From: Shinella zoogloeoides
GTDB taxonomy: Bacteria > Pseudomonadota > Alphaproteobacteria > Rhizobiales > Rhizobiaceae
DNA: 64,000 bases
Direction of reading: 5' to 3'
Assembly: GCF_033705735.1 (NCBI RefSeq)
Contig: NZ_CP131131.1
Location: 124,001 to 188,000 of the forward strand
Each line of letters begins with the position of its first letter. The first letter of the stretch is position 1. The position numbers and the translations under genes were made by a program. The notes under the pieces were generated by a model that was not told where the DNA came from, made no database searches, and was given only the letters and a program-made list of their open reading frames with translations. Below, one piece after another: positions 1-64,000 of this stretch.

Positions 1-1
1 G

Positions 2-364
2 ACCTGTCAGTCCGTCGAGGAGCGGCAGGCGAACCTCTCGCGCAAGCTCGCCCGCGCCACGGCCCTGCTTCGAAGCTGGATCGACGTGGAGCTGGAACAG
101 CTCAATTCGACGCTGCTCAATTCCATGGACCGCCGTGCGAAATTGCAGCTTCGCCTGCAGCAGACCGTCGAGGGTCTGTCGGTGGCGGCGATCTCCTACT
201 ATGTCGTGGGGCTCTTCGGCTATGTGGCGAAGGCGGCGCACGGCCTCGGCCTGCCGATCAAGCCGGAGACGCTGACGGGCATCGCGGTGCCGTTCGTCAT
301 ATTCGGCATGTGGCTGCTCGTGCGCGCCATCCGCCACCGCCATGCGGAAGAGGACCGGCACTGA
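2..364 (+). CDS. DUF3422 family membrane protein, C-terminal part
   Basis: Partial gene: the frame is already open at base 2 and stops at 362-364, giving about 120 codons. The visible part has an amphipathic, charged stretch, then a hydrophobic segment (LSVAAISYYVVGLFGYVAKA), a short linker, a second hydrophobic segment (IAVPFVIFGMWLLVRAI) and an Arg/His-rich tail. This arrangement matches the C-terminus of DUF3422 proteins, inner-membrane proteins of unknown function common in Alphaproteobacteria. The family call rests on recalled sequence style; function is unknown. Confidence 0.7.
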   Translation, partial: TCQSVEERQANLSRKLARATALLRSWIDVELEQLNSTLLNSMDRRAKLQLRLQQTVEGLSVAAISYYVVGLFGYVAKAAHGLGLPIKPETLTGIAVPFVIFGMWLLVRAIRHRHAEEDRH

Positions 365-387
365 GGGGAAGCGGCGGCCTTTCGGCC

Positions 388-1284
388 TCAATGCTCCCAA
401 TAGGGCTGGTGGCCGTAGAGCTCGGCGAGATAGTCGATGAAGAGCCGCACCTTGACCGGCAGGAACTGCCGGCTCGGATAGACCGCCGAGAGCACGACGT
501 TGCGCGAGCCCTCGTAGCCCGGCAGCACCTGTTGCAGCCCGCCGCTCCTCAGCGCCGGGCCGACATCCCAGGTCGAGCGCAGCGCGATGCCCAGACCGGA
601 GAGCACGGCCTCGGTCACGACCTCGCTGGAATTGGTGTAGAGCGGCCCGTGTGGACGATAGGTGATGCTGCCTTCCGGACCCTCCAGCCGCCAGGCGTCC
701 TGCGTGTGCGGCGGCAGGCAGACGTGATGCGCGAGGTCCTCGATCGAGGCCGGCGTGCCGTGGCGGGCAAGATAGTCGGGCGATGCGCAGAGCACGCGCC
801 GCACCGGCGCGAGCCGGCGCGCGACGAGCGAGGAATCCGACAGCTCCCCGATGCGGATCGCAAGATCGAAGCCGCCGCCGACGATGTCGGAGAAGTCGTC
901 GGTGAGGACGAGGTTGACCACCAGCTCGGGATAGCTGTCCATGAAGCCCTTGAGATGGGGCGCGATATGCATGCGGCCGAACGAGGTCGGCGCGGAGATG
1001 CGTAGCGAGCCGCGCACCGCGCCGGAGCGGCCGGAAACGAAGGCTTCCGCCTCCTCGATGCCCGAGAGGATACCGACGATGCGCTCGTAGAAGCCCTGCC
1101 CGGCCTCGGTCAGCGATATCTGCCGCGTCGTGCGCTGGAAGAGGCGCGTGCCGAGCCGCTCCTCCAGCCGTTTCACGCGCTTGGAGACGACGGCGGGGGA
1201 AAGGCCGAGGGCCCGCCCCGCCGCCGACATGCTGCCCATGGCGATGACGCGGGAAAAGATTTCAAGATCGCCGAGATTTGTCAC
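388..1284 (-). CDS. LysR family transcriptional regulator
   Basis: 298 residues, the usual LysR length. The first 60 residues form the winged helix-turn-helix (SMSAAGRALGLSPAVVSKRV), followed by a periplasmic-binding-protein-like effector domain from about residue 90. The start is a GTG at 1284. It resembles the large group of rhizobial LysR proteins that act near oxidoreductase or detoxification genes, but the ligand and target are not visible. Its neighbours are a DUF3422 gene convergent on one side and aphA upstream on the same strand, 23 bases away, which does not identify a target. Confidence 0.9.
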   Translation of the reverse strand: MTNLGDLEIFSRVIAMGSMSAAGRALGLSPAVVSKRVKRLEERLGTRLFQRTTRQISLTEAGQGFYERIVGILSGIEEAEAFVSGRSGAVRGSLRISAPTSFGRMHIAPHLKGFMDSYPELVVNLVLTDDFSDIVGGGFDLAIRIGELSDSSLVARRLAPVRRVLCASPDYLARHGTPASIEDLAHHVCLPPHTQDAWRLEGPEGSITYRPHGPLYTNSSEVVTEAVLSGLGIALRSTWDVGPALRSGGLQQVLPGYEGSRNVVLSAVYPSRQFLPVKVRLFIDYLAELYGHQPYWEH

Positions 1285-1307
1285 GCGCCGTCTCCGTCAC
1301 CTGCGGT

Positions 1308-1997
1308 TCAATTGGTGGAATTGGCGATGACTTCCTCGCCGAACTTGCCGTTCTTCGGCTCCGGCTTGTAGGTCGAGTTCTGCGCCCGCATGACGCGGAT
1401 CGGCCGGATGCCGGCCGCGAGCGCCGCCTTCATGTCGCTGTCGGCGTCACCGTAATAGATCTTCAGCTTGTGGTCTTTCAGGAATTCCACCTTGTTCTCC
1501 GACGAGGCGGTGAAGACGACGTCGTTCATCTTCTCGATGCCGAAGGCCTTCTTGATGGCACCGGTCAGCGTCTCGCCGCCGCTGCCGCGGGTGCGGCCGG
1601 TGATGAAGAAGATCTCGTCGCCGCGCGCCGTATGCATGTCGATCAGCTTGCGCGCGACCTCCTTCGGAATGGAATACTGGTCGCAATTGTTGGTGTGGAT
1701 GTCCGTCCAGAAGGCATCCATGCCGAGATATTCCTCCGAGGCCGGGGAATACTTCATCTTGCCGTAGTAGAAGCAGGGGCTGGAATAGAGCACCGTATCG
1801 TCCACGTCGAAGCCGACGGCCATGGGGGCTTCTCCCTCCAGCGAAGCTTCGATCTGCTCCACGGAAACCCAGTGCACCGGCGCGGTCGCCAGAAGCTCGG
1901 ATGTCGTGATGCCGGGATTGAGGTTCGACACGTCTTCGGCGAAGGCGGAGCCCGCGAGCAGCAGAAGGGCCGAGACGGCCGTGAACGATTTGCGCAT
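1308..1997 (-). CDS. aphA: class B acid phosphatase AphA
   Basis: 229 residues. A signal peptide (about residues 1-20, ending SAFAED) sends it to the periplasm, where class B enzymes remove phosphate from organic phosphomonoesters. The HAD nucleophile motif FDVDDTVL is at about residues 63-70, and the family blocks SIPKEVARKLIDMH, FFITGRTRG, YYGDADSD and NSTYKPEP are all present, closely following E. coli AphA. The start at 1997 is preferred over an upstream in-frame ATG because it is preceded by GAGGAGGAAAGC and opens the signal peptide. Confidence 0.93.
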   Translation of the reverse strand: MRKSFTAVSALLLLAGSAFAEDVSNLNPGITTSELLATAPVHWVSVEQIEASLEGEAPMAVGFDVDDTVLYSSPCFYYGKMKYSPASEEYLGMDAFWTDIHTNNCDQYSIPKEVARKLIDMHTARGDEIFFITGRTRGSGGETLTGAIKKAFGIEKMNDVVFTASSENKVEFLKDHKLKIYYGDADSDMKAALAAGIRPIRVMRAQNSTYKPEPKNGKFGEEVIANSTN

Positions 1998-2159
1998 GCT
2001 TTCCTCCTCATGCCTGCCGATCGAAGGCGCGCGCGGGGCGTCGACTCCGGTCCGGACGACTGTCGCATTCGTGTCACAGGCGGTCAATGCGATCGCGGCA
2101 CGACCCACCTCTCTCTCGGGCGGGCGATGGCGACGGCATGGGTTTGCACTGGCCGGGAC

Positions 2160-2185
2160 AAGGTGGTAAAGAAAATGGACCACTT
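2160..2185. promoter_or_regulatory. imperfect inverted repeat upstream of glcD
   Basis: An AAGGTGGT / ACCACTT pair with an 11-base spacer sits about 75 bases upstream of the glcD start. TGGT...ACCA dyads are typical of GntR/FCD-type operators, and glycolate genes in other bacteria are controlled by such a regulator (GlcC). No GntR gene is seen in the window. The spacer is longer than usual for this family, so the assignment is weak. Confidence 0.25.
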
Positions 2186-2260
2186 GGGGAGTAGGGGCGG
2201 AAATGCCCGGTGTTTCTGCATGGCAAATGCCGCAGTAAAAAGGCGAGGGAGGCGAAAGGC

Positions 2261-3697
2261 ATGGATCAGATAGGCTTTCTCGAGCCGCGGCCGGCGGTGC
2301 TGTCGCGCCGCCGCGAGATCGTCGCCGATCTTCTCGATCTCCTGCCGGAAGGCTGTCTCGTGCACGAGCCGCGCGAGCTGGTTCCGTTCGAGACGGACGC
2401 CTTCGTCTCCTATCGCCGCCTGCCGCTCGCCGTCGCCCTGCCGGAGACGACCCAGCAGGTGGCGGCGGTCCTCAAATACTGTCATCGCTACGGCGTGCCG
2501 GTCGTGCCGCGCGGGGCGGGCACCTCGCTTGCCGGCGGGGCGATCCCACAGGAGGATGCCGTCGTCGTCGGCCTTTCCAAGATGGCGCAGATTCTCGAAG
2601 TGGACTACGCCAACCGCACCGCCACGGTGCAGGCCGGCGTCACGAACCTTTCGATTTCCGATGCCGTCTCCGCCGACGGCTATTTCTATGCGCCCGATCC
2701 GAGCTCGCAGCTCGCCTGCACCATCGGCGGCAATATCGGCATGAATTCCGGCGGCGCGCATTGCCTGAAATACGGCGTGACGACCAACAACCTGCTCGGC
2801 GTCAAGCTGGTGCTGATCGACGGCACCATCATCGAGCTCGGCGGCAAGGCGCTCGATGCCGGCGGGCTCGACCTGCTCGGTGTCGTCTGCGGCGGCGAGG
2901 GCCAGCTCGGCATCGTCACGGAGGCGACCGTGCGTCTCATCGCCCGGCCCGAGGGCGCGCGTCCGGTGCTCTTCGGCTTCGACACATCGGAGGAGGCGGG
3001 CGCCTGCGTCGCCGACGTCATCGGCGCCGGCATCATCCCCGTCGCCATCGAATTCATGGACAAGCCGGCCATCGAAATCTGCGAGGCCTTCGCCCATGCC
3101 GGCTATCCGATGGATGTCGAGGCGCTGCTGATCGTCGAGGTCGAGGGCTCCGAGGCGGAGATGGACGCGATGCTCGCCAGCATCATCGAGATCGCCGGCC
3201 GGCACGGCGTCAAGGTCGTCAAGGAAAGCCAGTCCGCCACCGAGGCGGCCTTGATCTGGAAGGGCCGCAAATCCGCCTTCGGCGCCACCGGCCGCATCGC
3301 CGACTATATCTGCATGGACGGCACGGTGCCGCTCGGCCAGCTTTCCTATGTGCTGCGCGGCACGGCGGAGATCGTCGCCAAATACGGCCTGCGCGTCGCC
3401 AATGTCTTCCATGCCGGCGATGGCAACATGCATCCCCTCATCCTCTTCAACGCCAACGATCCGGAAGACGCCGCGCGCGCCGAGGCGGCGGGCAACGATA
3501 TCCTGAAGCTCTGCGTCGATGCGGGCGGCTGCCTTACCGGCGAGCACGGCGTCGGTATCGAGAAGCGCGACCTGATGCGCCATCAATATGCCGAGGCCGA
3601 CCTTGCCCAGCAGATGGCCGTGCGCGCCGCCTTCGATCCGCAATGGCTGCTCAATCCCTCCAAGGTCTTCCCGCTCGAAGGGCGCCCCGCCGCATGA
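2261..3697 (+). CDS. glcD: glycolate oxidase FAD subunit GlcD
   Basis: 478 residues. Catalytic flavoprotein subunit of glycolate oxidase, which oxidises glycolate to glyoxylate at the membrane with GlcE and GlcF. The PCMH-type FAD-binding domain shows VVPRGAGTSLAGGAIP and GGNIGMNSGGAHC, and the C-terminal FAD-oxidase domain ends with the family signature LTGEHGVGIEKRD. The start at 2261 (MDQIGF) follows a GAGGGAGG ribosome site; a longer in-frame start at 2210 lacks one. The stop overlaps the glcE start in an ATGA, so the two are translationally coupled. Confidence 0.95.
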   Translation: MDQIGFLEPRPAVLSRRREIVADLLDLLPEGCLVHEPRELVPFETDAFVSYRRLPLAVALPETTQQVAAVLKYCHRYGVPVVPRGAGTSLAGGAIPQEDAVVVGLSKMAQILEVDYANRTATVQAGVTNLSISDAVSADGYFYAPDPSSQLACTIGGNIGMNSGGAHCLKYGVTTNNLLGVKLVLIDGTIIELGGKALDAGGLDLLGVVCGGEGQLGIVTEATVRLIARPEGARPVLFGFDTSEEAGACVADVIGAGIIPVAIEFMDKPAIEICEAFAHAGYPMDVEALLIVEVEGSEAEMDAMLASIIEIAGRHGVKVVKESQSATEAALIWKGRKSAFGATGRIADYICMDGTVPLGQLSYVLRGTAEIVAKYGLRVANVFHAGDGNMHPLILFNANDPEDAARAEAAGNDILKLCVDAGGCLTGEHGVGIEKRDLMRHQYAEADLAQQMAVRAAFDPQWLLNPSKVFPLEGRPAA

Positions 3698-4893
3698 CGC
3701 CGATCCACGAACCGCTTTCCGAAGAGGCCGCCGCGCGCCTCGTCCAGGTCGCCGCTCTCTCGAAGACGCCCCTCGTCATTCGCGGCGGCGGCACGCGCAG
3801 CCTGCATCCGGCACCTGAAGGCGCGGATGTGCTCTCGACGCGCGGCCTTTCCGGCATCGTCGCCTACAACCCGGCGGAAATGACCATGACGGCCCGCGCC
3901 GGCACGCCGCTGGAGGTGGTGGAAGCCGCCCTTGCCGAAAAGCGCCAGATGCTCGCCTTCGAGCCGAACGACCTGCGCGGCGTGCTCGGCACGTCGGGCC
4001 TGCCGACCATCGGCGGCGTCTTCGCCACCAATGCCTCCGGCCCGCGCCGCTTTACGGCCGGCGCGGCGCGCGACAGCCTGCTCGGCGTGCGCTTCGTCAA
4101 CGGCAAAGGTGAGATCGTCAAAGCGGGCGGGCGGGTGATGAAGAACGTCACCGGCCTCGATCTCGTGAAGTTGCTCGCCGGCTCGCACGGTTCGCTGGCG
4201 CTTATGACGGAGGTCACCTTCCGGCTTCTGCCGGTGCCGGAAACCGCCGTCACGCTCGTCGTCTCGAACCTCAACGATGCGGAAGCCGCCGCCGCCATGG
4301 CGACGGCCATGTCGATGTCCGTCGAGGTATCGGGCGCCGCCCACCTTCCTGAAAGCGTGCGCGGCCGCATTGCCGGCGGCGCGCTGCCGGATGGCGCCGC
4401 CACCGTGCTGCGCCTCGAAGGGCTTGCCGCCTCGGTCGCTGTCCGCGCGGAAAAGCTTGCGGCCGCCATGGCCGGCTTCGGTGCCGTCACGCGGCTGGAG
4501 GAAGAGGCCTCGCGCCGCCTCTGGCGCGAGATCCGCGACGGCGCGCCCTATGCCGACGGCACGCCGCGTCCGCTCTGGCGCGTCTCCGTCGCGCCGCTCG
4601 CCGGCCAGCAGCTCGTCGCCGCGCTCCGCCTCGAAGCCGGCGTCGACGCCTTCTACGACTGGCAGGGCGGCCTCGTCTGGCTGCGCATGGAGGCCGATCC
4701 CGAGGCGGAACTCCTGCGCCGCTACGTCAAGGCCGTCGGCGGCGGCCACGCGACGCTCCTGCGCGCGCGGCCGGAGGCGCTGGCGGCAACGGAGGCGTTC
4801 CAGCCGCAGGCCGAGGCGGTCGCGATGCTTCAGGCGCGGGTAAAGGCGAGCTTCGATCCGGACGGGCTGTTCCGGTCGCGGATGGTGGGGTGA
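3694..4893 (+). CDS. glcE: glycolate oxidase FAD-binding subunit GlcE
   Basis: 399 residues. Second flavin-binding subunit of the glycolate oxidase complex. It has a PCMH-like FAD fold with PLVIRGGGTRSL near the N-terminus and the block PTIGGVFATNASGPRRF; the C-terminal half is more divergent, as in other GlcE proteins. The ATG lies in the ATGA overlap with glcD. It is followed by a long perfect palindrome before glcF, so the third subunit is separated by 174 bases from the first two. Confidence 0.92.
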   Translation: MTPIHEPLSEEAAARLVQVAALSKTPLVIRGGGTRSLHPAPEGADVLSTRGLSGIVAYNPAEMTMTARAGTPLEVVEAALAEKRQMLAFEPNDLRGVLGTSGLPTIGGVFATNASGPRRFTAGAARDSLLGVRFVNGKGEIVKAGGRVMKNVTGLDLVKLLAGSHGSLALMTEVTFRLLPVPETAVTLVVSNLNDAEAAAAMATAMSMSVEVSGAAHLPESVRGRIAGGALPDGAATVLRLEGLAASVAVRAEKLAAAMAGFGAVTRLEEEASRRLWREIRDGAPYADGTPRPLWRVSVAPLAGQQLVAALRLEAGVDAFYDWQGGLVWLRMEADPEAELLRRYVKAVGGGHATLLRARPEALAATEAFQPQAEAVAMLQARVKASFDPDGLFRSRMVG

Positions 4894-4919
4894 GGAAATG
4901 ATGACGATGCACGCTGTTC

Positions 4920-5039
4920 ACCCCCCTCTGCCCTGCCGGGCATCTCCCCCACAAGGGGGGAGATTGAATCGTGGCACTGCCTTGCCCCCAGCCGATCTCC
5001 CCCCCTGTGGGGGAGATGCCCGGCAGGGCAGAGGGGGGT
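4920..5039. repeat. palindromic intergenic repeat, family A, copy 1
   Basis: Two perfect 31-base inverted arms (4920-4950 and 5009-5039) enclose a 58-base centre that carries its own partly palindromic part. Each arm contains GCATCTCCCCC or its complement, and the same core recurs at 12120-12250. It lies inside the glc operon between glcE and glcF, so transcripts would carry a very stable hairpin. The style is that of rhizobial intergenic mosaic elements (RIME-like); the exact class is inferred. Confidence 0.85.
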
Positions 5040-5067
5040 ATGCCACGGCCTCGGAGGGCGCCCGCTG

Positions 5068-6390
5068 ATGCAGACCAACTTCACCGCCGAGCAGCTCGCC
5101 GACCCCCATGTCGCGACATCGGAAAAGATCCTGCGCAAATGCGTGCATTGCGGCTTCTGCACCGCCACTTGTCCCACCTATGTGACGCTCGGCAACGAGC
5201 TCGATAGCCCGCGCGGCCGCATCTATCTCATCAAGGACATGCTGGAGAACGGCCGGCCGGCCGATGCCGAGGTCGTCACCCATATCGACCGCTGCCTCTC
5301 CTGCCTCTCCTGCACGACCACCTGTCCCTCCGGCGTCGACTACATGCATCTCGTCGACCATGCCCGCATGCATATCGAGGAGACGTACAGGCGACCCTTC
5401 TGGAACCGGCTGACGCGCAACATCCTGGCAGCGGTGCTGCCCCATCCCGGCCGCTTCCGTCTGGCGCTGAAGGCGGCAAATCTCGGCCGCCCCTTCGCCG
5501 GCCTCCTCAAGCGCTTCAAGCCACTCGAACCCTTCGGCGCGATGCTGGACCTTGCGCCGCGCAGCCTGCCGAGAGCATCCGGCAGCGCAAGGCCCGGCAC
5601 GCATCCCGCCGCCGGCCCGCGCCGCGGCCGGGTGGCGATCCTCTCGGGCTGCGCCCAGCCGGTGCTGAAGCCGGAGATCAACGAAGCGACGATCCGCCTG
5701 CTCACCCGCCTCGGCGTCGAGGTCGTGGCGCCGGCCGGCGAAGTCTGCTGCGGCTCGCTCGTCCATCATATGGGGCGTGAAGAGCAGGCGCTGGAAGCGG
5801 CGCGGCGCAATGTCGACGTCTGGCTCGGTGAGGTGGAGAAGGGCGGGCTCGACGCCATCATCGTCACGGCCTCCGGCTGCGGCACGACGATCAAGGACTA
5901 CGGCTTCATGCTGCGCCTCGATCCCGCCTATGCGGAAAAGGCCGCGCGCGTCTCGGCGCTCGCCAAGGATATCACGGAATATCTCGCCACCCTCGACCTG
6001 CCGCAGCAGGAGGCGAGGGGGCTGACGGTCGCCTATCATTCGGCCTGCTCCATGCAGCACGGCCAGAAGATCACTATGCTGCCAAAGACGCTTTTGAAGA
6101 AGGCGGGCTTTGCCGTGCGCGATCCGGCGGAAGGGCATCTGTGCTGTGGCTCGGCCGGCACCTACAATATCCTGCAGCCCGAAATTTCCGGCAAGCTGAA
6201 GGCGCGCAAGGTCAGGAACATCGAGGCGACGAAGCCCGATCTCATCGCCACCGGCAATATCGGCTGCATCACGCAGATCGCCACGGGAACAGCGATCCCG
6301 ATCCTGCATACGGTCGAGCTGCTCGACTGGGCCTATGGCGGGACGAAGCCGGCGGCGCTCACGAACCTGGACATGAAAATGCCGGCCTGA
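5068..6390 (+). CDS. glcF: glycolate oxidase iron-sulfur subunit GlcF
   Basis: 440 residues. Electron-transfer subunit of glycolate oxidase. Two 4Fe-4S ferredoxin motifs lie in the first 90 residues (CVHCGFCTATCP and CLSCLSCTTTCP), followed by two cysteine-rich CCG domains (EVCCGSLVHH and HLCCGSAGTYN) that bind another metal or heme centre in this family. A CGGAGGG ribosome site precedes the ATG at 5068. The stop codon lies within a small hairpin (6379-6400). Confidence 0.95.
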   Translation: MQTNFTAEQLADPHVATSEKILRKCVHCGFCTATCPTYVTLGNELDSPRGRIYLIKDMLENGRPADAEVVTHIDRCLSCLSCTTTCPSGVDYMHLVDHARMHIEETYRRPFWNRLTRNILAAVLPHPGRFRLALKAANLGRPFAGLLKRFKPLEPFGAMLDLAPRSLPRASGSARPGTHPAAGPRRGRVAILSGCAQPVLKPEINEATIRLLTRLGVEVVAPAGEVCCGSLVHHMGREEQALEAARRNVDVWLGEVEKGGLDAIIVTASGCGTTIKDYGFMLRLDPAYAEKAARVSALAKDITEYLATLDLPQQEARGLTVAYHSACSMQHGQKITMLPKTLLKKAGFAVRDPAEGHLCCGSAGTYNILQPEISGKLKARKVRNIEATKPDLIATGNIGCITQIATGTAIPILHTVELLDWAYGGTKPAALTNLDMKMPA

Positions 6391-6400
6391 CGGCCGGCAT
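6379..6400. terminator. hairpin at the end of glcF
   Basis: ATGCCGGCC and GGCCGGCAT pair around a 4-base loop that contains most of the glcF stop codon. No T-run follows on either strand, so intrinsic termination is uncertain. It lies between the convergent glcF and L,D-transpeptidase genes. Confidence 0.35.
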
Positions 6401-6429
6401 CATCGCCTATCTTGAAAGGTCGGCGGCGA

Positions 6430-7140
6430 TCAGCCGCCGAAGCCGAACAGCGTGCCGAGGAAGTCGATACCGCGGTCGTTGTACTGGATCGCGCCCTGCT
6501 TGTTGCCGGGACCGACCACGATGACCTTGGTGCCGATATCGGCGCGGGCGTAGAGGTGCTCCACGTCCTGGTTCATCATGCGGATACAGCCCGAGGACAT
6601 GTTCTGGCCGATCGTCCAGGGCTGGTTCGTGCCGTGGATGCGGAAGATCGTGTCGCGGCCGCCCTGGTAGAGATAGAGCGCGCGGGCGCCGAGCGGATTG
6701 TCCTCGCCGCCCTGCTGGACGACGGGCAGGATGCGGCCCTTCTTGGCCTCGCGGCGGCGCATCTCGGCCGGCGGCGTCCAGGTGGGCCATTCGGCCTTGC
6801 GGCCGACCTTCACCACGCCCGACCAGCCGAAGCCGTCGCGGCCGACGCCGATACCGTAGCGCGTCGCGCGGTTCCTGCCCTCGACGTAGTAGAGATACTT
6901 GTTGTTCGTATCGACGATGACGGTTCCCGGCGCCTGATCGGTGACGAATCGCACCTTGGTGCGCTTGTATTTCTGCGCCACCTGCTTCTTGCTCATGGGC
7001 TGTGCGACGAGCGTCACGGTGGAGGCCGTCTCGATCCGGTCGCCCGGTTGCGCGCCCGGGAAGGCGCCTGCCGGCGTGACCGGCATCATCGCCGTGGCAG
7101 CAACCGTCGCCGCCAGCAAGATCGATGCGTATTTCCGCAT
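6430..7140 (-). CDS. L,D-transpeptidase (YkuD domain), exported
   Basis: 236 residues. Signal peptide at residues 1-26 (ending PAGAF), then a YkuD catalytic domain with the active-site block HGTNQPWTIG...SSGCIRM at about residues 168-190. The cysteine of SSGCIRM is the nucleophile. Such enzymes form 3-3 peptidoglycan crosslinks or attach proteins to peptidoglycan in the periplasm, a prominent activity in Rhizobiales. A paralogue lies 195 bases upstream in the same direction, so this looks like a tandem pair. Confidence 0.9.
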   Translation of the reverse strand: MRKYASILLAATVAATAMMPVTPAGAFPGAQPGDRIETASTVTLVAQPMSKKQVAQKYKRTKVRFVTDQAPGTVIVDTNNKYLYYVEGRNRATRYGIGVGRDGFGWSGVVKVGRKAEWPTWTPPAEMRRREAKKGRILPVVQQGGEDNPLGARALYLYQGGRDTIFRIHGTNQPWTIGQNMSSGCIRMMNQDVEHLYARADIGTKVIVVGPGNKQGAIQYNDRGIDFLGTLFGFGG

Positions 7141-7262
7141 GGTATAGTCCCTCTCACTCCTTGAATATCGTGAGGCTAGCCGAGAGTCTTGACCGATTGC
7201 AAGCCGGCTTGCCGGCAGTAAGACGGTTGTAAGGGCGGATTTCTTCGGCATCTGTTGCCGGA

Positions 7263-7300
7263 AAAGCAGACATCTCCGGCCGCAGGGCAGCCGGAGATGT
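7263..7300 (-). terminator. probable intrinsic terminator of the second L,D-transpeptidase
   Basis: A perfect 10-base stem, CATCTCCGGC / GCCGGAGATG, with a 9-base loop lies 35 bases beyond the stop of the gene at 7335. On the minus strand the stem is followed by TCTGCTTTTCC, a weak and slightly delayed T-run. Confidence 0.5.
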
Positions 7301-7334
7301 TCTTTAGGCGTGGCGATTGCTGGAAGGCGAACCG

Positions 7335-8072
7335 TCAGATCACGATGACCTTGGTGCCGACCTTCACGCGTTCGTAGAGATCGACGACGTCTTCGTTGCG
7401 CATGCGGATGCAGCCGGAGGAGACGCCGTAGCCGATCGTCCAGGGCGCATTGGTGCCGTGGATACGGTAGAGCGTGGAGCCGAGATACATGGCGCGCGAG
7501 CCGAGCGGGTTTGCTGGCCCGCCGTCCATGAAGGCCGGCAGGTAATGGCCCTTGGCGGCCTCGCGCTGGATCATCTCCTTCGGCGGGGTCCAGCTCGGCC
7601 ATTCGGCCTTGCGGGTGATCGTATGCGCGCCGGCCCATTCGAAGCCCGGCTTGCCGACGCCGACGCCATAGCGCCGTGCCTTGCCGTCGCCGAGCACGAG
7701 ATAGAGGAAGCGGTTGTTGGTATCGATGACGATCGTGCCGGCCTTGTACTTGCTGTCGTAGGAAACGAGCTGCGGCAGGTACATCGGATCGATCCTCGAG
7801 CGGACCGGGTTCTGCGCGCGGCTCGTCACGGCGACCTGCTCGACGCGGGCGCCGTCGCGCCGGATGACGCGGCGCTGCTCTACTCGCTGGCGCTGGACGA
7901 TGCGGCGGCTGTTGACGGCGGGCTGCACGCCCTCGCCGGTGAGCTGCATCAGCCACGGGGCGGCAAGGTCGGGGCTGACGATGACCGGCGGCCGGCTCGT
8001 GTAGCGGTCGCCCGCATAGGCATTGGTCGTGGTGGCCAGGATGGTGGCTGCAAGAAGGGTTCGTATCAACAT
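7335..8072 (-). CDS. L,D-transpeptidase (YkuD domain), exported
   Basis: 245 residues. Signal peptide at residues 1-21 (ending NAYAGD), an Arg-rich linker of about 70 residues, then a YkuD domain with VIDTNNRFLYLV, IHGTNAPWTIG and the catalytic SSGCIRM near residue 225. It is clearly related to the neighbouring gene at 6430 across the catalytic domain, while the N-terminal linkers differ. It probably acts in the periplasm on peptidoglycan tetrapeptides. The hairpin at 7263 would separate its transcript from the paralogue. Confidence 0.9.
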   Translation of the reverse strand: MLIRTLLAATILATTTNAYAGDRYTSRPPVIVSPDLAAPWLMQLTGEGVQPAVNSRRIVQRQRVEQRRVIRRDGARVEQVAVTSRAQNPVRSRIDPMYLPQLVSYDSKYKAGTIVIDTNNRFLYLVLGDGKARRYGVGVGKPGFEWAGAHTITRKAEWPSWTPPKEMIQREAAKGHYLPAFMDGGPANPLGSRAMYLGSTLYRIHGTNAPWTIGYGVSSGCIRMRNEDVVDLYERVKVGTKVIVI

Positions 8073-8286
8073 CGGACGTACTCGCTACTGATCGTCGCCG
8101 GGATGCGCCGGAAGAAAGAAATGGCGCCGGTTCGCAGAAATGCTTGCACCCTTGGATGAAGCGAATGGTAAACGCCGGTTCATTCGCATTGCAGGAGGCG
8201 GATAAAGCTTTGAGTAGGGTTATTGCCCGCTTTCCAAATGTGGTTGATAAGTGGTAAACGGGAACAAACAGGAAACGGAGACGGCG

Positions 8287-8916
8287 ATGACGGAACGCGG
8301 GCTGGTGGTGGGCGAGGACGGGCGGACGCGCTGCGCATGGCACGGCGGGCTCGAGGACTACCGCCGCTATCACGACGAGGAGTGGGGCCATCCGGTCACC
8401 AGCGACCACCGCCTGTTCGAGAAGATCTGCCTCGAAGGTTTCCAGTCTGGCCTTTCCTGGCTCACCATCCTGCGCAAGCGGGAAGGCTTCCGCGCCGCCT
8501 TCGCCGGCTTCGACTTCGACAGGGTCGCGACCTTCGACGATGCGGATATCGCGCGCTGCCTTGCCGATGCCGGCATCGTGCGCCATCGCGGCAAGATCGT
8601 CTCGACGATCAACAATGCCCGCCGGGCGCAGGCGCTGCGCGATGAGTTCGGCACGCTCGCCCGCTACTTCTGGGGCTTCGAGCCGAAGCCGGAGGAGCGC
8701 CCGGCCCGCATGGACTGGGAAACGCTTTCCGCCAATCCGACGTCGCCGACCTCGGTGCGCCTTTCGAAGGATCTCAAGAAACGCGGCTGGACCTTCGTCG
8801 GCCCCACCACCGTCTATGCCTTCATGCAGGCCATGGGCCTCGTGAACGACCATGTGGAAGGCTGCTTCTGCCGCGCGGAAGTCGAAAAGAAGAGAAATCT
8901 GCTCGCACGGCCATAA
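8287..8916 (+). CDS. tag: DNA-3-methyladenine glycosylase I
   Basis: 209 residues. Removes N3-methyladenine from alkylated DNA in base-excision repair. The Tag zinc site is visible as the Cys of RCAWHG, the His of RYHDEEWG, and the C-terminal pair in HVEGC. The family blocks FEKICLEGFQSGLSWLTIL and NPTSPTSVRLSKDLKKRGW are intact. The ATG at 8287 is chosen over a GTG 12 codons upstream because an ACGGAGAC ribosome site precedes it. The gene stands alone on the plus strand, divergent from the L,D-transpeptidases. Confidence 0.93.
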   Translation: MTERGLVVGEDGRTRCAWHGGLEDYRRYHDEEWGHPVTSDHRLFEKICLEGFQSGLSWLTILRKREGFRAAFAGFDFDRVATFDDADIARCLADAGIVRHRGKIVSTINNARRAQALRDEFGTLARYFWGFEPKPEERPARMDWETLSANPTSPTSVRLSKDLKKRGWTFVGPTTVYAFMQAMGLVNDHVEGCFCRAEVEKKRNLLARP

Positions 8917-9075
8917 ATCCGGTATTGCCTTGGCAAAACGCTATTTGATTTTACAACGAATCATGTAGCTTAAGGTTGAGCGGCACAACCATACATCGGA
9001 AGTTCTGGGGTCGATTCGCACGTGCGTAGTCGTGGCGCGCGGCTTTGTGCTGCATGATCTGACATGAGGGGAAAC

Positions 9076-9291
9076 ATGTCGCCAAACGCACCTGCATTCG
9101 ATGATTCTCGACTTGAGCCATGGGCCTGTGACAAGGCGCAGGAGATCATGCTCCGCGAGGGCTTTCGTCTCATCCGCTCGGCACGCAGCGGCAGCAATAC
9201 CGATCTCCGTGAAACCAGCCTCATGATGGCCCGCGTCATCGCGGCCTCGCTGGTCGAGGCATCCGCCCAGCGGCAGCGCGCGGGCAAGTAG
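9076..9291 (+). CDS. small hypothetical protein
   Basis: 71 residues, no signal peptide or membrane segment. It is hydrophilic and mostly helical-looking, with a central block EIMLREGFRLIRSARSGSNTDLRETSLMMAR. The start at 9076 follows GAGGGG at the proper distance; an ATG at 9064 is in frame but its ribosome site is poor. Composition matches the neighbours, so it is likely a real small gene, but I do not recognise the family. Confidence 0.55.
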   Translation: MSPNAPAFDDSRLEPWACDKAQEIMLREGFRLIRSARSGSNTDLRETSLMMARVIAASLVEASAQRQRAGK

Positions 9292-9489
9292 CGGCTAACG
9301 CCGGCGGAGGATCTGTTCGACGGGCTTGCATGGCGGTCATGCCATGCGGCGTGGGCCTTCGGGCCAGGCGCGACGATGAGCGCGCAGGATGAACGGGCGT
9401 CCTCGGGCGGCTCCGCATGCCGTGCCGCAAGGCGATCCGCGCTTTCCGGCCTCACCCGGCTTGCCCCGAGGGTCCACGACTGCCTTTGC

Positions 9490-9515
9490 GGAAAAGGCCC
9501 GCCTTGCGGCGGGCC
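9490..9515 (-). terminator. intrinsic terminator of the DUF305 gene
   Basis: GGCCCGCC and GGCGGGCC form a perfect 8-base stem with a 4-base loop, followed on the minus strand by TTTTCC. It begins about 12 bases beyond the stop of the DUF305 gene. Confidence 0.75.
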
Positions 9516-9526
9516 TCCCTATTGGC

Positions 9527-9910
9527 TCACTTGGCGTTCTTGGCCAGCCACTCTTCCATCATCTTGATCTCACCCTCCTGGGCGCTGACGATGTCTTCCG
9601 CGAGCTTGCGGATGGCTGGGTCCTTGCCGTGTTCCAGCTCGACCTTCGCCATGTCGATGGCGCCCTGGTGGTGGGCGATCATCCCGCGCACGAAATCGAC
9701 ATCGGCATTGCCGGTGAATTCGATCTCCATGCCCTTGTGCATCTTCGCATTGGCGTCGACGAAGGCCTTGGTGGACGCGCTCTGGTCGCCCGCGGCCTCG
9801 CCCATCGTCATGCCCTGATGGCCGGAATGATCGGCGGCGTCCTGGGCGATTGCGGGCATGGTGAAGGTAAGCGCGAGGGCCGCGCCGAGAAGCATGTTCT
9901 TTGCGTTCAT
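9527..9910 (-). CDS. DUF305 family secreted protein
   Basis: 127 residues. Signal peptide at residues 1-22 (ending PAIAQD), a His/Met-rich start of the mature protein (DHSGHQGMTMGEA), then a DUF305 helical domain with the signature FVRGMIAHHQGAIDMAKVELEHG. DUF305 proteins are ferritin-like small helical periplasmic proteins often found near copper or metal genes. The paired histidines in the signature are candidate metal ligands. The gene upstream on the same strand also encodes a His/Met-rich exported protein, which supports a metal-related role by inference only. Confidence 0.85.
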   Translation of the reverse strand: MNAKNMLLGAALALTFTMPAIAQDAADHSGHQGMTMGEAAGDQSASTKAFVDANAKMHKGMEIEFTGNADVDFVRGMIAHHQGAIDMAKVELEHGKDPAIRKLAEDIVSAQEGEIKMMEEWLAKNAK

Positions 9911-9942
9911 GATGATTTCCAGTTCTGAATACGGTTGATGGT

Positions 9943-9960
9943 CGGGGTGCGAGCACCCCG
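9943..9960. terminator. small hairpin between the two His/Met-rich genes
   Basis: CGGGGTG and CACCCCG pair around a four-base loop, 18 bases beyond the stop of the gene at 9979. No T-run follows on the minus strand, so it could attenuate rather than terminate. Confidence 0.3.
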
Positions 9961-9978
9961 GAACAGAATCAAGCCTTT

Positions 9979-10299
9979 TCAGGACCGGGGAGGGGGATCG
10001 AGCGGGGGAAGCGCAAGGCCGGCCAGCTGCGGCGTGGCTGCGGAAACCGGGCTCGAAATGTCGAGATTGCGGCCGATCGGCTCCAGCCGGGCGGCTTCGA
10101 TGGCGAAACAGGCCGAACAGGCGAGAGGATGCGCGGACGGCTTCGCCTTGCCATGCTCTCCGCCGCCATCCTCGCCGGCCATGTGGTGCATGGCGTGCAT
10201 CCCGGCCGGCTGCGCGACCGTCATCGTCGCGGCGACCGCCGGCACCCAGCCGGAAAGGACGGCGCCCAGAATGGCGAGGACGAAGAGGACCTGTCTCAT
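9979..10299 (-). CDS. small exported His/Met-rich protein, DUF2946-like
   Basis: 106 residues if started at the ATG at 10299, which opens a signal peptide ([20 protein letters not shown], cleavage near residue 24). The mature part is rich in His and Met (MHAMHHM) and has a Cys pair in ACSACFA, then a Pro-rich end. Short exported proteins of this style are often grouped as DUF2946 and found near copper genes. No clear ribosome site precedes the start, so the start is tentative. Function unknown; metal binding is inferred from composition and the DUF305 neighbour. Confidence 0.55.
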
Positions 10300-10452
10300 G
10301 GCAGGAGAGATAGGTGCACGCCGCGCAAAAGAAAAGGGGTGCGTATAAGGATGCCCCGCCTGCCCCCCCCCTGCAAGCACCTGCGCCCTTGCCGCTGCCC
10401 CTTCAATCCGCTAGGGAAACCGCAACGGAAATACGGAATTTCGGGTATCCCG

Positions 10453-12105
10453 ATGAGCGAAAAGCAGAAAAAGCCCCAGAAGCTGAAAGCCCGCCTGCCG
10501 CGCGGCTTCGTCGACCGCGACGCCGCGGACATCCGCGCCGTGAACGAGATGACGGCGAAGATCCGCGAGGTTTACGAGCATTACGGCTTCGACCCGGTCG
10601 AAACGCCGCTCTTCGAATATACCGACGCGCTCGGCAAGTTCCTGCCCGACAGCGACCGGCCGAACGAGGGCGTCTTCTCGCTGCAGGACGACGACGACCA
10701 GTGGATGAGCCTTCGCTATGACCTGACGGCGCCGCTCGCCCGCCATGTCGCGGAGAATTTCAACGAGATCCAGCTACCCTACCGCACCTATCGCGCGGGC
10801 TACGTCTTCCGCAACGAGAAGCCGGGTCCGGGCCGCTTCCGCCAGTTCATGCAGTTCGATGCCGATACGGTCGGCGCGGCCGGCGTGCAGGCCGATGCCG
10901 AGATGTGCATGATGATGTCGGACACGATGGAAGCGCTCGGCATCACCCGCGGCGACTACGTCATCCGCGTCAACAACCGCAAGGTTCTCGACGGCGTGCT
11001 GGAGGCTGCGTCCGTTCCTGAATTTAAACGAGTTGAAACACTTAGATCTCTGGATAAATTTGATAAATTTGGTTTTCAAGGCGTCAAGTTACTTTTGACA
11101 GTGGGGAGACGGGACGAAAGCGGTGATTTTACAAAAGGCGTTGGGTTAGATGAAGCTCAAGCAGACGTGTTATTGTCGATTTTCGCTCCTGGAAATGCTT
11201 ATAGATGCAGTTACACTAAAGAAGATGGTACAATTGGTTACTTTGAAGGAAGTCCGGATCAGATCATAACCAATTGGGATGATGTTCTTCGTGGTCACAA
11301 TGATATAGGACTTGCACAGTTTTTCGGAAAACCATCTCAAAACCCTAGCTTGATGGCGTTGTTAAACGCAAATGTAGCTTGCCGTGGTAATCCCGTCGGG
11401 GCCCAAGGGATCGGCGAACTTCTTACCATGCTTCGCATATTCCAAGATGCTGGCTATGGTGAAGACCGAATCAGGATCGACCCGTCGGTCGTGCGCGGCC
11501 TCGAATATTACACAGGCCCGGTCTTCGAGGCCGAATTGCAGTTCGCCGTCACCAACGAGAAGGGCGAGAAGGTCGTCTTCGGCTCGGTCGGCGGCGGCGG
11601 CCGTTACGATGGCCTCGTCTCCCGCTTCATGGGCCAGCCGGTGCCGGCGACGGGCTTCTCCATCGGCGTCTCGCGCCTGATGACGGCGCTGAAGAACCTC
11701 GGCAAGCTCGGTCAGGAGGAGGTGGTCGCGCCCGTCCTCGTCACCGTCATGGACGGCGACATCGAGAGCATGGGCCGCTACCAGCGCTTCACGCAGGAGC
11801 TGCGCGCCGCCGGCATCCGCGCCGAGATGTATCAGGGCAACTGGAAGAAGTTCGGCAACCAGCTCAAATATGCCGACCGCCGCGGCGCACCGATCGCCAT
11901 CATCCAGGGCGGCGACGAGCGCGCGGAAGGCCTCGTGCAGATCAAGGACCTGATCGAGGGCAAGCGCCTTTCCGGCGAGATCGAGGACAACATCGCCTGG
12001 CGCGAAGCGCGCGTCGCGCAGGTTTCCGTACCGGAGGCCGATCTGGTTGCGAAGGTCCGCGAAATCCTCGACGCGCAGGCCGAAGACCGGGCGCGGCAGG
12101 GGTGA
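10453..12105 (+). CDS. hisS: histidyl-tRNA synthetase with low-GC mosaic segment
   Basis: 550 residues. Charges tRNA-His with histidine. Class II motif 2 region ([20 protein letters not shown], about residues 112-131), the histidine-specific block [12 protein letters not shown] (about 347-358) and motif 3 (GGGGRYDG...[14 protein letters not shown]) are intact, and the C-terminal anticodon-binding domain follows. The segment encoding residues about 187-343, between motif 2 and the histidine-specific block, has much lower GC and rare codons (TTA, AGA, ATA). The protein is longer than the roughly 500 residues I recall for rhizobial HisRS, and the extra length falls in this segment. The frame is continuous, so the gene is probably functional. 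hisZ and hisG follow. Confidence 0.93.
11010..11480 (+). other. low-GC mosaic block inside hisS
   Basis: GC counted over 11041-11340 is about 40%, against about 65% just upstream (10921-10980). Within the block AT-ending codons dominate, including TTA, AGA and ATA that are rare in the rest of the window; at both edges codon use returns to the genomic norm within about 10-20 codons. The encoded part keeps a recognisable HisRS stretch ([12 protein letters not shown]) and then about 90 residues unlike the rhizobial proteins I know. This looks like replacement by recombination with a low-GC relative; donor unknown. Confidence 0.85.
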
Positions 12106-12119
12106 TGGGCGTGTGGAAG

Positions 12120-12250
12120 ACCCCTCCCCAACCCCTCCCCACAAGGGGGAGGGGCTTACTGTGCCGCACCCTGCGAATTCGATTTGAGACGGTGAGCAAG
12201 CCTTTATCTTTCTCCCCCCTTGTGGGGGAGATGCCGGCAGGCAATGGGGG
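12120..12250. repeat. palindromic intergenic repeat, family A, copy 2
   Basis: Two GC-rich hairpins (around 12121-12155 with CCCCTCCCC and GGGGAGGGG, and around 12211-12235 with CTCCCCC and GGGGGAG) flank a 55-base centre. The right part shares the GGGGGAGATGCC core with the repeat at 4920-5039, but the left part differs, so the copy is mosaic. It lies between hisS and hisZ. Confidence 0.7.
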
Positions 12251-12280
12251 ACTTGCCGCCCCGCGCCCGGAGCGTTTCCC

Positions 12281-13414
12281 ATGCCCCTGACGAACCTTCC
12301 CGCCTTCGCGCCCGATCTCGTCGCCGACCTCGAAGGGCTCGGCACGCAGCGCGTCGACACGCCGGTCATCCAGCCGGCCGAACCCTTCCTCGACATGGCG
12401 GGCGAGGACCTGCGCCGCCGCATCTTCATGACGGAGAGCGAGACCGGCAAGAGCCTGTGCCTCCGGCCGGAATTCACCATTCCCGTCTGCCTTCGCCACA
12501 TCGAGACGGCGACGGGCACGCCGCGGCGCTATTCCTATCTCGGCGAGGTCTTCCGCCAGCGCCGCGACGGCGCGAACGAATTCTACCAGGCCGGCATCGA
12601 GGATCTCGGCGAGCCGGATATCGCCCGCGCCGACGCGCGCATCGTGCGTGATGCGCTCCACGTCATCGGCAACCGGCTTCCCGACATGGCGCTGTCCGTG
12701 ACGCTCGGCGACCAGGGAATTTTCGAGGCGGTCGTCGCCGCCTGCGGCCTGCCGGCCGGCTGGCAGAAGCGCCTCATCCACGCCTTCGGCAATCCGGCGC
12801 AATTGCAGAAGCTGATCGCCGACCTGTCCGATCCCGCCCCGTCCGGCGTCTTCGGCCCGGAGGTCGAGCGCCTTGCCCGCCTCGGCATCCTCGACGACGA
12901 GGCGAAGCTGATCGCCCATATCGACGCGACGATGGAGGCGACCGGCTATTCCACCAATGCCAGCCGCGGCCCCACCGACATCGCCCGCCGCCTGCGCGAG
13001 AAGCGCGAACTGGCGAGTACGCGGCTCGACAGCCGCACGCTGGCGCTGCTCAAGGAATTCCTGGCGCTGGAGCTGAGCCTTGCCGACGCGCCGCATGCGC
13101 TCGCCGCCTTCGCGGAAAAGGCCCGCCTTTCGCTCGGCGCGGCGCTGGAGCGCTTCGACGCCCGCGTTAAGGCGCTGCGCGAAGCAGGCGTCGATCCGGC
13201 GACGATCATCTATCGCGCTGCCTTCGGCCGTCCGCTCGATTATTATACCGGCCTCGTCTTCGAGATCACGCCGGCCGGCGAGACATCGGTGCTCGTCGGC
13301 GGCGGCCGGTTCGACCGGCTGCTGACGCTGCTCGGCGCGAAGGAACGCATCCCGGCCGTCGGCTTCTCGCTCTGGCTCGACCGTATCGCAAGCGCCGGGG
13401 GAGCCGCCGCATGA
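12281..13414 (+). CDS. hisZ: ATP phosphoribosyltransferase regulatory subunit HisZ
   Basis: 377 residues. A HisRS catalytic-core paralogue without the anticodon domain, which binds the short HisG and is needed for its activity in the first step of histidine synthesis. Class II core traces are visible ([47 protein letters not shown]). The ATG at 12281 has a GGAG ribosome site upstream. The stop overlaps the hisG start in ATGA, which couples the two subunits at translation. Confidence 0.94.
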
Positions 13415-14106
13415 CCATCACCATCGGTCTTCCCTCCAAGGGCCGCATGAAGGAGGACAGCTCGGCCGTCCTCGCCCGCGCCGGCTTCACCGTCGCCGCC
13501 GTCGGCAACGACCGCTCCTATCGCGGCCGTGTCGAGGGGCGCGACGATATCGAGATCGCCTTCCTCTCTGCTTCCGAGATCTCCCGCGAGATCGCCAACG
13601 GCACCGTCGATTTCGGCGTGACCGGCGAGGATCTCGTGCGCGAGAGACTGGCGGAGGCCGATGCCCGCGTCGAGTTCTGCGCCCGCCTCGGCTTCGGCCA
13701 TGCCGATGTCGTGGTCGCCGTGCCGGAGATCTGGCTCGACGTCGACACCATGGCCGATCTTGGCGACGTCGCCACGGATTTTCGCGCCCGCCACGGCCGG
13801 CGCCTGACCATCGCCACGAAATACTGGCGGCTGACGCAGCAGTTCTTCTCGGGCAATCACGGCATCCAGCTCTACCGCATCGTCGAAAGTCTCGGCGCCA
13901 CGGAAGGCGCGCCGGCCTCCGGCTCGGCCGACATCATCGTCGACATCACCTCGACCGGCTCGACGCTTGTCGCCAACCACCTGAAGATCCTCTCCGACGG
14001 CGTGATCCTCAAATCGGAAGCCTGCCTCGTGCGTGCGCGCAAGCCGGAGCACGAGGGCGATGCGGTGGTGGCGGAGATCATCGAGCGGGTGCGCGGGGCG
14101 CTGTAG
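13411..14106 (+). CDS. hisG: ATP phosphoribosyltransferase catalytic subunit HisG, short form
   Basis: 231 residues, the short form that lacks the C-terminal regulatory domain and depends on HisZ. It condenses ATP and PRPP to phosphoribosyl-ATP, the committed step of histidine synthesis. The N-terminal block [13 protein letters not shown] and the PRPP-binding block [20 protein letters not shown] (about residues 172-191) are present. It overlaps hisZ by four bases. Confidence 0.95.
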
Positions 14107-14116
14107 GGGCTGGATT

Positions 14117-14297
14117 GCCCCTCATCCCGCTGCCGCGACCTTCTCCCCGCAGGCGGGGAGAAGGGGTGTGCCGCACCGTTTTCCGTCCCATCGCAGGCAA
14201 GCTTGACGGAAACACGCCGAGGGGCGGGAAACCGGTCCCACACGTCTCCTTCGCCCCGCTTGCGGGGAGAAGGTGGCCGGCAGGCCGGATGAGGGGC
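14117..14297. repeat. palindromic intergenic repeat, family B, copy 1
   Basis: Terminal inverted ends CCCCTCATCC / GGATGAGGGG enclose two smaller hairpins, each with CTTCTCCCCGC and GCGGGGAGAAG, and a variable centre. The same plan recurs at 24491-24630 and 39601-39755. It fills most of the gap between hisG and the transferase gene. Style is RIME/BIME-like; the class name is inferred. Confidence 0.85.
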
Positions 14298-14392
14298 TGG
14301 CACCCTCACCCTTCGCAAATTTCCCGCCACGCCACCCTGACATCGCCCGGCGGCCTGCCCTATCTATGAACTCCCACCCGCAAGGAGTTCCC

Positions 14393-15100
14393 ATGTCCGA
14401 CCTGTCGTCCTTCCCCATCACGAAGAAATGGCCCGCCAGGAATTCCGATCTCATCCAGCTCTATTCGCTGCCGACGCCGAATGGCGTGAAGGTGTCGATC
14501 GCGCTGGAAGAGCTCGGCCTCGCCTATGAGCCGCACCGCATCGATTTCGGTGGCAACGAGCAGAAGTCGCCGGAATTCGTGTCGCTCAATCCGAACGGCC
14601 GCATTCCCGCGATCATCGATCCGGACGGGCCGGGCGGCAAGCCGATCGGCCTCTTCGAATCGGGCGCGATCCTCGTCTATCTCGCGGAGAAGACCGGCAA
14701 GCTCATTCCGGCCGATCCCGCCGCGCGCTACGAGATGCTGTGCTGGGTGATGTTCCAGATGGGCGGCATCGGGCCGATGTTTGGCCAGTTCGGTCATTTC
14801 CACAAGTTCGCCGCCGAAAAGGTCGCCAACAATTCCTATCCGGTCGAACGCTACAGGGACGAATCGAAGCGCCTGCTTTCCGTGCTGGAAGAGCGCCTGA
14901 AGGATCGGCAATGGATCATGGGCGACGAATATACCATCGCCGATATCGCGACCTTCCCGTGGGTGCGCGGCGCGGATGTCTTCTATGGCGGGCGCGAGGT
15001 GCTGGATTATGCGGGCTTCCCCGCCGTCATGGCCTGGCTGGAGCGCTGCCTTGCCCGCCCGGCGGCGCAGAAGGGCCTGGAACTTCCTGCGAAGCCCTGA
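14393..15100 (+). CDS. glutathione S-transferase, YfcG/YghU-like
   Basis: 235 residues. A thioredoxin-fold domain begins at about residue 20 with YSLPTPNGVKVSIALEEL, followed by NPNGRIPAI and the all-helical GST C-terminal domain with IADIATFPWV. The TPNG motif is typical of nu-class enzymes (YfcG, YghU, Ure2p-like), which reduce disulfides with glutathione rather than conjugate it. The start has a perfect AAGGAG site six bases upstream. It is a monocistronic-looking gene between a repeat and an FAD reductase. Confidence 0.88.
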   Translation: MSDLSSFPITKKWPARNSDLIQLYSLPTPNGVKVSIALEELGLAYEPHRIDFGGNEQKSPEFVSLNPNGRIPAIIDPDGPGGKPIGLFESGAILVYLAEKTGKLIPADPAARYEMLCWVMFQMGGIGPMFGQFGHFHKFAAEKVANNSYPVERYRDESKRLLSVLEERLKDRQWIMGDEYTIADIATFPWVRGADVFYGGREVLDYAGFPAVMAWLERCLARPAAQKGLELPAKP

Positions 15101-15190
15101 CGCCGGCATAGCCCGCGCGGTTGCGGTGCGTTGACGCCGCGTGGCCGGGCGGGTTACGTCTCGGTGAAAACAAGGACGGACGGAAATATC

Positions 15191-16408
15191 GTGACGGGAA
15201 GACTGGTTGTAGCGGGCGGCGGCCAGGCCGCATTTGCCCTGGTTGCCAAATTGCGTGCATTGAAGGACGAGCGGCCGATCACCATCGTCGCCGCCGAGGC
15301 GAGCCACCCCTACCAGCGCCCGCCGCTTTCCAAGAAATACCTGCTCGGCGAGGCAGACCTCTCGCGCCTGATGTTCCGGCCGGAAAGCTGGTATCCCGAC
15401 AACGGCGTCGACCTTCGCCTGTCGACGGAGGTCACCGCCATCGACCGCGCGGCAAAGCGCGTGACGCTCAGCGACGGCTCGACGCTCGACTATGAATTCC
15501 TGGCGCTCGCCACCGGCGCGACGCCCCGCCGCCTGCCGGCGGAGATCGGCGGCGACCTCGACGGCGTCTTCACCGTGCGCGACTATCGCGATGCCGACCG
15601 CCTCGGCCTCGAAATGCAGGAAGGTCGCCGGGCGCTCGTCGTCGGCGGCGGCTATATCGGCCTCGAGGCGGCGGCGGTTGCGCGGGGCAGGGGGCTGCAT
15701 GTCACCGTCATCGAGATGGCCGACCGCATCCTCGCCCGCGTGGCATCGCCCGCGACGGCGACGATCCTCAAGGCGATCCACGCCGCCCGCGGCGTCGATG
15801 TGCGCGAGAAGACCGGCCTCGTCCGCCTTCTCGGCGAAAACGGCCGCGTCACCGGCGCGGAGCTCTCCGACGGCTTCGTGCTGCCGGTGGACGTGGTGAT
15901 CGCGGGCATCGGCGTGGCGGCCAACGACAGGCTCGCCCGCGATGCCGGGCTGGAGGTCGCCAACGGCATCGTCGTCGATGCCCATGCCCGCACGTCCGAT
16001 CCCGCGATCTTCGCCATGGGCGACTGCACCGTCCTGCCCTTCGAAGGCAATCGCGTGCGGCTGGAATCCGTGCAGAACGCCGTCGACCAGGCGGAGGCCG
16101 CCGCGGCCGTCATCGCCGGTGGCGATACGCCCTATGTGCCGAAGCCGTGGTTCTGGTCCGACCAGTATGATGTGAAGCTGCAGATCGCCGGTTTCTGCAT
16201 GGGCTTCGACGATACCCTCGTGCGGCCCGGCCAACGCGAGGGCAGCGTTTCCGTCTGGTACTTCCGCGATGGCAGGCTGATCGCGGTCGACGCGGTCAAC
16301 GATGCGAAAGCCTATGTGGTCGGCAAGAAGCTGATCGAGATGGGCCGCACGCCGGACAGGGCGGCGCTTGAAGACCCGGCTGCGGACCTCAAGGCCCTGA
16401 CGCTCTGA
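15191..16408 (+). CDS. FAD-dependent pyridine nucleotide-disulfide oxidoreductase (ferredoxin reductase type)
   Basis: 405 residues from a GTG start. An FAD-binding fold begins VVAGGGQAAFALVAKLRAL, a central NAD-binding fold shows ALVVGGGYIGLEAAAVA (about residues 146-162), and the FAD block DPAIFAMGDCTVLP lies near residue 275. No redox-active CxxxxC is present, which fits the group that passes electrons from NADH to ferredoxins or P450 systems. No partner ferredoxin or oxygenase is nearby, so the electron acceptor is unknown. No ATG is available at this end; the GTG at 15191 follows a GGACGGA stretch. Confidence 0.85.
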   Translation: MTGRLVVAGGGQAAFALVAKLRALKDERPITIVAAEASHPYQRPPLSKKYLLGEADLSRLMFRPESWYPDNGVDLRLSTEVTAIDRAAKRVTLSDGSTLDYEFLALATGATPRRLPAEIGGDLDGVFTVRDYRDADRLGLEMQEGRRALVVGGGYIGLEAAAVARGRGLHVTVIEMADRILARVASPATATILKAIHAARGVDVREKTGLVRLLGENGRVTGAELSDGFVLPVDVVIAGIGVAANDRLARDAGLEVANGIVVDAHARTSDPAIFAMGDCTVLPFEGNRVRLESVQNAVDQAEAAAAVIAGGDTPYVPKPWFWSDQYDVKLQIAGFCMGFDDTLVRPGQREGSVSVWYFRDGRLIAVDAVNDAKAYVVGKKLIEMGRTPDRAALEDPAADLKALTL

Positions 16409-16583
16409 AATCCGGGGTTGAGCGGAATTGCCGTGGCAAACCAGCCGGTTGGCCGTTTTGATATTTGTTAAGCACGAATGGATACGGGCGGGCAGGAATC
16501 CGCCGGGATGCGGGGCCGATTCACAAAGTCTTTAAGGTTGCCGGGCTCTGTGGTGCCATCTTGCCCTCCCGCCCGGTGTTCCC

Positions 16584-19382
16584 ATGCTGCGCATTCTCAA
16601 CTGCATCGTCGTCGAGCACGATCTTCGTCTCGTCGTGCTTGCCGCATTCATCTGCTTCCTGTCCTGCTATGTCGCGGTGACGCTGGCGCAGAGGGCGTGG
16701 GTCGCCGAAGGCAGGGCGCGCAATCTCTGGCTGGGCGCGGCGGGCACGTCGAGCGGCTTCGGCATCTGGGCGACCCATTTCATCGCGATGCTGGCCTACG
16801 ATCCCGGCATGGTCATCGGCTACGACATGAAGCTGACGCTGATTTCGCTCGGCGTCGCCATCGTCGTGACGACGGCGGGTCTCGCGCTTGCCACCTATGT
16901 CGCGGGCCGCGCCGCCGTCATCGCCGGCGGCCTGCTGCTCGGCGCGGGCATCACCTCCATGCATTACATCGGCATGAGCGCGGTGGAACTGCCGGGCACG
17001 CTCGGCTGGGATGCCGTCTATGTCGCCGTCTCGGTCGTCTGTGCCGGCCTTTTCGGCGCGCTGTCGCTTCTCGTCTGCATGCGTCCGCAGCAGCGCGTGC
17101 GCGACAGGGCGCTGGCGACCGTGCTGATGGCGCTCGGCGTGGTGGCCCTGCATTTCACCGCCATGACCGCCGTGACCTTCCAGCCGGGCCTGATGCCGGT
17201 GAGCGACGACACGCTGATCTCGACCGGCCTGATGGTGCCGCTGATCGCGGTGGTGGCCTTCTCGCTGCTCTTCACCGGCCTGACGGCCGCCGTCTTCGCC
17301 CGGCAGGCCGAGCTGACCGCGACGGAGAGCACCCGCCAGTTCGCCATGCTCGTGCAGGGCGTCAAGGATTACGCCATCTGCATGCTCGACCCGGAAGGCC
17401 GCGTCGCCAACTGGAACGAGGGCGCCGAGCGCCACAAGGGTTACAAGGCGCAGGAGATCGTCGGCCGGCATTTCTCGCAGTTCTACGGCGAGGAGGATCG
17501 CGCGGCGGGTGCGCCTGAACGCGCTCTGCGCATCGCCCGCGAGGAAGGCAAGTATGAGGGCGAGGGCTGGCGCTATCGCAAGGACGGCACGCGCTATTGG
17601 GCAAATGTCGTGCTCGATCCGATCCACGATGCGGGCGGCGTGCTGGTCGGCTACGCCAAGATCAGCAAGGACGTCACCAGGGAGAAGGCCGATGCCGACC
17701 GGCTGGCCGAAGTGACGAAGAACCTTGATCTTGCGCTCGAGAACATGTCGCAGGGCTTGTGCCTGTTCGACAAGGACGAGCGCCTGCTTCTTGCCAACCG
17801 GCGCTACAGTGAAATCTTCGGCTTCCCCGGCGATCGCATCCGGCCGGGCATGACCCTGCGCGAGATTGTCGAGCAGGGTGTCGCCGATATCTATGCCGAT
17901 CCCGATGTCTGGCAGACCAAGGCGCGGGATGCCTACGCCCGCCGCCGCGCCGCGATCCAGGCGAACGATGGCGGCGTGATCGTCGAAAAGCTGCAGAGCG
18001 GCGTATCGGTCCAGTTGCGCTACCGCACGCTGCCGGACGGCGCCTGGGTGGCGACCTATGAGGACGTTTCCGAGCGCCTGCGTTCGGAAGAGCAGATCTC
18101 CTTCCTCGCCCGCCATGACGGGCTGACGGGCCTGCCGAACCGCGCAAGCTTCAACAACCGGCTCGAGGCCGATCTCGATTCCGCCCGGCGATCGGGCGGC
18201 AAGGTGGCCGCTATCGGCATCGATCTGGACAAGTTCAAGGAAGTCAACGACACGCGCGGCCATGCGGCGGGCGACGAGGTCCTCGCGACGCTCTCGCGGC
18301 GCATGCAGGCCTGCCTCGGGGCCGACGAGACGGTGGCCCGCTTCGGCGGTGACGAATTCGCCGCCGCCAAGCGGTTCGAGGACATGTCGGACCTTACCGA
18401 TTTCCTCCAGCGCCTCGAAAATTGCCTCACCGAGGACATCCGCATCGACGGCTACGACATCAAGCCCGGCGCGAGCCTCGGCGTCGCGATCTATCCGCAG
18501 GATGCCGACAATATCGAGGCCCTGCTCAACAATGCCGACCTTGCCATGTATCGCGCCAAGGACGCGCTGACGGAGACCGTCTGCTTCTACGAAGTGTCGA
18601 TGGACGAGGCCGCCCGCAGCCGCCGCCTGATCGCCAACGACCTCTGGCAGGCCGTCGAGCGCAATGAGCTGCAGCTTCACTACCAGGTGCAGAAGGCGGT
18701 GAATTCCGGCGAGACGGTGGGCTACGAAGTGCTGCTGCGCTGGCACCATCCCGTGCGCGGCACCATTCCGCCGGGCGAGTTCATCCCGATCGCGGAAGAA
18801 TGCGGCGCCATCCTGCCGGTCGGCGAATGGGTGCTGCGCGAGGCATGCCGCGAGGCCGCGACCTGGAACAGCGACCACAAGATCGCGGTCAACCTGTCGC
18901 CGGTCCAGCTCGGCAATGCGGACGTCGCCGATCTCGTCCAGCGCGTGCTGCAGGAAACCGGCCTCAGCCCGCACCGCCTGGAGCTGGAGATCACCGAATC
19001 GACCATCATCGGCGACAAGGAGCGCGCCCTCAACACGCTGCGCCGCATCAAGGCCCTCGGCGTCACCATCGCCATCGACGACTTCGGCACGGGCTATTCC
19101 TCGCTCGAAACGCTACGTGCCTTCCCCTTCGACAAGATCAAGCTCGACCGCAGCTTCATGAGCGAGGTGGAGGCGAGCCCCGAGGCGAAGGCGATCATCC
19201 GCGCGATCCTCGCGCTCGGGCAGACGCTGCGCGTGCCGGTGCTGGCGGAAGGCGTGGAGACGCGCAGCCAGCTCGACATCCTCCTCAGCGAAGGATGCGA
19301 CGAGGCGCAGGGCTATTTCCTTGGCCGTCCGGTTCCGGTCGAACGCATCCGTCCCGGCGGAACGGCCAGCGAAGCCGCCTGA
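16584..19382 (+). CDS. MHYT-PAS-PAS-GGDEF-EAL cyclic-di-GMP protein
   Basis: 932 residues. The N-terminal 230 residues form a MHYT integral-membrane sensor of about seven helices (motifs THFIAML, SMHYIGMSA, LHFTAMTA). Two PAS domains follow (about 245-365 and 380-495), then a GGDEF domain with an intact GGDEF at about 590 but no RxxD inhibitory site before it, then an EAL domain. The EAL signature reads EVLLRW, and the catalytic residues NLSPVQ, EITES, DDFGTGYSS and KLDRSF are present, so phosphodiesterase activity is likely. MHYT domains are proposed to sense O2, CO or NO through copper. Confidence 0.93.
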   Translation: MLRILNCIVVEHDLRLVVLAAFICFLSCYVAVTLAQRAWVAEGRARNLWLGAAGTSSGFGIWATHFIAMLAYDPGMVIGYDMKLTLISLGVAIVVTTAGLALATYVAGRAAVIAGGLLLGAGITSMHYIGMSAVELPGTLGWDAVYVAVSVVCAGLFGALSLLVCMRPQQRVRDRALATVLMALGVVALHFTAMTAVTFQPGLMPVSDDTLISTGLMVPLIAVVAFSLLFTGLTAAVFARQAELTATESTRQFAMLVQGVKDYAICMLDPEGRVANWNEGAERHKGYKAQEIVGRHFSQFYGEEDRAAGAPERALRIAREEGKYEGEGWRYRKDGTRYWANVVLDPIHDAGGVLVGYAKISKDVTREKADADRLAEVTKNLDLALENMSQGLCLFDKDERLLLANRRYSEIFGFPGDRIRPGMTLREIVEQGVADIYADPDVWQTKARDAYARRRAAIQANDGGVIVEKLQSGVSVQLRYRTLPDGAWVATYEDVSERLRSEEQISFLARHDGLTGLPNRASFNNRLEADLDSARRSGGKVAAIGIDLDKFKEVNDTRGHAAGDEVLATLSRRMQACLGADETVARFGGDEFAAAKRFEDMSDLTDFLQRLENCLTEDIRIDGYDIKPGASLGVAIYPQDADNIEALLNNADLAMYRAKDALTETVCFYEVSMDEAARSRRLIANDLWQAVERNELQLHYQVQKAVNSGETVGYEVLLRWHHPVRGTIPPGEFIPIAEECGAILPVGEWVLREACREAATWNSDHKIAVNLSPVQLGNADVADLVQRVLQETGLSPHRLELEITESTIIGDKERALNTLRRIKALGVTIAIDDFGTGYSSLETLRAFPFDKIKLDRSFMSEVEASPEAKAIIRAILALGQTLRVPVLAEGVETRSQLDILLSEGCDEAQGYFLGRPVPVERIRPGGTASEAA

Positions 19383-19406
19383 AGCGGCTGGTCTTTCGGT
19401 TCCTGC

Positions 19407-19853
19407 CTACTGCCGCCGGAAGCGGCGGCCGGCAAGGTCGATCTGGAAGCGGGGGAAGATGAAGACGCCGATGATGCTGCCGGCGTATTTCTCTTCCAGT
19501 CCCGTCGATTCCCCGACGCAGAATACCGGCTGGCGCGGCGCGCCGTCGACATGGATCGTGGTGGAGAAGCAGAAGGACGACGAGGAGGCTGCGGCCTGCT
19601 CGAAAAGTTCCAGGACGCGCGTGCGGTCGAGCGGCTCGTAGCAACGGATGAGGTTGAGCAGCCCGCAGGGGCGCAGCGGCAGGCCATGCGCCTGCGCGGC
19701 CTTTTCGCCGAGCATGAAGAGGCCGTTGGAAAGGTCGCCGGTCCAGCGCTCCGTCACGCAATATTGCGTCAGCAGTTCGTTGTCCGCTTCGTCGAAGTCC
19801 ATCGAACCCGGCAGGAAAGGCGACGAGAGATCGGTCTTGATTATCTTGAACAC
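19407..19853 (-). CDS. hypothetical protein, PAS-fold-like
   Basis: 148 residues from a GTG start. No signal peptide or membrane helix. The pattern of a short polar start, GLFMLGEKAAQAHGL, a central CYEPLDRTRVLELFEQAA and a C-terminal beta-rich part is reminiscent of rhizobial proteins with an atypical PAS fold, but I cannot confirm a family. It is convergent with the GGDEF-EAL gene, 24 bases apart, and faces a long non-coding stretch upstream. Confidence 0.6.
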   Translation of the reverse strand: MFKIIKTDLSSPFLPGSMDFDEADNELLTQYCVTERWTGDLSNGLFMLGEKAAQAHGLPLRPCGLLNLIRCYEPLDRTRVLELFEQAAASSSSFCFSTTIHVDGAPRQPVFCVGESTGLEEKYAGSIIGVFIFPRFQIDLAGRRFRRQ

Positions 19854-20245
19854 TTACGACCCCACGGCAGCCGCTCGAATTTGATCCGCACATCCGCTCG
19901 CCGAGCGTGACATGTTGAAAACGAAAAATCCGGCTGACATTCCTCTCGAAGCCCGCCGAACCACTTTCTCATGTACTGAACTGCGCCCGGTTCCTGTGAT
20001 CTTCGGATCGGACGTACGCGCGAAAACCGCGGCGGGCTCCCTCCGGAGCTTGCAGCGGCTTCATGGGACTGAGGGAATTCTGGCAGCACAGCCGACCGAT
20101 CGTGTCGAAAACCAGCACCTGAACCCCGGGTGAATCTTTAAAGTTCACTTGGGGCGTTGTTATAGTTAGTTTTTTGCTACCATCAACGGCTTTTTTGTCA
20201 ATTATTGCACGGTTGGAAAATTTCTTCGGCAAGAAACCCGCAAGC
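19854..20245. other. non-coding stretch between a hypothetical gene and groEL
   Basis: About 390 bases without a supportable gene. Short open frames on both strands lack ribosome sites and family resemblance. The part from about 20125 to 20240 is clearly AT-richer than the flanks. The promoter of the gene at 19407 must lie in the first part, but no consensus is clear. Confidence 0.5.
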
Positions 20246-20273
20246 AAAAAGGGCGGCCCGAAGACCGCCCTTT
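20246..20273 (-). terminator. intrinsic terminator of groES-groEL
   Basis: On the minus strand GGGCGG and CCGCCC form a stem with an 8-base loop, followed by TTTTTGC. It lies 43 bases beyond the groEL stop. Confidence 0.85.
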
Positions 20274-20315
20274 CCGAACTGAACCGGTTTGGCTCAGATG
20301 CAAGACCCGAAGGTC

Positions 20316-21995
<1,680 letters not shown>

Positions 21996-22006
21996 TTATC
22001 GGCAGA

Positions 22007-22303
22007 TCAGCCGATGATGCCCATGATGTCGGCTTCCTTCATGATCAGAAGGTCTTCGCCGTCGAGCTTGACTTCGGTGCCCGACCACTTGCCGAACAGA
22101 ACGCGGTCGCCAGCCTTGACGTCGAGCGCGACGACCTTGCCGGATTCGTCACGGGCGCCGGAGCCGACGGCGACGACTTCGCCTTCCTGCGGCTTTTCCT
22201 TGGCGGTGTCCGGAATGATGATCCCGCCCTTGGTCTTTGCTTCGGACTCGACGCGACGAACGACGACGCGATCGTGAAGCGGGCGGAAGGTGGTGCTTGC
22301 CAT
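22007..22303 (-). CDS. groES: co-chaperonin GroES
   Basis: 98 residues. Caps the GroEL ring. The start at 22303 gives the standard N-terminus [20 protein letters not shown]; a longer frame upstream runs into the leader and is rejected. The mobile-loop region ([19 protein letters not shown]) and the C-terminal [13 protein letters not shown] are typical. The CIRCE operator lies 60 bases upstream. Confidence 0.98.
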
Positions 22304-22362
22304 TGTCTTATCCCTCGATCGAATGACATTGCGGATCACGAAACGGATCCGATGGATTGATG

Positions 22363-22389
22363 TTAGCACTCACCATTCAGGAGTGCTAG
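22363..22389 (-). promoter_or_regulatory. CIRCE operator (HrcA site)
   Basis: TTAGCACTC-N9-GAGTGCTAG, one base off the perfect CIRCE inverted repeat. It lies between the groES start and the probable promoter, so HrcA bound here would block transcription. No hrcA gene is in this window. Confidence 0.95.
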
Positions 22390-22397
22390 CGATGCCG

Positions 22398-22426
22398 AGA
22401 TAGGCGGCGGCGGGTTTCGAGTCAAG
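22398..22426 (-). promoter_or_regulatory. probable RpoH-type promoter of groES-groEL
   Basis: On the minus strand a -35 element CTTGAC (22426-22421) and a -10 element CCTATCT (22404-22398) are 16 bases apart, close to the alphaproteobacterial heat-shock consensus. It lies just upstream of the CIRCE, so the operon would combine RpoH activation with HrcA repression. The rest of the divergent gap to 22622 shows no other clear element. Confidence 0.65.
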
Positions 22427-22622
22427 AACGACGCCGCGAATTTATTTCGGCCGGAATGGTTACCGCAGCCGGCAGATGGGAGCGCTTTGGCATGTCATCA
22501 AGGCAGGCATATGAAATTTCGACCGTTTCCCTGTGGATGGGGCAAAATTGCGGGAAGAGGCTTGTTTTCTTGGCGTCGCTTTGCAATGTCAGCCGGGCTC
22601 GACCTCGACATGGAAAACCCTG

Positions 22623-23471
22623 ATGGCTCAACGCATCCAATCCTTCCGCGACATCGCCTCGCAATACGACGTGGTGCTCTGCGACGTCTGGGGCGTCCTG
22701 CACAATGGCGTCGAGGCTTTCTCCTACGCCTCCGAGGCGCTGGCCGAGGCCCGCGCCGCCGGCCTGACGGTCGTGCTCATCACCAATTCGCCGCGTCCCC
22801 ATCCGGGCGTGAAGGTGCAGATCCGCGGGCTGGGCGTGCTGGACGAGGCCTATGACCGCATCGTCACCTCGGGCGACGTTACCCGCGCCCTCATCGCCGA
22901 GGGTCCCGAGAAGATCTATTTCATTGGCGCCGACAAGGACATGCCGCTGCTCGACGGGCTGCATGTCGAGCCGGTCGGGCTGGAGGCCGCCGCCGCCATC
23001 GTCTGCGCGGGCCTGCGCGACGACGAGGTGGAGGCCGCCGAGGATTACCGCGCGGAGCTTTCGGCACTTGCCGCGCGCAAGCTGCCCTTCATCTGCGCCA
23101 ATCCGGACCTCGTGGTCGAGCGCGGCCACAAGCTCATCATCTGCGCCGGCGCGCTCGCGCAGCTTTATGAGGAGCTCGGCGGCGCGACCCGCATCGCCGG
23201 CAAGCCGCATCGGCCGATCTACGAGAAGTCGCTGGCCGAGGCGCGCGCGGTGCGCGGCGATTTCGACATGTCCCGCGTGATCGCCATCGGCGACGGCATG
23301 CCGACCGACGTGCGCGGCGCCGAAGGCTACGGCCTCGACGTTCTCTACATTTCCGGCGGCATCCATGCCCAGCACTATGTCGAGGGCGGCGTGACGGACG
23401 AGGGCAGGCTCGCCGCCTTCCTTTCCCGCGAGAACGCCCACCCGAAGTGGTGGATGCCCCGGTTGCAGTGA
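22623..23471 (+). CDS. HAD-superfamily hydrolase, TIGR01459 type
   Basis: 282 residues. Subclass IIA HAD phosphatase of the NagD-like group. The nucleophile motif LCDVWGVLHNG is at about residues 19-29, the second motif VLITNSPRP near 50, and the C-terminal VIAIGDGMPTDVRGAEGYG holds the acidic Mg2+ residues. The substrate is unknown; the family is conserved in Rhizobiales upstream of ribF, and here ribF begins only 20 bases downstream, so a role near riboflavin or nucleotide metabolism is possible but unproven. Confidence 0.88.
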   Translation: MAQRIQSFRDIASQYDVVLCDVWGVLHNGVEAFSYASEALAEARAAGLTVVLITNSPRPHPGVKVQIRGLGVLDEAYDRIVTSGDVTRALIAEGPEKIYFIGADKDMPLLDGLHVEPVGLEAAAAIVCAGLRDDEVEAAEDYRAELSALAARKLPFICANPDLVVERGHKLIICAGALAQLYEELGGATRIAGKPHRPIYEKSLAEARAVRGDFDMSRVIAIGDGMPTDVRGAEGYGLDVLYISGGIHAQHYVEGGVTDEGRLAAFLSRENAHPKWWMPRLQ

Positions 23472-23490
23472 CCGGACGGAGACGGTCGTC

Positions 23491-24471
23491 ATGACGGTAT
23501 TTCACAGGAACGAGACGAAACAGCCGCTGCCGGAGCACCTGCGCGGCGGCGTCATCGCCATCGGCAATTTCGACGGCGTGCATCGTGGCCACCAGGCGGT
23601 GCTGCAGCGGGCGCTCGACATCGCGGCCGAGCGCGGTGTTCCGGCGCTGGTCCTCACCTTCGAGCCTCATCCGCGCACCGTCTTCCGCCCCGAGCATCCC
23701 GTCTTCCGCCTGACGCCTGCACCGCTGAAGGCGCGCATTCTCGAAGGCATGGGTTTTTCCGCCGTCATCGAATATCCCTTCGACCGCGGTTTCTCGGAAA
23801 TCTCGGCCCATGACTTCATCCGTGGCATCCTTCTCGACTGGCTGCACGCCTCCGAGGTCGTCACCGGCTTCGATTTCCATTTCGGCAAGGGCCGGGAAGG
23901 CGGGCCCGCCTTCCTGATGGCCGCCGGCGAGGAGAACGGTTTCGGCGTCACGCTGGTCGATGCCTTCCGCGACGAGAACGCTTCGGTCATCTCCTCCAGC
24001 TTCATCCGCGCGCTGCTCGGCAAAGGGCAGGTCGCGGAAGCGGCCGGCCAGCTCGGCTACCGCTACACGGTCGAGGCCGAGGTGATCGGCGGCAAGCAAC
24101 TCGGCCGCACGCTGGGCTACCCCACCGCCAACATGCAGCTTCCGCCCGAAGTGGAGCTGCGCAACGGCATCTATGCCGTGCGCTTCCGCCGCCCCGACGG
24201 TAGCCTCCACGACGGCGTCGCCAGCTACGGCCGCCGCCCGACCGTCGATGCCAACGGCGCGCCGCTGCTCGAAACCTTCCTCTTCGACTTCTCCGGCGAT
24301 CTCTATGGCGAAGTCTCCGCCGTCTCCTTCTTCGGCCATCTGCGCGACGAGCTGAAATTCGACGGCCTCGATGCGCTCGTCGTGCAGATGAAGCGCGACG
24401 AGGAGGAGGCGCGGGCGCTGCTGTCCGGCGTGCGGCCGCTCGGGCCCATCGACCGGCGGCTCTGTTTCTGA
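23491..24471 (+). CDS. ribF: bifunctional riboflavin kinase / FAD synthetase
   Basis: 326 residues. Makes FMN from riboflavin and FAD from FMN. The N-terminal adenylyltransferase domain shows IAIGNFDGVHRGHQAVL and the C-terminal kinase domain shows GRTLGYPTANMQLP with the later NGIYAVR block. Length and domain order match the bacterial RibF family. It probably shares a transcript with the HAD gene just upstream. Confidence 0.95.
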   Translation: MTVFHRNETKQPLPEHLRGGVIAIGNFDGVHRGHQAVLQRALDIAAERGVPALVLTFEPHPRTVFRPEHPVFRLTPAPLKARILEGMGFSAVIEYPFDRGFSEISAHDFIRGILLDWLHASEVVTGFDFHFGKGREGGPAFLMAAGEENGFGVTLVDAFRDENASVISSSFIRALLGKGQVAEAAGQLGYRYTVEAEVIGGKQLGRTLGYPTANMQLPPEVELRNGIYAVRFRRPDGSLHDGVASYGRRPTVDANGAPLLETFLFDFSGDLYGEVSAVSFFGHLRDELKFDGLDALVVQMKRDEEEARALLSGVRPLGPIDRRLCF

Positions 24472-24490
24472 GGTTTGTGGGCTTGGCGTT

Positions 24491-24630
24491 GCCCCTCACC
24501 CTAACCCTCTCCCCGCAAGCGGGGAGAGGGGACTAGCCCAACGCAACGATGAAGATTTGGGGAAATCGGCGCGGCATATCCCTTCGCCCCGCTTGCGGGG
24601 AGAAGGTGGCCGGCAGGCCGGATGAGGGGC
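24491..24630. repeat. palindromic intergenic repeat, family B, copy 2
   Basis: GCCCCTCA and TGAGGGGC ends enclose two hairpins with CTCCCCGC(AA)GCGGGGAG cores and a centre of about 50 bases. The right arm (TTCGCCCCGCTTGCGGGGAG onward) is nearly identical to the right arm of the copy at 14117-14297, while the left arm differs. It sits between ribF and ileS; the following 24631-24889 shows no convincing gene or promoter. Confidence 0.85.
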
Positions 24631-24889
24631 AGCCGGAAGCGGCCCCCCAAATATACGCCCGCCGTCTTTTCAAAACGCCCAAAAGGCCGTAAGACCGCGC
24701 GCATGATGCTCCACCGGCCGACCATCGCCCTGCGAATTAGTGGCCCGGCCTTCCGCGCGCTCTGAGCGAGGCCGGAAGGTCCGGGATTTCGGGCGTTTTT
24801 GACAGCGCCCCCGCCGTCATCGCCGGTGCAGATGACAGATATTCCCCCGCATGCGCGAAAACCCGCGCGACGAGACGATAGCCATATCC

Positions 24890-27781
24890 ATGACCGATAC
24901 ACCTGAAAAAGTCGATTATTCGTCCACCCTCTATCTGCCGCAGACGGATTTCCCGATGCGCGCCGGCTTGCCGCAGAAGGAGCCGGAAACGGTGGCCCGC
25001 TGGCAGAAGATGGAGCTTTACAAGAAGCTGCGCGCCTCCGCCGCCGGCCGCGAGAAATTCGTGCTGCACGACGGCCCGCCCTATGCCAACGGCAACATCC
25101 ATATCGGCCATGCGCTGAACAAGATCCTGAAGGACGTCATCAACCGCTCGTTCCAGATGCGCGGCTACGACGCCAATTACGTCCCCGGCTGGGACTGCCA
25201 CGGCCTTCCGATCGAATGGAAGATCGAGGAGAAGTACCGCGAGAAGGGCAAGAACAAGGACGAGGTCCCGGTCAACGAATTCCGCCAGGAATGCCGTGAC
25301 TTCGCCGCCGGCTGGATCAAGATCCAGACCGAGGAGTTCAAGCGCCTCGGCATCGAGGGCGATTTCGAGAAGCCCTACACGACGATGAACTTCCATGCGG
25401 AAGCCCGCATCGCCGGTGAACTCCTGAAGATCGCGAAAAGCGGCCAGCTCTACCGCGGCTCCAAGCCGGTCATGTGGTCGGTCGTCGAGCGCACGGCGCT
25501 GGCCGAGGCCGAGGTCGAATATGCCGATGTCGAGAGCGACATGATCTGGGTGAAGTTCCCGGTCGTCGAAGGCCCGGCCGATCTCAAGGACAATTTCGTC
25601 GTCATCTGGACGACCACGCCCTGGACGATCCCCGGCAACCGCGCCATCGCCTTCTCCTCGCGCTATCCCTATGGCCTCTACGAGGTCGAAAGCGCGCAGA
25701 ACGACTTCGGCCCGCAGCCCGGCGAGAAGCTGATCTTCGCGACGCGCCTTGCCGACGAGGCCGCCGCCAAGGCGAAGCTGACGTTCAAGTTCGTGCGCGA
25801 CGTCGCGCCGGAGGAACTGGCCGCCATCACCTGTGCCCATCCGTTGAAGGGCCTCGGCTACACGTTCCCCGTTCCGCTGCTCGATGGCGACCATGTCACC
25901 GACGACGCCGGCACGGGCTTCGTGCACACCGCGCCGAGCCACGGCCGCGAGGACTTCGACGCCTGGACGGCGAAGGCTCGCGAGCTGGAAGCGCGCGGCA
26001 TCTCCTCGAAGATCCCGTTCCCGGTCGATGACGCCGGCTTCTACACCACCGATGCCCCCGGCTTCGAGGGCGCGCGCGTCATGGACGACAACGGCAAGAA
26101 GGGCGATGCCAACGAGCGCGTCATCAAGGCGCTGATCGCCGTGAACATGCTCTTCGCCCGCGGCCGCCTCAAGCATTCCTATCCGCATTCCTGGCGCTCC
26201 AAGAAGCCGGTCATCTTCCGCAACACGCCGCAGTGGTTCGTCTATATGGACAAGGAACTCGGCGATGGCACCACGCTGCGCTCGCGCTCGCTTTCGGCGA
26301 TCGACGACACCCGCTTCGTGCCCGCCGCCGGCCAGAACCGCCTGCGCGCCATGATCGAGGGCCGCCCGGACTGGGTGCTGTCGCGCCAGCGAGCCTGGGG
26401 CGTGCCGATCGCCATCTTCGCCGACGAGAACGGCGAGGTGCTGGTGGACGACGCCGTCAACGCCCGCATCCTCGAAGCCTTCGAGAAGGAAGGCGCGGAT
26501 GCCTGGTTCGCCGAAGGCGCCAAGGAACGCTTCCTCGGCAAGGAGCATGACGCGGCCCGCTGGGCGCAGGTCATGGACATCCTCGACGTCTGGTTCGATT
26601 CGGGTTCGACGCACACCTTCACCCTCGAAGATCGCCCGGACCTGAAATGGCCCGCCGACGTCTATCTCGAAGGCTCGGACCAGCATCGCGGCTGGTTCCA
26701 TTCCTCGCTGCTCGAAAGCTGCGCCACGCGCGGCCGCGCGCCCTATAACGCCGTCGTCACCCATGGCTTCACCATGGACGAGAAGGGCGAGAAGATGTCG
26801 AAGTCCAAGGGCAACGTCGTCTCGCCGCAGGACGTGATGAAGGAATCGGGCGCCGACATCCTGCGCCTCTGGGTCATGACGACGGACTATTGGGAAGACC
26901 AGCGCCTCGGCAAGACGATCATCCAGACGAACATCGACGCCTACCGCAAGCTGCGCAACACCGTGCGCTGGATGCTGGGCACGCTGGCGCACGACACGGG
27001 CGAGGAGATCGCCCTTGCCGACATGCCGGAACTGGAGCGGCTGATGCTGCACCGGCTGTCCGTGCTGGACGGTGTGGTGCGCGAGGGCTACGACGCCTTC
27101 GATTTCAAGAAGATCGCCCGCGCGCTCATCGACTTCTCGAATGTCGAGCTCTCGGCCTTCTACTTCGATATCCGCAAGGATGCGCTCTATTGCGACGCCC
27201 CGTCCTCGCTGAAGCGCCGCGCCGCGCTCTCGGTCATCCGCAAGCTGTTCGAGTGCCTCGTCACCTGGCTCGCGCCCATGCTGCCCTTCACGATGGAAGA
27301 GGCATGGCTGTCACGCAAGCCGGATGCCGTTTCGGTTCATCTGGAACAGTTCCCGGCGGTGCCGGCCGAATGGCGCGACGATGCGCTGGAAGCCAAGTGG
27401 GAGAAGATCCGCGACGTGCGCTCGGTCGTCACCGGCGCGCTGGAGATCGAGCGCCGCGAAAAGCGCATCGGCGCCTCGCTGGAAGCGGCTCCCGTTGTCC
27501 ATGTCGGCGATGCGGAGCTTCTGAAGGCGCTGGAAGGTCAGGACTTCGCGGAAATCTGCATCACCTCGGCCATCACGGTCGTCGCCGGCGAAGGCCCGAC
27601 TGATGCCTTCCGCCTGGCCGAAGTCGCCAAGGTCTCCGTCGAGCCGAAGCTGGCCGAGGGTACCAAGTGCGCCCGTTCCTGGCGCATCACGACCGATGTC
27701 GGTTCGGATGCGGATTACCCGGACGTTTCGGCGCGCGATGCCGCGGCGCTCCGCGAGATCGGCTTCCGCCGCGCCGCCTGA
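24890..27781 (+). CDS. ileS: isoleucyl-tRNA synthetase
   Basis: 963 residues. Class I synthetase that charges tRNA-Ile, with an editing domain that removes mischarged valine. The HIGH motif appears in [14 protein letters not shown] (about residue 71), the editing-domain threonine-rich block in [13 protein letters not shown] (about 242), and KMSKS in [12 protein letters not shown] (about 642). The C-terminal zinc-finger cysteines of some bacterial forms are absent, as in other alphaproteobacteria. The start at 24890 gives the usual N-terminus; an in-frame ATG at 24851 would add 13 residues. Confidence 0.96.
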
Positions 27782-27957
27782 CGGGCGTGCCTGTTGACGG
27801 CCGGTGCTTTCCGGCCGTCGATTTGCCCGGATGAATTGCGCTTGAGGACGTCATCCGGTAATGCTGCCTGAAAATGGTCGGATTGTTCCGCCATGGCACG
27901 GCGGACTTTTGCCGTGTCACAGGTATTCGGCGTACCGGCTCTGCTGGAAGGGTATTC

Positions 27958-28572
27958 ATGGGAATGACGCGAAATATTCGGGTGCGTACCGGCCTTCTCG
28001 GGCTCCTCGGCGGCAGCCTCCTTCTGACCGGCTGCATGGGCCCGACCTACGGCACGGACAAGTCCGCCGGCGAGCAGCTGGTGGAGGACCTCGGCAATGC
28101 CGTCATGATCCAGCCGGATAACAAGGACGCCAAGAAAATCCGCTACCAGCCGCGCGGCGGCCTCGTCGTGCCGAAGGACAAGATGGCGCTGGCCAACCCG
28201 CAGCAATCGGTATCCTCCAAGGATAATCCGGAATGGCTGGAGAATCCCGAGGACATGCGCGAGCGCCTGCGTGATGAGGCGGATGCGAACGCCAACGATC
28301 CGCATTACCGCTCGCCGCTCGCCAACCAGCATACGACGTCGAAGCAACTTTCGAGTGCCGAGCAGACGCAGGCCTACCGCGAAGCCCGCCGGCTGCAGCA
28401 GGGCGCCTATTCCGACAAGCGCCGCTACCTGAGCGATCCGCCGGTCGAATATCGCAAGCTACCGGAAGAGGCGCAGGCCGATCTCGGCGAACCCGAGAAG
28501 CAGAAGGAACGCCGCCGCAAGAAGGAGGCCAAGGCCGCCAAGCAGTCGGGTTCCTCCTGGTGGCCTTTCTGA
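27958..28572 (+). CDS. putative lipoprotein
   Basis: 204 residues. Lipoprotein signal peptide with lipobox LLTGC (Cys at about residue 27) after LLGLLGGSLL. The mature part is polar, without clear domains, rich in Asp, Asn, Arg and Gln, and ends in a Lys/Glu-rich helix (EKQKERRRKKEAKAAKQ) and WWPF. It probably sits in the outer or inner membrane facing the periplasm. A GGAAGGG site precedes the start. It follows ileS and is four bases ahead of the GNAT gene. Function unknown. Confidence 0.85.
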   Translation: MGMTRNIRVRTGLLGLLGGSLLLTGCMGPTYGTDKSAGEQLVEDLGNAVMIQPDNKDAKKIRYQPRGGLVVPKDKMALANPQQSVSSKDNPEWLENPEDMRERLRDEADANANDPHYRSPLANQHTTSKQLSSAEQTQAYREARRLQQGAYSDKRRYLSDPPVEYRKLPEEAQADLGEPEKQKERRRKKEAKAAKQSGSSWWPF

Positions 28573-28575
28573 CGA

Positions 28576-29061
28576 ATGACCGCCTATCGAATTCGTCCGG
28601 CGACCGCGGCTGATGCCGCGATCATCCTGCGCTTCATCCGCGAGCTGGCGGATTACGAAAACGCCCTCGATGAAGTCGCCGCGACGGAAGAGACCGTCGC
28701 GACCTCGCTGTTCGGCGAAGGCTCGGTGAGCTTCGCGGCGATCTGCGAGACCGAGGCGGGCGAGCCGGCCGGCTCCGCCGTCTGGTTCAAGACCTATTCC
28801 ACCTGGCAGGCGAAGAACGGCCTCTATCTCGAAGACCTCTATGTGACGCCCACCCATCGCGGCGCCGGTGTCGGCAAGATGCTGCTGCGCCATCTCGCGC
28901 GCGTCGCGGTCGCGGAGGATTGCGCCCGCTTCGAATGGAGCGTGCTCGACTGGAACGAGCCGGCGATCCGCGTCTACGAGACGGTCGGCGCCGAGCCGAA
29001 GAAGGAATGGGTCCGCTACCGCCTGACGGGCGACCGGCTGAAGCGCTTCGCCGAAGGCTGA
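28576..29061 (+). CDS. GNAT family N-acetyltransferase
   Basis: 161 residues. Complete GNAT fold: RPATAADAAIILRFIREL at the N-terminus, the beta4 block LYLEDLYVTPTHRGAGVGKMLL with the acetyl-CoA loop RGAGVG at about residues 95-100, and WSVLDWNEPAIRVYETVGA near the end. It resembles the diamine/thialysine acetyltransferase (SSAT2-like) group, whose members acetylate small amines, but the substrate cannot be fixed from sequence. It starts three bases after the lipoprotein stop. Confidence 0.9.
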   Translation: MTAYRIRPATAADAAIILRFIRELADYENALDEVAATEETVATSLFGEGSVSFAAICETEAGEPAGSAVWFKTYSTWQAKNGLYLEDLYVTPTHRGAGVGKMLLRHLARVAVAEDCARFEWSVLDWNEPAIRVYETVGAEPKKEWVRYRLTGDRLKRFAEG

Positions 29062-29067
29062 AAACGC

Positions 29068-29526
29068 TTAGCTTTCCCGCCGTTCCTTGAAGAAATCCTT
29101 GAGGATATCCGCCGCCGCGGTGCCGCCGATGCCGGAATAGACGTCCGGCGCGTGGTGGCAGGTGGGTTGGGCGAAGAAGCGCACGCCGCTTTCCACCGCG
29201 CCGCCCTTCGGGTCCTCCGCGCCATAGTAGAGGCGTCGGATGCGGGCGAAGGAAATGGCGGCAGCGCAAAGCGTGCAAGGCTCCAGCGTCACGTAGAGGT
29301 CGGCGCCCGTCAGCCGCTCCTGCCCGAGCTTTCGGGCGGCCTCGCGGATGACGGCAACCTCGGCATGGGCGGTCACGTCGTTCTCCGCCCGTGTGCGGTT
29401 GCCCGCCTGCGCGATGATGGCGCCGTCGAGCACCAGAACCGCGCCGACCGGCACTTCGCCCCGCGCGCCGGCGGCCCGGGCTTCCTCGAGCGCGATGTCC
29501 ATGAAGCGATTTGTCATGCGCGGCAC
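29068..29526 (-). CDS. tadA: tRNA-specific adenosine deaminase TadA
   Basis: 152 residues. Converts A34 to inosine in the anticodon of tRNA-Arg(ACG). The zinc and catalytic motifs HAEVAV (about residues 54-59) and PCTLCA (about 83-88) are intact, with the C-terminal substrate region GAVESGVRFFAQPTCHHAP. Length fits TadA rather than larger cytosine deaminases. It is convergent with the GNAT gene, with six bases between them, and divergent from the pseudouridine synthase gene. Confidence 0.92.
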   Translation of the reverse strand: MPRMTNRFMDIALEEARAAGARGEVPVGAVLVLDGAIIAQAGNRTRAENDVTAHAEVAVIREAARKLGQERLTGADLYVTLEPCTLCAAAISFARIRRLYYGAEDPKGGAVESGVRFFAQPTCHHAPDVYSGIGGTAAADILKDFFKERRES

Positions 29527-29587
29527 GAATTCCTCTTAACCCCGGACGCCTGACCTGATAGGACACGGCAAAACGCAGGCAGCACAA

Positions 29588-31468
<1,881 letters not shown>

Positions 31469-31474
31469 CGCATC

Positions 31475-32035
31475 GTGCGGATCGTCGGCGGAGAGTTTCG
31501 CGGCCGTTCGCTCGTAACGCCGAAGTCGGACGATATCCGTCCGACGACGGATCGCACGCGCGAAAGCCTGTTCAACATCCTGTCGCATGCCTATCCCGAG
31601 GCGCTCGACGGCACGCGCGTGCTCGATCTCTTCGCGGGCACCGGCGCCGTCGGCCTCGAGGCACTGTCGCGCGGCGCGCGGGCGGCACTCTTCGTCGAGC
31701 AGGGCGTCGAGGGCAGGGGGCTTCTCCATTCCAATATCGAGGCGCTGGGCGCGATCGGCCGCGCCAAGATCTTCCGGCGCGATGCGACGGCGCTCGGCGG
31801 CATCGGCACGATGGAGCCGTTCCATTTCCTCTTCGCCGATCCGCCTTATGCCAAGGGCCTCGGCGAGCGCGCCCTCGATGCCGCCCGGCGCGGTGGCTGG
31901 CTGGTCGACGGCGCCCTTGCGATCCTCGAGGAGCGCGCCGATATTCAGCCTGCCGCGGTCGATGGTTACGACCTTCTGGAGGTTCGCACCTTCGGCGACA
32001 CGCGCATGCATTTCTATCGCTACCGCGCCGGCTGA
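31475..32035 (+). CDS. rsmD: 16S rRNA (guanine966-N2)-methyltransferase RsmD
   Basis: 186 residues from a GTG start. Uses S-adenosylmethionine to methylate G966 of 16S rRNA. Family start MRIVGGEFRGRSL, SAM-binding LDLFAGTGAVGLEALSRGA (about residues 49-67) and the amino-methyltransferase motif FADPPYAKGLG (about 119-129) are present. It follows the pseudouridine synthase after six bases, a common pairing of rRNA modification genes in rhizobia. Confidence 0.95.
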   Translation: MRIVGGEFRGRSLVTPKSDDIRPTTDRTRESLFNILSHAYPEALDGTRVLDLFAGTGAVGLEALSRGARAALFVEQGVEGRGLLHSNIEALGAIGRAKIFRRDATALGGIGTMEPFHFLFADPPYAKGLGERALDAARRGGWLVDGALAILEERADIQPAAVDGYDLLEVRTFGDTRMHFYRYRAG

Positions 32036-32076
32036 CGTTCGGGCCCGCGGCGGCCTGCGCAGCAAAGGAATGAGCG

Positions 32077-32946
32077 ATGACCGATGCCCTCGTTTCGGCT
32101 GAAAGCACCGGGGCCTCCGGCCCGACGGTCGCCATCGCGCTCGGCGGCGGCGGGGCGCGGGGCCTTGCCCATATCCATGTCATCGAGGTGCTCGACGAGC
32201 TCGGCATCCGCCCGGTGCTGATCGCCGGCGTCTCCATTGGCGCCATCATGGGCGCGGCGATGGCGGCCGGCATGACGGGCCGGGAAATCCGCGAGCACAC
32301 GCTCGCCACCATCGGCCGTCCGGGCCAGATCATGAACCGGCTGTGGAGCCTGCGCCCGGCGGGCCTCTCGGAAGTTGTCGCCGGCGGCTTCCGCGTCGGG
32401 CAGTTTAACCTGGAGCGCGTCCTGAAAGCCTTCCTGCCGGAGCGCCTGCCGGAGACCTTCGAGGAGCTGCCGATCCCGCTGAAGGTGATCGCGTCGGATT
32501 ATTACGCCCAGTGCGAATGCGTCTGCGACGGCGGTCCCCTGCTGCCAGCCATCGCCGCCTCCGCCGCCCTGCCGGCGGTCTTCCGGCCGGTGGTGCTGAA
32601 CGGCCGCGTCATGATCGACGGCGGCCTCTGGAATCCGGTGCCCTTCGATCATCTCGCCGGCAAGGCGGACATCACCATCGGCGTCGACGTCGTCGGCAAG
32701 CCACCCGCCGGCACGGCGGAGGTGCCGAACAGCATCGACAGCCTCTACGGCGCCACCCAGCTCACCATGCGCTCCATCGTCACGCTGAAGCTGGAAAAGG
32801 GCGCGCCGGATATCTTCCTCCAGCCGGAGGTCGGCCGCTTCCGCGTGCTCGATTTCGTCAAGGCCGAGGAGGTCCTCGCCGCCTCCGCCGGCATCCGGGA
32901 CGAATTGAAGCGCGCGCTGGATGCGCGGCTTTCCGCCATCGGCTAG
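32077..32946 (+). CDS. patatin-like phospholipase family protein (RssA type)
   Basis: 289 residues. Serine lipase fold with the oxyanion block ALGGGGARGLAHI at about residues 21-33, the nucleophile elbow GVSIGAIMG near residue 50 and the Asp of the dyad in MIDGGLWNP near 185. No signal peptide, so it acts inside the cell. Substrate unknown. Its TAG stop lies at the edge of the dispersed repeat at 32943-33004, which also supplies the stop of the convergent antiporter gene. Confidence 0.9.
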   Translation: MTDALVSAESTGASGPTVAIALGGGGARGLAHIHVIEVLDELGIRPVLIAGVSIGAIMGAAMAAGMTGREIREHTLATIGRPGQIMNRLWSLRPAGLSEVVAGGFRVGQFNLERVLKAFLPERLPETFEELPIPLKVIASDYYAQCECVCDGGPLLPAIAASAALPAVFRPVVLNGRVMIDGGLWNPVPFDHLAGKADITIGVDVVGKPPAGTAEVPNSIDSLYGATQLTMRSIVTLKLEKGAPDIFLQPEVGRFRVLDFVKAEEVLAASAGIRDELKRALDARLSAIG

Positions 32947-33004
32947 AGCTTTTCCGCCTTTTCGAACGCAAAACCGCTTCACACTTTTGCTGGAAATGCT
33001 CTAG
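32943..33004. repeat. dispersed short repeat, copy 1
   Basis: Ends CTAGAGC and GCTCTAG are inverted, and the minus-strand body AGAGCATTTCCAGCAAAAG and then GAAGCGGTTTTGCGT matches the copy at 49460-49507 in about 36 of 43 positions. Both convergent genes end in TAG codons belonging to its two ends. This motif is a familiar short repeat at gene ends in rhizobial chromosomes. Confidence 0.8.
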
Positions 33005-34803
33005 GCCGCGTTCTCCTCTTCCTCCTCGTCGGCCTCCTCCGCCACCTTCTTCTTCGGCTTGACCAGCGGCTCCGGCTTCACCGGCTTGGAATGCAGCATG
33101 TGCCGCCCCGCGGCGATCCCTTCGGCCGCCTGCAGCTCCAGCCGCGCCACGTCGCGGCGGCGGATGTCGTCGCTGATCGCCAGCGCGTCGTCCGGCTCGA
33201 CGCCGAGCTCCTCCAGCGTTTCCCGGCCGAAGACGAGAGCGGATTCGAAGGTCTCGCGCACGTCGTGCTGCACGCCCTTGGCCCTGAGCGCCAGGGTGTG
33301 GATGCGGTCGTAGGAACGCACGAAGAGCGTGGCATTGGGATATTCCGACTGCACGAGATCGACGATGCGGTCGGTCGCGCCCTTGCCCTGGGTGCAGATG
33401 GCGACGATCTTGGCACGCTCGATGCCGGCCGCGCGCAGCACGTCCTTGCGCGTGCCGTCACCGAAATAGATGCGGAAGCCGAAACTCGCCGCCTGCCGCA
33501 CGCGATCTGTCGAATGGTCGATGACCGTGACCTCGCGCCCGCCGGCCAGCAGGATCTGCGCCGCGATCTGGCCGAAACGGGAAAAGCCGATCATCAGCAC
33601 GTCGGCGCCGGCCCCTTCGAAATCCTCCTCGATCTCCTCTTCCGCGTCTTCGACGAGCAGGAAGCGCGAGAGCGCGGCGGCGATCGGCGTCAGCGCCATG
33701 GAAATGGTGACGACGGCGATCAGCAGCGAGGCGAGCCCGTCGGAGAAGATGCCGCCGGCCGCCGCGGCCGTGAACAGCACGAAGCCGAACTCGCCGCCTT
33801 GCGGCAGCACGAGCGCGATGCGCACCGCATCGTTGTGCGGTGAGCCGGTGAAGCGGCAGAGGCCGTAGATGACGAGGCTCTTGACCAGCATGACGGCGGG
33901 CGTCGCGATCAGGATCGTCAGCCAGCTTGCGAAGATGACGTCGAGATGCAGCGACAGGCCGACGGCCATGAAGAACAGGCCGAGCAGGATACCGCGGAAA
34001 GGCTCGACATCCGCCTGCAGTTCGTGCCGGTAGGAAGAATCGGCAAGCAGCACGCCGGCGAGGAACGCGCCCATGGCCATGGAAAGCCCGGCCATCTGCA
34101 GGAGCATGGCCGCTGCGAGCACCACGAAGAGTGCCGCGGCGATCATCGCCTCGCGCGCGCCGGTGCGGGCGATGATCTGGAACAGCGGGTTGAGCAGGTA
34201 GCGGCCGGCCACCAGCAGCGCCGCGATGGCGGCGATGGCGATGCTGAAATCCTCGAAGGCGCTGGTGCCGGCTTCGGGTTTCTGTTCGGCGAGCAGCGGG
34301 ATCAGTGCCAGAAGCGGCACGATGGCAAGGTCCTGCAGCAGCAGCATGGAAAAGGCGCGCTGCCCGTAGCGCGTATTGATGTCGCCCCGCTCGTCGAGGA
34401 TCTGCATGGCGAAGGCCGTCGAGGAAAGCGCAAGGCCGAAGCCGATGATCAGCGCGCCGTCCCATTCCTCCAGCCCGAAGGCGAAGGTCAATCCGGCGAG
34501 CGCAAGGCCGGTGATGGCGACCTGCGCGATGCCGAGGCCGAAGATGTCGCGCCGCATCGCCCAGAGCCGCGAGGGCTTCAGTTCCAGCCCGATGAGGAAG
34601 AGCAGGAAGACCACGCCGAGCTCGGCGACGCCCAGCAATTCTTCCCCGTCGCGGATCTGGTGCAGGATCGGCCCGATCACTACGCCGGCGGCGAGGTAGC
34701 CGAGAATGGTGCCGAGCCCCAGCCGCTTGAAGATCGGCGCGGCAAGCAGCGCCCCGCCGAGCATCATCAGGACCTCGTTATACGGGCTGTGGGTGTAGGA
34801 CAT
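33001..34803 (-). CDS. monovalent cation:proton antiporter-2 family (KefB/KefC type)
   Basis: 600 residues. About twelve membrane helices (residues 5-385) form a CPA2 exchanger domain, with LGYLAAGVVIGP and the core block GLALSSTAFAMQIL. A RCK/TrkA-N domain (about 400-530) shows VLMIGFSRFGQIAAQIL, and the tail is Lys then Glu-rich. It probably exports K+ or Na+ in exchange for protons. The start at 34803 opens the first membrane segment; the longer upstream frame lacks support. No KefF/KefG accessory gene is nearby, so glutathione gating is not shown. Confidence 0.92.
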   Translation of the reverse strand: MSYTHSPYNEVLMMLGGALLAAPIFKRLGLGTILGYLAAGVVIGPILHQIRDGEELLGVAELGVVFLLFLIGLELKPSRLWAMRRDIFGLGIAQVAITGLALAGLTFAFGLEEWDGALIIGFGLALSSTAFAMQILDERGDINTRYGQRAFSMLLLQDLAIVPLLALIPLLAEQKPEAGTSAFEDFSIAIAAIAALLVAGRYLLNPLFQIIARTGAREAMIAAALFVVLAAAMLLQMAGLSMAMGAFLAGVLLADSSYRHELQADVEPFRGILLGLFFMAVGLSLHLDVIFASWLTILIATPAVMLVKSLVIYGLCRFTGSPHNDAVRIALVLPQGGEFGFVLFTAAAAGGIFSDGLASLLIAVVTISMALTPIAAALSRFLLVEDAEEEIEEDFEGAGADVLMIGFSRFGQIAAQILLAGGREVTVIDHSTDRVRQAASFGFRIYFGDGTRKDVLRAAGIERAKIVAICTQGKGATDRIVDLVQSEYPNATLFVRSYDRIHTLALRAKGVQHDVRETFESALVFGRETLEELGVEPDDALAISDDIRRRDVARLELQAAEGIAAGRHMLHSKPVKPEPLVKPKKKVAEEADEEEEENAA

Positions 34804-34909
34804 GCGGATGCTTTCTCTTCGGAGCCGGTCGCTGGGGGCAAAAAAGGAGGGTGGCCCTTGATGCCCGTACCGGCGCACAATAAATGGGGCAGCAAAGAAA
34901 GGCCAAGTC

Positions 34910-36256
34910 ATGTCAGAGACGATCGATTCCGCAAGCCTTCTCGCGCGCGCCGGCGAACTCATCGACCGCGCCATACAGGCGGGGGCGGATGCGGCCGATG
35001 CCGTCGTCGTCCGGGGCCGCTCCTCCTCGGTCAGCGTGCGCCTCGGCAAGGTCGAGGGCACGGAAGCCTCCGAGAGCGACGATTTCTCGCTGCGCGTGTT
35101 CGTCGGCAGGCGCGTCGCCAGTGTCTCGGCCAATCCCGGCTTCGACCTGAAGGTGCTTGCCGAGCGCGCCGTCGCCATGGCGAAGGCCTCGCCGGAAGAT
35201 CCCTTCGCCTCGCTCGCCGACGAGGCAGACCTTGCGAAAGACTGGCCGGACCTCGAACTCTACGATCCGACCGAGGTTTCCGCCGACCAGCTCACGGAAG
35301 CCGCTCTTGCCGCGGAAGCCGCGGCGCTTGCCGTTTCCGGCATCACCAATTCCGGCGGGGCCGGTGCTTCGGCCGGCATGGGCGGGCTCGTCCTTGCCAC
35401 CTCGAATGGTTTTTCCGGCGCCTACAGCGCCAGCCGCTTCGGCCGCTCCGTCAGCGTGATCGCGGGCGAGGGCACGAAGATGGAACGCGACTACGACTTC
35501 GATTCCAGCCTCTATTTCGCCGAGCTGAGGGATGCCGGGGAGATCGGCCGCGAGGCCGCCGCCCGCGCCGTCCGCCGGCTCAATCCGCGCCAGGTGCCGA
35601 CGGCGAAGAACGTCACCGTCGTCTACGATCCGCGCGTTTCGCGCGGCATCGCCGGCCATATTGCCGGGGCGATCAACGGCGCGGCCGTCGCCCGCAAGAC
35701 CAGCTTCCTGCGCGACCGCATGGGCAAGCAGGTGCTGAAGGCAGGGCTTTCCGTCACCGACGATCCGCTCATCGTGCGCGGTCCGTCGTCGCGCCCCTTC
35801 GACGGCGAGGGCGTCACCGGCCGTCGCCTCGCCATGATCGAGGACGGCGTGCTGCAGCACTGGTTCCTGTCGACCTCCACCGCCCGCGAGCTCGGCCTTC
35901 ACACCAATGGCCGCGGCGTGCGCGGCGGCACCTCGGTCAGCCCCGCCTCGACCAACCTCGCGCTGGAGCCCGGCGATATCGCACCGGAGGACCTGATCCG
36001 TTCCGTCGGCACAGGCCTCTATGTCACCGAGCTGATCGGCCAGGGCGTCAACATGGTGACGGGCGAATACAGCCGTGGCGCTTCCGGTTACTGGATCGAG
36101 AACGGCGAGCTGACCTTCCCGGTCTCCGAGGTCACCATCGCCTCCAACCTTGCCGACATGTTCCTGCGCATCACGCCGGCGAATGACATCGACCGCAGCT
36201 TCGGCGTCGCCGCGCCGACGCTTGCCATTGACGGCATGACGCTGGCCGGAAAGTAG
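34910..36256 (+). CDS. pmbA: TldD/PmbA family metallopeptidase component PmbA
   Basis: 448 residues. PmbA (TldE) is the non-metal-binding partner of TldD; the pair degrades unfolded small proteins and matures peptides such as microcin B17. The three-domain U62 family plan is visible, with TNSGGAGASAGMGGLVLATS in the middle and VTGEYSRGASGYWIENGE near the C-terminus. tldD is not in this window. It lies four bases ahead of the phosphatase-family gene, suggesting a shared transcript. Confidence 0.93.
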   Translation: MSETIDSASLLARAGELIDRAIQAGADAADAVVVRGRSSSVSVRLGKVEGTEASESDDFSLRVFVGRRVASVSANPGFDLKVLAERAVAMAKASPEDPFASLADEADLAKDWPDLELYDPTEVSADQLTEAALAAEAAALAVSGITNSGGAGASAGMGGLVLATSNGFSGAYSASRFGRSVSVIAGEGTKMERDYDFDSSLYFAELRDAGEIGREAAARAVRRLNPRQVPTAKNVTVVYDPRVSRGIAGHIAGAINGAAVARKTSFLRDRMGKQVLKAGLSVTDDPLIVRGPSSRPFDGEGVTGRRLAMIEDGVLQHWFLSTSTARELGLHTNGRGVRGGTSVSPASTNLALEPGDIAPEDLIRSVGTGLYVTELIGQGVNMVTGEYSRGASGYWIENGELTFPVSEVTIASNLADMFLRITPANDIDRSFGVAAPTLAIDGMTLAGK

Positions 36257-36260
36257 GACC

Positions 36261-37067
36261 ATGCCCAGCCCCGCCCACGCCTGGAGCGCAGACCTCGATC
36301 TTCTGGTCGGGGCTGCCCGGCTTGCAGGCGCAAGGGCGCTGGATTTCTTCCGCAAGGGGCCGGATGTCTGGTGGAAGAACGAGGGCCGCTCGCCGGTGAG
36401 CGCGGCGGATTTCGCGGCCAACGACATCCTCAAGAAGGAACTGCTTTCCGCCCGGCCGAACTACGGCTGGCTCTCGGAGGAGACGGACGACGATGCCGGC
36501 CGGCTCGATTGCGAGACCGTCTTCGTCATCGACCCCATCGACGGCACGCGCGCTTTCATCGCCGGCAAGGACATCTGGTGCGTCAGCGCCGCCGTCGTGC
36601 ATCATGGCCGGCCGGTGGCGGGCGTGCTCTTCGCCCCCTCGCTCGGCGAGGTCTTCACCGCCGCGGCGGACGGCCCGGCGCTGAAGAACGGCAGCCCCAT
36701 CGCAGCGAGCGAGCCGGATGCGGCGCGCCCCACCCGCATGGCGGCGCCGGAGGACATGGCGCAGGGTATCGACCGGCACATGATCGGCGGCGTCCATCGC
36801 ATTTCGCATGTGCCCTCGCTCGCCTATCGCCTCGCCATGGTGGCGGACGGGCGCATCGACGGAACGCTGGTCAAGCGCAATGCGCACGACTGGGATCTCG
36901 CTGCCGCCGACCTCATTCTTTCGCGCGCCGGCGGCGGCCTCGTGACGCTCGATGGTGCGCCGCTTTCCTACAACCGCCCGACCGTCAGCCACGAGACGCT
37001 GGCGGCGGCGGGTGCCGCCCGGCTTTCCGGGCTCGTCGATGCCGCGCGGCACCTTGCCGGCCATTGA
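36261..37067 (+). CDS. inositol monophosphatase family protein (CysQ-like)
   Basis: 268 residues. Mg2+-dependent phosphatase of the IMPase/FBPase fold. Metal motifs are in place: SEETDDD at about residues 74-80, DPIDGTRAF at about 91-99 and the C-terminal WDLAAADLIL near 213. The first motif and length fit 3'(2'),5'-bisphosphate nucleotidase CysQ or inositol phosphatase; sequence alone does not decide. It is followed by DUF4170 and waaA in the order usual for rhizobia. Confidence 0.9.
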   Translation: MPSPAHAWSADLDLLVGAARLAGARALDFFRKGPDVWWKNEGRSPVSAADFAANDILKKELLSARPNYGWLSEETDDDAGRLDCETVFVIDPIDGTRAFIAGKDIWCVSAAVVHHGRPVAGVLFAPSLGEVFTAAADGPALKNGSPIAASEPDAARPTRMAAPEDMAQGIDRHMIGGVHRISHVPSLAYRLAMVADGRIDGTLVKRNAHDWDLAAADLILSRAGGGLVTLDGAPLSYNRPTVSHETLAAAGAARLSGLVDAARHLAGH

Positions 37068-37126
37068 CCTTTCTTTCGGAATACCGCAAACCGTCTGCCG
37101 AAATCGGCACAAGAAAAGAGAGAAAC

Positions 37127-37363
37127 ATGACCGAATCGATCGAACCGAAACAGCTCCTTCATCTCGTGTTTGGCGGCGAGCTGAAGACCCTCACCGAAGT
37201 CCAGTTCCGCGATCTCGAAAAGCTCGACATCGTCGGCATCTTCCCGGATTATGCGACCGCGCTGACAGCCTGGAAGGCCAAGGCCCAGCAGACCGTCGAC
37301 AATGCGCATATGCGCTATTTCATCGTGCACATGCACCGCCTTCTCGACCCGCAGAAGGGCTGA
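37127..37363 (+). CDS. DUF4170 protein
   Basis: 78 residues, soluble, without signal peptide. The sequence MTESIEPKQLLHLVFGGELK and the end HMRYFIVHMHRLLDP match the DUF4170 family, small alphaproteobacterial proteins of unknown function that usually lie just ahead of waaA. A GAGAGAAAC stretch precedes the start. The conserved linkage hints at lipid A/Kdo metabolism but no activity is known to me. Confidence 0.88.
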   Translation: MTESIEPKQLLHLVFGGELKTLTEVQFRDLEKLDIVGIFPDYATALTAWKAKAQQTVDNAHMRYFIVHMHRLLDPQKG

Positions 37364-37525
37364 ACCGCATTTGCGACACCGCCCCGCGCGGCCTTGCCGC
37401 GCCGGGCAGAAAGACTGGTCCTTCATGATCTTCGAGAGCCGGCAAGCCGTCAGAGAAAACCCAGCAGACATGCATGGCGGCCCCGCGTCCGCCGTTGCGG
37501 CCGGACAGGCGAAGGCGTGCCGCCC

Positions 37526-38842
37526 ATGAGCACACGGCTCGCCCGCGCCGCGCTTTCGCTTTACCGCTGGGGCGGTGTCGCGCTCTATCCGGTCATCGGT
37601 CCCTATCTCGCGCTGCGCGCGGCCAAGGGCAAGGAGGAGCGCTCGCGCCGCAAGGAGCGCTATGGCGCAGCCAGCGTCGCGCGGCCGGAAGGCCCCCTCG
37701 TCTGGTTCCATGCCGCCAGCGTCGGCGAGACCAATGCCATTGTGCCGCTGATCCGGGAAGTGCGCCGCCGCGGCATCGCCGTGCTGCTCACCACCGGCAC
37801 CGTCACCTCGGCCAAGGTCGTGCAGGACCGCCTCGGCAGCGAGGTCATCCACCAATATGTGCCGCTCGACCTCAAGCCGGCCGTCAGCCGTTTCCTCGAA
37901 TACTGGCATCCAGACCTTGCCATCATGGCGGAGTCGGAAATCTGGCCGATGACCATTCTGGAGCTCGGCGCGCGCCATATCCCGCAGGTTCTGGTGAACG
38001 GTCGCATCTCCGACCGTTCCTTCCCGCGCTGGAAGCGCCGGCATGCTCTTGCCGACGCGCTTTTCGAGAATTTCGCGCTGGTGATCGCCCAGTCGGAAAC
38101 GGATGCGGAGCGGTTCCGCACGCTCGGGGCCCTGCCGGTGCTCGTTTCGGGCAATCTCAAGGTCGATACGGACGCGCCGCCCGTCGATCCGCCCGTCCTG
38201 AAAGCCTATCTCGGCCAGATCGCGGGCCGCCGCACCTGGGCGGCGATCTCGACCTTCGACGGCGAGGAGGCCGCCGCCGGCAATGTGCACCGCATTCTCA
38301 AGGAGCGCGCGCCTGGCCTTCTCACCATCATCGTGCCGCGCCATCCCGAGCGGGGCGACGCCGTCGCCGACATGCTGACGGCGCGCGGCCTCAAGGTCGT
38401 CCGCCGTACCTCCGGCGAGCCGCTGACGCCCGATACCGACATCTTCCTGGGCGATACGATCGGCGAGATGGGCCTTTATCTTCGCATGACCGAGATCGCC
38501 TTCGTCGGCCGCTCTCTCTTCGCCGAGGGCGGGCAGAACCCGCTGGAGCCCGCCATGCTCGGCTGCGCGATCCTGTCGGGCGGTAACGTGCAGAACTTCC
38601 GCGAGGCCTACCAGCAACTCGCCCGCAACGGCAGCGCCAAGATGGTGCGCGATATCGAGATGCTGGCCAAGGGCGTGCATTACCTCCTCGCCAACGACGA
38701 GACGCGCCGGCAGATGATCAATGCCGGGCAGGAGACCGTGCAGGAGATGCGCGGGGCGCTGCGCGCCACGATCAAGGGGCTGGAGCCCTATATCAATCCG
38801 CTCACCGTGAAGGCGCGGCTCCATCCGCGCCAGACCTCCTGA
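37526..38842 (+). CDS. waaA: 3-deoxy-D-manno-octulosonic acid transferase WaaA
   Basis: 438 residues. Transfers Kdo from CMP-Kdo to lipid IVA on the cytoplasmic face of the inner membrane. An N-terminal anchor segment (ALYPVIGPYLALRAA) precedes the glycosyltransferase domain with WFHAASVGETNAIVPLI, the ESEIWP block at about residue 134, and the late GGQNPLEPA at about 335. Start at MSTRLARA is chosen by homology; the ATG overlaps the stop of a doubtful 34-codon frame. HAD and lpxK follow. Confidence 0.93.
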   Translation: MSTRLARAALSLYRWGGVALYPVIGPYLALRAAKGKEERSRRKERYGAASVARPEGPLVWFHAASVGETNAIVPLIREVRRRGIAVLLTTGTVTSAKVVQDRLGSEVIHQYVPLDLKPAVSRFLEYWHPDLAIMAESEIWPMTILELGARHIPQVLVNGRISDRSFPRWKRRHALADALFENFALVIAQSETDAERFRTLGALPVLVSGNLKVDTDAPPVDPPVLKAYLGQIAGRRTWAAISTFDGEEAAAGNVHRILKERAPGLLTIIVPRHPERGDAVADMLTARGLKVVRRTSGEPLTPDTDIFLGDTIGEMGLYLRMTEIAFVGRSLFAEGGQNPLEPAMLGCAILSGGNVQNFREAYQQLARNGSAKMVRDIEMLAKGVHYLLANDETRRQMINAGQETVQEMRGALRATIKGLEPYINPLTVKARLHPRQTS

Positions 38843-38853
38843 AAGGACAGGAC

Positions 38854-39588
38854 ATGACCAAGGCGGCGACCATTTCCGGCATCCTCTTCGACAAGGACGG
38901 CACGCTGCTCGATTATGCCAGGAGCTGGATCCCGGTGAATTACGAGCTGGCCCGCATCGCCGCCGCCGGGGACGAGGCGCTCGCCCGCAGGCTGCTCGTG
39001 GCAGGCGGCATGGACCCCGACACGGGCCATGTCACGCCGGACAGCCTGCTTGCCGCCGGTAACACGGTGGAGATCGCCGAGGGCTTGGTCGCCGCCGGCG
39101 CGCCCTTTACGGTGGAAGGCCTTGCCACGCATTTCGACGGCCTCTTCGCCAATTCCGCCGCGCTTGCGGTCGCCGTCACCGACCTTGCCGCCTTCTTCGC
39201 CACCATGCATGCCCGCGGCTACTGGCTCGGCGTTGCCTCCAGCGACAACGAGGCCTCCATCCGCGCGACGGCGAAACGCTTCGGTTTCGACGGCTACCTG
39301 CACTATGTCGCCGGCTACGACAGCGGTTTCGGCACGAAGCCGGAGCCTGGCATGGTGCTCGGCTTCTGCGAGGCGACCGGCCTCGAGCCGCACCAGATCG
39401 CCGTCGTCGGCGACAACAACCACGATCTCCATATGGGCCGCAATGCCGGCGCCGGCCTCACCGTCGCGGTGCTGACGGGAACCGGCTCGCGGGAATCGCT
39501 GTCCGCGGCGTCCGACTATTGCCTCAACGACATCACCGAACTCCTGCCGCTGCTCCCCGAGGCGGCGGTGGCGCGCCCGGCGGCGTGA
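38854..39588 (+). CDS. HAD family hydrolase, phosphoglycolate-phosphatase-like
   Basis: 244 residues. Subclass I HAD phosphatase: nucleophile motif ILFDKDGTLLDY at about residues 10-21, motif II GVASSDNEASI near 130, the Lys in GTKPEPGMVL near 165 and motif IV VVGDNNHDLHMGRNAGAG near 186. The substrate is unknown. It starts 11 bases after waaA, and lpxK follows after a repeat, so it is placed inside a lipid A gene cluster; whether it takes part is inference. Confidence 0.88.
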   Translation: MTKAATISGILFDKDGTLLDYARSWIPVNYELARIAAAGDEALARRLLVAGGMDPDTGHVTPDSLLAAGNTVEIAEGLVAAGAPFTVEGLATHFDGLFANSAALAVAVTDLAAFFATMHARGYWLGVASSDNEASIRATAKRFGFDGYLHYVAGYDSGFGTKPEPGMVLGFCEATGLEPHQIAVVGDNNHDLHMGRNAGAGLTVAVLTGTGSRESLSAASDYCLNDITELLPLLPEAAVARPAA

Positions 39589-39600
39589 ACGCGCCGCCTC

Positions 39601-39755
39601 GCCCCTCATCCCGCTGCCGGCACCTTCTCCCCGCAAGCGGGAAGAAAGGACAAGCGGCGGGGGCTTCCTTCATGCTTCTTTCGTCAGGGAAACCAGCGCC
39701 TCGTTCCCCTTCTCCCCGCTTGCGGGGAGAAGGTCGCGGCAGCGGGATGAGGGGC
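39601..39755. repeat. palindromic intergenic repeat, family B, copy 3
   Basis: GCCCCTCATCCCGCTGCCG at the left and its near-perfect complement CGGCAGCGGGATGAGGGGC at the right enclose two CTTCTCCCCGC hairpins and a centre of about 55 bases. This copy uses the CCCGCTGCCG variant of the outer arm on both sides, whereas other copies use GGCCTGCCGG, so the arms appear as exchangeable modules. It lies between the HAD gene and lpxK. Confidence 0.85.
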
Positions 39756-39862
39756 AGCGCCTCCGTCCCTCGCCATCCGGCGCTGTTTCCTGCAGTTGAT
39801 TTTCCTCAGGTCTTCGCGTTTCCTTGCGCAACGACAGGGCAGGGCCATCCACGGGAGACGAC

Positions 39863-40903
39863 ATGGTAACCGAAGCGCCGCCTTTCTGGTGGACGAAGCC
39901 GGACTGGCGCGCCTATGCGCTCTGGCCGGTCTCGCGCCTCTATGGGCTGATCGCCGGCTGGCGCATGCGCAAGGGCCGCCGGGCCGAGGTGCCGGTGCCC
40001 GTCATCTGCGTCGGCAACTTCACGGTGGGCGGCGCCGGCAAGACGCCGACGGCCATCGCGCTCGCCCGCGCCGCCAAGGCGCGGGGCCTCCGGCCCGGCT
40101 TCCTCTCCCGCGGCTATGGCGGCTCGCTGGATGTCACGACCGTGGTCGACCTCAGCCATCACCGCGCCCGCGCCGTCGGCGACGAGCCGCTGCTGCTCGC
40201 CCGCGAGGCGCTGACCGTCATCTCGCGCAAGCGGGTGAAGGGCGCACGCAAGCTGGTGGAGGAGGGGGCCGACATCATCATCATGGACGACGGCTTCCAG
40301 AGCGCGCGCCTCGCCTTCGATTATGCGCTGCTCGTCATCGACACGCGCCGCGGCATCGGCAACGGCCATCTCGTGCCGGGCGGGCCGTTGCGCGCGCCGT
40401 TGGCCGAGCAGATGCGCCAGGCGAGCGCGCTTCTGGCCATCGGCGACGGCGATGCGGCTGACCGGCTGATCCGCCAGGCGGCGCGGGCCGGCAAGGCGGT
40501 CCATCCCGCGACGCTCGTCACCGTGGGCGCGGAGGACCTGAAGGACGAGGTCGTCATGGCCTGGTCCGGCATTGCCGACAACGAGAAGTTCCACCGCACG
40601 GTGAACGAGACGGGCGCGCATCTCTCTGTCTCCCGCAGCTTCCCGGATCACCACTATCTCACCGACGACGAGGTGGCGGAAATCCTCGACCATGCCGAAG
40701 GGCTCGGCTACCAGCTGGTGACGACGGCCAAGGACAGCGTGCGGCTCGCGGGTGGTCACGGCCGTTCGGAGGAACTGAGGAAAAAGAGCCGCGTGATCGA
40801 GGTGGAAATCCGCTTCGACGACCCGAAGGGGCCGGATGCGATCATCGACGCGGCGATCGCCAATGCACGGCGGCGCAAGCTGCAGCGGCTGGCGAAGAAG
40901 TGA
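39863..40903 (+). CDS. lpxK: tetraacyldisaccharide 4'-kinase
   Basis: 346 residues. Phosphorylates the 4' position of the lipid A disaccharide at the inner membrane. The P-loop [13 protein letters not shown] is at about residues 55-67, preceded by VICVGNFT, and the DDGFQSARL block lies near 150. The start at 39863 follows GGGAGACGAC and gives the family N-terminus EAPPFWW; an upstream frame start at 39824 lacks a ribosome site. Confidence 0.95.
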
Positions 40904-40963
40904 GGGATTAGGCAATAGGCAGTCGCCAATAAGGGATTGACGCCCTCACGTCTTTCGACAGCA

Positions 40964-41316
<353 letters not shown>

Positions 41317-41383
41317 CGATTTCAGTATCCGTATCATCCGATGTCGATGCAATATCGCGCCGGCCGTCAAATTTCCAGCTTTT

Positions 41384-43189
41384 TCAGCTCCGGCCGAACA
41401 GCCGCTCGATGTCGGAAAGCTTCAGCTCGATATAGGTCGGCCGGCCGTGGTTGCACTGGCCGGAGCCGGGCGTCGCCTCCATCTGGCGCAAGAGCGCGTT
41501 CATTTCCTCCGGCCGCATGCGCCGGCCCGAGCGGACGGAGCCGTGGCAGGCCATGGTCGCGGCGAGATATTCGAGCCTGGCCTTGAGGCCGCTCGCCGTG
41601 TCCCATTCGGCAAGCTCGTCGGCAAGCTGGCGGATGAGGCCGGCCGCGTCCATCTCGCCGAGCATGGCCGGCGTCTCGCGCACCGCGACCGCGCCGGGGC
41701 CGAAGCGCTCGATGCCGAGGCCGAGCCTTGCGAATTCCTCGGCATGGGAGACAAGCCGGTCGCAGTCGTCTTCCGGCAGGTCGACGATCTCGGGAATGAG
41801 GAGGGCCTGCGCCGGCACGGGCCGTGCATGCAGCGCCTCGCGCATCGCCTCGAAGACGAGCCGTTCATGCGCGGCATGCTGATCGACGATGACGAGGCCG
41901 TCCTCGGTCTGCGCGACGATGTAGTTCTCGTGCAGCTGCGCCCGCGCCGCGCCGAGCGGATGGCGCTGCGGCGGCTCCTCTTCGCGGATGGAGGGGGAGG
42001 GCGTGAAGGCGGGCTCGCCGCGCGCCGAGGGCGCCGCGAATTCCGCAAAGCCTGCCTGCTGCCCGCGGAAAGCCGTCGGCGAGGCCGTGGCGGATTCGAA
42101 GGGACGGTAGGGCGAGGCGGAAGGCGTCCATGCCGCGGCGGGGCGCGCTGCTTCCGGCCGGAAGGCGCGCATCAGGCCGCTTGCGCCCGTCGTCGAGGCG
42201 CGGTCGCCCTCGCGGGCAAGCGCCTCGCGGATCGCGCCGATGATGAGGCCGCGCACGAGGCCGGGATCGCGGAAGCGCACATCCGACTTCGCCGGATGCA
42301 CGTTGACGTCGACCAGCGCCGGATCGATCTCTATGGCAAGCACCGCGACGGGATAGCGCCCGTGCGGGATCGTCTCGGCATAGGCCGCGCGCAGTGCCGA
42401 CCAGATCAGCTTGTCCTGCACCGGCCTTCCGTTGACGAAGGCGAACTGGTTGAGGCTGTTGCCGCGGTTGAAGGTCGGCACGCCGGCAAAGCCGGTGAGC
42501 CGCACGCCTTCGCGCTCCGCATCGATCTCGATGGCATTGTCGCGGAAATCGCGGCCGAGCACCTGCGCGATGCGGGCAAGCCGGTCCGTGCCGGTCGCGG
42601 GGAATTCCAGCGTCGTGCGGTCGGAGCCGGAGAGCACGAAGCGCACATGCGGAAAGGCGATCGCCATGCGGCGCACGACGTCGGAGATGGCCGAGGCCTC
42701 CGCCTTCTCGCTCTTCAGGAACTTGAGGCGGGCGGGCGTGGCGAAGAAGAGGTCGCGCACCTCGACGACGGTGCCGCGATTGGCCGCCGCCGGGCGTACC
42801 GGCACCACCTTGCCGCCCGTCACGCTGATCTCGGCCCCTTCGCCGGCCTCCGCCGTGCGGCTGAGCAGCGACAGCTTCGCGACCGAGCCGATGGAGGGCA
42901 GCGCCTCGCCGCGAAAGCCGAGCGTGCGGATGTCGAGAAGGTCGGTGTCGAGCTTGGAGGTGCAGTGCCGGCGGATCGCCATCTCCAGGTCGGCGGGCGC
43001 CATGCCGCCGCCGTTGTCGGTGACGCGCAGCAGCGTCTTGCCGCCGCCGGCCGTGGCGATCTCGATGCGGGTGGCGCCGGCGTCCAGCGCGTTCTCGATC
43101 AGCTCCTTGGCGGCGCTCGCCGGCCGTTCGATCACTTCGCCGGCCGCGATCTGGTTGATGAGGGTTTCGGAAAGCTGCCTGATGGTCAT
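41384..43189 (-). CDS. mutL: DNA mismatch repair protein MutL
   Basis: 601 residues. N-terminal GHKL ATPase with [24 protein letters not shown], the [11 protein letters not shown] block and [16 protein letters not shown], then a variable Ala/Pro-rich linker (about 335-415) and the C-terminal dimerisation domain. Near the C-terminus [12 protein letters not shown] and [15 protein letters not shown] are seen. The endonuclease motif DQHAxxERxxYE has F in place of Y here. It couples MutS recognition to strand removal. Confidence 0.95.
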
Positions 43190-43367
43190 GGCACCATTTT
43201 CGCGGATTCGCCCGCCGCCCGCCAGTGGGTGCGGCGGCTTATCCCGCCTCTTGGGCGCCGGCCGGTTTAATCAGGCTTTAATAAAATGCTGCGAACGTGC
43301 CGTTGCGCTTGTATGAGCACAAGCCGGCCGGGTTCTCCGGTGGACGATTGCAGCGTCGCTGGCCGCT

Positions 43368-43426
43368 GGCATTCCCCAATGTCCCAAGGTGCGTAAGCAC
43401 CGATCAGCATGTTTTCGGGAATGCCA
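43368..43426. other. structured leader upstream of the PAS/receiver gene
   Basis: GGCATTCCC and GGGAATGCC form a 9-base inverted pair about 40 bases apart, and between them GGTGC-GTAA-GCACC makes a perfect nested hairpin. The structure ends about 20 bases before the start at 43446. It could be a leader RNA fold or a protein-binding dyad; no family is recognised. Coordinates at the left arm are good to about one base. Confidence 0.4.
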
Positions 43427-43445
43427 ACAGGCGAGGACTGCCAGA

Positions 43446-45185
43446 ATGAATGATGTAGCGCCGTCAGACGCGCACATCCGGTCGGGAATGTTCGAAGCCG
43501 CGTGCGATATCCTCGCCGCCGCGGTGATCGTCTATGACAAGAACGACCGCCTCGTCTTCGCCAGCCGGCAGGTCCTGCGCTATTTCCCCATTCCCGCCGA
43601 AACACTGGTGCCCGGAACACGCCTGCGCGACGTGCTCGGCGCGATCTTCGACAGCGGCGTGCGCTACGGCATCTCGCCCGACCAGCGCCACAAGCCGGTC
43701 AACCGCGAGGAGTGGATCTCCGCCCGCATCTCCGCCCATTGGCGCGAGCAGTACGATGCCGTCGAGCGGCTCGGGCGCGACCGCTGGATCCATTTCCGCA
43801 AGCGCCGCCTGCCGAGCGGCTACAACGTCACCACCTTCGTCGACATTTCCGAGCAGAAGAAGCAGGAAGAGCAGTGGCGCCTCGATCTGGAGCGCATCGC
43901 GCTCACCGAGGAAATCCTCGAGACCCTGCCTTCGCCGATGGTCGTCAAGGACCGCAACCTTGCCTATATCGCGGTGAACCGGGCGTTCTGCGCGGTCTAC
44001 GGCACCGATCCCGACAGCATTCTCGGCCGCACCGTCTGGGCGCTGGCCGATGCGGAGAGCGCGGACCGCATCGAGGCGAGCGACCGTTCCGTGCTGGAGA
44101 CGGGCGAGCCCTACATGCTGGCGGAGCATATCATCCGCGCCGACGGCTCGGATCTCTATGTCATCACGCGCAAGTACCGGATCGGCGCGCCCGGCCATCA
44201 TGCCATCGTCACGGTGATGGAGGACGTCTCGGCCTTCGTCGCCGGCGAGCGGGCCATGACGGACGAGGGCGATGCGCTGCTGCGCGTGCCGGGCGGCTTC
44301 GTGCCCGCGCAGAACTGCTTCGATCCGGTGCGCGATGCCGAGCGCCGCCTGCTTCTCGACCAGTTGAACCGCGAGGACGTGACGGCAGTGGCCGGAAAGC
44401 GCGTGCTCGTCGTCACCGGCAATCCCCGCATCGAGGAAATCCTCGTCGACGAGTTCAAGGCCAAGGACGCCGATTCCTGCGCGGTCCATTCGGTGCGGGA
44501 ATGCCAGGCCTTCCTCCTGCACGCGGCCGAGCAGGGGATTGTCCTCGATCTCGTCATCGTCGACGGTGACGTGCCGGACCATGCCGCGATCCGCAACAAT
44601 GCCTATGGCGTGCCTGTGACGGTGATCTCGGCCGAAGGCATCGGCTCCGATTTCATGCGCGTCCTCGTGGAAGAGCACGAACTGCTTTCCGAGGATACCT
44701 CGCCGCTTGGCGACATACTCACGCCCGTGCCGATTTCCGACGACTGGTACATCGCCACCGACATCACGACCATGCTGCCGGCCGCCGTCGGCGACGTCGA
44801 GGTGCTGGTCGCCGAGGACAACCAGATCAACCAGTTTGTCTTCTCGCAGATCCTCGAAGGCCTCGGCATCTCGCACCGCATCGCCGAGAACGGCGAGGAA
44901 GCGGTCATGCTCTGGCGCAAGCACCAGCCGCGCCTCGTGCTGATGGACATCGCCATGCCCGTGATGAACGGCATCGACGCGGCGAAGGAGATCCGCGATG
45001 CGGAGAAGCTGACGGGCACCCACACGCCCATCGTCGCCGTCACGGCGCAGGCGCTGAACGTCGACATGCAGAACTGCATGGATGCCGGTATGGACGATTA
45101 CATCGTCAAGCCGGTCAGCCCGGAAATGATCGAGGCCGTCTACCGGCGCTATGCCGCACGCAAACAGGAGAAATCCGTCGCCTGA
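43446..45185 (+). CDS. PAS-PAS-receiver protein without kinase domain
   Basis: 579 residues. Two PAS domains (about 15-135 and 155-280; the first ends VTTFVDISEQKKQ), then a degenerate receiver-like domain (about 315-430, GKRVLVVTGNPRI) without the phospho-acceptor pattern, then a complete receiver domain (about 450-570) with VAEDNQINQ, phospho-acceptor Asp in LMDIAMPVMNG, VTAQAL and the Lys of IVKPVSP. No DHp or ATPase domain exists, so it must receive phosphate from another kinase. Cytoplasmic. A GGDEF-EAL gene and a PilZ gene follow on the same strand. Confidence 0.9.
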   Translation: MNDVAPSDAHIRSGMFEAACDILAAAVIVYDKNDRLVFASRQVLRYFPIPAETLVPGTRLRDVLGAIFDSGVRYGISPDQRHKPVNREEWISARISAHWREQYDAVERLGRDRWIHFRKRRLPSGYNVTTFVDISEQKKQEEQWRLDLERIALTEEILETLPSPMVVKDRNLAYIAVNRAFCAVYGTDPDSILGRTVWALADAESADRIEASDRSVLETGEPYMLAEHIIRADGSDLYVITRKYRIGAPGHHAIVTVMEDVSAFVAGERAMTDEGDALLRVPGGFVPAQNCFDPVRDAERRLLLDQLNREDVTAVAGKRVLVVTGNPRIEEILVDEFKAKDADSCAVHSVRECQAFLLHAAEQGIVLDLVIVDGDVPDHAAIRNNAYGVPVTVISAEGIGSDFMRVLVEEHELLSEDTSPLGDILTPVPISDDWYIATDITTMLPAAVGDVEVLVAEDNQINQFVFSQILEGLGISHRIAENGEEAVMLWRKHQPRLVLMDIAMPVMNGIDAAKEIRDAEKLTGTHTPIVAVTAQALNVDMQNCMDAGMDDYIVKPVSPEMIEAVYRRYAARKQEKSVA

Positions 45186-45256
45186 CGCATGCGGAGAGAA
45201 CTGGCCACCCCGCTCCCCGTCGCAAGGCATGCTTCAAGTTGAAAACGGACGGTCAA

Positions 45257-45274
45257 CTCCCCAGAAATGGGGAG
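45257..45274. other. GNRA-capped hairpin
   Basis: CTCCCCA and TGGGGAG pair perfectly around a GAAA tetraloop, 72 bases after the PAS/receiver stop and about 100 bases before the GGDEF-EAL start. No T-run follows, so it may be an attenuator or stabilising 3' structure rather than an intrinsic terminator. Confidence 0.4.
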
Positions 45275-45377
45275 GTCTGTGGGAAGGACTGACGATCGCT
45301 TGCTATGCATTTGTTAACGGACATGCCCCATCGTAGGGCAGTCCTCGGAGGTCAGGCGCAAGTATGGGAAATCATTG

Positions 45378-46733
45378 ATGAAGTCTGCTGATCATGCGGC
45401 GCTGGATGTTTCCCAGACTGATCTTCATGCCATGGCCTATACCGATCCCCTCACGGGTCTCGGCAATCTCTATCGCCTGCGTGACAAGGTGCGGCAGATC
45501 GCGCGTGAGCGCGAGGCGGACCCGGCGCCCTTCGCCATCGGCATCGCCAATCTCGACGGTTTCAAGCCCATCAACGATCTCTTCGGCCCCCGCGCCGGCG
45601 ACGAGATCCTCTGCCAGGTGGCGCATCGGCTGAAGGCCTGCATTCCCGACGGCGCGACCGTCACCCGCCATGGCGGCGACGAGTTCGCCTTCGTGCTGCC
45701 GCTGGTCTTCGAGCGCAAGGGCGCGGAAAAGCTCGGCCAGATGCTGCGCGAGGTCCTGTCGGCCCCCTTCGATCTCGGCGACCGCAACGTGCGCCTTTCC
45801 GCCTCCTTCGGCTTCGCCATCTATCCTTTCGCCGGCGAGGATTTCACCGAGCTGCTGAAGAGCGCCGATACCGCGCTTTACCGCTCGAAGCGCCGCGGGC
45901 GCGGCCAGATCACGGTCTATTCGCAGGAGATCGCCCAGGAGATGAAGCGCGCGACGCAGCTCGAGCAGGCGCTGCGCAATGCGATCATCGCCAACGAGGT
46001 GGACGTCCATTTCCAGCCGATCGTCAGCCTGCGCGACGATACCGTCGTCGGCTTCGAGGCGTTGGCGCGCTGGTGCGATGCCGATCTCGGCTATGTCTCG
46101 CCGGCCGTCTTCGTGCCGCTCGCCGAGGAGCGCGGCTTCATCGACGCGCTGTCCGATACGCTGCTGCGCAAGGCGGCGGAGGCGGCGCTTTCCTGGCCGA
46201 AGGAGCTCTTCCTCTCCTTCAACCTCTCCTCCGCCCAGCTCATGGACCCGAAGACGGCGTTCAACACGCTGGCCATCCTCAACCGCGTCGGGCTCGATCC
46301 GCGCCGGCTGGAGCTGGAGATCACCGAGACGGCGGTGATGACCGATGCAGACACGGCACAGAAGATCATCGGGGAGCTGCGTGCGGCGGGCGTGCGCATC
46401 TCGCTCGACGATTTCGGCACGGGCCAGTCGAGCCTCGGTCGCCTGCGCGACTTCACCTTCGACAAGGTGAAGATCGACCGCGCCTTCGTCTCGCGCATTT
46501 CCAACGACAAGGCCTCCGAGCACATCATCAAGGCCATCGTCGCCATGTGCGAGGGGCTTGACCTTGCCGTCGTCGCCGAGGGCATCGAGGATTTTTCCGA
46601 GGCGCTGAAGCTGAAGGCGCTCGGCTGCGGCATGGGGCAGGGCTATTTCTACGGCAAGCCGGCCGATGCCGTCGCCACCATGCGCTTCCTCGCCGACCGC
46701 TATGTCAGCCTGGAAGGCCGCGCCGCTTCCTGA
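45378..46733 (+). CDS. GGDEF-EAL cyclic-di-GMP protein, soluble
   Basis: 451 residues, no sensor domain or membrane segment. GGDEF domain at about 15-185 (AYTDPLTGLGNLYRL; intact HGGDEF at about 99) without an RxxD site; EAL domain at about 200-440 with GFEALARW, FNLSSAQL, EITETAV, DDFGTGQSS and KIDRAFV, so the phosphodiesterase residues are complete. Which activity dominates cannot be told. The ATG at 45378 is preferred to the TTG just before it. PilZ follows 127 bases later. Confidence 0.93.
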   Translation: MKSADHAALDVSQTDLHAMAYTDPLTGLGNLYRLRDKVRQIAREREADPAPFAIGIANLDGFKPINDLFGPRAGDEILCQVAHRLKACIPDGATVTRHGGDEFAFVLPLVFERKGAEKLGQMLREVLSAPFDLGDRNVRLSASFGFAIYPFAGEDFTELLKSADTALYRSKRRGRGQITVYSQEIAQEMKRATQLEQALRNAIIANEVDVHFQPIVSLRDDTVVGFEALARWCDADLGYVSPAVFVPLAEERGFIDALSDTLLRKAAEAALSWPKELFLSFNLSSAQLMDPKTAFNTLAILNRVGLDPRRLELEITETAVMTDADTAQKIIGELRAAGVRISLDDFGTGQSSLGRLRDFTFDKVKIDRAFVSRISNDKASEHIIKAIVAMCEGLDLAVVAEGIEDFSEALKLKALGCGMGQGYFYGKPADAVATMRFLADRYVSLEGRAAS

Positions 46734-46860
46734 GCCGGGCAGGCCTCGGGGCCAGGTGTCCCCGAATAAGTCAGTTCCTTAAACTTGCATGCATTTTCTT
46801 ATCGGGATGGCAAATGCCTTCCGCTAGGTTTTCTCCAGAATCAAGTCTGGGGTGACAGCG

Positions 46861-47196
46861 ATGGCGACCATCAAGGATATGCCCGTCCGGGCGACCGATC
46901 GTTCCAAGGTGCGTATTTTCGCGACGGTGAAGGTCATGCATCAGTCGACGCGGGCGCGCGTCGTCGATCTTTCGCCGAGCGGCATGGCATTCGACATCGA
47001 AACGCCGATCCAGGCCATGCCCGGCCAGCTCGTGACGGTGGAGAGCGAGGAACTGGGCCGGCTGAGCGGCACGGTGCGCTGGTACGCCAATGGCCGCCTC
47101 GGCATCCAGTACAAGCTGTCGACCAATGCGCTGGCGCAGATCACCTCCTATTTCCGCTTCTTCCATGAGGAGATGCAGCCCGTCCTGCGCCGTTGA
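46861..47196 (+). CDS. PilZ domain protein
   Basis: 111 residues, a single PilZ domain. The cyclic-di-GMP binding residues are present as RATDRSKVR near residue 10 (RxxxR) and DLSPSGMAF near 38 (DxSxxG). Such proteins bind cyclic-di-GMP and act on motility, exopolysaccharide or transcription partners. Its place after a GGDEF-EAL gene suggests a local signalling pair. Confidence 0.9.
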   Translation: MATIKDMPVRATDRSKVRIFATVKVMHQSTRARVVDLSPSGMAFDIETPIQAMPGQLVTVESEELGRLSGTVRWYANGRLGIQYKLSTNALAQITSYFRFFHEEMQPVLRR

Positions 47197-47413
47197 CGGA
47201 TCGTCTCCATAAAAGCAGGTTATGGCGCCGGTAAGTTTTTTTCCGCGTTACAGCGGCGATCCGCCCTGTGTAGCCTCGCTGCGGTAGGTGCTGCAAGGCA
47301 ACGAGGGGGAGGGCGCGCGCTGGCCATGATTTGCCGCCGCGGCCGTCGCCCCGGATGTCGCCATTTGCGACTATCTCCCGCACGATCACGGCCGACCTGC
47401 TAGGACCTTTGAG

Positions 47414-49462
47414 ATGACGCTATCGAAAGACCCGCTGCTCCAGCCCTACCGCCTGAAGCACCTGACGCTGAAGAACCGGATCATGTCGACCTCGCACGAA
47501 CCGGCCTATTCGGAAGACGGCATGCCGAAGGACCGCTACCGGCTCTATCACCTGGAAAAGGCCAAGGGCGGCATGGCGCTGACCATGACGGCGGGCTCGG
47601 CGATCGTCTCGGAGGATTCCCCGCCCGCCTTCGGCAATCTCTACGCCTATTCCGACGAGATCGTGCCGTGGCTCAAGAAGATCGCCGACGACTGTCATGA
47701 GCACGGCTGCGCCGTGATGATCCAGCTCACCCATCTCGGCCGGCGCACGGGCTGGAACAAGGGCGACTGGCTGCCGGTGCTCTCGGCCTCGCCGGTGCGC
47801 GAACCTGCCCACCGCGCCTTCCCCAAGAAGATCGAGGACTGGGACATCGAGCGCATCGTCGGCGACTATGCCGCCGCGGCCCAGCGCATGCAGGCCGCCG
47901 GCCTCGACGGCATCGAGTTCGAGGCCTACGGCCACCTGATGGACGGCTTCTGGTCGCCCGCCACCAATCGCCGCGAGGACGAGTTCGGCGGTTCGCTCGA
48001 CAATCGCCTGCGCTTTTCCGACATGGTGCTCGATGCCGTGCGCAAGGCCGTGGGGCCGGATTTCATCGTTGGCATCCGCATGGCGGCGGACGAGGACTGG
48101 GACATCGGCCTTTCGCGCGAGGAGGGCGTCGAGATCGCCCGGCGCCTCGCCGATTCAGGCAAGGTGGATTTCCTCAACATCATCCGCGGCCATATCGACC
48201 ATGACGCGCACCTGACGAAGGTCATCCCGATCCAGGGCATGGCCGCGTCCCCGCATCTCGATTTTGCCGGCGACGTGCGCGCGGCGACAAAGTTCCCGGT
48301 CTTCCATGCCGCCCGCATCGCCGATGTCGCGACGGCCCGCCATGCGATCGCCGAAGGCAAGCTCGACATGGTGGGCATGACCCGCGCCCATATCGCCGAT
48401 CCGCATATCGTCAGGAAGATCGAGGAGGGCAGGGAAGCGCAGATCCGCCCCTGCGTCGGCGCCACCTACTGTCTGGACCGCATCTACGAGGGCGGCGGCG
48501 CGCTCTGCATCCACAATGCGGCGACCGGCCGCGAGGCAACTATCCCCCATGTCATCTCGAAATCGCCGGGGCCCCTGCGCAAGGCGGTGGTGGTCGGCGC
48601 CGGTCCTTCGGGGCTGGAGGCGGCGCGCGTGCTGGCGGAGCGCGGCCACGCCGTCGAGGTGCTGGAGGCGACGGGCGAGGCCGGCGGCCAGATCCTGCTG
48701 GCCGCCCGCAATCCGCGCCGCAGGGAACTGATCGGCATCGCCGACTGGCGCCTTGCCGAGCTCGAACGCCTCGGCGTGCCGATCCACTACAACGTCTTTG
48801 CCGGCGGCGATGACGTGCTCGCCCTCGATCCCGACCTCGTGGTGATCGCGACGGGCGGCATCGCGCAGAACCCGGAACTGGAAGCGGGCGACGACCTCGT
48901 CGTGTCGAGCTGGGACATCATTGCCGGCGCAGTAAAGCCGGAAGGCCCGGTCCTGCTCTATGACGACAACGGCGCGCATACCGGCATGACGGCGGCGGAG
49001 CTGATCGCGAAGGCCGGCGTGGAGCTGGAAGTCGTTTCGCCGGAGCGCTTCTTCGCGCCCGAGATCGGCGGCATGAATCACGTGCCCTATGCCAAGGCCT
49101 TCGCGGAACGGAACGTCCGCGTGACGATCAACACGCGCCTCAAGGCCGTGCGCCGCGACGGCAACGGGCTAGTGGCGACGCTCGGCTCGGATTTCTCGAC
49201 CGACGCCTCGGCCGAGCGCCGTGTCGCGCAGGTCGTGGTCGAGCACGGCACCATGCCGATGGCCGATCTCTATTTCGAGCTGAAGCCCTTGTCGCGCAAT
49301 CTCGGGGCGGTCGACTACAAGGCGCTCATCCGACAGGAGAATCCGATCCGCTCCCGCAATCCCGAGGGCACCTTCGATCTCTTCCGGATTGGCGATGCCG
49401 TCCACAGTCGCAACATCCATGCCGGCATCTACGATGCCATGCGCTACGGCGTGCTGTTTTAG
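47414..49462 (+). CDS. NADH:flavin oxidoreductase / FAD-dependent oxidoreductase (TMADH/dienoyl-CoA reductase type)
   Basis: 682 residues. Residues 1-340 are an old-yellow-enzyme FMN barrel (LKNRIMSTSHEPAYSEDGMP; QLTHLGRR; EAYGHLMDGF), followed by an iron-sulfur region and an FAD/NAD-binding half (KAVVVGAGPSGLEAARVLAE). In this fold the 4Fe-4S ligands are C-x2-C-x2/3-C-x11/12-C; here the region reads CVGATYC...LC, with Ala at the second position, so one ligand is missing. Related proteins include dienoyl-CoA reductase, trimethylamine dehydrogenase and betaine or N-methylproline demethylases. The substrate is unknown. The TAG stop belongs to a dispersed repeat. Confidence 0.85.
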   Translation: MTLSKDPLLQPYRLKHLTLKNRIMSTSHEPAYSEDGMPKDRYRLYHLEKAKGGMALTMTAGSAIVSEDSPPAFGNLYAYSDEIVPWLKKIADDCHEHGCAVMIQLTHLGRRTGWNKGDWLPVLSASPVREPAHRAFPKKIEDWDIERIVGDYAAAAQRMQAAGLDGIEFEAYGHLMDGFWSPATNRREDEFGGSLDNRLRFSDMVLDAVRKAVGPDFIVGIRMAADEDWDIGLSREEGVEIARRLADSGKVDFLNIIRGHIDHDAHLTKVIPIQGMAASPHLDFAGDVRAATKFPVFHAARIADVATARHAIAEGKLDMVGMTRAHIADPHIVRKIEEGREAQIRPCVGATYCLDRIYEGGGALCIHNAATGREATIPHVISKSPGPLRKAVVVGAGPSGLEAARVLAERGHAVEVLEATGEAGGQILLAARNPRRRELIGIADWRLAELERLGVPIHYNVFAGGDDVLALDPDLVVIATGGIAQNPELEAGDDLVVSSWDIIAGAVKPEGPVLLYDDNGAHTGMTAAELIAKAGVELEVVSPERFFAPEIGGMNHVPYAKAFAERNVRVTINTRLKAVRRDGNGLVATLGSDFSTDASAERRVAQVVVEHGTMPMADLYFELKPLSRNLGAVDYKALIRQENPIRSRNPEGTFDLFRIGDAVHSRNIHAGIYDAMRYGVLF

Positions 49463-49507
49463 AGCAATTCCAGCCAAAGCGCGCAGCGGTTTTGCGTCCG
49501 GAATTGC
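49460..49507. repeat. dispersed short repeat, copy 2
   Basis: TAGAGCAATTCCAGC, then AGCGGTTTTGCGTCCGGAATTGC, with GCAATTCC and GGAATTGC as inverted ends. It matches the minus strand of the element at 32943-33004 closely. The TAG of the upstream oxidoreductase gene is its first three bases. Confidence 0.8.
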
Positions 49508-49525
49508 GGTGGGGAGCGCTTCATA

Positions 49526-49559
49526 AGAAAAACCCGGTGGCGCAGGGCGTGCCACCGGG
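49526..49559 (-). terminator. intrinsic terminator of the PRC-barrel gene
   Basis: CCCGGTGGC and GCCACCGGG form a perfect 9-base stem with a 9-base loop, followed on the minus strand by TTTTTCTT. It lies 26 bases beyond the gene's stop. Confidence 0.85.
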
Positions 49560-49584
49560 CTGGAGGTCAGTAAAGCCCGCCGGT

Positions 49585-50286
49585 TTATTCGGCCGGCTGG
49601 GTCGTGGCGGGCGCGGTGCCCGTGGTCGTCGACGAGGTCGTCGAGCTGTCGACCGGGGTATTGGCCTGACGTTCCGCCACCTGCTGCGCCTTGGTCTTGA
49701 ATTCCGGCGCGGCCTGCAGGCTTTCAGCCGTTTCCGTGGTCGTCAGCTTGACGTCATCGGAGTCCGGAACCTGCGTGATCGAGATCTTCTCGAACGGCAC
49801 TGCAACCCACTTTTCGCCGATGCCCAGGAAGCCGCCGACACCGATGATGGCAGCGTCGATACCGCCGCTCTTTTCCATGATAAGGTCGGAGATCTTGCCG
49901 ATGTTTTCATCGGCGCTGTTATAGACCGCCTGACCGATATAGGTGTTGGCGCTGATCTGTTCGTCCGACTGGGCCGTCAGATAGTCACCACCTGCTGCCG
50001 GAGCCTGGGCGGTATCCTTGCTCGGGGTTGCGGGCGTCTGGGCCGTATCCGTGCTGTCGGTGCCGGTTGCCGGGGTCTGCGCCGTGTCTTCGCCCGGCGT
50101 CGTGCCCGGCGTGGCTGCGGTGTCGCCCGGGGTCGTGCCCTCAGCGCCTGCGGCCGGCTGCTGCTCCATCGTCTGGGGCTGGCCTGCTGCGGGCTGATTC
50201 GTGTCCTGTGCATAAGCCGCCGGAGCCAGAGCCGCGCCCAGGAAGAGTGCACCAGCGGCAACGGAGGTAAGAAGTTTCTTGGTCAT
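49585..50286 (-). CDS. exported PRC-barrel domain protein
   Basis: 233 residues. Signal peptide at residues 1-26 (ending AAYAQD), then an 80-residue low-complexity region rich in Thr, Pro, Ala and Gln (TPGTTPGEDTAQTPATG and similar), then a PRC-barrel domain at about 112-190 (YIGQAVYNSADENIGKISDL, VGGFLGIGEKWVAVPF). The C-terminus is Ser/Thr-rich. PRC-barrel proteins of this exported type are common in Rhizobiales, sometimes stress-induced; function is not established. The start at 50286 gives the signal peptide. Confidence 0.9.
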   Translation of the reverse strand: MTKKLLTSVAAGALFLGAALAPAAYAQDTNQPAAGQPQTMEQQPAAGAEGTTPGDTAATPGTTPGEDTAQTPATGTDSTDTAQTPATPSKDTAQAPAAGGDYLTAQSDEQISANTYIGQAVYNSADENIGKISDLIMEKSGGIDAAIIGVGGFLGIGEKWVAVPFEKISITQVPDSDDVKLTTTETAESLQAAPEFKTKAQQVAERQANTPVDSSTTSSTTTGTAPATTQPAE

Positions 50287-50427
50287 TTTGAACCTGCCTT
50301 TCGTCTCGTTGGCATCAAGGCGCGGCGGCGGTTTCGAAATGCCCGTCCGCACCGGCTGATGGACAAGGAACGACGACCCCCGGCTTTGGTTCCGATGAAA
50401 ATTGCCTTCTTCTTGATTGCAGCCATG

Positions 50428-50467
50428 CAAAAGAAGCGGCCCGAACCCGTCGAACGGGGCGGACCGC
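50428..50467 (-). terminator. probable terminator of the sugar-acid operon
   Basis: On the minus strand GCGGTCCG and CGGGCCGC pair (one G-T pair) around a 16-base loop that can fold further, followed by TTCTTTTGC. It lies 34 bases beyond the stop of the lactonase gene. Confidence 0.6.
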
Positions 50468-50500
50468 CTGCCGATTTTGCATGGGAAATGCGGCAACGCT

Positions 50501-51385
50501 CTACAGCGCGAATTTCGGCTCGAAGCGTCCCTTGACCTCAATGCCGAGTTCGAAGGTCTTGCCGGCCTCGGGATCGGCCGCGCGGGCCGCATCGTCGAGA
50601 TCCTGCCAGGCGGAGGTGACGAGCAGCCGGTCGGCCTTGCCACCGATGAAGGCGGTGCAGCTCGCCTGCGCGGCGGGCACGTCGTAGCGCGCGACCTTCG
50701 TGCCGTCCGGCCTGTAGACGTCGACGGCATTCGCGCCCCAGCGGGCGTTCCAGATCAGCCCGTCTGCATCGCAGACGGATCCGTCGATGCCCCCCGGCGT
50801 GCCGCTCTCGTCGGAGAGGACTTCCGGCGCGCCGGTCGGCAGGCCGGTCTTCGGATCGACCGCCACCTTCATCAGCCGGTTGACGTCCGTGTCGGTGAAA
50901 TAGGCGGTGCCGCCGTCCGGCGAGAAGCAGATGCTGTTGGGGATGGTGATGTCGGAGAAGAGCTTCGTCACCCGCTCGCCCGCCACATGGTAGATCGCGC
51001 CGGAATGCTTTTCGGCGCTGCGACCCATCGTGCTCGCCCAGAGCGTGCCGGAGGGATGCACCCGCCCGTCGTTGGAGCGGTTGGCCGCCTTGTCCTCCAG
51101 TTTCGCAAAGGGGGCGAGCCTGCCGTCCGCGACGGTGCGCACGAAAAGCCCCTGGTCGGAAAGGATGAGCTGGCGCTCCGCGTCGATGACGGCGAGCACG
51201 CTGCCGAGGAAGGGCAGGTCGTGCACGGCCTTCGTCATGGTCGCAAGATGGAGTTCGTGCAGCTTCCGGCCGCGGATGTCGAACCAGTAGGCCTTGTCCG
51301 TCGCGGGATCGTAGGTCGGCCCCTCGCCGAGCTGGCAGGCGGTGTCGCAGAGCGTGCGGCCGGTAAAGGCGTGGGTTCCGGTCAT
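50501..51385 (-). CDS. SMP-30/gluconolactonase family lactonase
   Basis: 294 residues, a six-bladed beta-propeller of the SMP-30/LRE family. Metal ligands appear as the Glu of LGEGPTYD near residue 18, the Asn/Asp of NRSNDGRVHPSG near 104, and NSICFSPDGGTAYFTDTDVN near 150, with DGSVCDADG near 197. It probably opens a sugar 1,4- or 1,5-lactone to the aldonate. It is the last gene of an operon with dgoA, dgoK and an SDR dehydrogenase, overlapping dgoA by four bases. Confidence 0.92.
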   Translation of the reverse strand: MTGTHAFTGRTLCDTACQLGEGPTYDPATDKAYWFDIRGRKLHELHLATMTKAVHDLPFLGSVLAVIDAERQLILSDQGLFVRTVADGRLAPFAKLEDKAANRSNDGRVHPSGTLWASTMGRSAEKHSGAIYHVAGERVTKLFSDITIPNSICFSPDGGTAYFTDTDVNRLMKVAVDPKTGLPTGAPEVLSDESGTPGGIDGSVCDADGLIWNARWGANAVDVYRPDGTKVARYDVPAAQASCTAFIGGKADRLLVTSAWQDLDDAARAADPEAGKTFELGIEVKGRFEPKFAL

Positions 51386-52020
51386 CGGTTAGCCCCGTAG
51401 ACGGCATCATAGGCTTCGATGGTGGCTACGGCGCGGGCGCGGGCCTCGGCGCCCGTCATGCCGGGCTTGTAGAGGCTGGAACCGAGGCCGAAGCTGCGGA
51501 TGCCGATGGCGGCATAGTCGGCGAAGTTCTTCTCCGAGACGCCGCCGACCGCGGCGATTTCGAGGTCTGCCGGCAGGATGGCGCGGATCGCGTTGATGCC
51601 GGCCGGGCCGAGCACGCTGGCGGGGAAGAATTTCAGGCCCGTCGCGCCGGCCCGGGCGGCGGCAAGCGCCTCGGTGGGGGTGAAGACGCCGGGCATCGTC
51701 ACCATGCCCTTGGCGGCGGCGGTGGAGATCACCTCCGGCTCGACATTCGGGCTGACCATCAGGCGCCCGCCGACATCGGCGAGGCGGTTGACGTCGGCGA
51801 CGGTCAGCACGGTGCCGGCGCCGATCAGGCAGCCTTCCGGCGCCATCTTCACGGCGATCTCGATCGACCTGAACGGTTCCGGCGAGTTCAGCGGGATCTC
51901 GATGGCGGTGAAGCCGGTCTCGATCAGCGCGCCGACGACATCCTCGGTCTCGCCCGGCTTGAGGCCGCGCAGGATGGCGATCAGCGGGTGCTTCATGGGG
52001 GGGAAGGGAATACGGCTCAT
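51382..52020 (-). CDS. dgoA: 2-dehydro-3-deoxy-6-phosphogalactonate aldolase
   Basis: 212 residues. Class I aldolase that splits KDPGal to pyruvate and glyceraldehyde 3-phosphate. The KDPG/KDPGal family blocks are present: LIAILRGLKPGET with the catalytic Glu region, LIGAGTVLTVADV, and the Schiff-base Lys in GLKFFPASVLGP (about residue 132). The neighbouring dgoK makes the galactonate form more likely than the gluconate form. Confidence 0.92.
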   Translation of the reverse strand: MSRIPFPPMKHPLIAILRGLKPGETEDVVGALIETGFTAIEIPLNSPEPFRSIEIAVKMAPEGCLIGAGTVLTVADVNRLADVGGRLMVSPNVEPEVISTAAAKGMVTMPGVFTPTEALAAARAGATGLKFFPASVLGPAGINAIRAILPADLEIAAVGGVSEKNFADYAAIGIRSFGLGSSLYKPGMTGAEARARAVATIEAYDAVYGANR

Positions 52021-52035
52021 TGTTTCCAGCTTTCT

Positions 52036-52977
52036 TTAAAGGGACCAGAGCGCCCTGGCGCCCGCGGCAAGGCCGTTGCGCACGGCGGCATCGGCATCGA
52101 TGAGGGAAGGGGAAAGACCGGCGGCGGCGAGCGCCTCTCTGTAGAGTGCGCCGAGCCCGCCGGAAACGACGAGCGCGACCGGCGTTCCTTCGGCGACGAG
52201 CGAAAGCGCGCCCGCGATCTCCAGCCCGATCAAGGTGCCGGAAAGCCGCGCCTTGGCATCCTCGGGCGAAAGCCCGGCGATCAGCGAGCCGGCGCGCACG
52301 GAGAAGAGCTGGCTCGTGGCGAGCGCGGGCTTTTCCACCATGCGGGCGACGGCGGTGCGGAAGGCGGCATTGTCGCCGGAGATCGCGCCCGCCTCGGCAA
52401 TGGCATGGCTGAGGATGGTGTTCTTCGCGATGGCGTCGAAGAGTTCGCCCGTCATGAAGGTGGAAAAGCCTTCGACCCTGCCGCCGGAAAGGCGGACCCA
52501 TTTGCTGTGCGTGCCGGGCATACAGACGAGATGGTCGCCATTGCCGAGTTCGCCGGCGGCGCCGAGAAGCTGCGTTTCCTCGCCGCGCATCACGTCGGGG
52601 GCCATGGCGGCGCGCTGCGCAAGGCCGGGCAGGATGCGGATATCCGCGTCGATGCCGGGAATGCGCACGGCGGCGGCCGGAATGTCGGCGAGCGCGGCGG
52701 GCGTGTCGAGATAGCCGGCCTCGATCCAGCCCTGTTTGGCGCCCGCCATGCCGCAGATGAGAACCGGCAGGCCTGCCGGCGCGGAGATCGCGGCAAGGTG
52801 GCTCGTCAGCACCTCGGCAAAGCCGGTGCGGGCGGCCGTCGTCATGCCTTCGCCGCTGCGGCGCTCGGCAAGAACGCTGCCGTCCCGGCCGATCAGCCAG
52901 AGGCGGAAGCTGGAGGTTCCCCAGTCCACCGCCACATAGGCAGGCCCAGCGGTGCGTTGCGGGGTGGGTTCGGTCAT
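52036..52977 (-). CDS. dgoK: 2-dehydro-3-deoxygalactonokinase
   Basis: 313 residues. Phosphorylates 2-keto-3-deoxygalactonate. ASKHA-type kinase start VAVDWGTSSFRLWLI at about residues 15-29, CGMAGAKQGWIEAGY near 70, PGTHSKWVRL near 155 and VVSGGLGALYREAL near 272. The start ATG at 52977 shares one base with the stop of the SDR gene upstream, and dgoA begins 15 bases after its stop. Confidence 0.93.
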   Translation of the reverse strand: MTEPTPQRTAGPAYVAVDWGTSSFRLWLIGRDGSVLAERRSGEGMTTAARTGFAEVLTSHLAAISAPAGLPVLICGMAGAKQGWIEAGYLDTPAALADIPAAAVRIPGIDADIRILPGLAQRAAMAPDVMRGEETQLLGAAGELGNGDHLVCMPGTHSKWVRLSGGRVEGFSTFMTGELFDAIAKNTILSHAIAEAGAISGDNAAFRTAVARMVEKPALATSQLFSVRAGSLIAGLSPEDAKARLSGTLIGLEIAGALSLVAEGTPVALVVSGGLGALYREALAAAGLSPSLIDADAAVRNGLAAGARALWSL

Positions 52978-53738
52978 CAGAGCATGCCTCCGTCGACGAT
53001 GAGCGTTTGGGCGGTGATGGCGGCGGAGGCGTCCGACGCCAGGAAGAGACAGGGGCCGACCATGTCGGCGGCGACGAGCGAGCGCTTCAGGCACTGGCGG
53101 TCGATGCCGCCGGCAATCGCCGCCTCGTCGATCCACAGGCGCTTCTGCCGCTCGGTCAGCACCATGCCGGGCAGGATGGCGTTGACGCGGATATTGTCCG
53201 GGCCGAGCCGGCCGGCGAGCGACTTGGTGAGGCCGATAATGCCCGCCTTGGCGGTCGCATAGGCCGGCAATTCTCCCATGTTGAGCAGGAAGGCGATGGA
53301 GGAGAAGTTGACGATCGACCCGCCGCCGCCCGCGCGCATATGCGGCGCGGCGGCCTGCGCGGCGAAGAAATGGTGGCGCAGGTTCACCGCCTGGTTCTCG
53401 TCCCAGTAGTCGGGCTCGACGGTTTCCAGCGCGTGCCGGTCGTCGCGCGCCGCATTGTTGACCAGCACGCGGATGCCGCCGAGCACCGACGCGGCCTCGG
53501 CGACCGCCGCGCGCAGGGCGTCGATGTCGCGCAGGTCCGTCCTTATATAATGCGGCAGATGCTCCGCCTTGCCTTCGAGAGTGGAGACGAGCGATCGGCT
53601 TTCCGCTTCGGCGATGTCGAGGAAGGCGACACGGGCACCCTCGGCGGCAAAGCCGGCGACCAGCGCCGCACCGATGCCCGAGCCGCCACCGGTGACGAGC
53701 ACGCCCTGTCCTGCGAGGTCCGGATAGCGGCCAGCCAT
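52977..53738 (-). CDS. SDR family oxidoreductase, probable sugar dehydrogenase
   Basis: 253 residues. Classical short-chain dehydrogenase: cofactor motif TGGGSGIGAALV near residue 17, NNAARDD near 91, catalytic Ser in NFSSIAF near 145, and YATAKAG near 158. First gene of the operon with dgoK, dgoA and a lactonase. By context it is likely a D-galactose (or similar aldose) 1-dehydrogenase making the lactone for the SMP-30 enzyme, giving a De Ley-Doudoroff route. The cofactor is probably NAD(H), inferred from the acidic end of the second strand (FLDIAEAES). Confidence 0.9.
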   Translation of the reverse strand: MAGRYPDLAGQGVLVTGGGSGIGAALVAGFAAEGARVAFLDIAEAESRSLVSTLEGKAEHLPHYIRTDLRDIDALRAAVAEAASVLGGIRVLVNNAARDDRHALETVEPDYWDENQAVNLRHHFFAAQAAAPHMRAGGGGSIVNFSSIAFLLNMGELPAYATAKAGIIGLTKSLAGRLGPDNIRVNAILPGMVLTERQKRLWIDEAAIAGGIDRQCLKRSLVAADMVGPCLFLASDASAAITAQTLIVDGGML

Positions 53739-53754
53739 CGCTTTCTCCCGAAAT

Positions 53755-53771
53755 GTTCCATTATTTGGAAC
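53755..53771. promoter_or_regulatory. palindrome 1 in the SDR-IclR intergenic region
   Basis: GTTCCA-TTATT-TGGAAC, perfect six-base arms. It lies 17 bases upstream of the SDR start and 70 bases from the divergent iclR-type gene. Together with palindrome 2 it is the likely operator for the IclR protein. Confidence 0.65.
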
Positions 53772-53785
53772 TGAGTTTGATTATT

Positions 53786-53798
53786 CGGAATTATTCCG
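53786..53798. promoter_or_regulatory. palindrome 2 in the SDR-IclR intergenic region
   Basis: CGGAA-TTA-TTCCG, perfect five-base arms, centred about 29 bases from palindrome 1. Both dyads contain TTCC and GGAA half-sites around an AT-rich centre, as is common for IclR-family operators. Confidence 0.6.
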
Positions 53799-53840
53799 CT
53801 ACCATGCCGGCCTGTCAAGAGATGGAAAAGGGCTGCGACG

Positions 53841-54629
53841 ATGACGACCGAGCGAGACGAGGAAAGCGGAACCGGCACGCTTGGCAAGGCGGTCACCGTG
53901 CTGGAGACGGTGGCGCTTTCCGAAAGGCCCATGCGCTTTACCGACGTGCTCGCCGTCAGCGGCCAGCCGCGCGGTACGCTGCATCGCCAGCTTTCCCATC
54001 TGGTGCAGGAAGGGCTGCTGGAACTGCGGCCCGACCATGCCTATGTGCCGGGCCTTCGGCTGCTGAAGCTCGCCTCGGCCTCCTGGGCGCGCAACGAGTT
54101 CCGCGCCGTCGCCGCGCCCTTCCTCGAGGCGCTGCACGGGGAGACGGGCGAGACGGTGCATCTTGGCGTGCTGCGCGGGCGCGAGATCATCTATCTCGAC
54201 AAGGTCGAAAGCCGGCAGGCCGTCCGCATGAATTCCCAGATCGGCAATGCGTCGCCTGCCTATTGCACCGGCGTCGGTAAGGCCGCGCTTTCGATGCTCG
54301 ACGCCGCCGCGCTCGATGCGATCCTGGACGGCATGGATTTCCACAGCTTCACGCCGCAGACCATCACGGGCCGCGCCGCGCTGCTGGCCGAGCTTTCGCG
54401 GATCCGCGAGGGCGGCATCGCCTTCGACCGGGAGGAGCACGAGCCGGGAATCCGCTGCGTCGCCGCTCCGGTCGTCGACAGCGGGCGCGGGCTGGTGGCC
54501 GGCGTTTCCGTCACCGGGCCTGCCTACAGGGTCGGGCCGGAGCAGCTTGAAGCGTGGGCGCCGTCGGTGCGAAAAGCGGCACGGGCGATCATGGAAGAAC
54601 TCGCCGCAAGGCTCGGTCCGCAACGATAA
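53841..54629 (+). CDS. IclR family transcriptional regulator
   Basis: 262 residues. Winged-helix domain at about 12-75 (GKAVTVLETVALSERPMRFTDV; GQPRGTLHRQLSHLVQEGLL), then the IclR effector domain with VHLGVLRGREIIYLDKVES, YCTGVGKAAL and GIRCVAAPVVDSGRGLVAGVSVTG. Divergent from the sugar-acid operon across a 102-base gap that carries two palindromes, so it is the probable local repressor or activator; the inducer would be a pathway intermediate such as the keto-deoxy acid. A GGAAAAGGG site precedes the start. Confidence 0.93.
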   Translation: MTTERDEESGTGTLGKAVTVLETVALSERPMRFTDVLAVSGQPRGTLHRQLSHLVQEGLLELRPDHAYVPGLRLLKLASASWARNEFRAVAAPFLEALHGETGETVHLGVLRGREIIYLDKVESRQAVRMNSQIGNASPAYCTGVGKAALSMLDAAALDAILDGMDFHSFTPQTITGRAALLAELSRIREGGIAFDREEHEPGIRCVAAPVVDSGRGLVAGVSVTGPAYRVGPEQLEAWAPSVRKAARAIMEELAARLGPQR

Positions 54630-54897
54630 GTGGATTATAGGGCATGCGCCCTGTGGCAAAGTTGTTTTACTTCCCGATTTTACGGTAAATTAGAAAATCG
54701 CGCTGGACGTGGATTGGGGTCGCCATTAGCTTTCCAGGTGACCGGCTTGTTGAGCCGCGTCGCCTGCCGCGGACTTGAGGCGCGGTTCTCGAACATACTT
54801 GCATTGGGATACGGGGGTTCCTGAGGCAAGCAGGTGCATTGTGCGGATAGAGCTGCTCTGCCGTGCGGGCGCATGCGTTGCTGAAGGAAAAAGGGAT

Positions 54898-55635
54898 ATG
54901 GCGGATCGCTTCCACACGACATCTGCACAGTTCCAGAACCGATGGGGTACGAGCCTGTCGGCCCTGGCCGCGGAGGAGGACGTCGCCGAAAGGCTGGAGG
55001 GCATTGCCCGGCACTTCGGGTTCCGCGGCTATCTCCTGATCACCGTCCCCTCTGAAACCTCCACGGATTTCTCCTCCAGCGTTCTCCTGACCTCCTGGCC
55101 GGACGAGATGCTGAAAACCTATGACCATGCGGGCCTGATTTTCGGCAGCCCGGTCGTCGAGCGCCTGCGCCAGAGCACCAATCCCTTCGTCTATGACGCG
55201 GACGGCACCAACCGCCGGCGGATCGACGGCAAGGCCGCGATCGCCGCAGACCTCTTCGAGCGGCACGGTCTGTCGCGCGGGGCCTATTTCCCGGCGCACA
55301 ATTCGGCGGGCCTGCGCGGGGCGCTCGCCTTCGGCGGCACGCGCGAGGCGCTGCAGCCGCGCGAGATGGCCGAACTCAACGCGCTGGCGAACCAGATCTT
55401 CACGGAAGTCGTCGAGCGTCGCTCCGGCCACGGCCCGAGCGTGTCGTTGTCGCGCCGGGAGATCGAATGCCTGTCCTGGGCATCCGCCGGCAAGACCAGC
55501 GTGGAAATGTCGGAAATCCTTGGTCTGTCGGAGTATACTGTCAATCATTACCTGAACCGCGCGACGCGCAAGCTCGACGCGGTCAACCGGGTTCAGGCGG
55601 TCGCCAAGGCGATCCGCGCCGGGCTTTTGAACTGA
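54898..55635 (+). CDS. LuxR family regulator with autoinducer-binding-like domain (tandem copy 1)
   Basis: 245 residues. Residues 15-165 resemble the autoinducer-binding domain, and residues 180-245 a LuxR helix-turn-helix (LSRREIECLSWASAGKTSVEMSEIL...TVNHYLNRATRKL). The family's conserved Asp-Pro of the ligand pocket reads Ser-Pro here (FGSPVVERL), so ligand specificity is uncertain. No luxI-type synthase is in the window, so it is a LuxR solo. The start at 54898 follows AAAAAGGGAT. A diverged paralogue lies directly downstream. Confidence 0.9.
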   Translation: MADRFHTTSAQFQNRWGTSLSALAAEEDVAERLEGIARHFGFRGYLLITVPSETSTDFSSSVLLTSWPDEMLKTYDHAGLIFGSPVVERLRQSTNPFVYDADGTNRRRIDGKAAIAADLFERHGLSRGAYFPAHNSAGLRGALAFGGTREALQPREMAELNALANQIFTEVVERRSGHGPSVSLSRREIECLSWASAGKTSVEMSEILGLSEYTVNHYLNRATRKLDAVNRVQAVAKAIRAGLLN

Positions 55636-55707
55636 TGCATAAAAAACCTTGTGACTTTCTGGAAAGCGTTCGGTCCCGTTCCAACTGCCCAAGGGGAGGA
55701 CTATTCT

Positions 55708-56463
55708 TTGCGGGGCACCATGACGGATGACGAGACCAGAAACGGTGAGAAGCAGGTGCAGGACGAAGGCGCCGAGATCGCAGCTCTCGAGACGCAGTTC
55801 GACATCGTGCGCTACATGCGCCGCAAGTGCGAGGAATACGGCCTCAGGTATTTCATCGTCTTCACGCTGCCGGGTTTCGAGGCGGAAAAGCTCTCGGCCT
55901 ATTCCATCGTCAGCAACTGGCCGCAGGAGGTCCTTGCCAAGTACGACGCCATGCGCATGGTCCGCCAGAGCGCCGGCATCCGTAAGCTGCGGCTGACCAC
56001 CGTTCCCTTTTCCTACGACATGCGCGAATGGATCGGCGAATCCTCCGAACAGGCCGATTTCAGCGAATTGCTCGATATGATGACCGGCCACGGCATGCTG
56101 GTCGGCCATTTCTTCCCGGTGCATGACGCGCTCGGCAATCGCGGCGCGGTGGTCTGGGGCGGCGAGAGCGCGACGCTCGGCCGCGACGACCGGCTGATGC
56201 TGCAGATGATCTCCGTGCATCTCTTCAACCGGCTGGCCGAGATCGGCTCGGCCTGGAAGTCGGGTCAGGTCATGCTGACCGATCGCGAGATCCAGTGCCT
56301 GAGCTGGACGGCGGCGGGCAAGACGAGCCTGGAGATCGCCGAGATTCTCGGCCTCTCCGAGCACACGGTGAACCACTACCTCAACCAGGTCACGCGCAAG
56401 CTGGAGGCGGTCAACCGTACCCAGGCCGTGGTCAAGGCCATCCGTCGCGGGCTGATCGCCTGA
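55708..56463 (+). CDS. LuxR family regulator with autoinducer-binding-like domain (tandem copy 2)
   Basis: 251 residues from a TTG start. The TTG at 55708 has an excellent AAGGGGAGGA site 7 bases upstream; the in-frame ATG at 55720 is the alternative, with a weak site. The N-terminal domain is of autoinducer-binding type but lacks the Asp-Pro of the pocket (RMVRQSAGIRKL). The HTH (LTDREIQCLSWTAAGKTSLE) is nearly the same as in the gene upstream, while the sensor domains differ widely. No synthase gene is nearby. Confidence 0.87.
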   Translation: MRGTMTDDETRNGEKQVQDEGAEIAALETQFDIVRYMRRKCEEYGLRYFIVFTLPGFEAEKLSAYSIVSNWPQEVLAKYDAMRMVRQSAGIRKLRLTTVPFSYDMREWIGESSEQADFSELLDMMTGHGMLVGHFFPVHDALGNRGAVVWGGESATLGRDDRLMLQMISVHLFNRLAEIGSAWKSGQVMLTDREIQCLSWTAAGKTSLEIAEILGLSEHTVNHYLNQVTRKLEAVNRTQAVVKAIRRGLIA

Positions 56464-56586
56464 GGCAACCTGCCGCAAAGCCGCAAATGCCCGTCGCCGG
56501 CAAATTCGTTTGGCGGCGGCCTTCGCGTGCACTATCTACGGAATGAAGGCAGCGGCCGTGCCGCGAGGGTATTCATCGAGGGTTTC

Positions 56587-57768
56587 ATGACGGATGTAAG
56601 CAAGGAACAGGTGCTGGAACGGCTGCGCACGGTGCGCGGCCCGGACATGGACGGCAATATCGTCGATCTCGGCCTCGTCTCGGACGTGTTCATCTCCGAT
56701 GGGAAGGCCTATTTCTCCATCACCGTCCCGGCCGACCGCGCCCGCGAGCTCGATCCGATGCGCGCCGCCGCCGAGCGCGTCGTCAAGGAAATCCCCGGCA
56801 TCAAGGCCGCCATGGTGGCGCTGACGGCGGACAAGCGCGCCGCCTCCGGCCCGGCCGCCGCCCGCGCGCCGGCCCCCCCGCCGCCCGGCGGCGGCGCGGC
56901 CCACGGCCATGCCGGCCATAGCCATGCCGCGCCCGGCCAGCCGCCGCAGCGCGCGAAGGCCGGCATTCCCGGCGTCGGGGCCATCATCGCCGTCGCGTCC
57001 GGCAAGGGCGGCGTCGGCAAGTCGACCACTTCGGTCAACCTCGCGCTGGCGCTGAAGGCCAACGGCCTTCGCGTCGGCATCCTCGATGCCGACATCTACG
57101 GCCCCTCCATGCCGCGGCTCCTGAAAATCTCGGGCCGCCCGCAGCAGATCGAGGGCCGCATCATCAAGCCCATGGAGAATTACGGCATCAAGGTCATGTC
57201 CATGGGCTTCCTCGTCGACGAGGAGGTGGCGATGATCTGGCGCGGGCCGATGATCCAGTCGGCGCTGATGCAGATGCTGCGCGAGGTCGCCTGGGGCGAG
57301 CTCGACGTGCTCGTCGTCGACATGCCGCCCGGCACGGGCGACGCCCAGCTCACCATGGCCCAGCAGGTGCCGCTCGCCGGCGCCGTCATCGTTTCCACCC
57401 CGCAGGATCTCGCCCTCATCGACGCGCGCAAGGGCCTCAATATGTTCAGCAAGGTCGAGGTGCCGGTGCTCGGCATCGTCGAGAACATGAGCTATTTCAT
57501 CGCTCCCGACACCGGAAACCGCTATGATATCTTCGGCCACGGCGGCGCGCGCAAGGAGGCCGAGCGCATCGGCGTGCCGTTCCTCGGCGAGGTACCGTTG
57601 ACCATGGACATCCGCGAAACCTCCGATGCCGGCACGCCCGTCGTCGTCTCCAACCCGGATGGGGCGGCCGCGAAAATCTACCGCGAGATCGCGACCCGCG
57701 TCTGGCAGGAACTGGAGGCGCTGAAGGACAAGGGCACCCGCGGCGCGCCTTCCATCGTCTTCGAATAG
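56587..57768 (+). CDS. mrp: Mrp/ApbC family iron-sulfur cluster carrier ATPase
   Basis: 393 residues. N-terminal MIP18/DUF59 domain (about 5-85), a His/Pro/Gly-rich linker (about 98-130, HGHAGHSHA), then a deviant Walker P-loop VASGKGGVGKSTTSVNLAL (about 138-156), LDADIYGPSMPRLL and DMPPGTGDAQLT. Mrp proteins carry Fe-S clusters to target proteins. The CxxC motif after ENMSYF, which bridges the cluster in many members, is replaced by IAPDTGNRYD here. The His-rich linker might bind metal. Confidence 0.92.
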   Translation: MTDVSKEQVLERLRTVRGPDMDGNIVDLGLVSDVFISDGKAYFSITVPADRARELDPMRAAAERVVKEIPGIKAAMVALTADKRAASGPAAARAPAPPPPGGGAAHGHAGHSHAAPGQPPQRAKAGIPGVGAIIAVASGKGGVGKSTTSVNLALALKANGLRVGILDADIYGPSMPRLLKISGRPQQIEGRIIKPMENYGIKVMSMGFLVDEEVAMIWRGPMIQSALMQMLREVAWGELDVLVVDMPPGTGDAQLTMAQQVPLAGAVIVSTPQDLALIDARKGLNMFSKVEVPVLGIVENMSYFIAPDTGNRYDIFGHGGARKEAERIGVPFLGEVPLTMDIRETSDAGTPVVVSNPDGAAAKIYREIATRVWQELEALKDKGTRGAPSIVFE

Positions 57769-57880
57769 GTGAACCTTTACGCTTTCGGCGCGTTCGTGGC
57801 GAAAGCTTGATTTTTGTGCGGCGCCGAGCAATATGCGCGGCCGGCCGCTGAACGGCGGCGTCCAACCAGGAGTGTGAGCG

Positions 57881-57910
57881 ATGGTCCGTTCCGGAGCCAT
57901 TCGCCGGTGA
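57881..57910 (+). CDS. 9-codon upstream open reading frame ahead of corA
   Basis: ATG at 57881 with a strong AGGAG site 8 bases upstream, encoding MVRSGAIRR and ending in a TGA (57908-57910) that overlaps the corA GTG start (57907). The arrangement is that of a leader peptide whose translation delivers ribosomes to corA. No gene product of this size can be confirmed by homology, and the spacing could be accidental. Confidence 0.4.
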   Translation: MVRSGAIRR

Positions 57911-58890
57911 TCACGGTTTTCCGTTCCAACGGCGAGGCACGCTCTCTGCCGGCAGAAACAGATTCTGCGGCCGCCGAAGCCCTTGCCGGCGCCGTCTGGG
58001 TCGATATGGTCGAGCCGACCCGCGAGGAGGAAGCGCTGATCGAGCGCGTTCTTTCCATCGAGGTGCCGACCCGCGACGAACTCAAGGACATCGAGCCCTC
58101 GAGCCGCCTCTACACAGACGGCAACGCTGCCTACATGACCGCCTCGCTGATGGTGAAGGCGGAGAGCGACCTGCCGCAGCTGACCGACGTCGCGTTCATC
58201 CTGACGGCCGGCAGGCTGCTGACGGTGCGCTATGCCGAACCGCGCTCCTTCGCGCTCTTCAAGAGCGGCATGCACCGCATTCCCGGCGGCTGTTCCTCGC
58301 CGACCGTGATGGTCACGCGCCTATTGGAAACCGTCGTCGACCGCACCGCGGAAATCCTCGAAATCGCCGTCTCGCGCGCCGACAGGCTGTCCATCGAGGT
58401 GTTCGGCGACCAGCGGCACCTTAACCGCCGCCCGCCGCGCTATCTGGAAGACCGCGTGGTGCAGGTCTCGGCCTTGCACCGTCTCGTTGCCAAGACGCGC
58501 GACAGCCTGATGTCGCTGTCGCGCGTGCTGACCTTCCTGCATGCGCTGCCGGCCCTGCAGTCGGATCGCGAGAGCCTCGAACTCTGCCGCACGATCACGC
58601 GGGACGTGCAGTCGCTTTCCGAACATGCAAGTTTCGTGGCGGGTAACATTACCTTCCTGCTCGATGCCTCGCTCGGCCTCATCAATCTCGAGCAGAACGC
58701 CATCATCAAGATCTTCTCGATCGCCTCCGTCGTGCTGCTGCCGCCAACCCTGATCGCTTCGACCTACGGCATGAATTTCGACTTCATGCCCGAACTGCAT
58801 CTTGCCTCCGCCTATCCGCTGACGCTGGTCGCGATGGTCCTTTCGGCAATCCTCCCGTTCTTCTTCTTCCGCTGGAAAGGCTGGCTCTAA
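57907..58890 (+). CDS. corA: CorA family magnesium/divalent cation transporter
   Basis: 327 residues from a GTG start. A large cytoplasmic alpha/beta and helical domain (about 1-260) is followed by two membrane helices at the C-terminus; the selectivity motif GMN appears in TYGMNFDFMPEL near residue 288. It imports Mg2+ (or Co2+, Ni2+, Zn2+) as a pentamer. The GTG at 57907 overlaps the stop of a 9-codon upstream frame with a better ribosome site; another in-frame GTG at 57874 sits too close to AGGAG. kup follows. Confidence 0.93.
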   Translation: MITVFRSNGEARSLPAETDSAAAEALAGAVWVDMVEPTREEEALIERVLSIEVPTRDELKDIEPSSRLYTDGNAAYMTASLMVKAESDLPQLTDVAFILTAGRLLTVRYAEPRSFALFKSGMHRIPGGCSSPTVMVTRLLETVVDRTAEILEIAVSRADRLSIEVFGDQRHLNRRPPRYLEDRVVQVSALHRLVAKTRDSLMSLSRVLTFLHALPALQSDRESLELCRTITRDVQSLSEHASFVAGNITFLLDASLGLINLEQNAIIKIFSIASVVLLPPTLIASTYGMNFDFMPELHLASAYPLTLVAMVLSAILPFFFFRWKGWL

Positions 58891-58905
58891 GAGCCCGATC
58901 GCCCC

Positions 58906-60807
58906 ATGCAACATCATCCCGGTAGCGCACCGCAGGCCCAGAGCAGGGCGCGCACGCTGTTTCTCCTCTCCCTCGGTTCCATCGGCGTCGTCTATGGCGA
59001 CATCGGCACGAGCCCCCTCTATGCCTTCCGAGAAGCGCTGCGCCCCGTCGCGCAGGATGGCATCACGCGCGCCGAGGTGATCGGCCTCATCTCGCTGATC
59101 ATCTGGACGCTGACGATCATCGTCACGCTCAAATACGTGCTCTTCCTGCTGCGGGCCGACAACCACGGCGAGGGCGGAACGCTTTCGCTGCTCGCCCTCC
59201 TGATGAAGACCGCCGGCCGGCGCGCCACGGTGCTGTTCTTCATGGGGGCGGTGGGCGCCGCGCTCTTCATCGGCGATGCCATGATCACGCCCGCCCTTTC
59301 GGTGCTGTCCGCCGTCGAGGGCCTGAAGCTGGTGACGCCGACGCTCGGGGACTATGTCGTGCCCATCTCCGTCGTCATCCTCGTCATGCTCTTTGCCGTG
59401 CAGTCGCTCGGCACGGCCGCCGTGTCGAAGTTCTTCGGTCCGATCACCGCCATCTGGTTCATCGTCATGGGCCTTGGCGGCATCCGCCATATCAGCGACG
59501 ACCTTGGCATCCTCGCCGCCTTCAATCCCTATTACGCCGTGGTCTTCATGATCAACGAGGGCTATGTCGGCCTCGTCGTGCTCGGCGCTGTCTTCCTGAC
59601 GGTCACCGGGGCTGAGGCGCTCTACGCCGACCTCGGCCATTTCGGCCGCCGGCCGATCCAGTGGGCCTGGTTCTGCCTCGTCTTCCCGGCGCTGACGCTG
59701 AACTATCTCGGCCAGGGCGCGCTGATCCTCGCCCATCCCGAGGCCTTCGAGAATCCGTTCTTCCTGATGTTTCCCAACTGGGCGCTGCTGCCGATCGTCA
59801 TCCTTGCGACGGCCGCCACCATCATCGCCAGCCAGGCGGTCATCACCGGCGCTTTCTCGCTGACGCGGCAGGCGATCCATCTCGGCTTCCTGCCGCGCAT
59901 GGAGATCTTCCACACGTCCGAAACCCAGACAGGCCAGATCTATCTGCCGGGTGTCAACACGGTGCTGCTCTTCGGCGTCATGCTGCTCGTCTTCATCTTC
60001 GGCTCGTCCGAGAAGCTGGCGACGGCCTATGGCATCTCCGTCACCGGCGCGATGGTGGTGACGACCGTCATGGCCTTCGAGTTCCTGCGTGCCCGCTGGC
60101 GCTGGAAGCCGCTTGCCGCCATCGGCGCGCTGACGCCGCTCCTCCTCCTGGAACTCACCTTCCTCGGCGCGAACCTTCTCAAGGTGCATGACGGCGGCTA
60201 CGTGCCCGTCACCATCGCTGCCGCCGTGGTCCTCCTGATGTGGACCTGGACGCGCGGCACGCGCATTCTGCGCGACAAGACCCGCCGCATCGAGGTGCCG
60301 CTGCCGGCCTTCATCAAGTCCGTCGAAAAGCAGAGCGCCCATGCGCCGGTGCAGGTCGCCGGCACGGCGATCTTCCTGACGAGCGATCCCGATTTCGCGC
60401 CCGCCGCGCTGCTGCACAACATCAAGCACAACCACGTCCTACACGAGCAGAACTTCATCCTGACGGTCAAGACCGCCAACACGCCGCGCGTCGTGCCGGC
60501 TGAGCGCTTCTCGGTGGAGCGCATCTCCGACCGTTTCTCGCGCATCGAAATGCGCTTCGGCTTCATGGAGACGCAGAACGTCTCGCAGGCGCTGGGGCTG
60601 ATGCGCAAGGCCGGGCACAAGTTCGACATCATGTCGACCTCCTTCTATCTCGGCCGCCGCAAGCTGGTGCCCGATGCGCAGTCCGGCATGCCCATGTGGC
60701 AGGATCGCCTGTTCATCGGGCTCGCCAACCTCGCCACCGATCCCTCCGACTACTTCCGCCTGCCGACCAACCGTGTCGTGGAACTGGGATCGCACGTCGT
60801 CATCTAG
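58906..60807 (+). CDS. kup: KUP-type potassium uptake transporter
   Basis: 633 residues. Proton-coupled K+ importer of the inner membrane. Twelve predicted helices occupy about residues 20-450, beginning [19 protein letters not shown], the KUP signature; a C-terminal cytoplasmic domain of about 180 residues follows. It starts 15 bases after corA, so the two cation transporters probably share a transcript. Rhizobia often have two or more kup copies. Confidence 0.95.
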
Positions 60808-60846
60808 GTGCACCCGCAGCATCACGTGGTCTGACGAAAACGTGAA

Positions 60847-60866
60847 GGGGAGGCACCTGCCTCCCC
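60847..60866. terminator. hairpin between kup and the integrase
   Basis: GGGGAGGCA and TGCCTCCCC form a perfect nine-base stem with a two-base loop, 40 bases beyond the kup stop. No T-run follows, so efficiency is uncertain. The rest of 60808-60927 is AT-richer than the genes and holds no tRNA gene. Confidence 0.55.
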
Positions 60867-60927
60867 GATCCGGTTCATCAGCATTAACCAACCATCATAG
60901 TTAAAATGGTTTCGCTAACTATCTGAT

Positions 60928-61989
60928 TCAGGTTTGGTTTTTAGTGCCTTTGCCCGCACCTTTTGGTTGGTGCGGGTATAGCTTGTTCGCTGCGCGTTCC
61001 GCCAAGCGGGTGCGATCAGCCTTTTTGGTGTAGATCTCGGCCATCTTCGTAGAGCTCCATCCGAACATGGCGGTAAGCTCATACGGTGTCGCTCCATTGT
61101 TGGCAGCTATGGTCGCTCCGGCCTTGCGGAGGCCGTGAGCGCGTCCGGGAACCTTTGCCTCATCGCACCTAGCAGCGAACCAATACCCAAAGCTGATATT
61201 CTTCCATGGCGCCCCCTTCGTGTTGAGGAGGAAAACCATATCACCGGTTTTTGTTGCTGCTATGGATTCAGCTAGAGGCGGCAGGACTGGCACGACGATC
61301 TCGGCCTTGTTCTTCTGCGCCCTTATGGTGATCACGCCGTCTTTGACATGCTGAGGGCCAAGCGTGATGGCATCCGACCGACGCAGGCCGGTATAAAGCA
61401 TGATATCGAGCGCCAGCCGCGCTTGTGTGCCTATGGCATGCCTTCCCTGATACCTAGCGACTTCCTCGACGGTCCAGACATGATAGCCATCCGTCTTCAC
61501 GGATTTGGCCTTGATGTTGTCCGTTGGATTTTTCGAGACCCATTCATTGTCCATGGCGAACTCAAAGAGATTTCGCATGACGACAAGGTAGATCTCCGCC
61601 ATACGCGGGGTCTTCTCGCGCCGCACCAAGCCGCGCTTTATGTCTGCTGGCGTGATCTGCCGGTACAACAAATCCTTCCCGTTCTCACATACGCCCTCCA
61701 GCGCCAGCCGCTGGTTTCGCTGAGTATTTGGGCGGTATTTGTCGAAACGAGCGCTTTGATAATACTGATCCACCAGCCAGCGCAGGGTTCCTTTTGTTGC
61801 CTTGGCGGCCTGTTGGGCTGGCATGCCGGTTAGCGCCGCTTCATAGGCTTTATTGAACTCTACCGAGCCAAACGCTCCTGGCAAGCGAATGCGGGCCTCT
61901 TTCCCGCGGCGAAAATACCAGACCACCTTCCCGTGTCTGGTCGTCTCTTTCTGGATGTATGGCTTTCTCGGGCGAGGCATGCCGCGCAT
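60928..61989 (-). CDS. tyrosine recombinase / phage integrase
   Basis: 353 residues. An N-terminal DNA-binding part (PRPRKPYIQ, RFRRGKE-like basic stretch), a SAM-like core-binding domain (about 95-190), then the catalytic domain with Arg in TGLRRSDAI (about 227), Lys in AQKNKAEIV, HxxR in HGLRKAGATIAA (about 300) and the nucleophile Tyr in MAEIYTKKADR (about 327). The set is complete, so it is probably active. It is the outermost gene of the island. The start overlaps the upstream stop as TAATG. Confidence 0.94.
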   Translation of the reverse strand: MRGMPRPRKPYIQKETTRHGKVVWYFRRGKEARIRLPGAFGSVEFNKAYEAALTGMPAQQAAKATKGTLRWLVDQYYQSARFDKYRPNTQRNQRLALEGVCENGKDLLYRQITPADIKRGLVRREKTPRMAEIYLVVMRNLFEFAMDNEWVSKNPTDNIKAKSVKTDGYHVWTVEEVARYQGRHAIGTQARLALDIMLYTGLRRSDAITLGPQHVKDGVITIRAQKNKAEIVVPVLPPLAESIAATKTGDMVFLLNTKGAPWKNISFGYWFAARCDEAKVPGRAHGLRKAGATIAANNGATPYELTAMFGWSSTKMAEIYTKKADRTRLAERAANKLYPHQPKGAGKGTKNQT

Positions 61990-62171
61990 TAGAGGAAGCC
62001 TCGCCCCTTGCGGTCAATGTCGATGGTTTCAGCGTTGTGATTAGCGGGGATATCGGGGAGAACGCGATAGATTCTTCCCTCTACCTCAAGCTCTATTGGC
62101 ACACCCTCGCTCTTCGCGATTGCGGCCATGCGCTTCAATTCGGATTGCTTAACAAGGGCCGGTGCCGTCAT
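61989..62171 (-). CDS. small phage-type hypothetical protein
   Basis: 60 residues: MTAPALVKQSELKRMAAIAK at the start, then a short beta-rich part (IELEVEGRIYRVLPDIP). Small proteins of this style often precede integrase genes in rhizobial prophages and may act as excision or DNA-binding accessory factors, but I cannot name a family. The start ATG overlaps the stop of the gene at 62168 (ATGA), and the stop shares one base with the integrase start. Confidence 0.75.
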   Translation of the reverse strand: MTAPALVKQSELKRMAAIAKSEGVPIELEVEGRIYRVLPDIPANHNAETIDIDRKGRGFL

Positions 62172-62485
62172 TCTCGCGGCTCCTTCCTCGGTACAGGCTG
62201 GATGCCGCGTGGGCGTACTGCCTGCTTGCGCAGAATTTCGGCCATTACATCCAATTGGTCCGGCGAGTTGTCGAGTGTCAGGGTGACTCGGAAGGGCTTG
62301 TAACCCATATCGCTCCAGCGCTGGACGTAGATCGGAAAATCTAGGCTTGCTGCCCTCTCGTGCCCGACATGTCGACGCCATGCATCAGGCGTGCTGGCCG
62401 CAATGGTACTCTTCCCCATGGCTAGTTTAACGTCGTCTGGCCAGTCGCTGGCAGCGATGATGTATCCGGTGAAGGTTGCCGTCAT
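62168..62485 (-). CDS. phage-type hypothetical protein
   Basis: 105 residues, soluble, no signal peptide. It has an Arg/Asp-mixed composition with VTLTLDNSPDQLDVMAEILRK near the C-terminus and a Pro/Arg-rich tail. No family recognised. Its ATG overlaps the stop of the HNH gene (ATGA), so it belongs to a translationally coupled minus-strand operon; a GTG two codons upstream is the alternative start. Confidence 0.7.
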   Translation of the reverse strand: MTATFTGYIIAASDWPDDVKLAMGKSTIAASTPDAWRRHVGHERAASLDFPIYVQRWSDMGYKPFRVTLTLDNSPDQLDVMAEILRKQAVRPRGIQPVPRKEPRE

Positions 62486-63000
62486 ACCCACCGCTCTCCA
62501 ACTATAATGCTTCGGATCGTTGACCGTGAAACGTCATACATAACCGCCAAGTCGCCCACCGAAGCCGATGCAGAGCGACGACGAATCTCGTTCGCGATAT
62601 CTCGGTTCAGCTTAGCTCTGGGATTTCTCTCGCCTCGTGGGTCAGTGCCGTGGAGATATCGATCATCAGAGTTTTCCTTGGGTGTTTTCCAAGAAAGATG
62701 GCGAGGATTGACGCAACCAAGATGTCCATTACCGCAAGAATGTGCCGCTTGATGATCTTTTGATTTTGGCGGTCCATACTGCGCCTCACAAAGAATGCGG
62801 CAGACATTGAGATAACGATTGCCGCCATGTTTAACGTGCGGCCGATCTCGGTTGTATCTGTAGGGCCAAATTATGCACTCGTCGGTCGATGTATATGCCA
62901 GCGTGTCCCACATGAAGGTTTTCGCCTCACTTGGTCGCCTTCTGTTTCGAAGCCTGGCATTAAGGAAGTTTGCGATTTCGAGGCAGGTTCTTTTCCTCAT
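62482..63000 (-). CDS. HNH endonuclease with C-terminal helix-turn-helix
   Basis: 172 residues. A zinc-type HNH motif is visible as HSCGNGHLGCVNPRHLSW (about residues 87-104) followed by KTPKENSDD; upstream CIIWPYRYNRD and the NRYLNVCRILCEAQYG block are typical of phage homing-type HNH proteins. Residues 122-172 (NPRAKLNRDIANEIRRR, VSRSTIRSII) form a DNA-binding helix-turn-helix. It overlaps the genes on both sides by four bases, so it is built into the operon rather than inserted in a gap. Probable site-specific nickase or homing nuclease. Confidence 0.88.
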   Translation of the reverse strand: MRKRTCLEIANFLNARLRNRRRPSEAKTFMWDTLAYTSTDECIIWPYRYNRDRPHVKHGGNRYLNVCRILCEAQYGPPKSKDHQAAHSCGNGHLGCVNPRHLSWKTPKENSDDRYLHGTDPRGERNPRAKLNRDIANEIRRRSASASVGDLAVMYDVSRSTIRSIIVGERWV

Positions 63001-63215
63001 CCCCCACGCTCCTTATCCAGTGCGTTGCGGCCGGCGGCTGTCCACCTGAAGTCCCTGTTCTGTCCGTCGCCTCTGTATTCCAGCCAGCCTTTGCGCACGA
63101 AACGGTCATATGCCTTGCGCACAAAGGGTGGATCGAAATTCGCCCACTCGTTGTCTGAGCCGGGTTCAGCTGCCATTTCCGCGATAAATTCTTCCTCTAG
63201 GCTAGTCAGCTTCAT
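62997..63215 (-). CDS. small phage-type protein, winged-helix-like
   Basis: 72 residues. The pattern of an N-terminal acidic helix, AYDRFVRKGWLEYRGDGQNR and FRWTAAGRNALD resembles a small winged-helix domain seen in phage or archaeal regulators. It overlaps the HNH gene (ATGA) and the gene upstream (ATGA). Function unknown. Confidence 0.7.
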   Translation of the reverse strand: MKLTSLEEEFIAEMAAEPGSDNEWANFDPPFVRKAYDRFVRKGWLEYRGDGQNRDFRWTAAGRNALDKERGG

Positions 63216-63622
63216 TCGCCTTCTCCTCCAGAAAGTGCGTTACGGGAGGAGGGGGCGGTTCCAGTTGCTTTGAGGGCGGCGGTCAGCATGATGGTGCATT
63301 CTTCGAATGCCATCCTGCGCCCCCGATAAAAGTTGTTGTGAGCGCGCTGCTCCTCAGACGGCCCGACAATGCCGCCTCCATCGGAAAGCTTTGCCTTGAG
63401 GATGGCGAGCACCCGCTCGAAGCCGCGCTTTTCCTCTTCGCTCCTCGGCGTCAGTGCGGCCCGTGCCGCCTGAAACTGGTTGTAGAAGTGGTCACGTTCT
63501 GTGCGAAGGCGCGCAGTCTCATCCATCATCGCCTTCGCAATGACAGAGGCCCACTCGTCTTCCGGCGTGAAACGGAGCAGCGTCTTTACCCCGACTGCCG
63601 CCTGCATGATATCATCACTCAT
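63212..63622 (-). CDS. phage-type hypothetical protein
   Basis: 136 residues from the ATG at 63622. Mostly helical and polar; the centre (ETARLRTERDHFYNQFQAAR) is a probable coiled coil, and the C-terminal tail is Ser/Gly-rich. No family recognised. It overlaps the next upstream gene by eight bases and the gene at 62997 by four, in keeping with the compact operon. Confidence 0.65.
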   Translation of the reverse strand: MSDDIMQAAVGVKTLLRFTPEDEWASVIAKAMMDETARLRTERDHFYNQFQAARAALTPRSEEEKRGFERVLAILKAKLSDGGGIVGPSEEQRAHNNFYRGRRMAFEECTIMLTAALKATGTAPSSRNALSGGEGE

Positions 63623-64000
63623 CGGCTTGGCCTTTCGCGGTGCTGGCGGGATCGCAGTCGATGCGCTCAATCTCGGCGATGATGAGGCCGTAGTGTGCTT
63701 CGGCATCCACATAACGATGCTCTGCCCGTAACGCGAAGCGGCGCTTGATGCGATCTATCTCAGCCAACGCAAGGGCGCCGGCACGGACGAGGTCTTTTCT
63801 GGGCGACTTCGGCTTCCACCATTTTTTATCCCATGGCCACTCGAAGGGGATGCCCGCTCGATCACCTCGCGGTTGAGATAGCGCACGATCTGTCGCGTGT
63901 GCGAAGTAGGCCCTTGCGGCTAGCAATAATTTCCCTTTTCCATGCGCGTCGTCATGCTTGGCCGTCCAGCCTTCCGCTTCGATCTGCCGGCGACGCTCGG
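63615..64000 (-). CDS. conserved phage hypothetical protein, 5' end outside the window
   Basis: The frame stays open from the stop at 63615 to the end of the window, so the gene is cut. The visible N-terminal part reads ERRRQIEAEGWTAKHDDAHG, followed by LLLAARAYFAHATDRA and WPWDKKWWKP and RKDLVRAGALALAEIDRI. This pattern is a well-known conserved hypothetical of phages and prophages. A TTG at 63926 with a ribosome-like site could be an internal start, but the family pattern upstream argues against it. Function unknown. Confidence 0.8.
   Translation of the reverse strand, partial: ERRRQIEAEGWTAKHDDAHGKGKLLLAARAYFAHATDRALSQPRGDRAGIPFEWPWDKKWWKPKSPRKDLVRAGALALAEIDRIKRRFALRAEHRYVDAEAHYGLIIAEIERIDCDPASTAKGQADE

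Follow-up and report, generated by a model that had tools for sequence, protein, structure and literature searches.

Based on comparisons of histidyl-tRNA synthetase (HisRS) genes, we report that in Shinella zoogloeoides the ordinary insertion domain (ID) of this essential enzyme has been replaced as one unit of about 470 bp by a foreign ID allele, a conclusion of which we are close to certain. We also conclude, with high confidence, that the ID is multi-allelic in Hyphomicrobiales, where one widespread short form exists next to many long forms. The data give good support to the replacement, by recombination, of a domain that has many alleles, and the account that in our view best explains the data as a whole, namely replacement, a multi-allelic ID and escape from an agent that binds the ID, has about an even chance of being correct. 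The gene lies in a stretch of 64,000 nucleotides from genome G000 (the window), in which the following features are considered, with G061 denoting another genome of the same species.

10453..12105, forward strand: hisS, histidyl-tRNA synthetase, 550 amino acids plus stop; this start was picked since the close protein P0002 begins MSEKQKK
10453..11006, forward strand: 5' flank of hisS, coding for the first part of the catalytic core; identity to G061 is 93-100% in each 60 bp; GC3 0.89
11007..11476, forward strand: replaced ID block, residues about 186-341, GC 0.436; the 3' edge is uncertain within 11449-11476
11185..11388, forward strand: distal variable ID tip, residues 245-312, predicted by AlphaFold2 as a hairpin plus extra helices
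11477..12102, forward strand: 3' flank with histidine-specific motif, motif 3 and anticodon-binding domain, near-identical to G061
12281..13414, forward strand: hisZ-like open reading frame, colinear with G061, named from gene order
13411..14106, forward strand: hisG-like open reading frame, colinear with G061

The names motif 2, histidine-specific motif and motif 3 are assignments that we assume to hold for hisS, and the open reading frame at 13411..14106 is presumably hisG, as judged from operon order; an ATP phosphoribosyltransferase regulatory subunit is annotated directly after hisS in three other records. The window HisRS matches PF13393 (1e-43) and PF03129 (8e-12), both above cut-offs, and its gene is the single hisS match in G000, with no second copy. 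An earlier note on this DNA had placed a low-GC block in frame within hisS, and its coordinates prove right: GC is 0.403 over 11041-11340 and 0.436 over 11007-11476, as compared to 0.643 over 10741-11006 and 0.655 in the 64-kb window, and the reading frame stays open across the block, yielding a protein of 550 residues. Expressed by domain, GC is 0.44 in the ID and 0.66 in the remainder of hisS, while GC3 amounts to 0.89 for residues 1-187, 0.34 for residues 188-343 and 0.90 for residues 344-550. Just one (start 11011) of 6,353 sliding 470-bp windows has a GC content below that of the block, and the 29 such windows with GC below 0.50 start at 10841-11121, so that all overlap the block, which is thus the AT-rich extreme of the 64 kb. 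The codons TTA, AGA and ATA, which the note had singled out, are indeed concentrated here, with 4, 3 and 3 occurrences in the 157 block codons vs none in the other 393 codons of hisS. With respect to an intein or homing-endonuclease insert, the block occupies the position of an ID that was already there, and a search with its variable part, 113 residues in the window HisRS, returned nothing from Pfam or PHROG at E ≤ 5.

The comparison with G061 captures the exchange within one species. Over its first 36 kb the window aligns colinearly with G061, at a nucleotide identity of 97.8-98.0%, and the G061 HisRS of 504 residues, 99.7% identical to the window protein in the flanks, has an ordinary ID of 115 residues where that of the window has 161. 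Within hisS the alignment ends at 11006, is patchy from 11449 and becomes essentially exact from about 11476; the break points lie in or beside conserved catalytic-core sequences on both sides of the block, and homologous recombination would be the natural mechanism of the replacement. As G061 is colinear except for the ID and one gap of about 190 bp, a single domain differs within the species, whereas the surrounding 36 kb does not. We note that this sole other gap, at 24470-24660, consists of GC-rich palindromic repeats, copies of which also match G061 near window positions 14117-14298. We also note that hisS differs from that of G061 by a dS of 0.20 in the 5' flank and 0.03 in the 3' flank, so the 3' side may also have been exchanged recently within the species.

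The excess of about 45 residues over rhizobial HisRS, which the earlier note had reported, proves right: among the 20 other genomes from the genus, 15 have a HisRS of 504 residues as opposed to 550 here, G061 being one of the 15. Inspection of hisS in close strains, which the same note had proposed, yielded the window's ID segment in none of these 20 genomes. Its suggestion of a homologous replacement from a low-GC relative, within an essential gene, stands as far as the replacement is concerned, with an ordinary ID between colinear flanks of about 97.8% identity in G061 and disagreeing histories of block and flanks (see below), but the low-GC relative as source is unproven: the donor was not found, and a scan of genome contigs returned Rhizobium sp. 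Root708 only. The present copy of the block looks recent, given that the GC of its tip and base is far below that of the flanks and that G061 lacks it.

We refer to the window's ID as allele B. A protein search with the block alone returned, among the best 120 of 656 matches, 17 other proteins with 58-90% identity over the whole block and, beyond those, nothing above 44% at comparable coverage. Among carriers with a name, the nearest is a Shinella sp.; the others are Rhizobium sp. Root708, Agrobacterium vitis and Rhizobium sp. PP-F2F-G36. Leaving out the truncated protein P0012, 17 B proteins were usable (the window and 16 others); the block and flank identity analysis left out 20 of the 120 proteins, P0012 among them, which were truncated or could not be parsed. 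Across 394 genomes of the family and 385 of the class, G000 was the only close carrier at high identity, with weak relatives of the block in G626, G448 and G746. The Root708 block has a GC3 of 0.55 vs 0.77-0.79 in its flanks, and is identical to that of the window in 87% of residues and 70% of bases. The two blocks differ by a dN of 0.115 and are saturated at synonymous sites, in part through their differing base compositions; neither is a recent copy of the other, and the module seems to be under constraint.

Block and flanks do not share one history. Among the B proteins, block identity is uncorrelated with flank identity (rho 0.09, 136 pairs), whereas N- and C-terminal flanks are correlated with each other (rho 0.71), and in 15 of 17 the nearest flank relative has another ID and is closer than any B carrier, the exceptions being P0013 and P0016. 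On a flank tree that sets the 17 carriers against 26 comparators, picked for being closest in the flanks, there are 16 label changes, each of which may be a gain or a loss, 13 of them forced by well-supported branches; B carriers as one clade are rejected on this tree with a p-AU of 3e-65. Block and flank identities and the flank tree thus disagree with a shared history, on which the note had proposed a comparison of trees. The block tree is weakly resolved and places carriers with Rhizobiaceae flanks near each other, where a single clade is not rejected (p 0.22), so that exchange may occur mostly within families. As a separate observation, the Roseobacter HisRS P0055 matches 99% of the block at 37% identity, which hints at long IDs outside Hyphomicrobiales.

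Allele B is one of many. We compared 112 hisS genes from Hyphomicrobiales, comprising all 21 available genomes of the genus, others taken from best-matching rows and Root708, a sample that leans towards IDs similar to that of the window. The 21 genus genomes alone hold five ID types, in 15, 3, 1, 1 and 1 genomes. When pairs with flanks at least 95% identical are considered, the variable ID parts fall below 40% identity in 83 of 216 (63 of 196 without the window and Root708), as opposed to 0 of 216 for control segments from the N-terminal part and the anticodon domain. The variable part ranges from 48 to 123 residues and reaches at least 70 in 41 of the 112 genes. Clustering at 40% identity and 80% coverage of the 308 sequences that could be parsed out of 343 proteins, with the P proteins originating from searches with two ID alleles (for the second, the best 8000 candidates), gives 69 types, 45 of them singletons: one large short type of 133 sequences plus many long types. 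Several long types have members whose flanks share only 64-77% identity, and the type of G350 and G411 occurs in two families, where identity is 61% in the flanks and 60% in the variable parts; this type includes the partial protein P0123, which lowers its smallest flank identity (0.45). Rhodobacterales HisRS has the short form in 6 of 6 genes, four from Paracoccus and two from Ruegeria. Whatever the ID, catalytic flanks are conserved and frames open. A hisS C-terminal match in G029 (C10:1030810-1031502) has an in-frame TAG.

The short form has a host-like composition, whereas the long forms mostly have depressed synonymous GC, and several of them recur with distant flanks. Taking IDs of over 120 residues as long (n=41) and the remainder as short (n=71), the median GC3 drop is 0.224 for long and 0.020 for short IDs (p 4e-8), and 32 of 41 long as well as 11 of 71 short IDs drop by more than 0.1; with 9 long forms lacking such a drop and 11 short forms showing it, composition gives no clean split. 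At four-fold sites, long forms have a median GC of 0.60 in the tip vs 0.92 in the flanks, as compared to 0.88 vs 0.93 for short forms, and hisS of the window is at 0.26 in the tip, 0.46 in the ID base and 0.94 in the flanks. Tip composition follows that of the flanks loosely in long forms (r 0.31) and more closely in short forms (r 0.67). We read this as short forms being mostly resident and long forms moving. For the short-form pair G001 and G007, dN/dS is 0.23 in the variable part vs 0.05-0.10 in the flanks, which also fits loose constraint or neutral exchange.

No element carrying the ID cassette was found, which counts against the escape reading. The B-specific part has no match in plasmids, phages or IMG/VR, and three other ID types have none in IMG/VR, one of them also none in plasmids, in searches that reach close relatives for viral contigs only. 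With the whole HisRS as query, 94 plasmid records match, six at 60-80% identity and 88 below 60%; nine of the 94 were inspected. The six belong to Shinella and Sinorhizobium, with replicon sizes of 2.0-4.6 Mb, and a 21.9-kb Cereibacter plasmid record carries a near-complete HisRS. The 18 matching phage records are all below 60% identity. In IMG/VR, four contigs (L184-L187) carry HisRS genes 50-64% identical to that of the window, which are either phage genes or host flanks.

Controls in another gene and another species behave differently. LeuRS in the 21 genus genomes has no comparable GC3 dip, the lowest GC3 over 80 codons being 0.70-0.88, and the lowest mean identity over 70-residue windows is 0.81 for LeuRS vs 0.64 for HisRS, with lowest pairs of 0.54 vs 0.29. 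The LeuRS proteins (L199-L219) have one locally divergent spot, in windows starting around columns 70-110, where the lowest pair of 0.54 is found. In E. coli the ID is at least 95% identical to that of K-12 in all 5,375 matching genomes of 5,426, using a search that needs about 85% identity and leaves 51 genomes unmatched; the N-terminal hisS part is also unmatched in 53 genomes. The 5' part of hisS is only 80-90% identical to K-12 in 49 of 5,373 matching E. coli genomes. In one of these, L231 (NZ_CM192843.1, ~3977-4450), the first 450 bp or so are divergent while the ID and most of hisS are normal, i.e. another mosaic hisS.

Structure prediction provides a layout for the exchanged part. In the AlphaFold2 model of the window HisRS, the ID reaches a pLDDT of 81-95 per ten residues (181-340), with 58 at 221-230, and parts of the core are below 50. 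The best fold matches listed are HisRS or HisRS-like, and TM-scores against solved HisRS, normalised by the query, are 0.35-0.49; because of these low scores and the weak core, only the ID layout is drawn from this model. Core helices at 190-200, 203-215, 234-244 and 314-332 have counterparts at 191-205, 207-219, 238-248 and 270-288 in the model of the ordinary HisRS P0034, and between the last two the ordinary protein has one short helix vs a hairpin and further helices in the window protein. The closest folds of the ordinary model are solved HisRS, with matches spanning the whole enzyme and not the tip alone. Of 310 parsed sequences, 307 have a variable part with a net negative charge, which would make it ill-suited to RNA contact; this is weak evidence, since acidity extends to the entire enzyme (median net charge of the flanks -7).

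The earlier note had further speculated that the swap could alter how HisRS reads the acceptor end of tRNA-His, an explanation prompted by the position of the ID between what we take to be motif 2 and the histidine-specific motif. This is very improbable and finds no support in the tRNA genes, as G061 has the ordinary ID, yet its tRNA-His is identical to that of G000 over 77 bases. U72 and A73 are common to all 29 tRNA-His genes read (28 by script, L063 by eye) in 29 of 30 genomes, the incomplete genome G411 giving none, whatever the ID. Position -1 is a T in 28 of the 29, G000 included, which therefore has no templated G-1, and across the 29 genomes positions -1, 72 and 73 do not co-vary with ID type. 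The single gene with an encoded G at -1, L060 (G348), keeps U72 and A73. According to the passages cited here, A73 and the missing G-1 are marks of this alphaproteobacterial clade, and tRNA-His identity in Caulobacter rests on A73, U72 and the anticodon (PMC3937112, PMC9976931).

The possibility of an assembly or contamination artefact has the composition break in its favour and nothing else, and we rejected it as practically negligible: the block keeps an open frame within a contig of 1.89 Mb, other assemblies have related blocks, those of Root708 and P0002 among them, and G000 has one hisS match. A real but old polymorphism, in which ID alleles predate the species and were mostly retained or re-sorted within families with little long-range transfer, agrees with the closeness of Rhizobiaceae-flank B blocks on the block tree (2 changes; one clade p 0.22). 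We regard it as unlikely, given the four-fold-site GC of 0.26 and 0.46 in tip and base of the window vs 0.94 in its flanks, the lack of the block in G061, and the G350/G411 type, which is spread over two families. The main and serious rival to escape is neutral exchange of equivalent modules, where any folded ID works, recombination between conserved flanks swaps IDs without benefit, and purifying selection within types keeps only the fold. Open frames and conserved catalytic flanks irrespective of the ID, core helices common to the ordinary and B forms in the models, and the fast-evolving variable part of the G001/G007 pair are all in line with it; moreover, swaps of the conserved flanks would be hard to see, so that the ID may merely look special. 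However, the 69 types in 308 sequences, the recurrence of long alleles in lineages with distant flanks, the replacement within one species and the contrast of host-like short forms with AT-rich long forms go beyond what drift would easily produce, though each is compatible with it. On balance we find neutral exchange less likely than not.

As driver of the diversity we prefer, tentatively and at somewhat less than even probability, diversifying selection by an ID-binding agent, because the alleles are many, the pairs of the same type that were tested look constrained, allele and flank histories are uncoupled, and flanks and tRNA are fixed. Of the note's two suggestions, it is thus the resistance-type explanation whose class is favoured. 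In such a scheme the ID would be a side module, acidic and largely helical, without a part in setting tRNA identity, and its distal tip may be the docking site for an agent that attacks or exploits HisRS, such as a phage protein, toxin or inhibitor. Uptake of a new ID would then allow the cell to escape the agent with aminoacylation kept, and rare ID forms would be favoured. The analysis yielded no attacker, no binding partner and no phenotype for the ID, which counts against escape, and a literature search returned nothing on HisRS-directed agents among the matches listed. Taken further, it is possible, and we would put it no higher, that a still undiscovered class of antagonists makes contact with HisRS at the ID, with a shared pool of interchangeable alleles taken up by short-tract recombination for escape.

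Many alleles, conserved borders, AT-richness and presumed diversifying selection are familiar from the target domains of HsdS and from O-antigen clusters, and the HisRS ID resembles these in all four respects, although hisS, unlike those loci, encodes an essential intracellular housekeeping enzyme with one match in the genome. Resistance to inhibitors can also be gained through a second synthetase copy, as for the mupirocin-resistant IleRS. The supposed benefit, escape from a synthetase-targeting agent, would be alike, but G000 has no extra hisS, and only a domain is exchanged while the catalytic flanks stay. Segmentally variable genes, in the cited account, are conserved genes in which a region of 70 residues or more is variable, with synthetases named and ProRS as example (PMC387263), and the window HisRS, with its variable part of 113 residues between conserved flanks, belongs here by this definition. 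The same account puts synthetase variability down to tRNA recognition and offers partner binding by the variable region as its authors' proposal; the tRNA data presented here do not bear out the former, and the recombinational allele swapping found here is not described for segmentally variable genes in the passages cited (PMC387263). HisRS of the alphaproteobacterial RRCH clade (Rhodobacteraceae, Rhizobiales, Caulobacterales and Hyphomonadaceae), as covered by the cited parts of PMC3937112 and PMC9976931, is the same enzyme with the same A73/U72 tRNA-His. Our literature search returned, among the matches listed, no report of a multi-allelic or swapped HisRS ID or of a mosaic hisS.

In conclusion, slow evolution as a single piece is what one expects of an essential synthetase, whereas one domain of HisRS can differ completely between genomes with the remaining enzyme more than 95% identical, even within a species. 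ID swapping also calls for caution when hisS is used in phylogeny and typing. If the escape reading is true, this would be an allele system like the immune-escape loci, located inside an essential translation enzyme. If selection drives the diversity, the ID would mark a point of attack on bacterial translation that we have not found described, for which the natural alleles would provide a test set.
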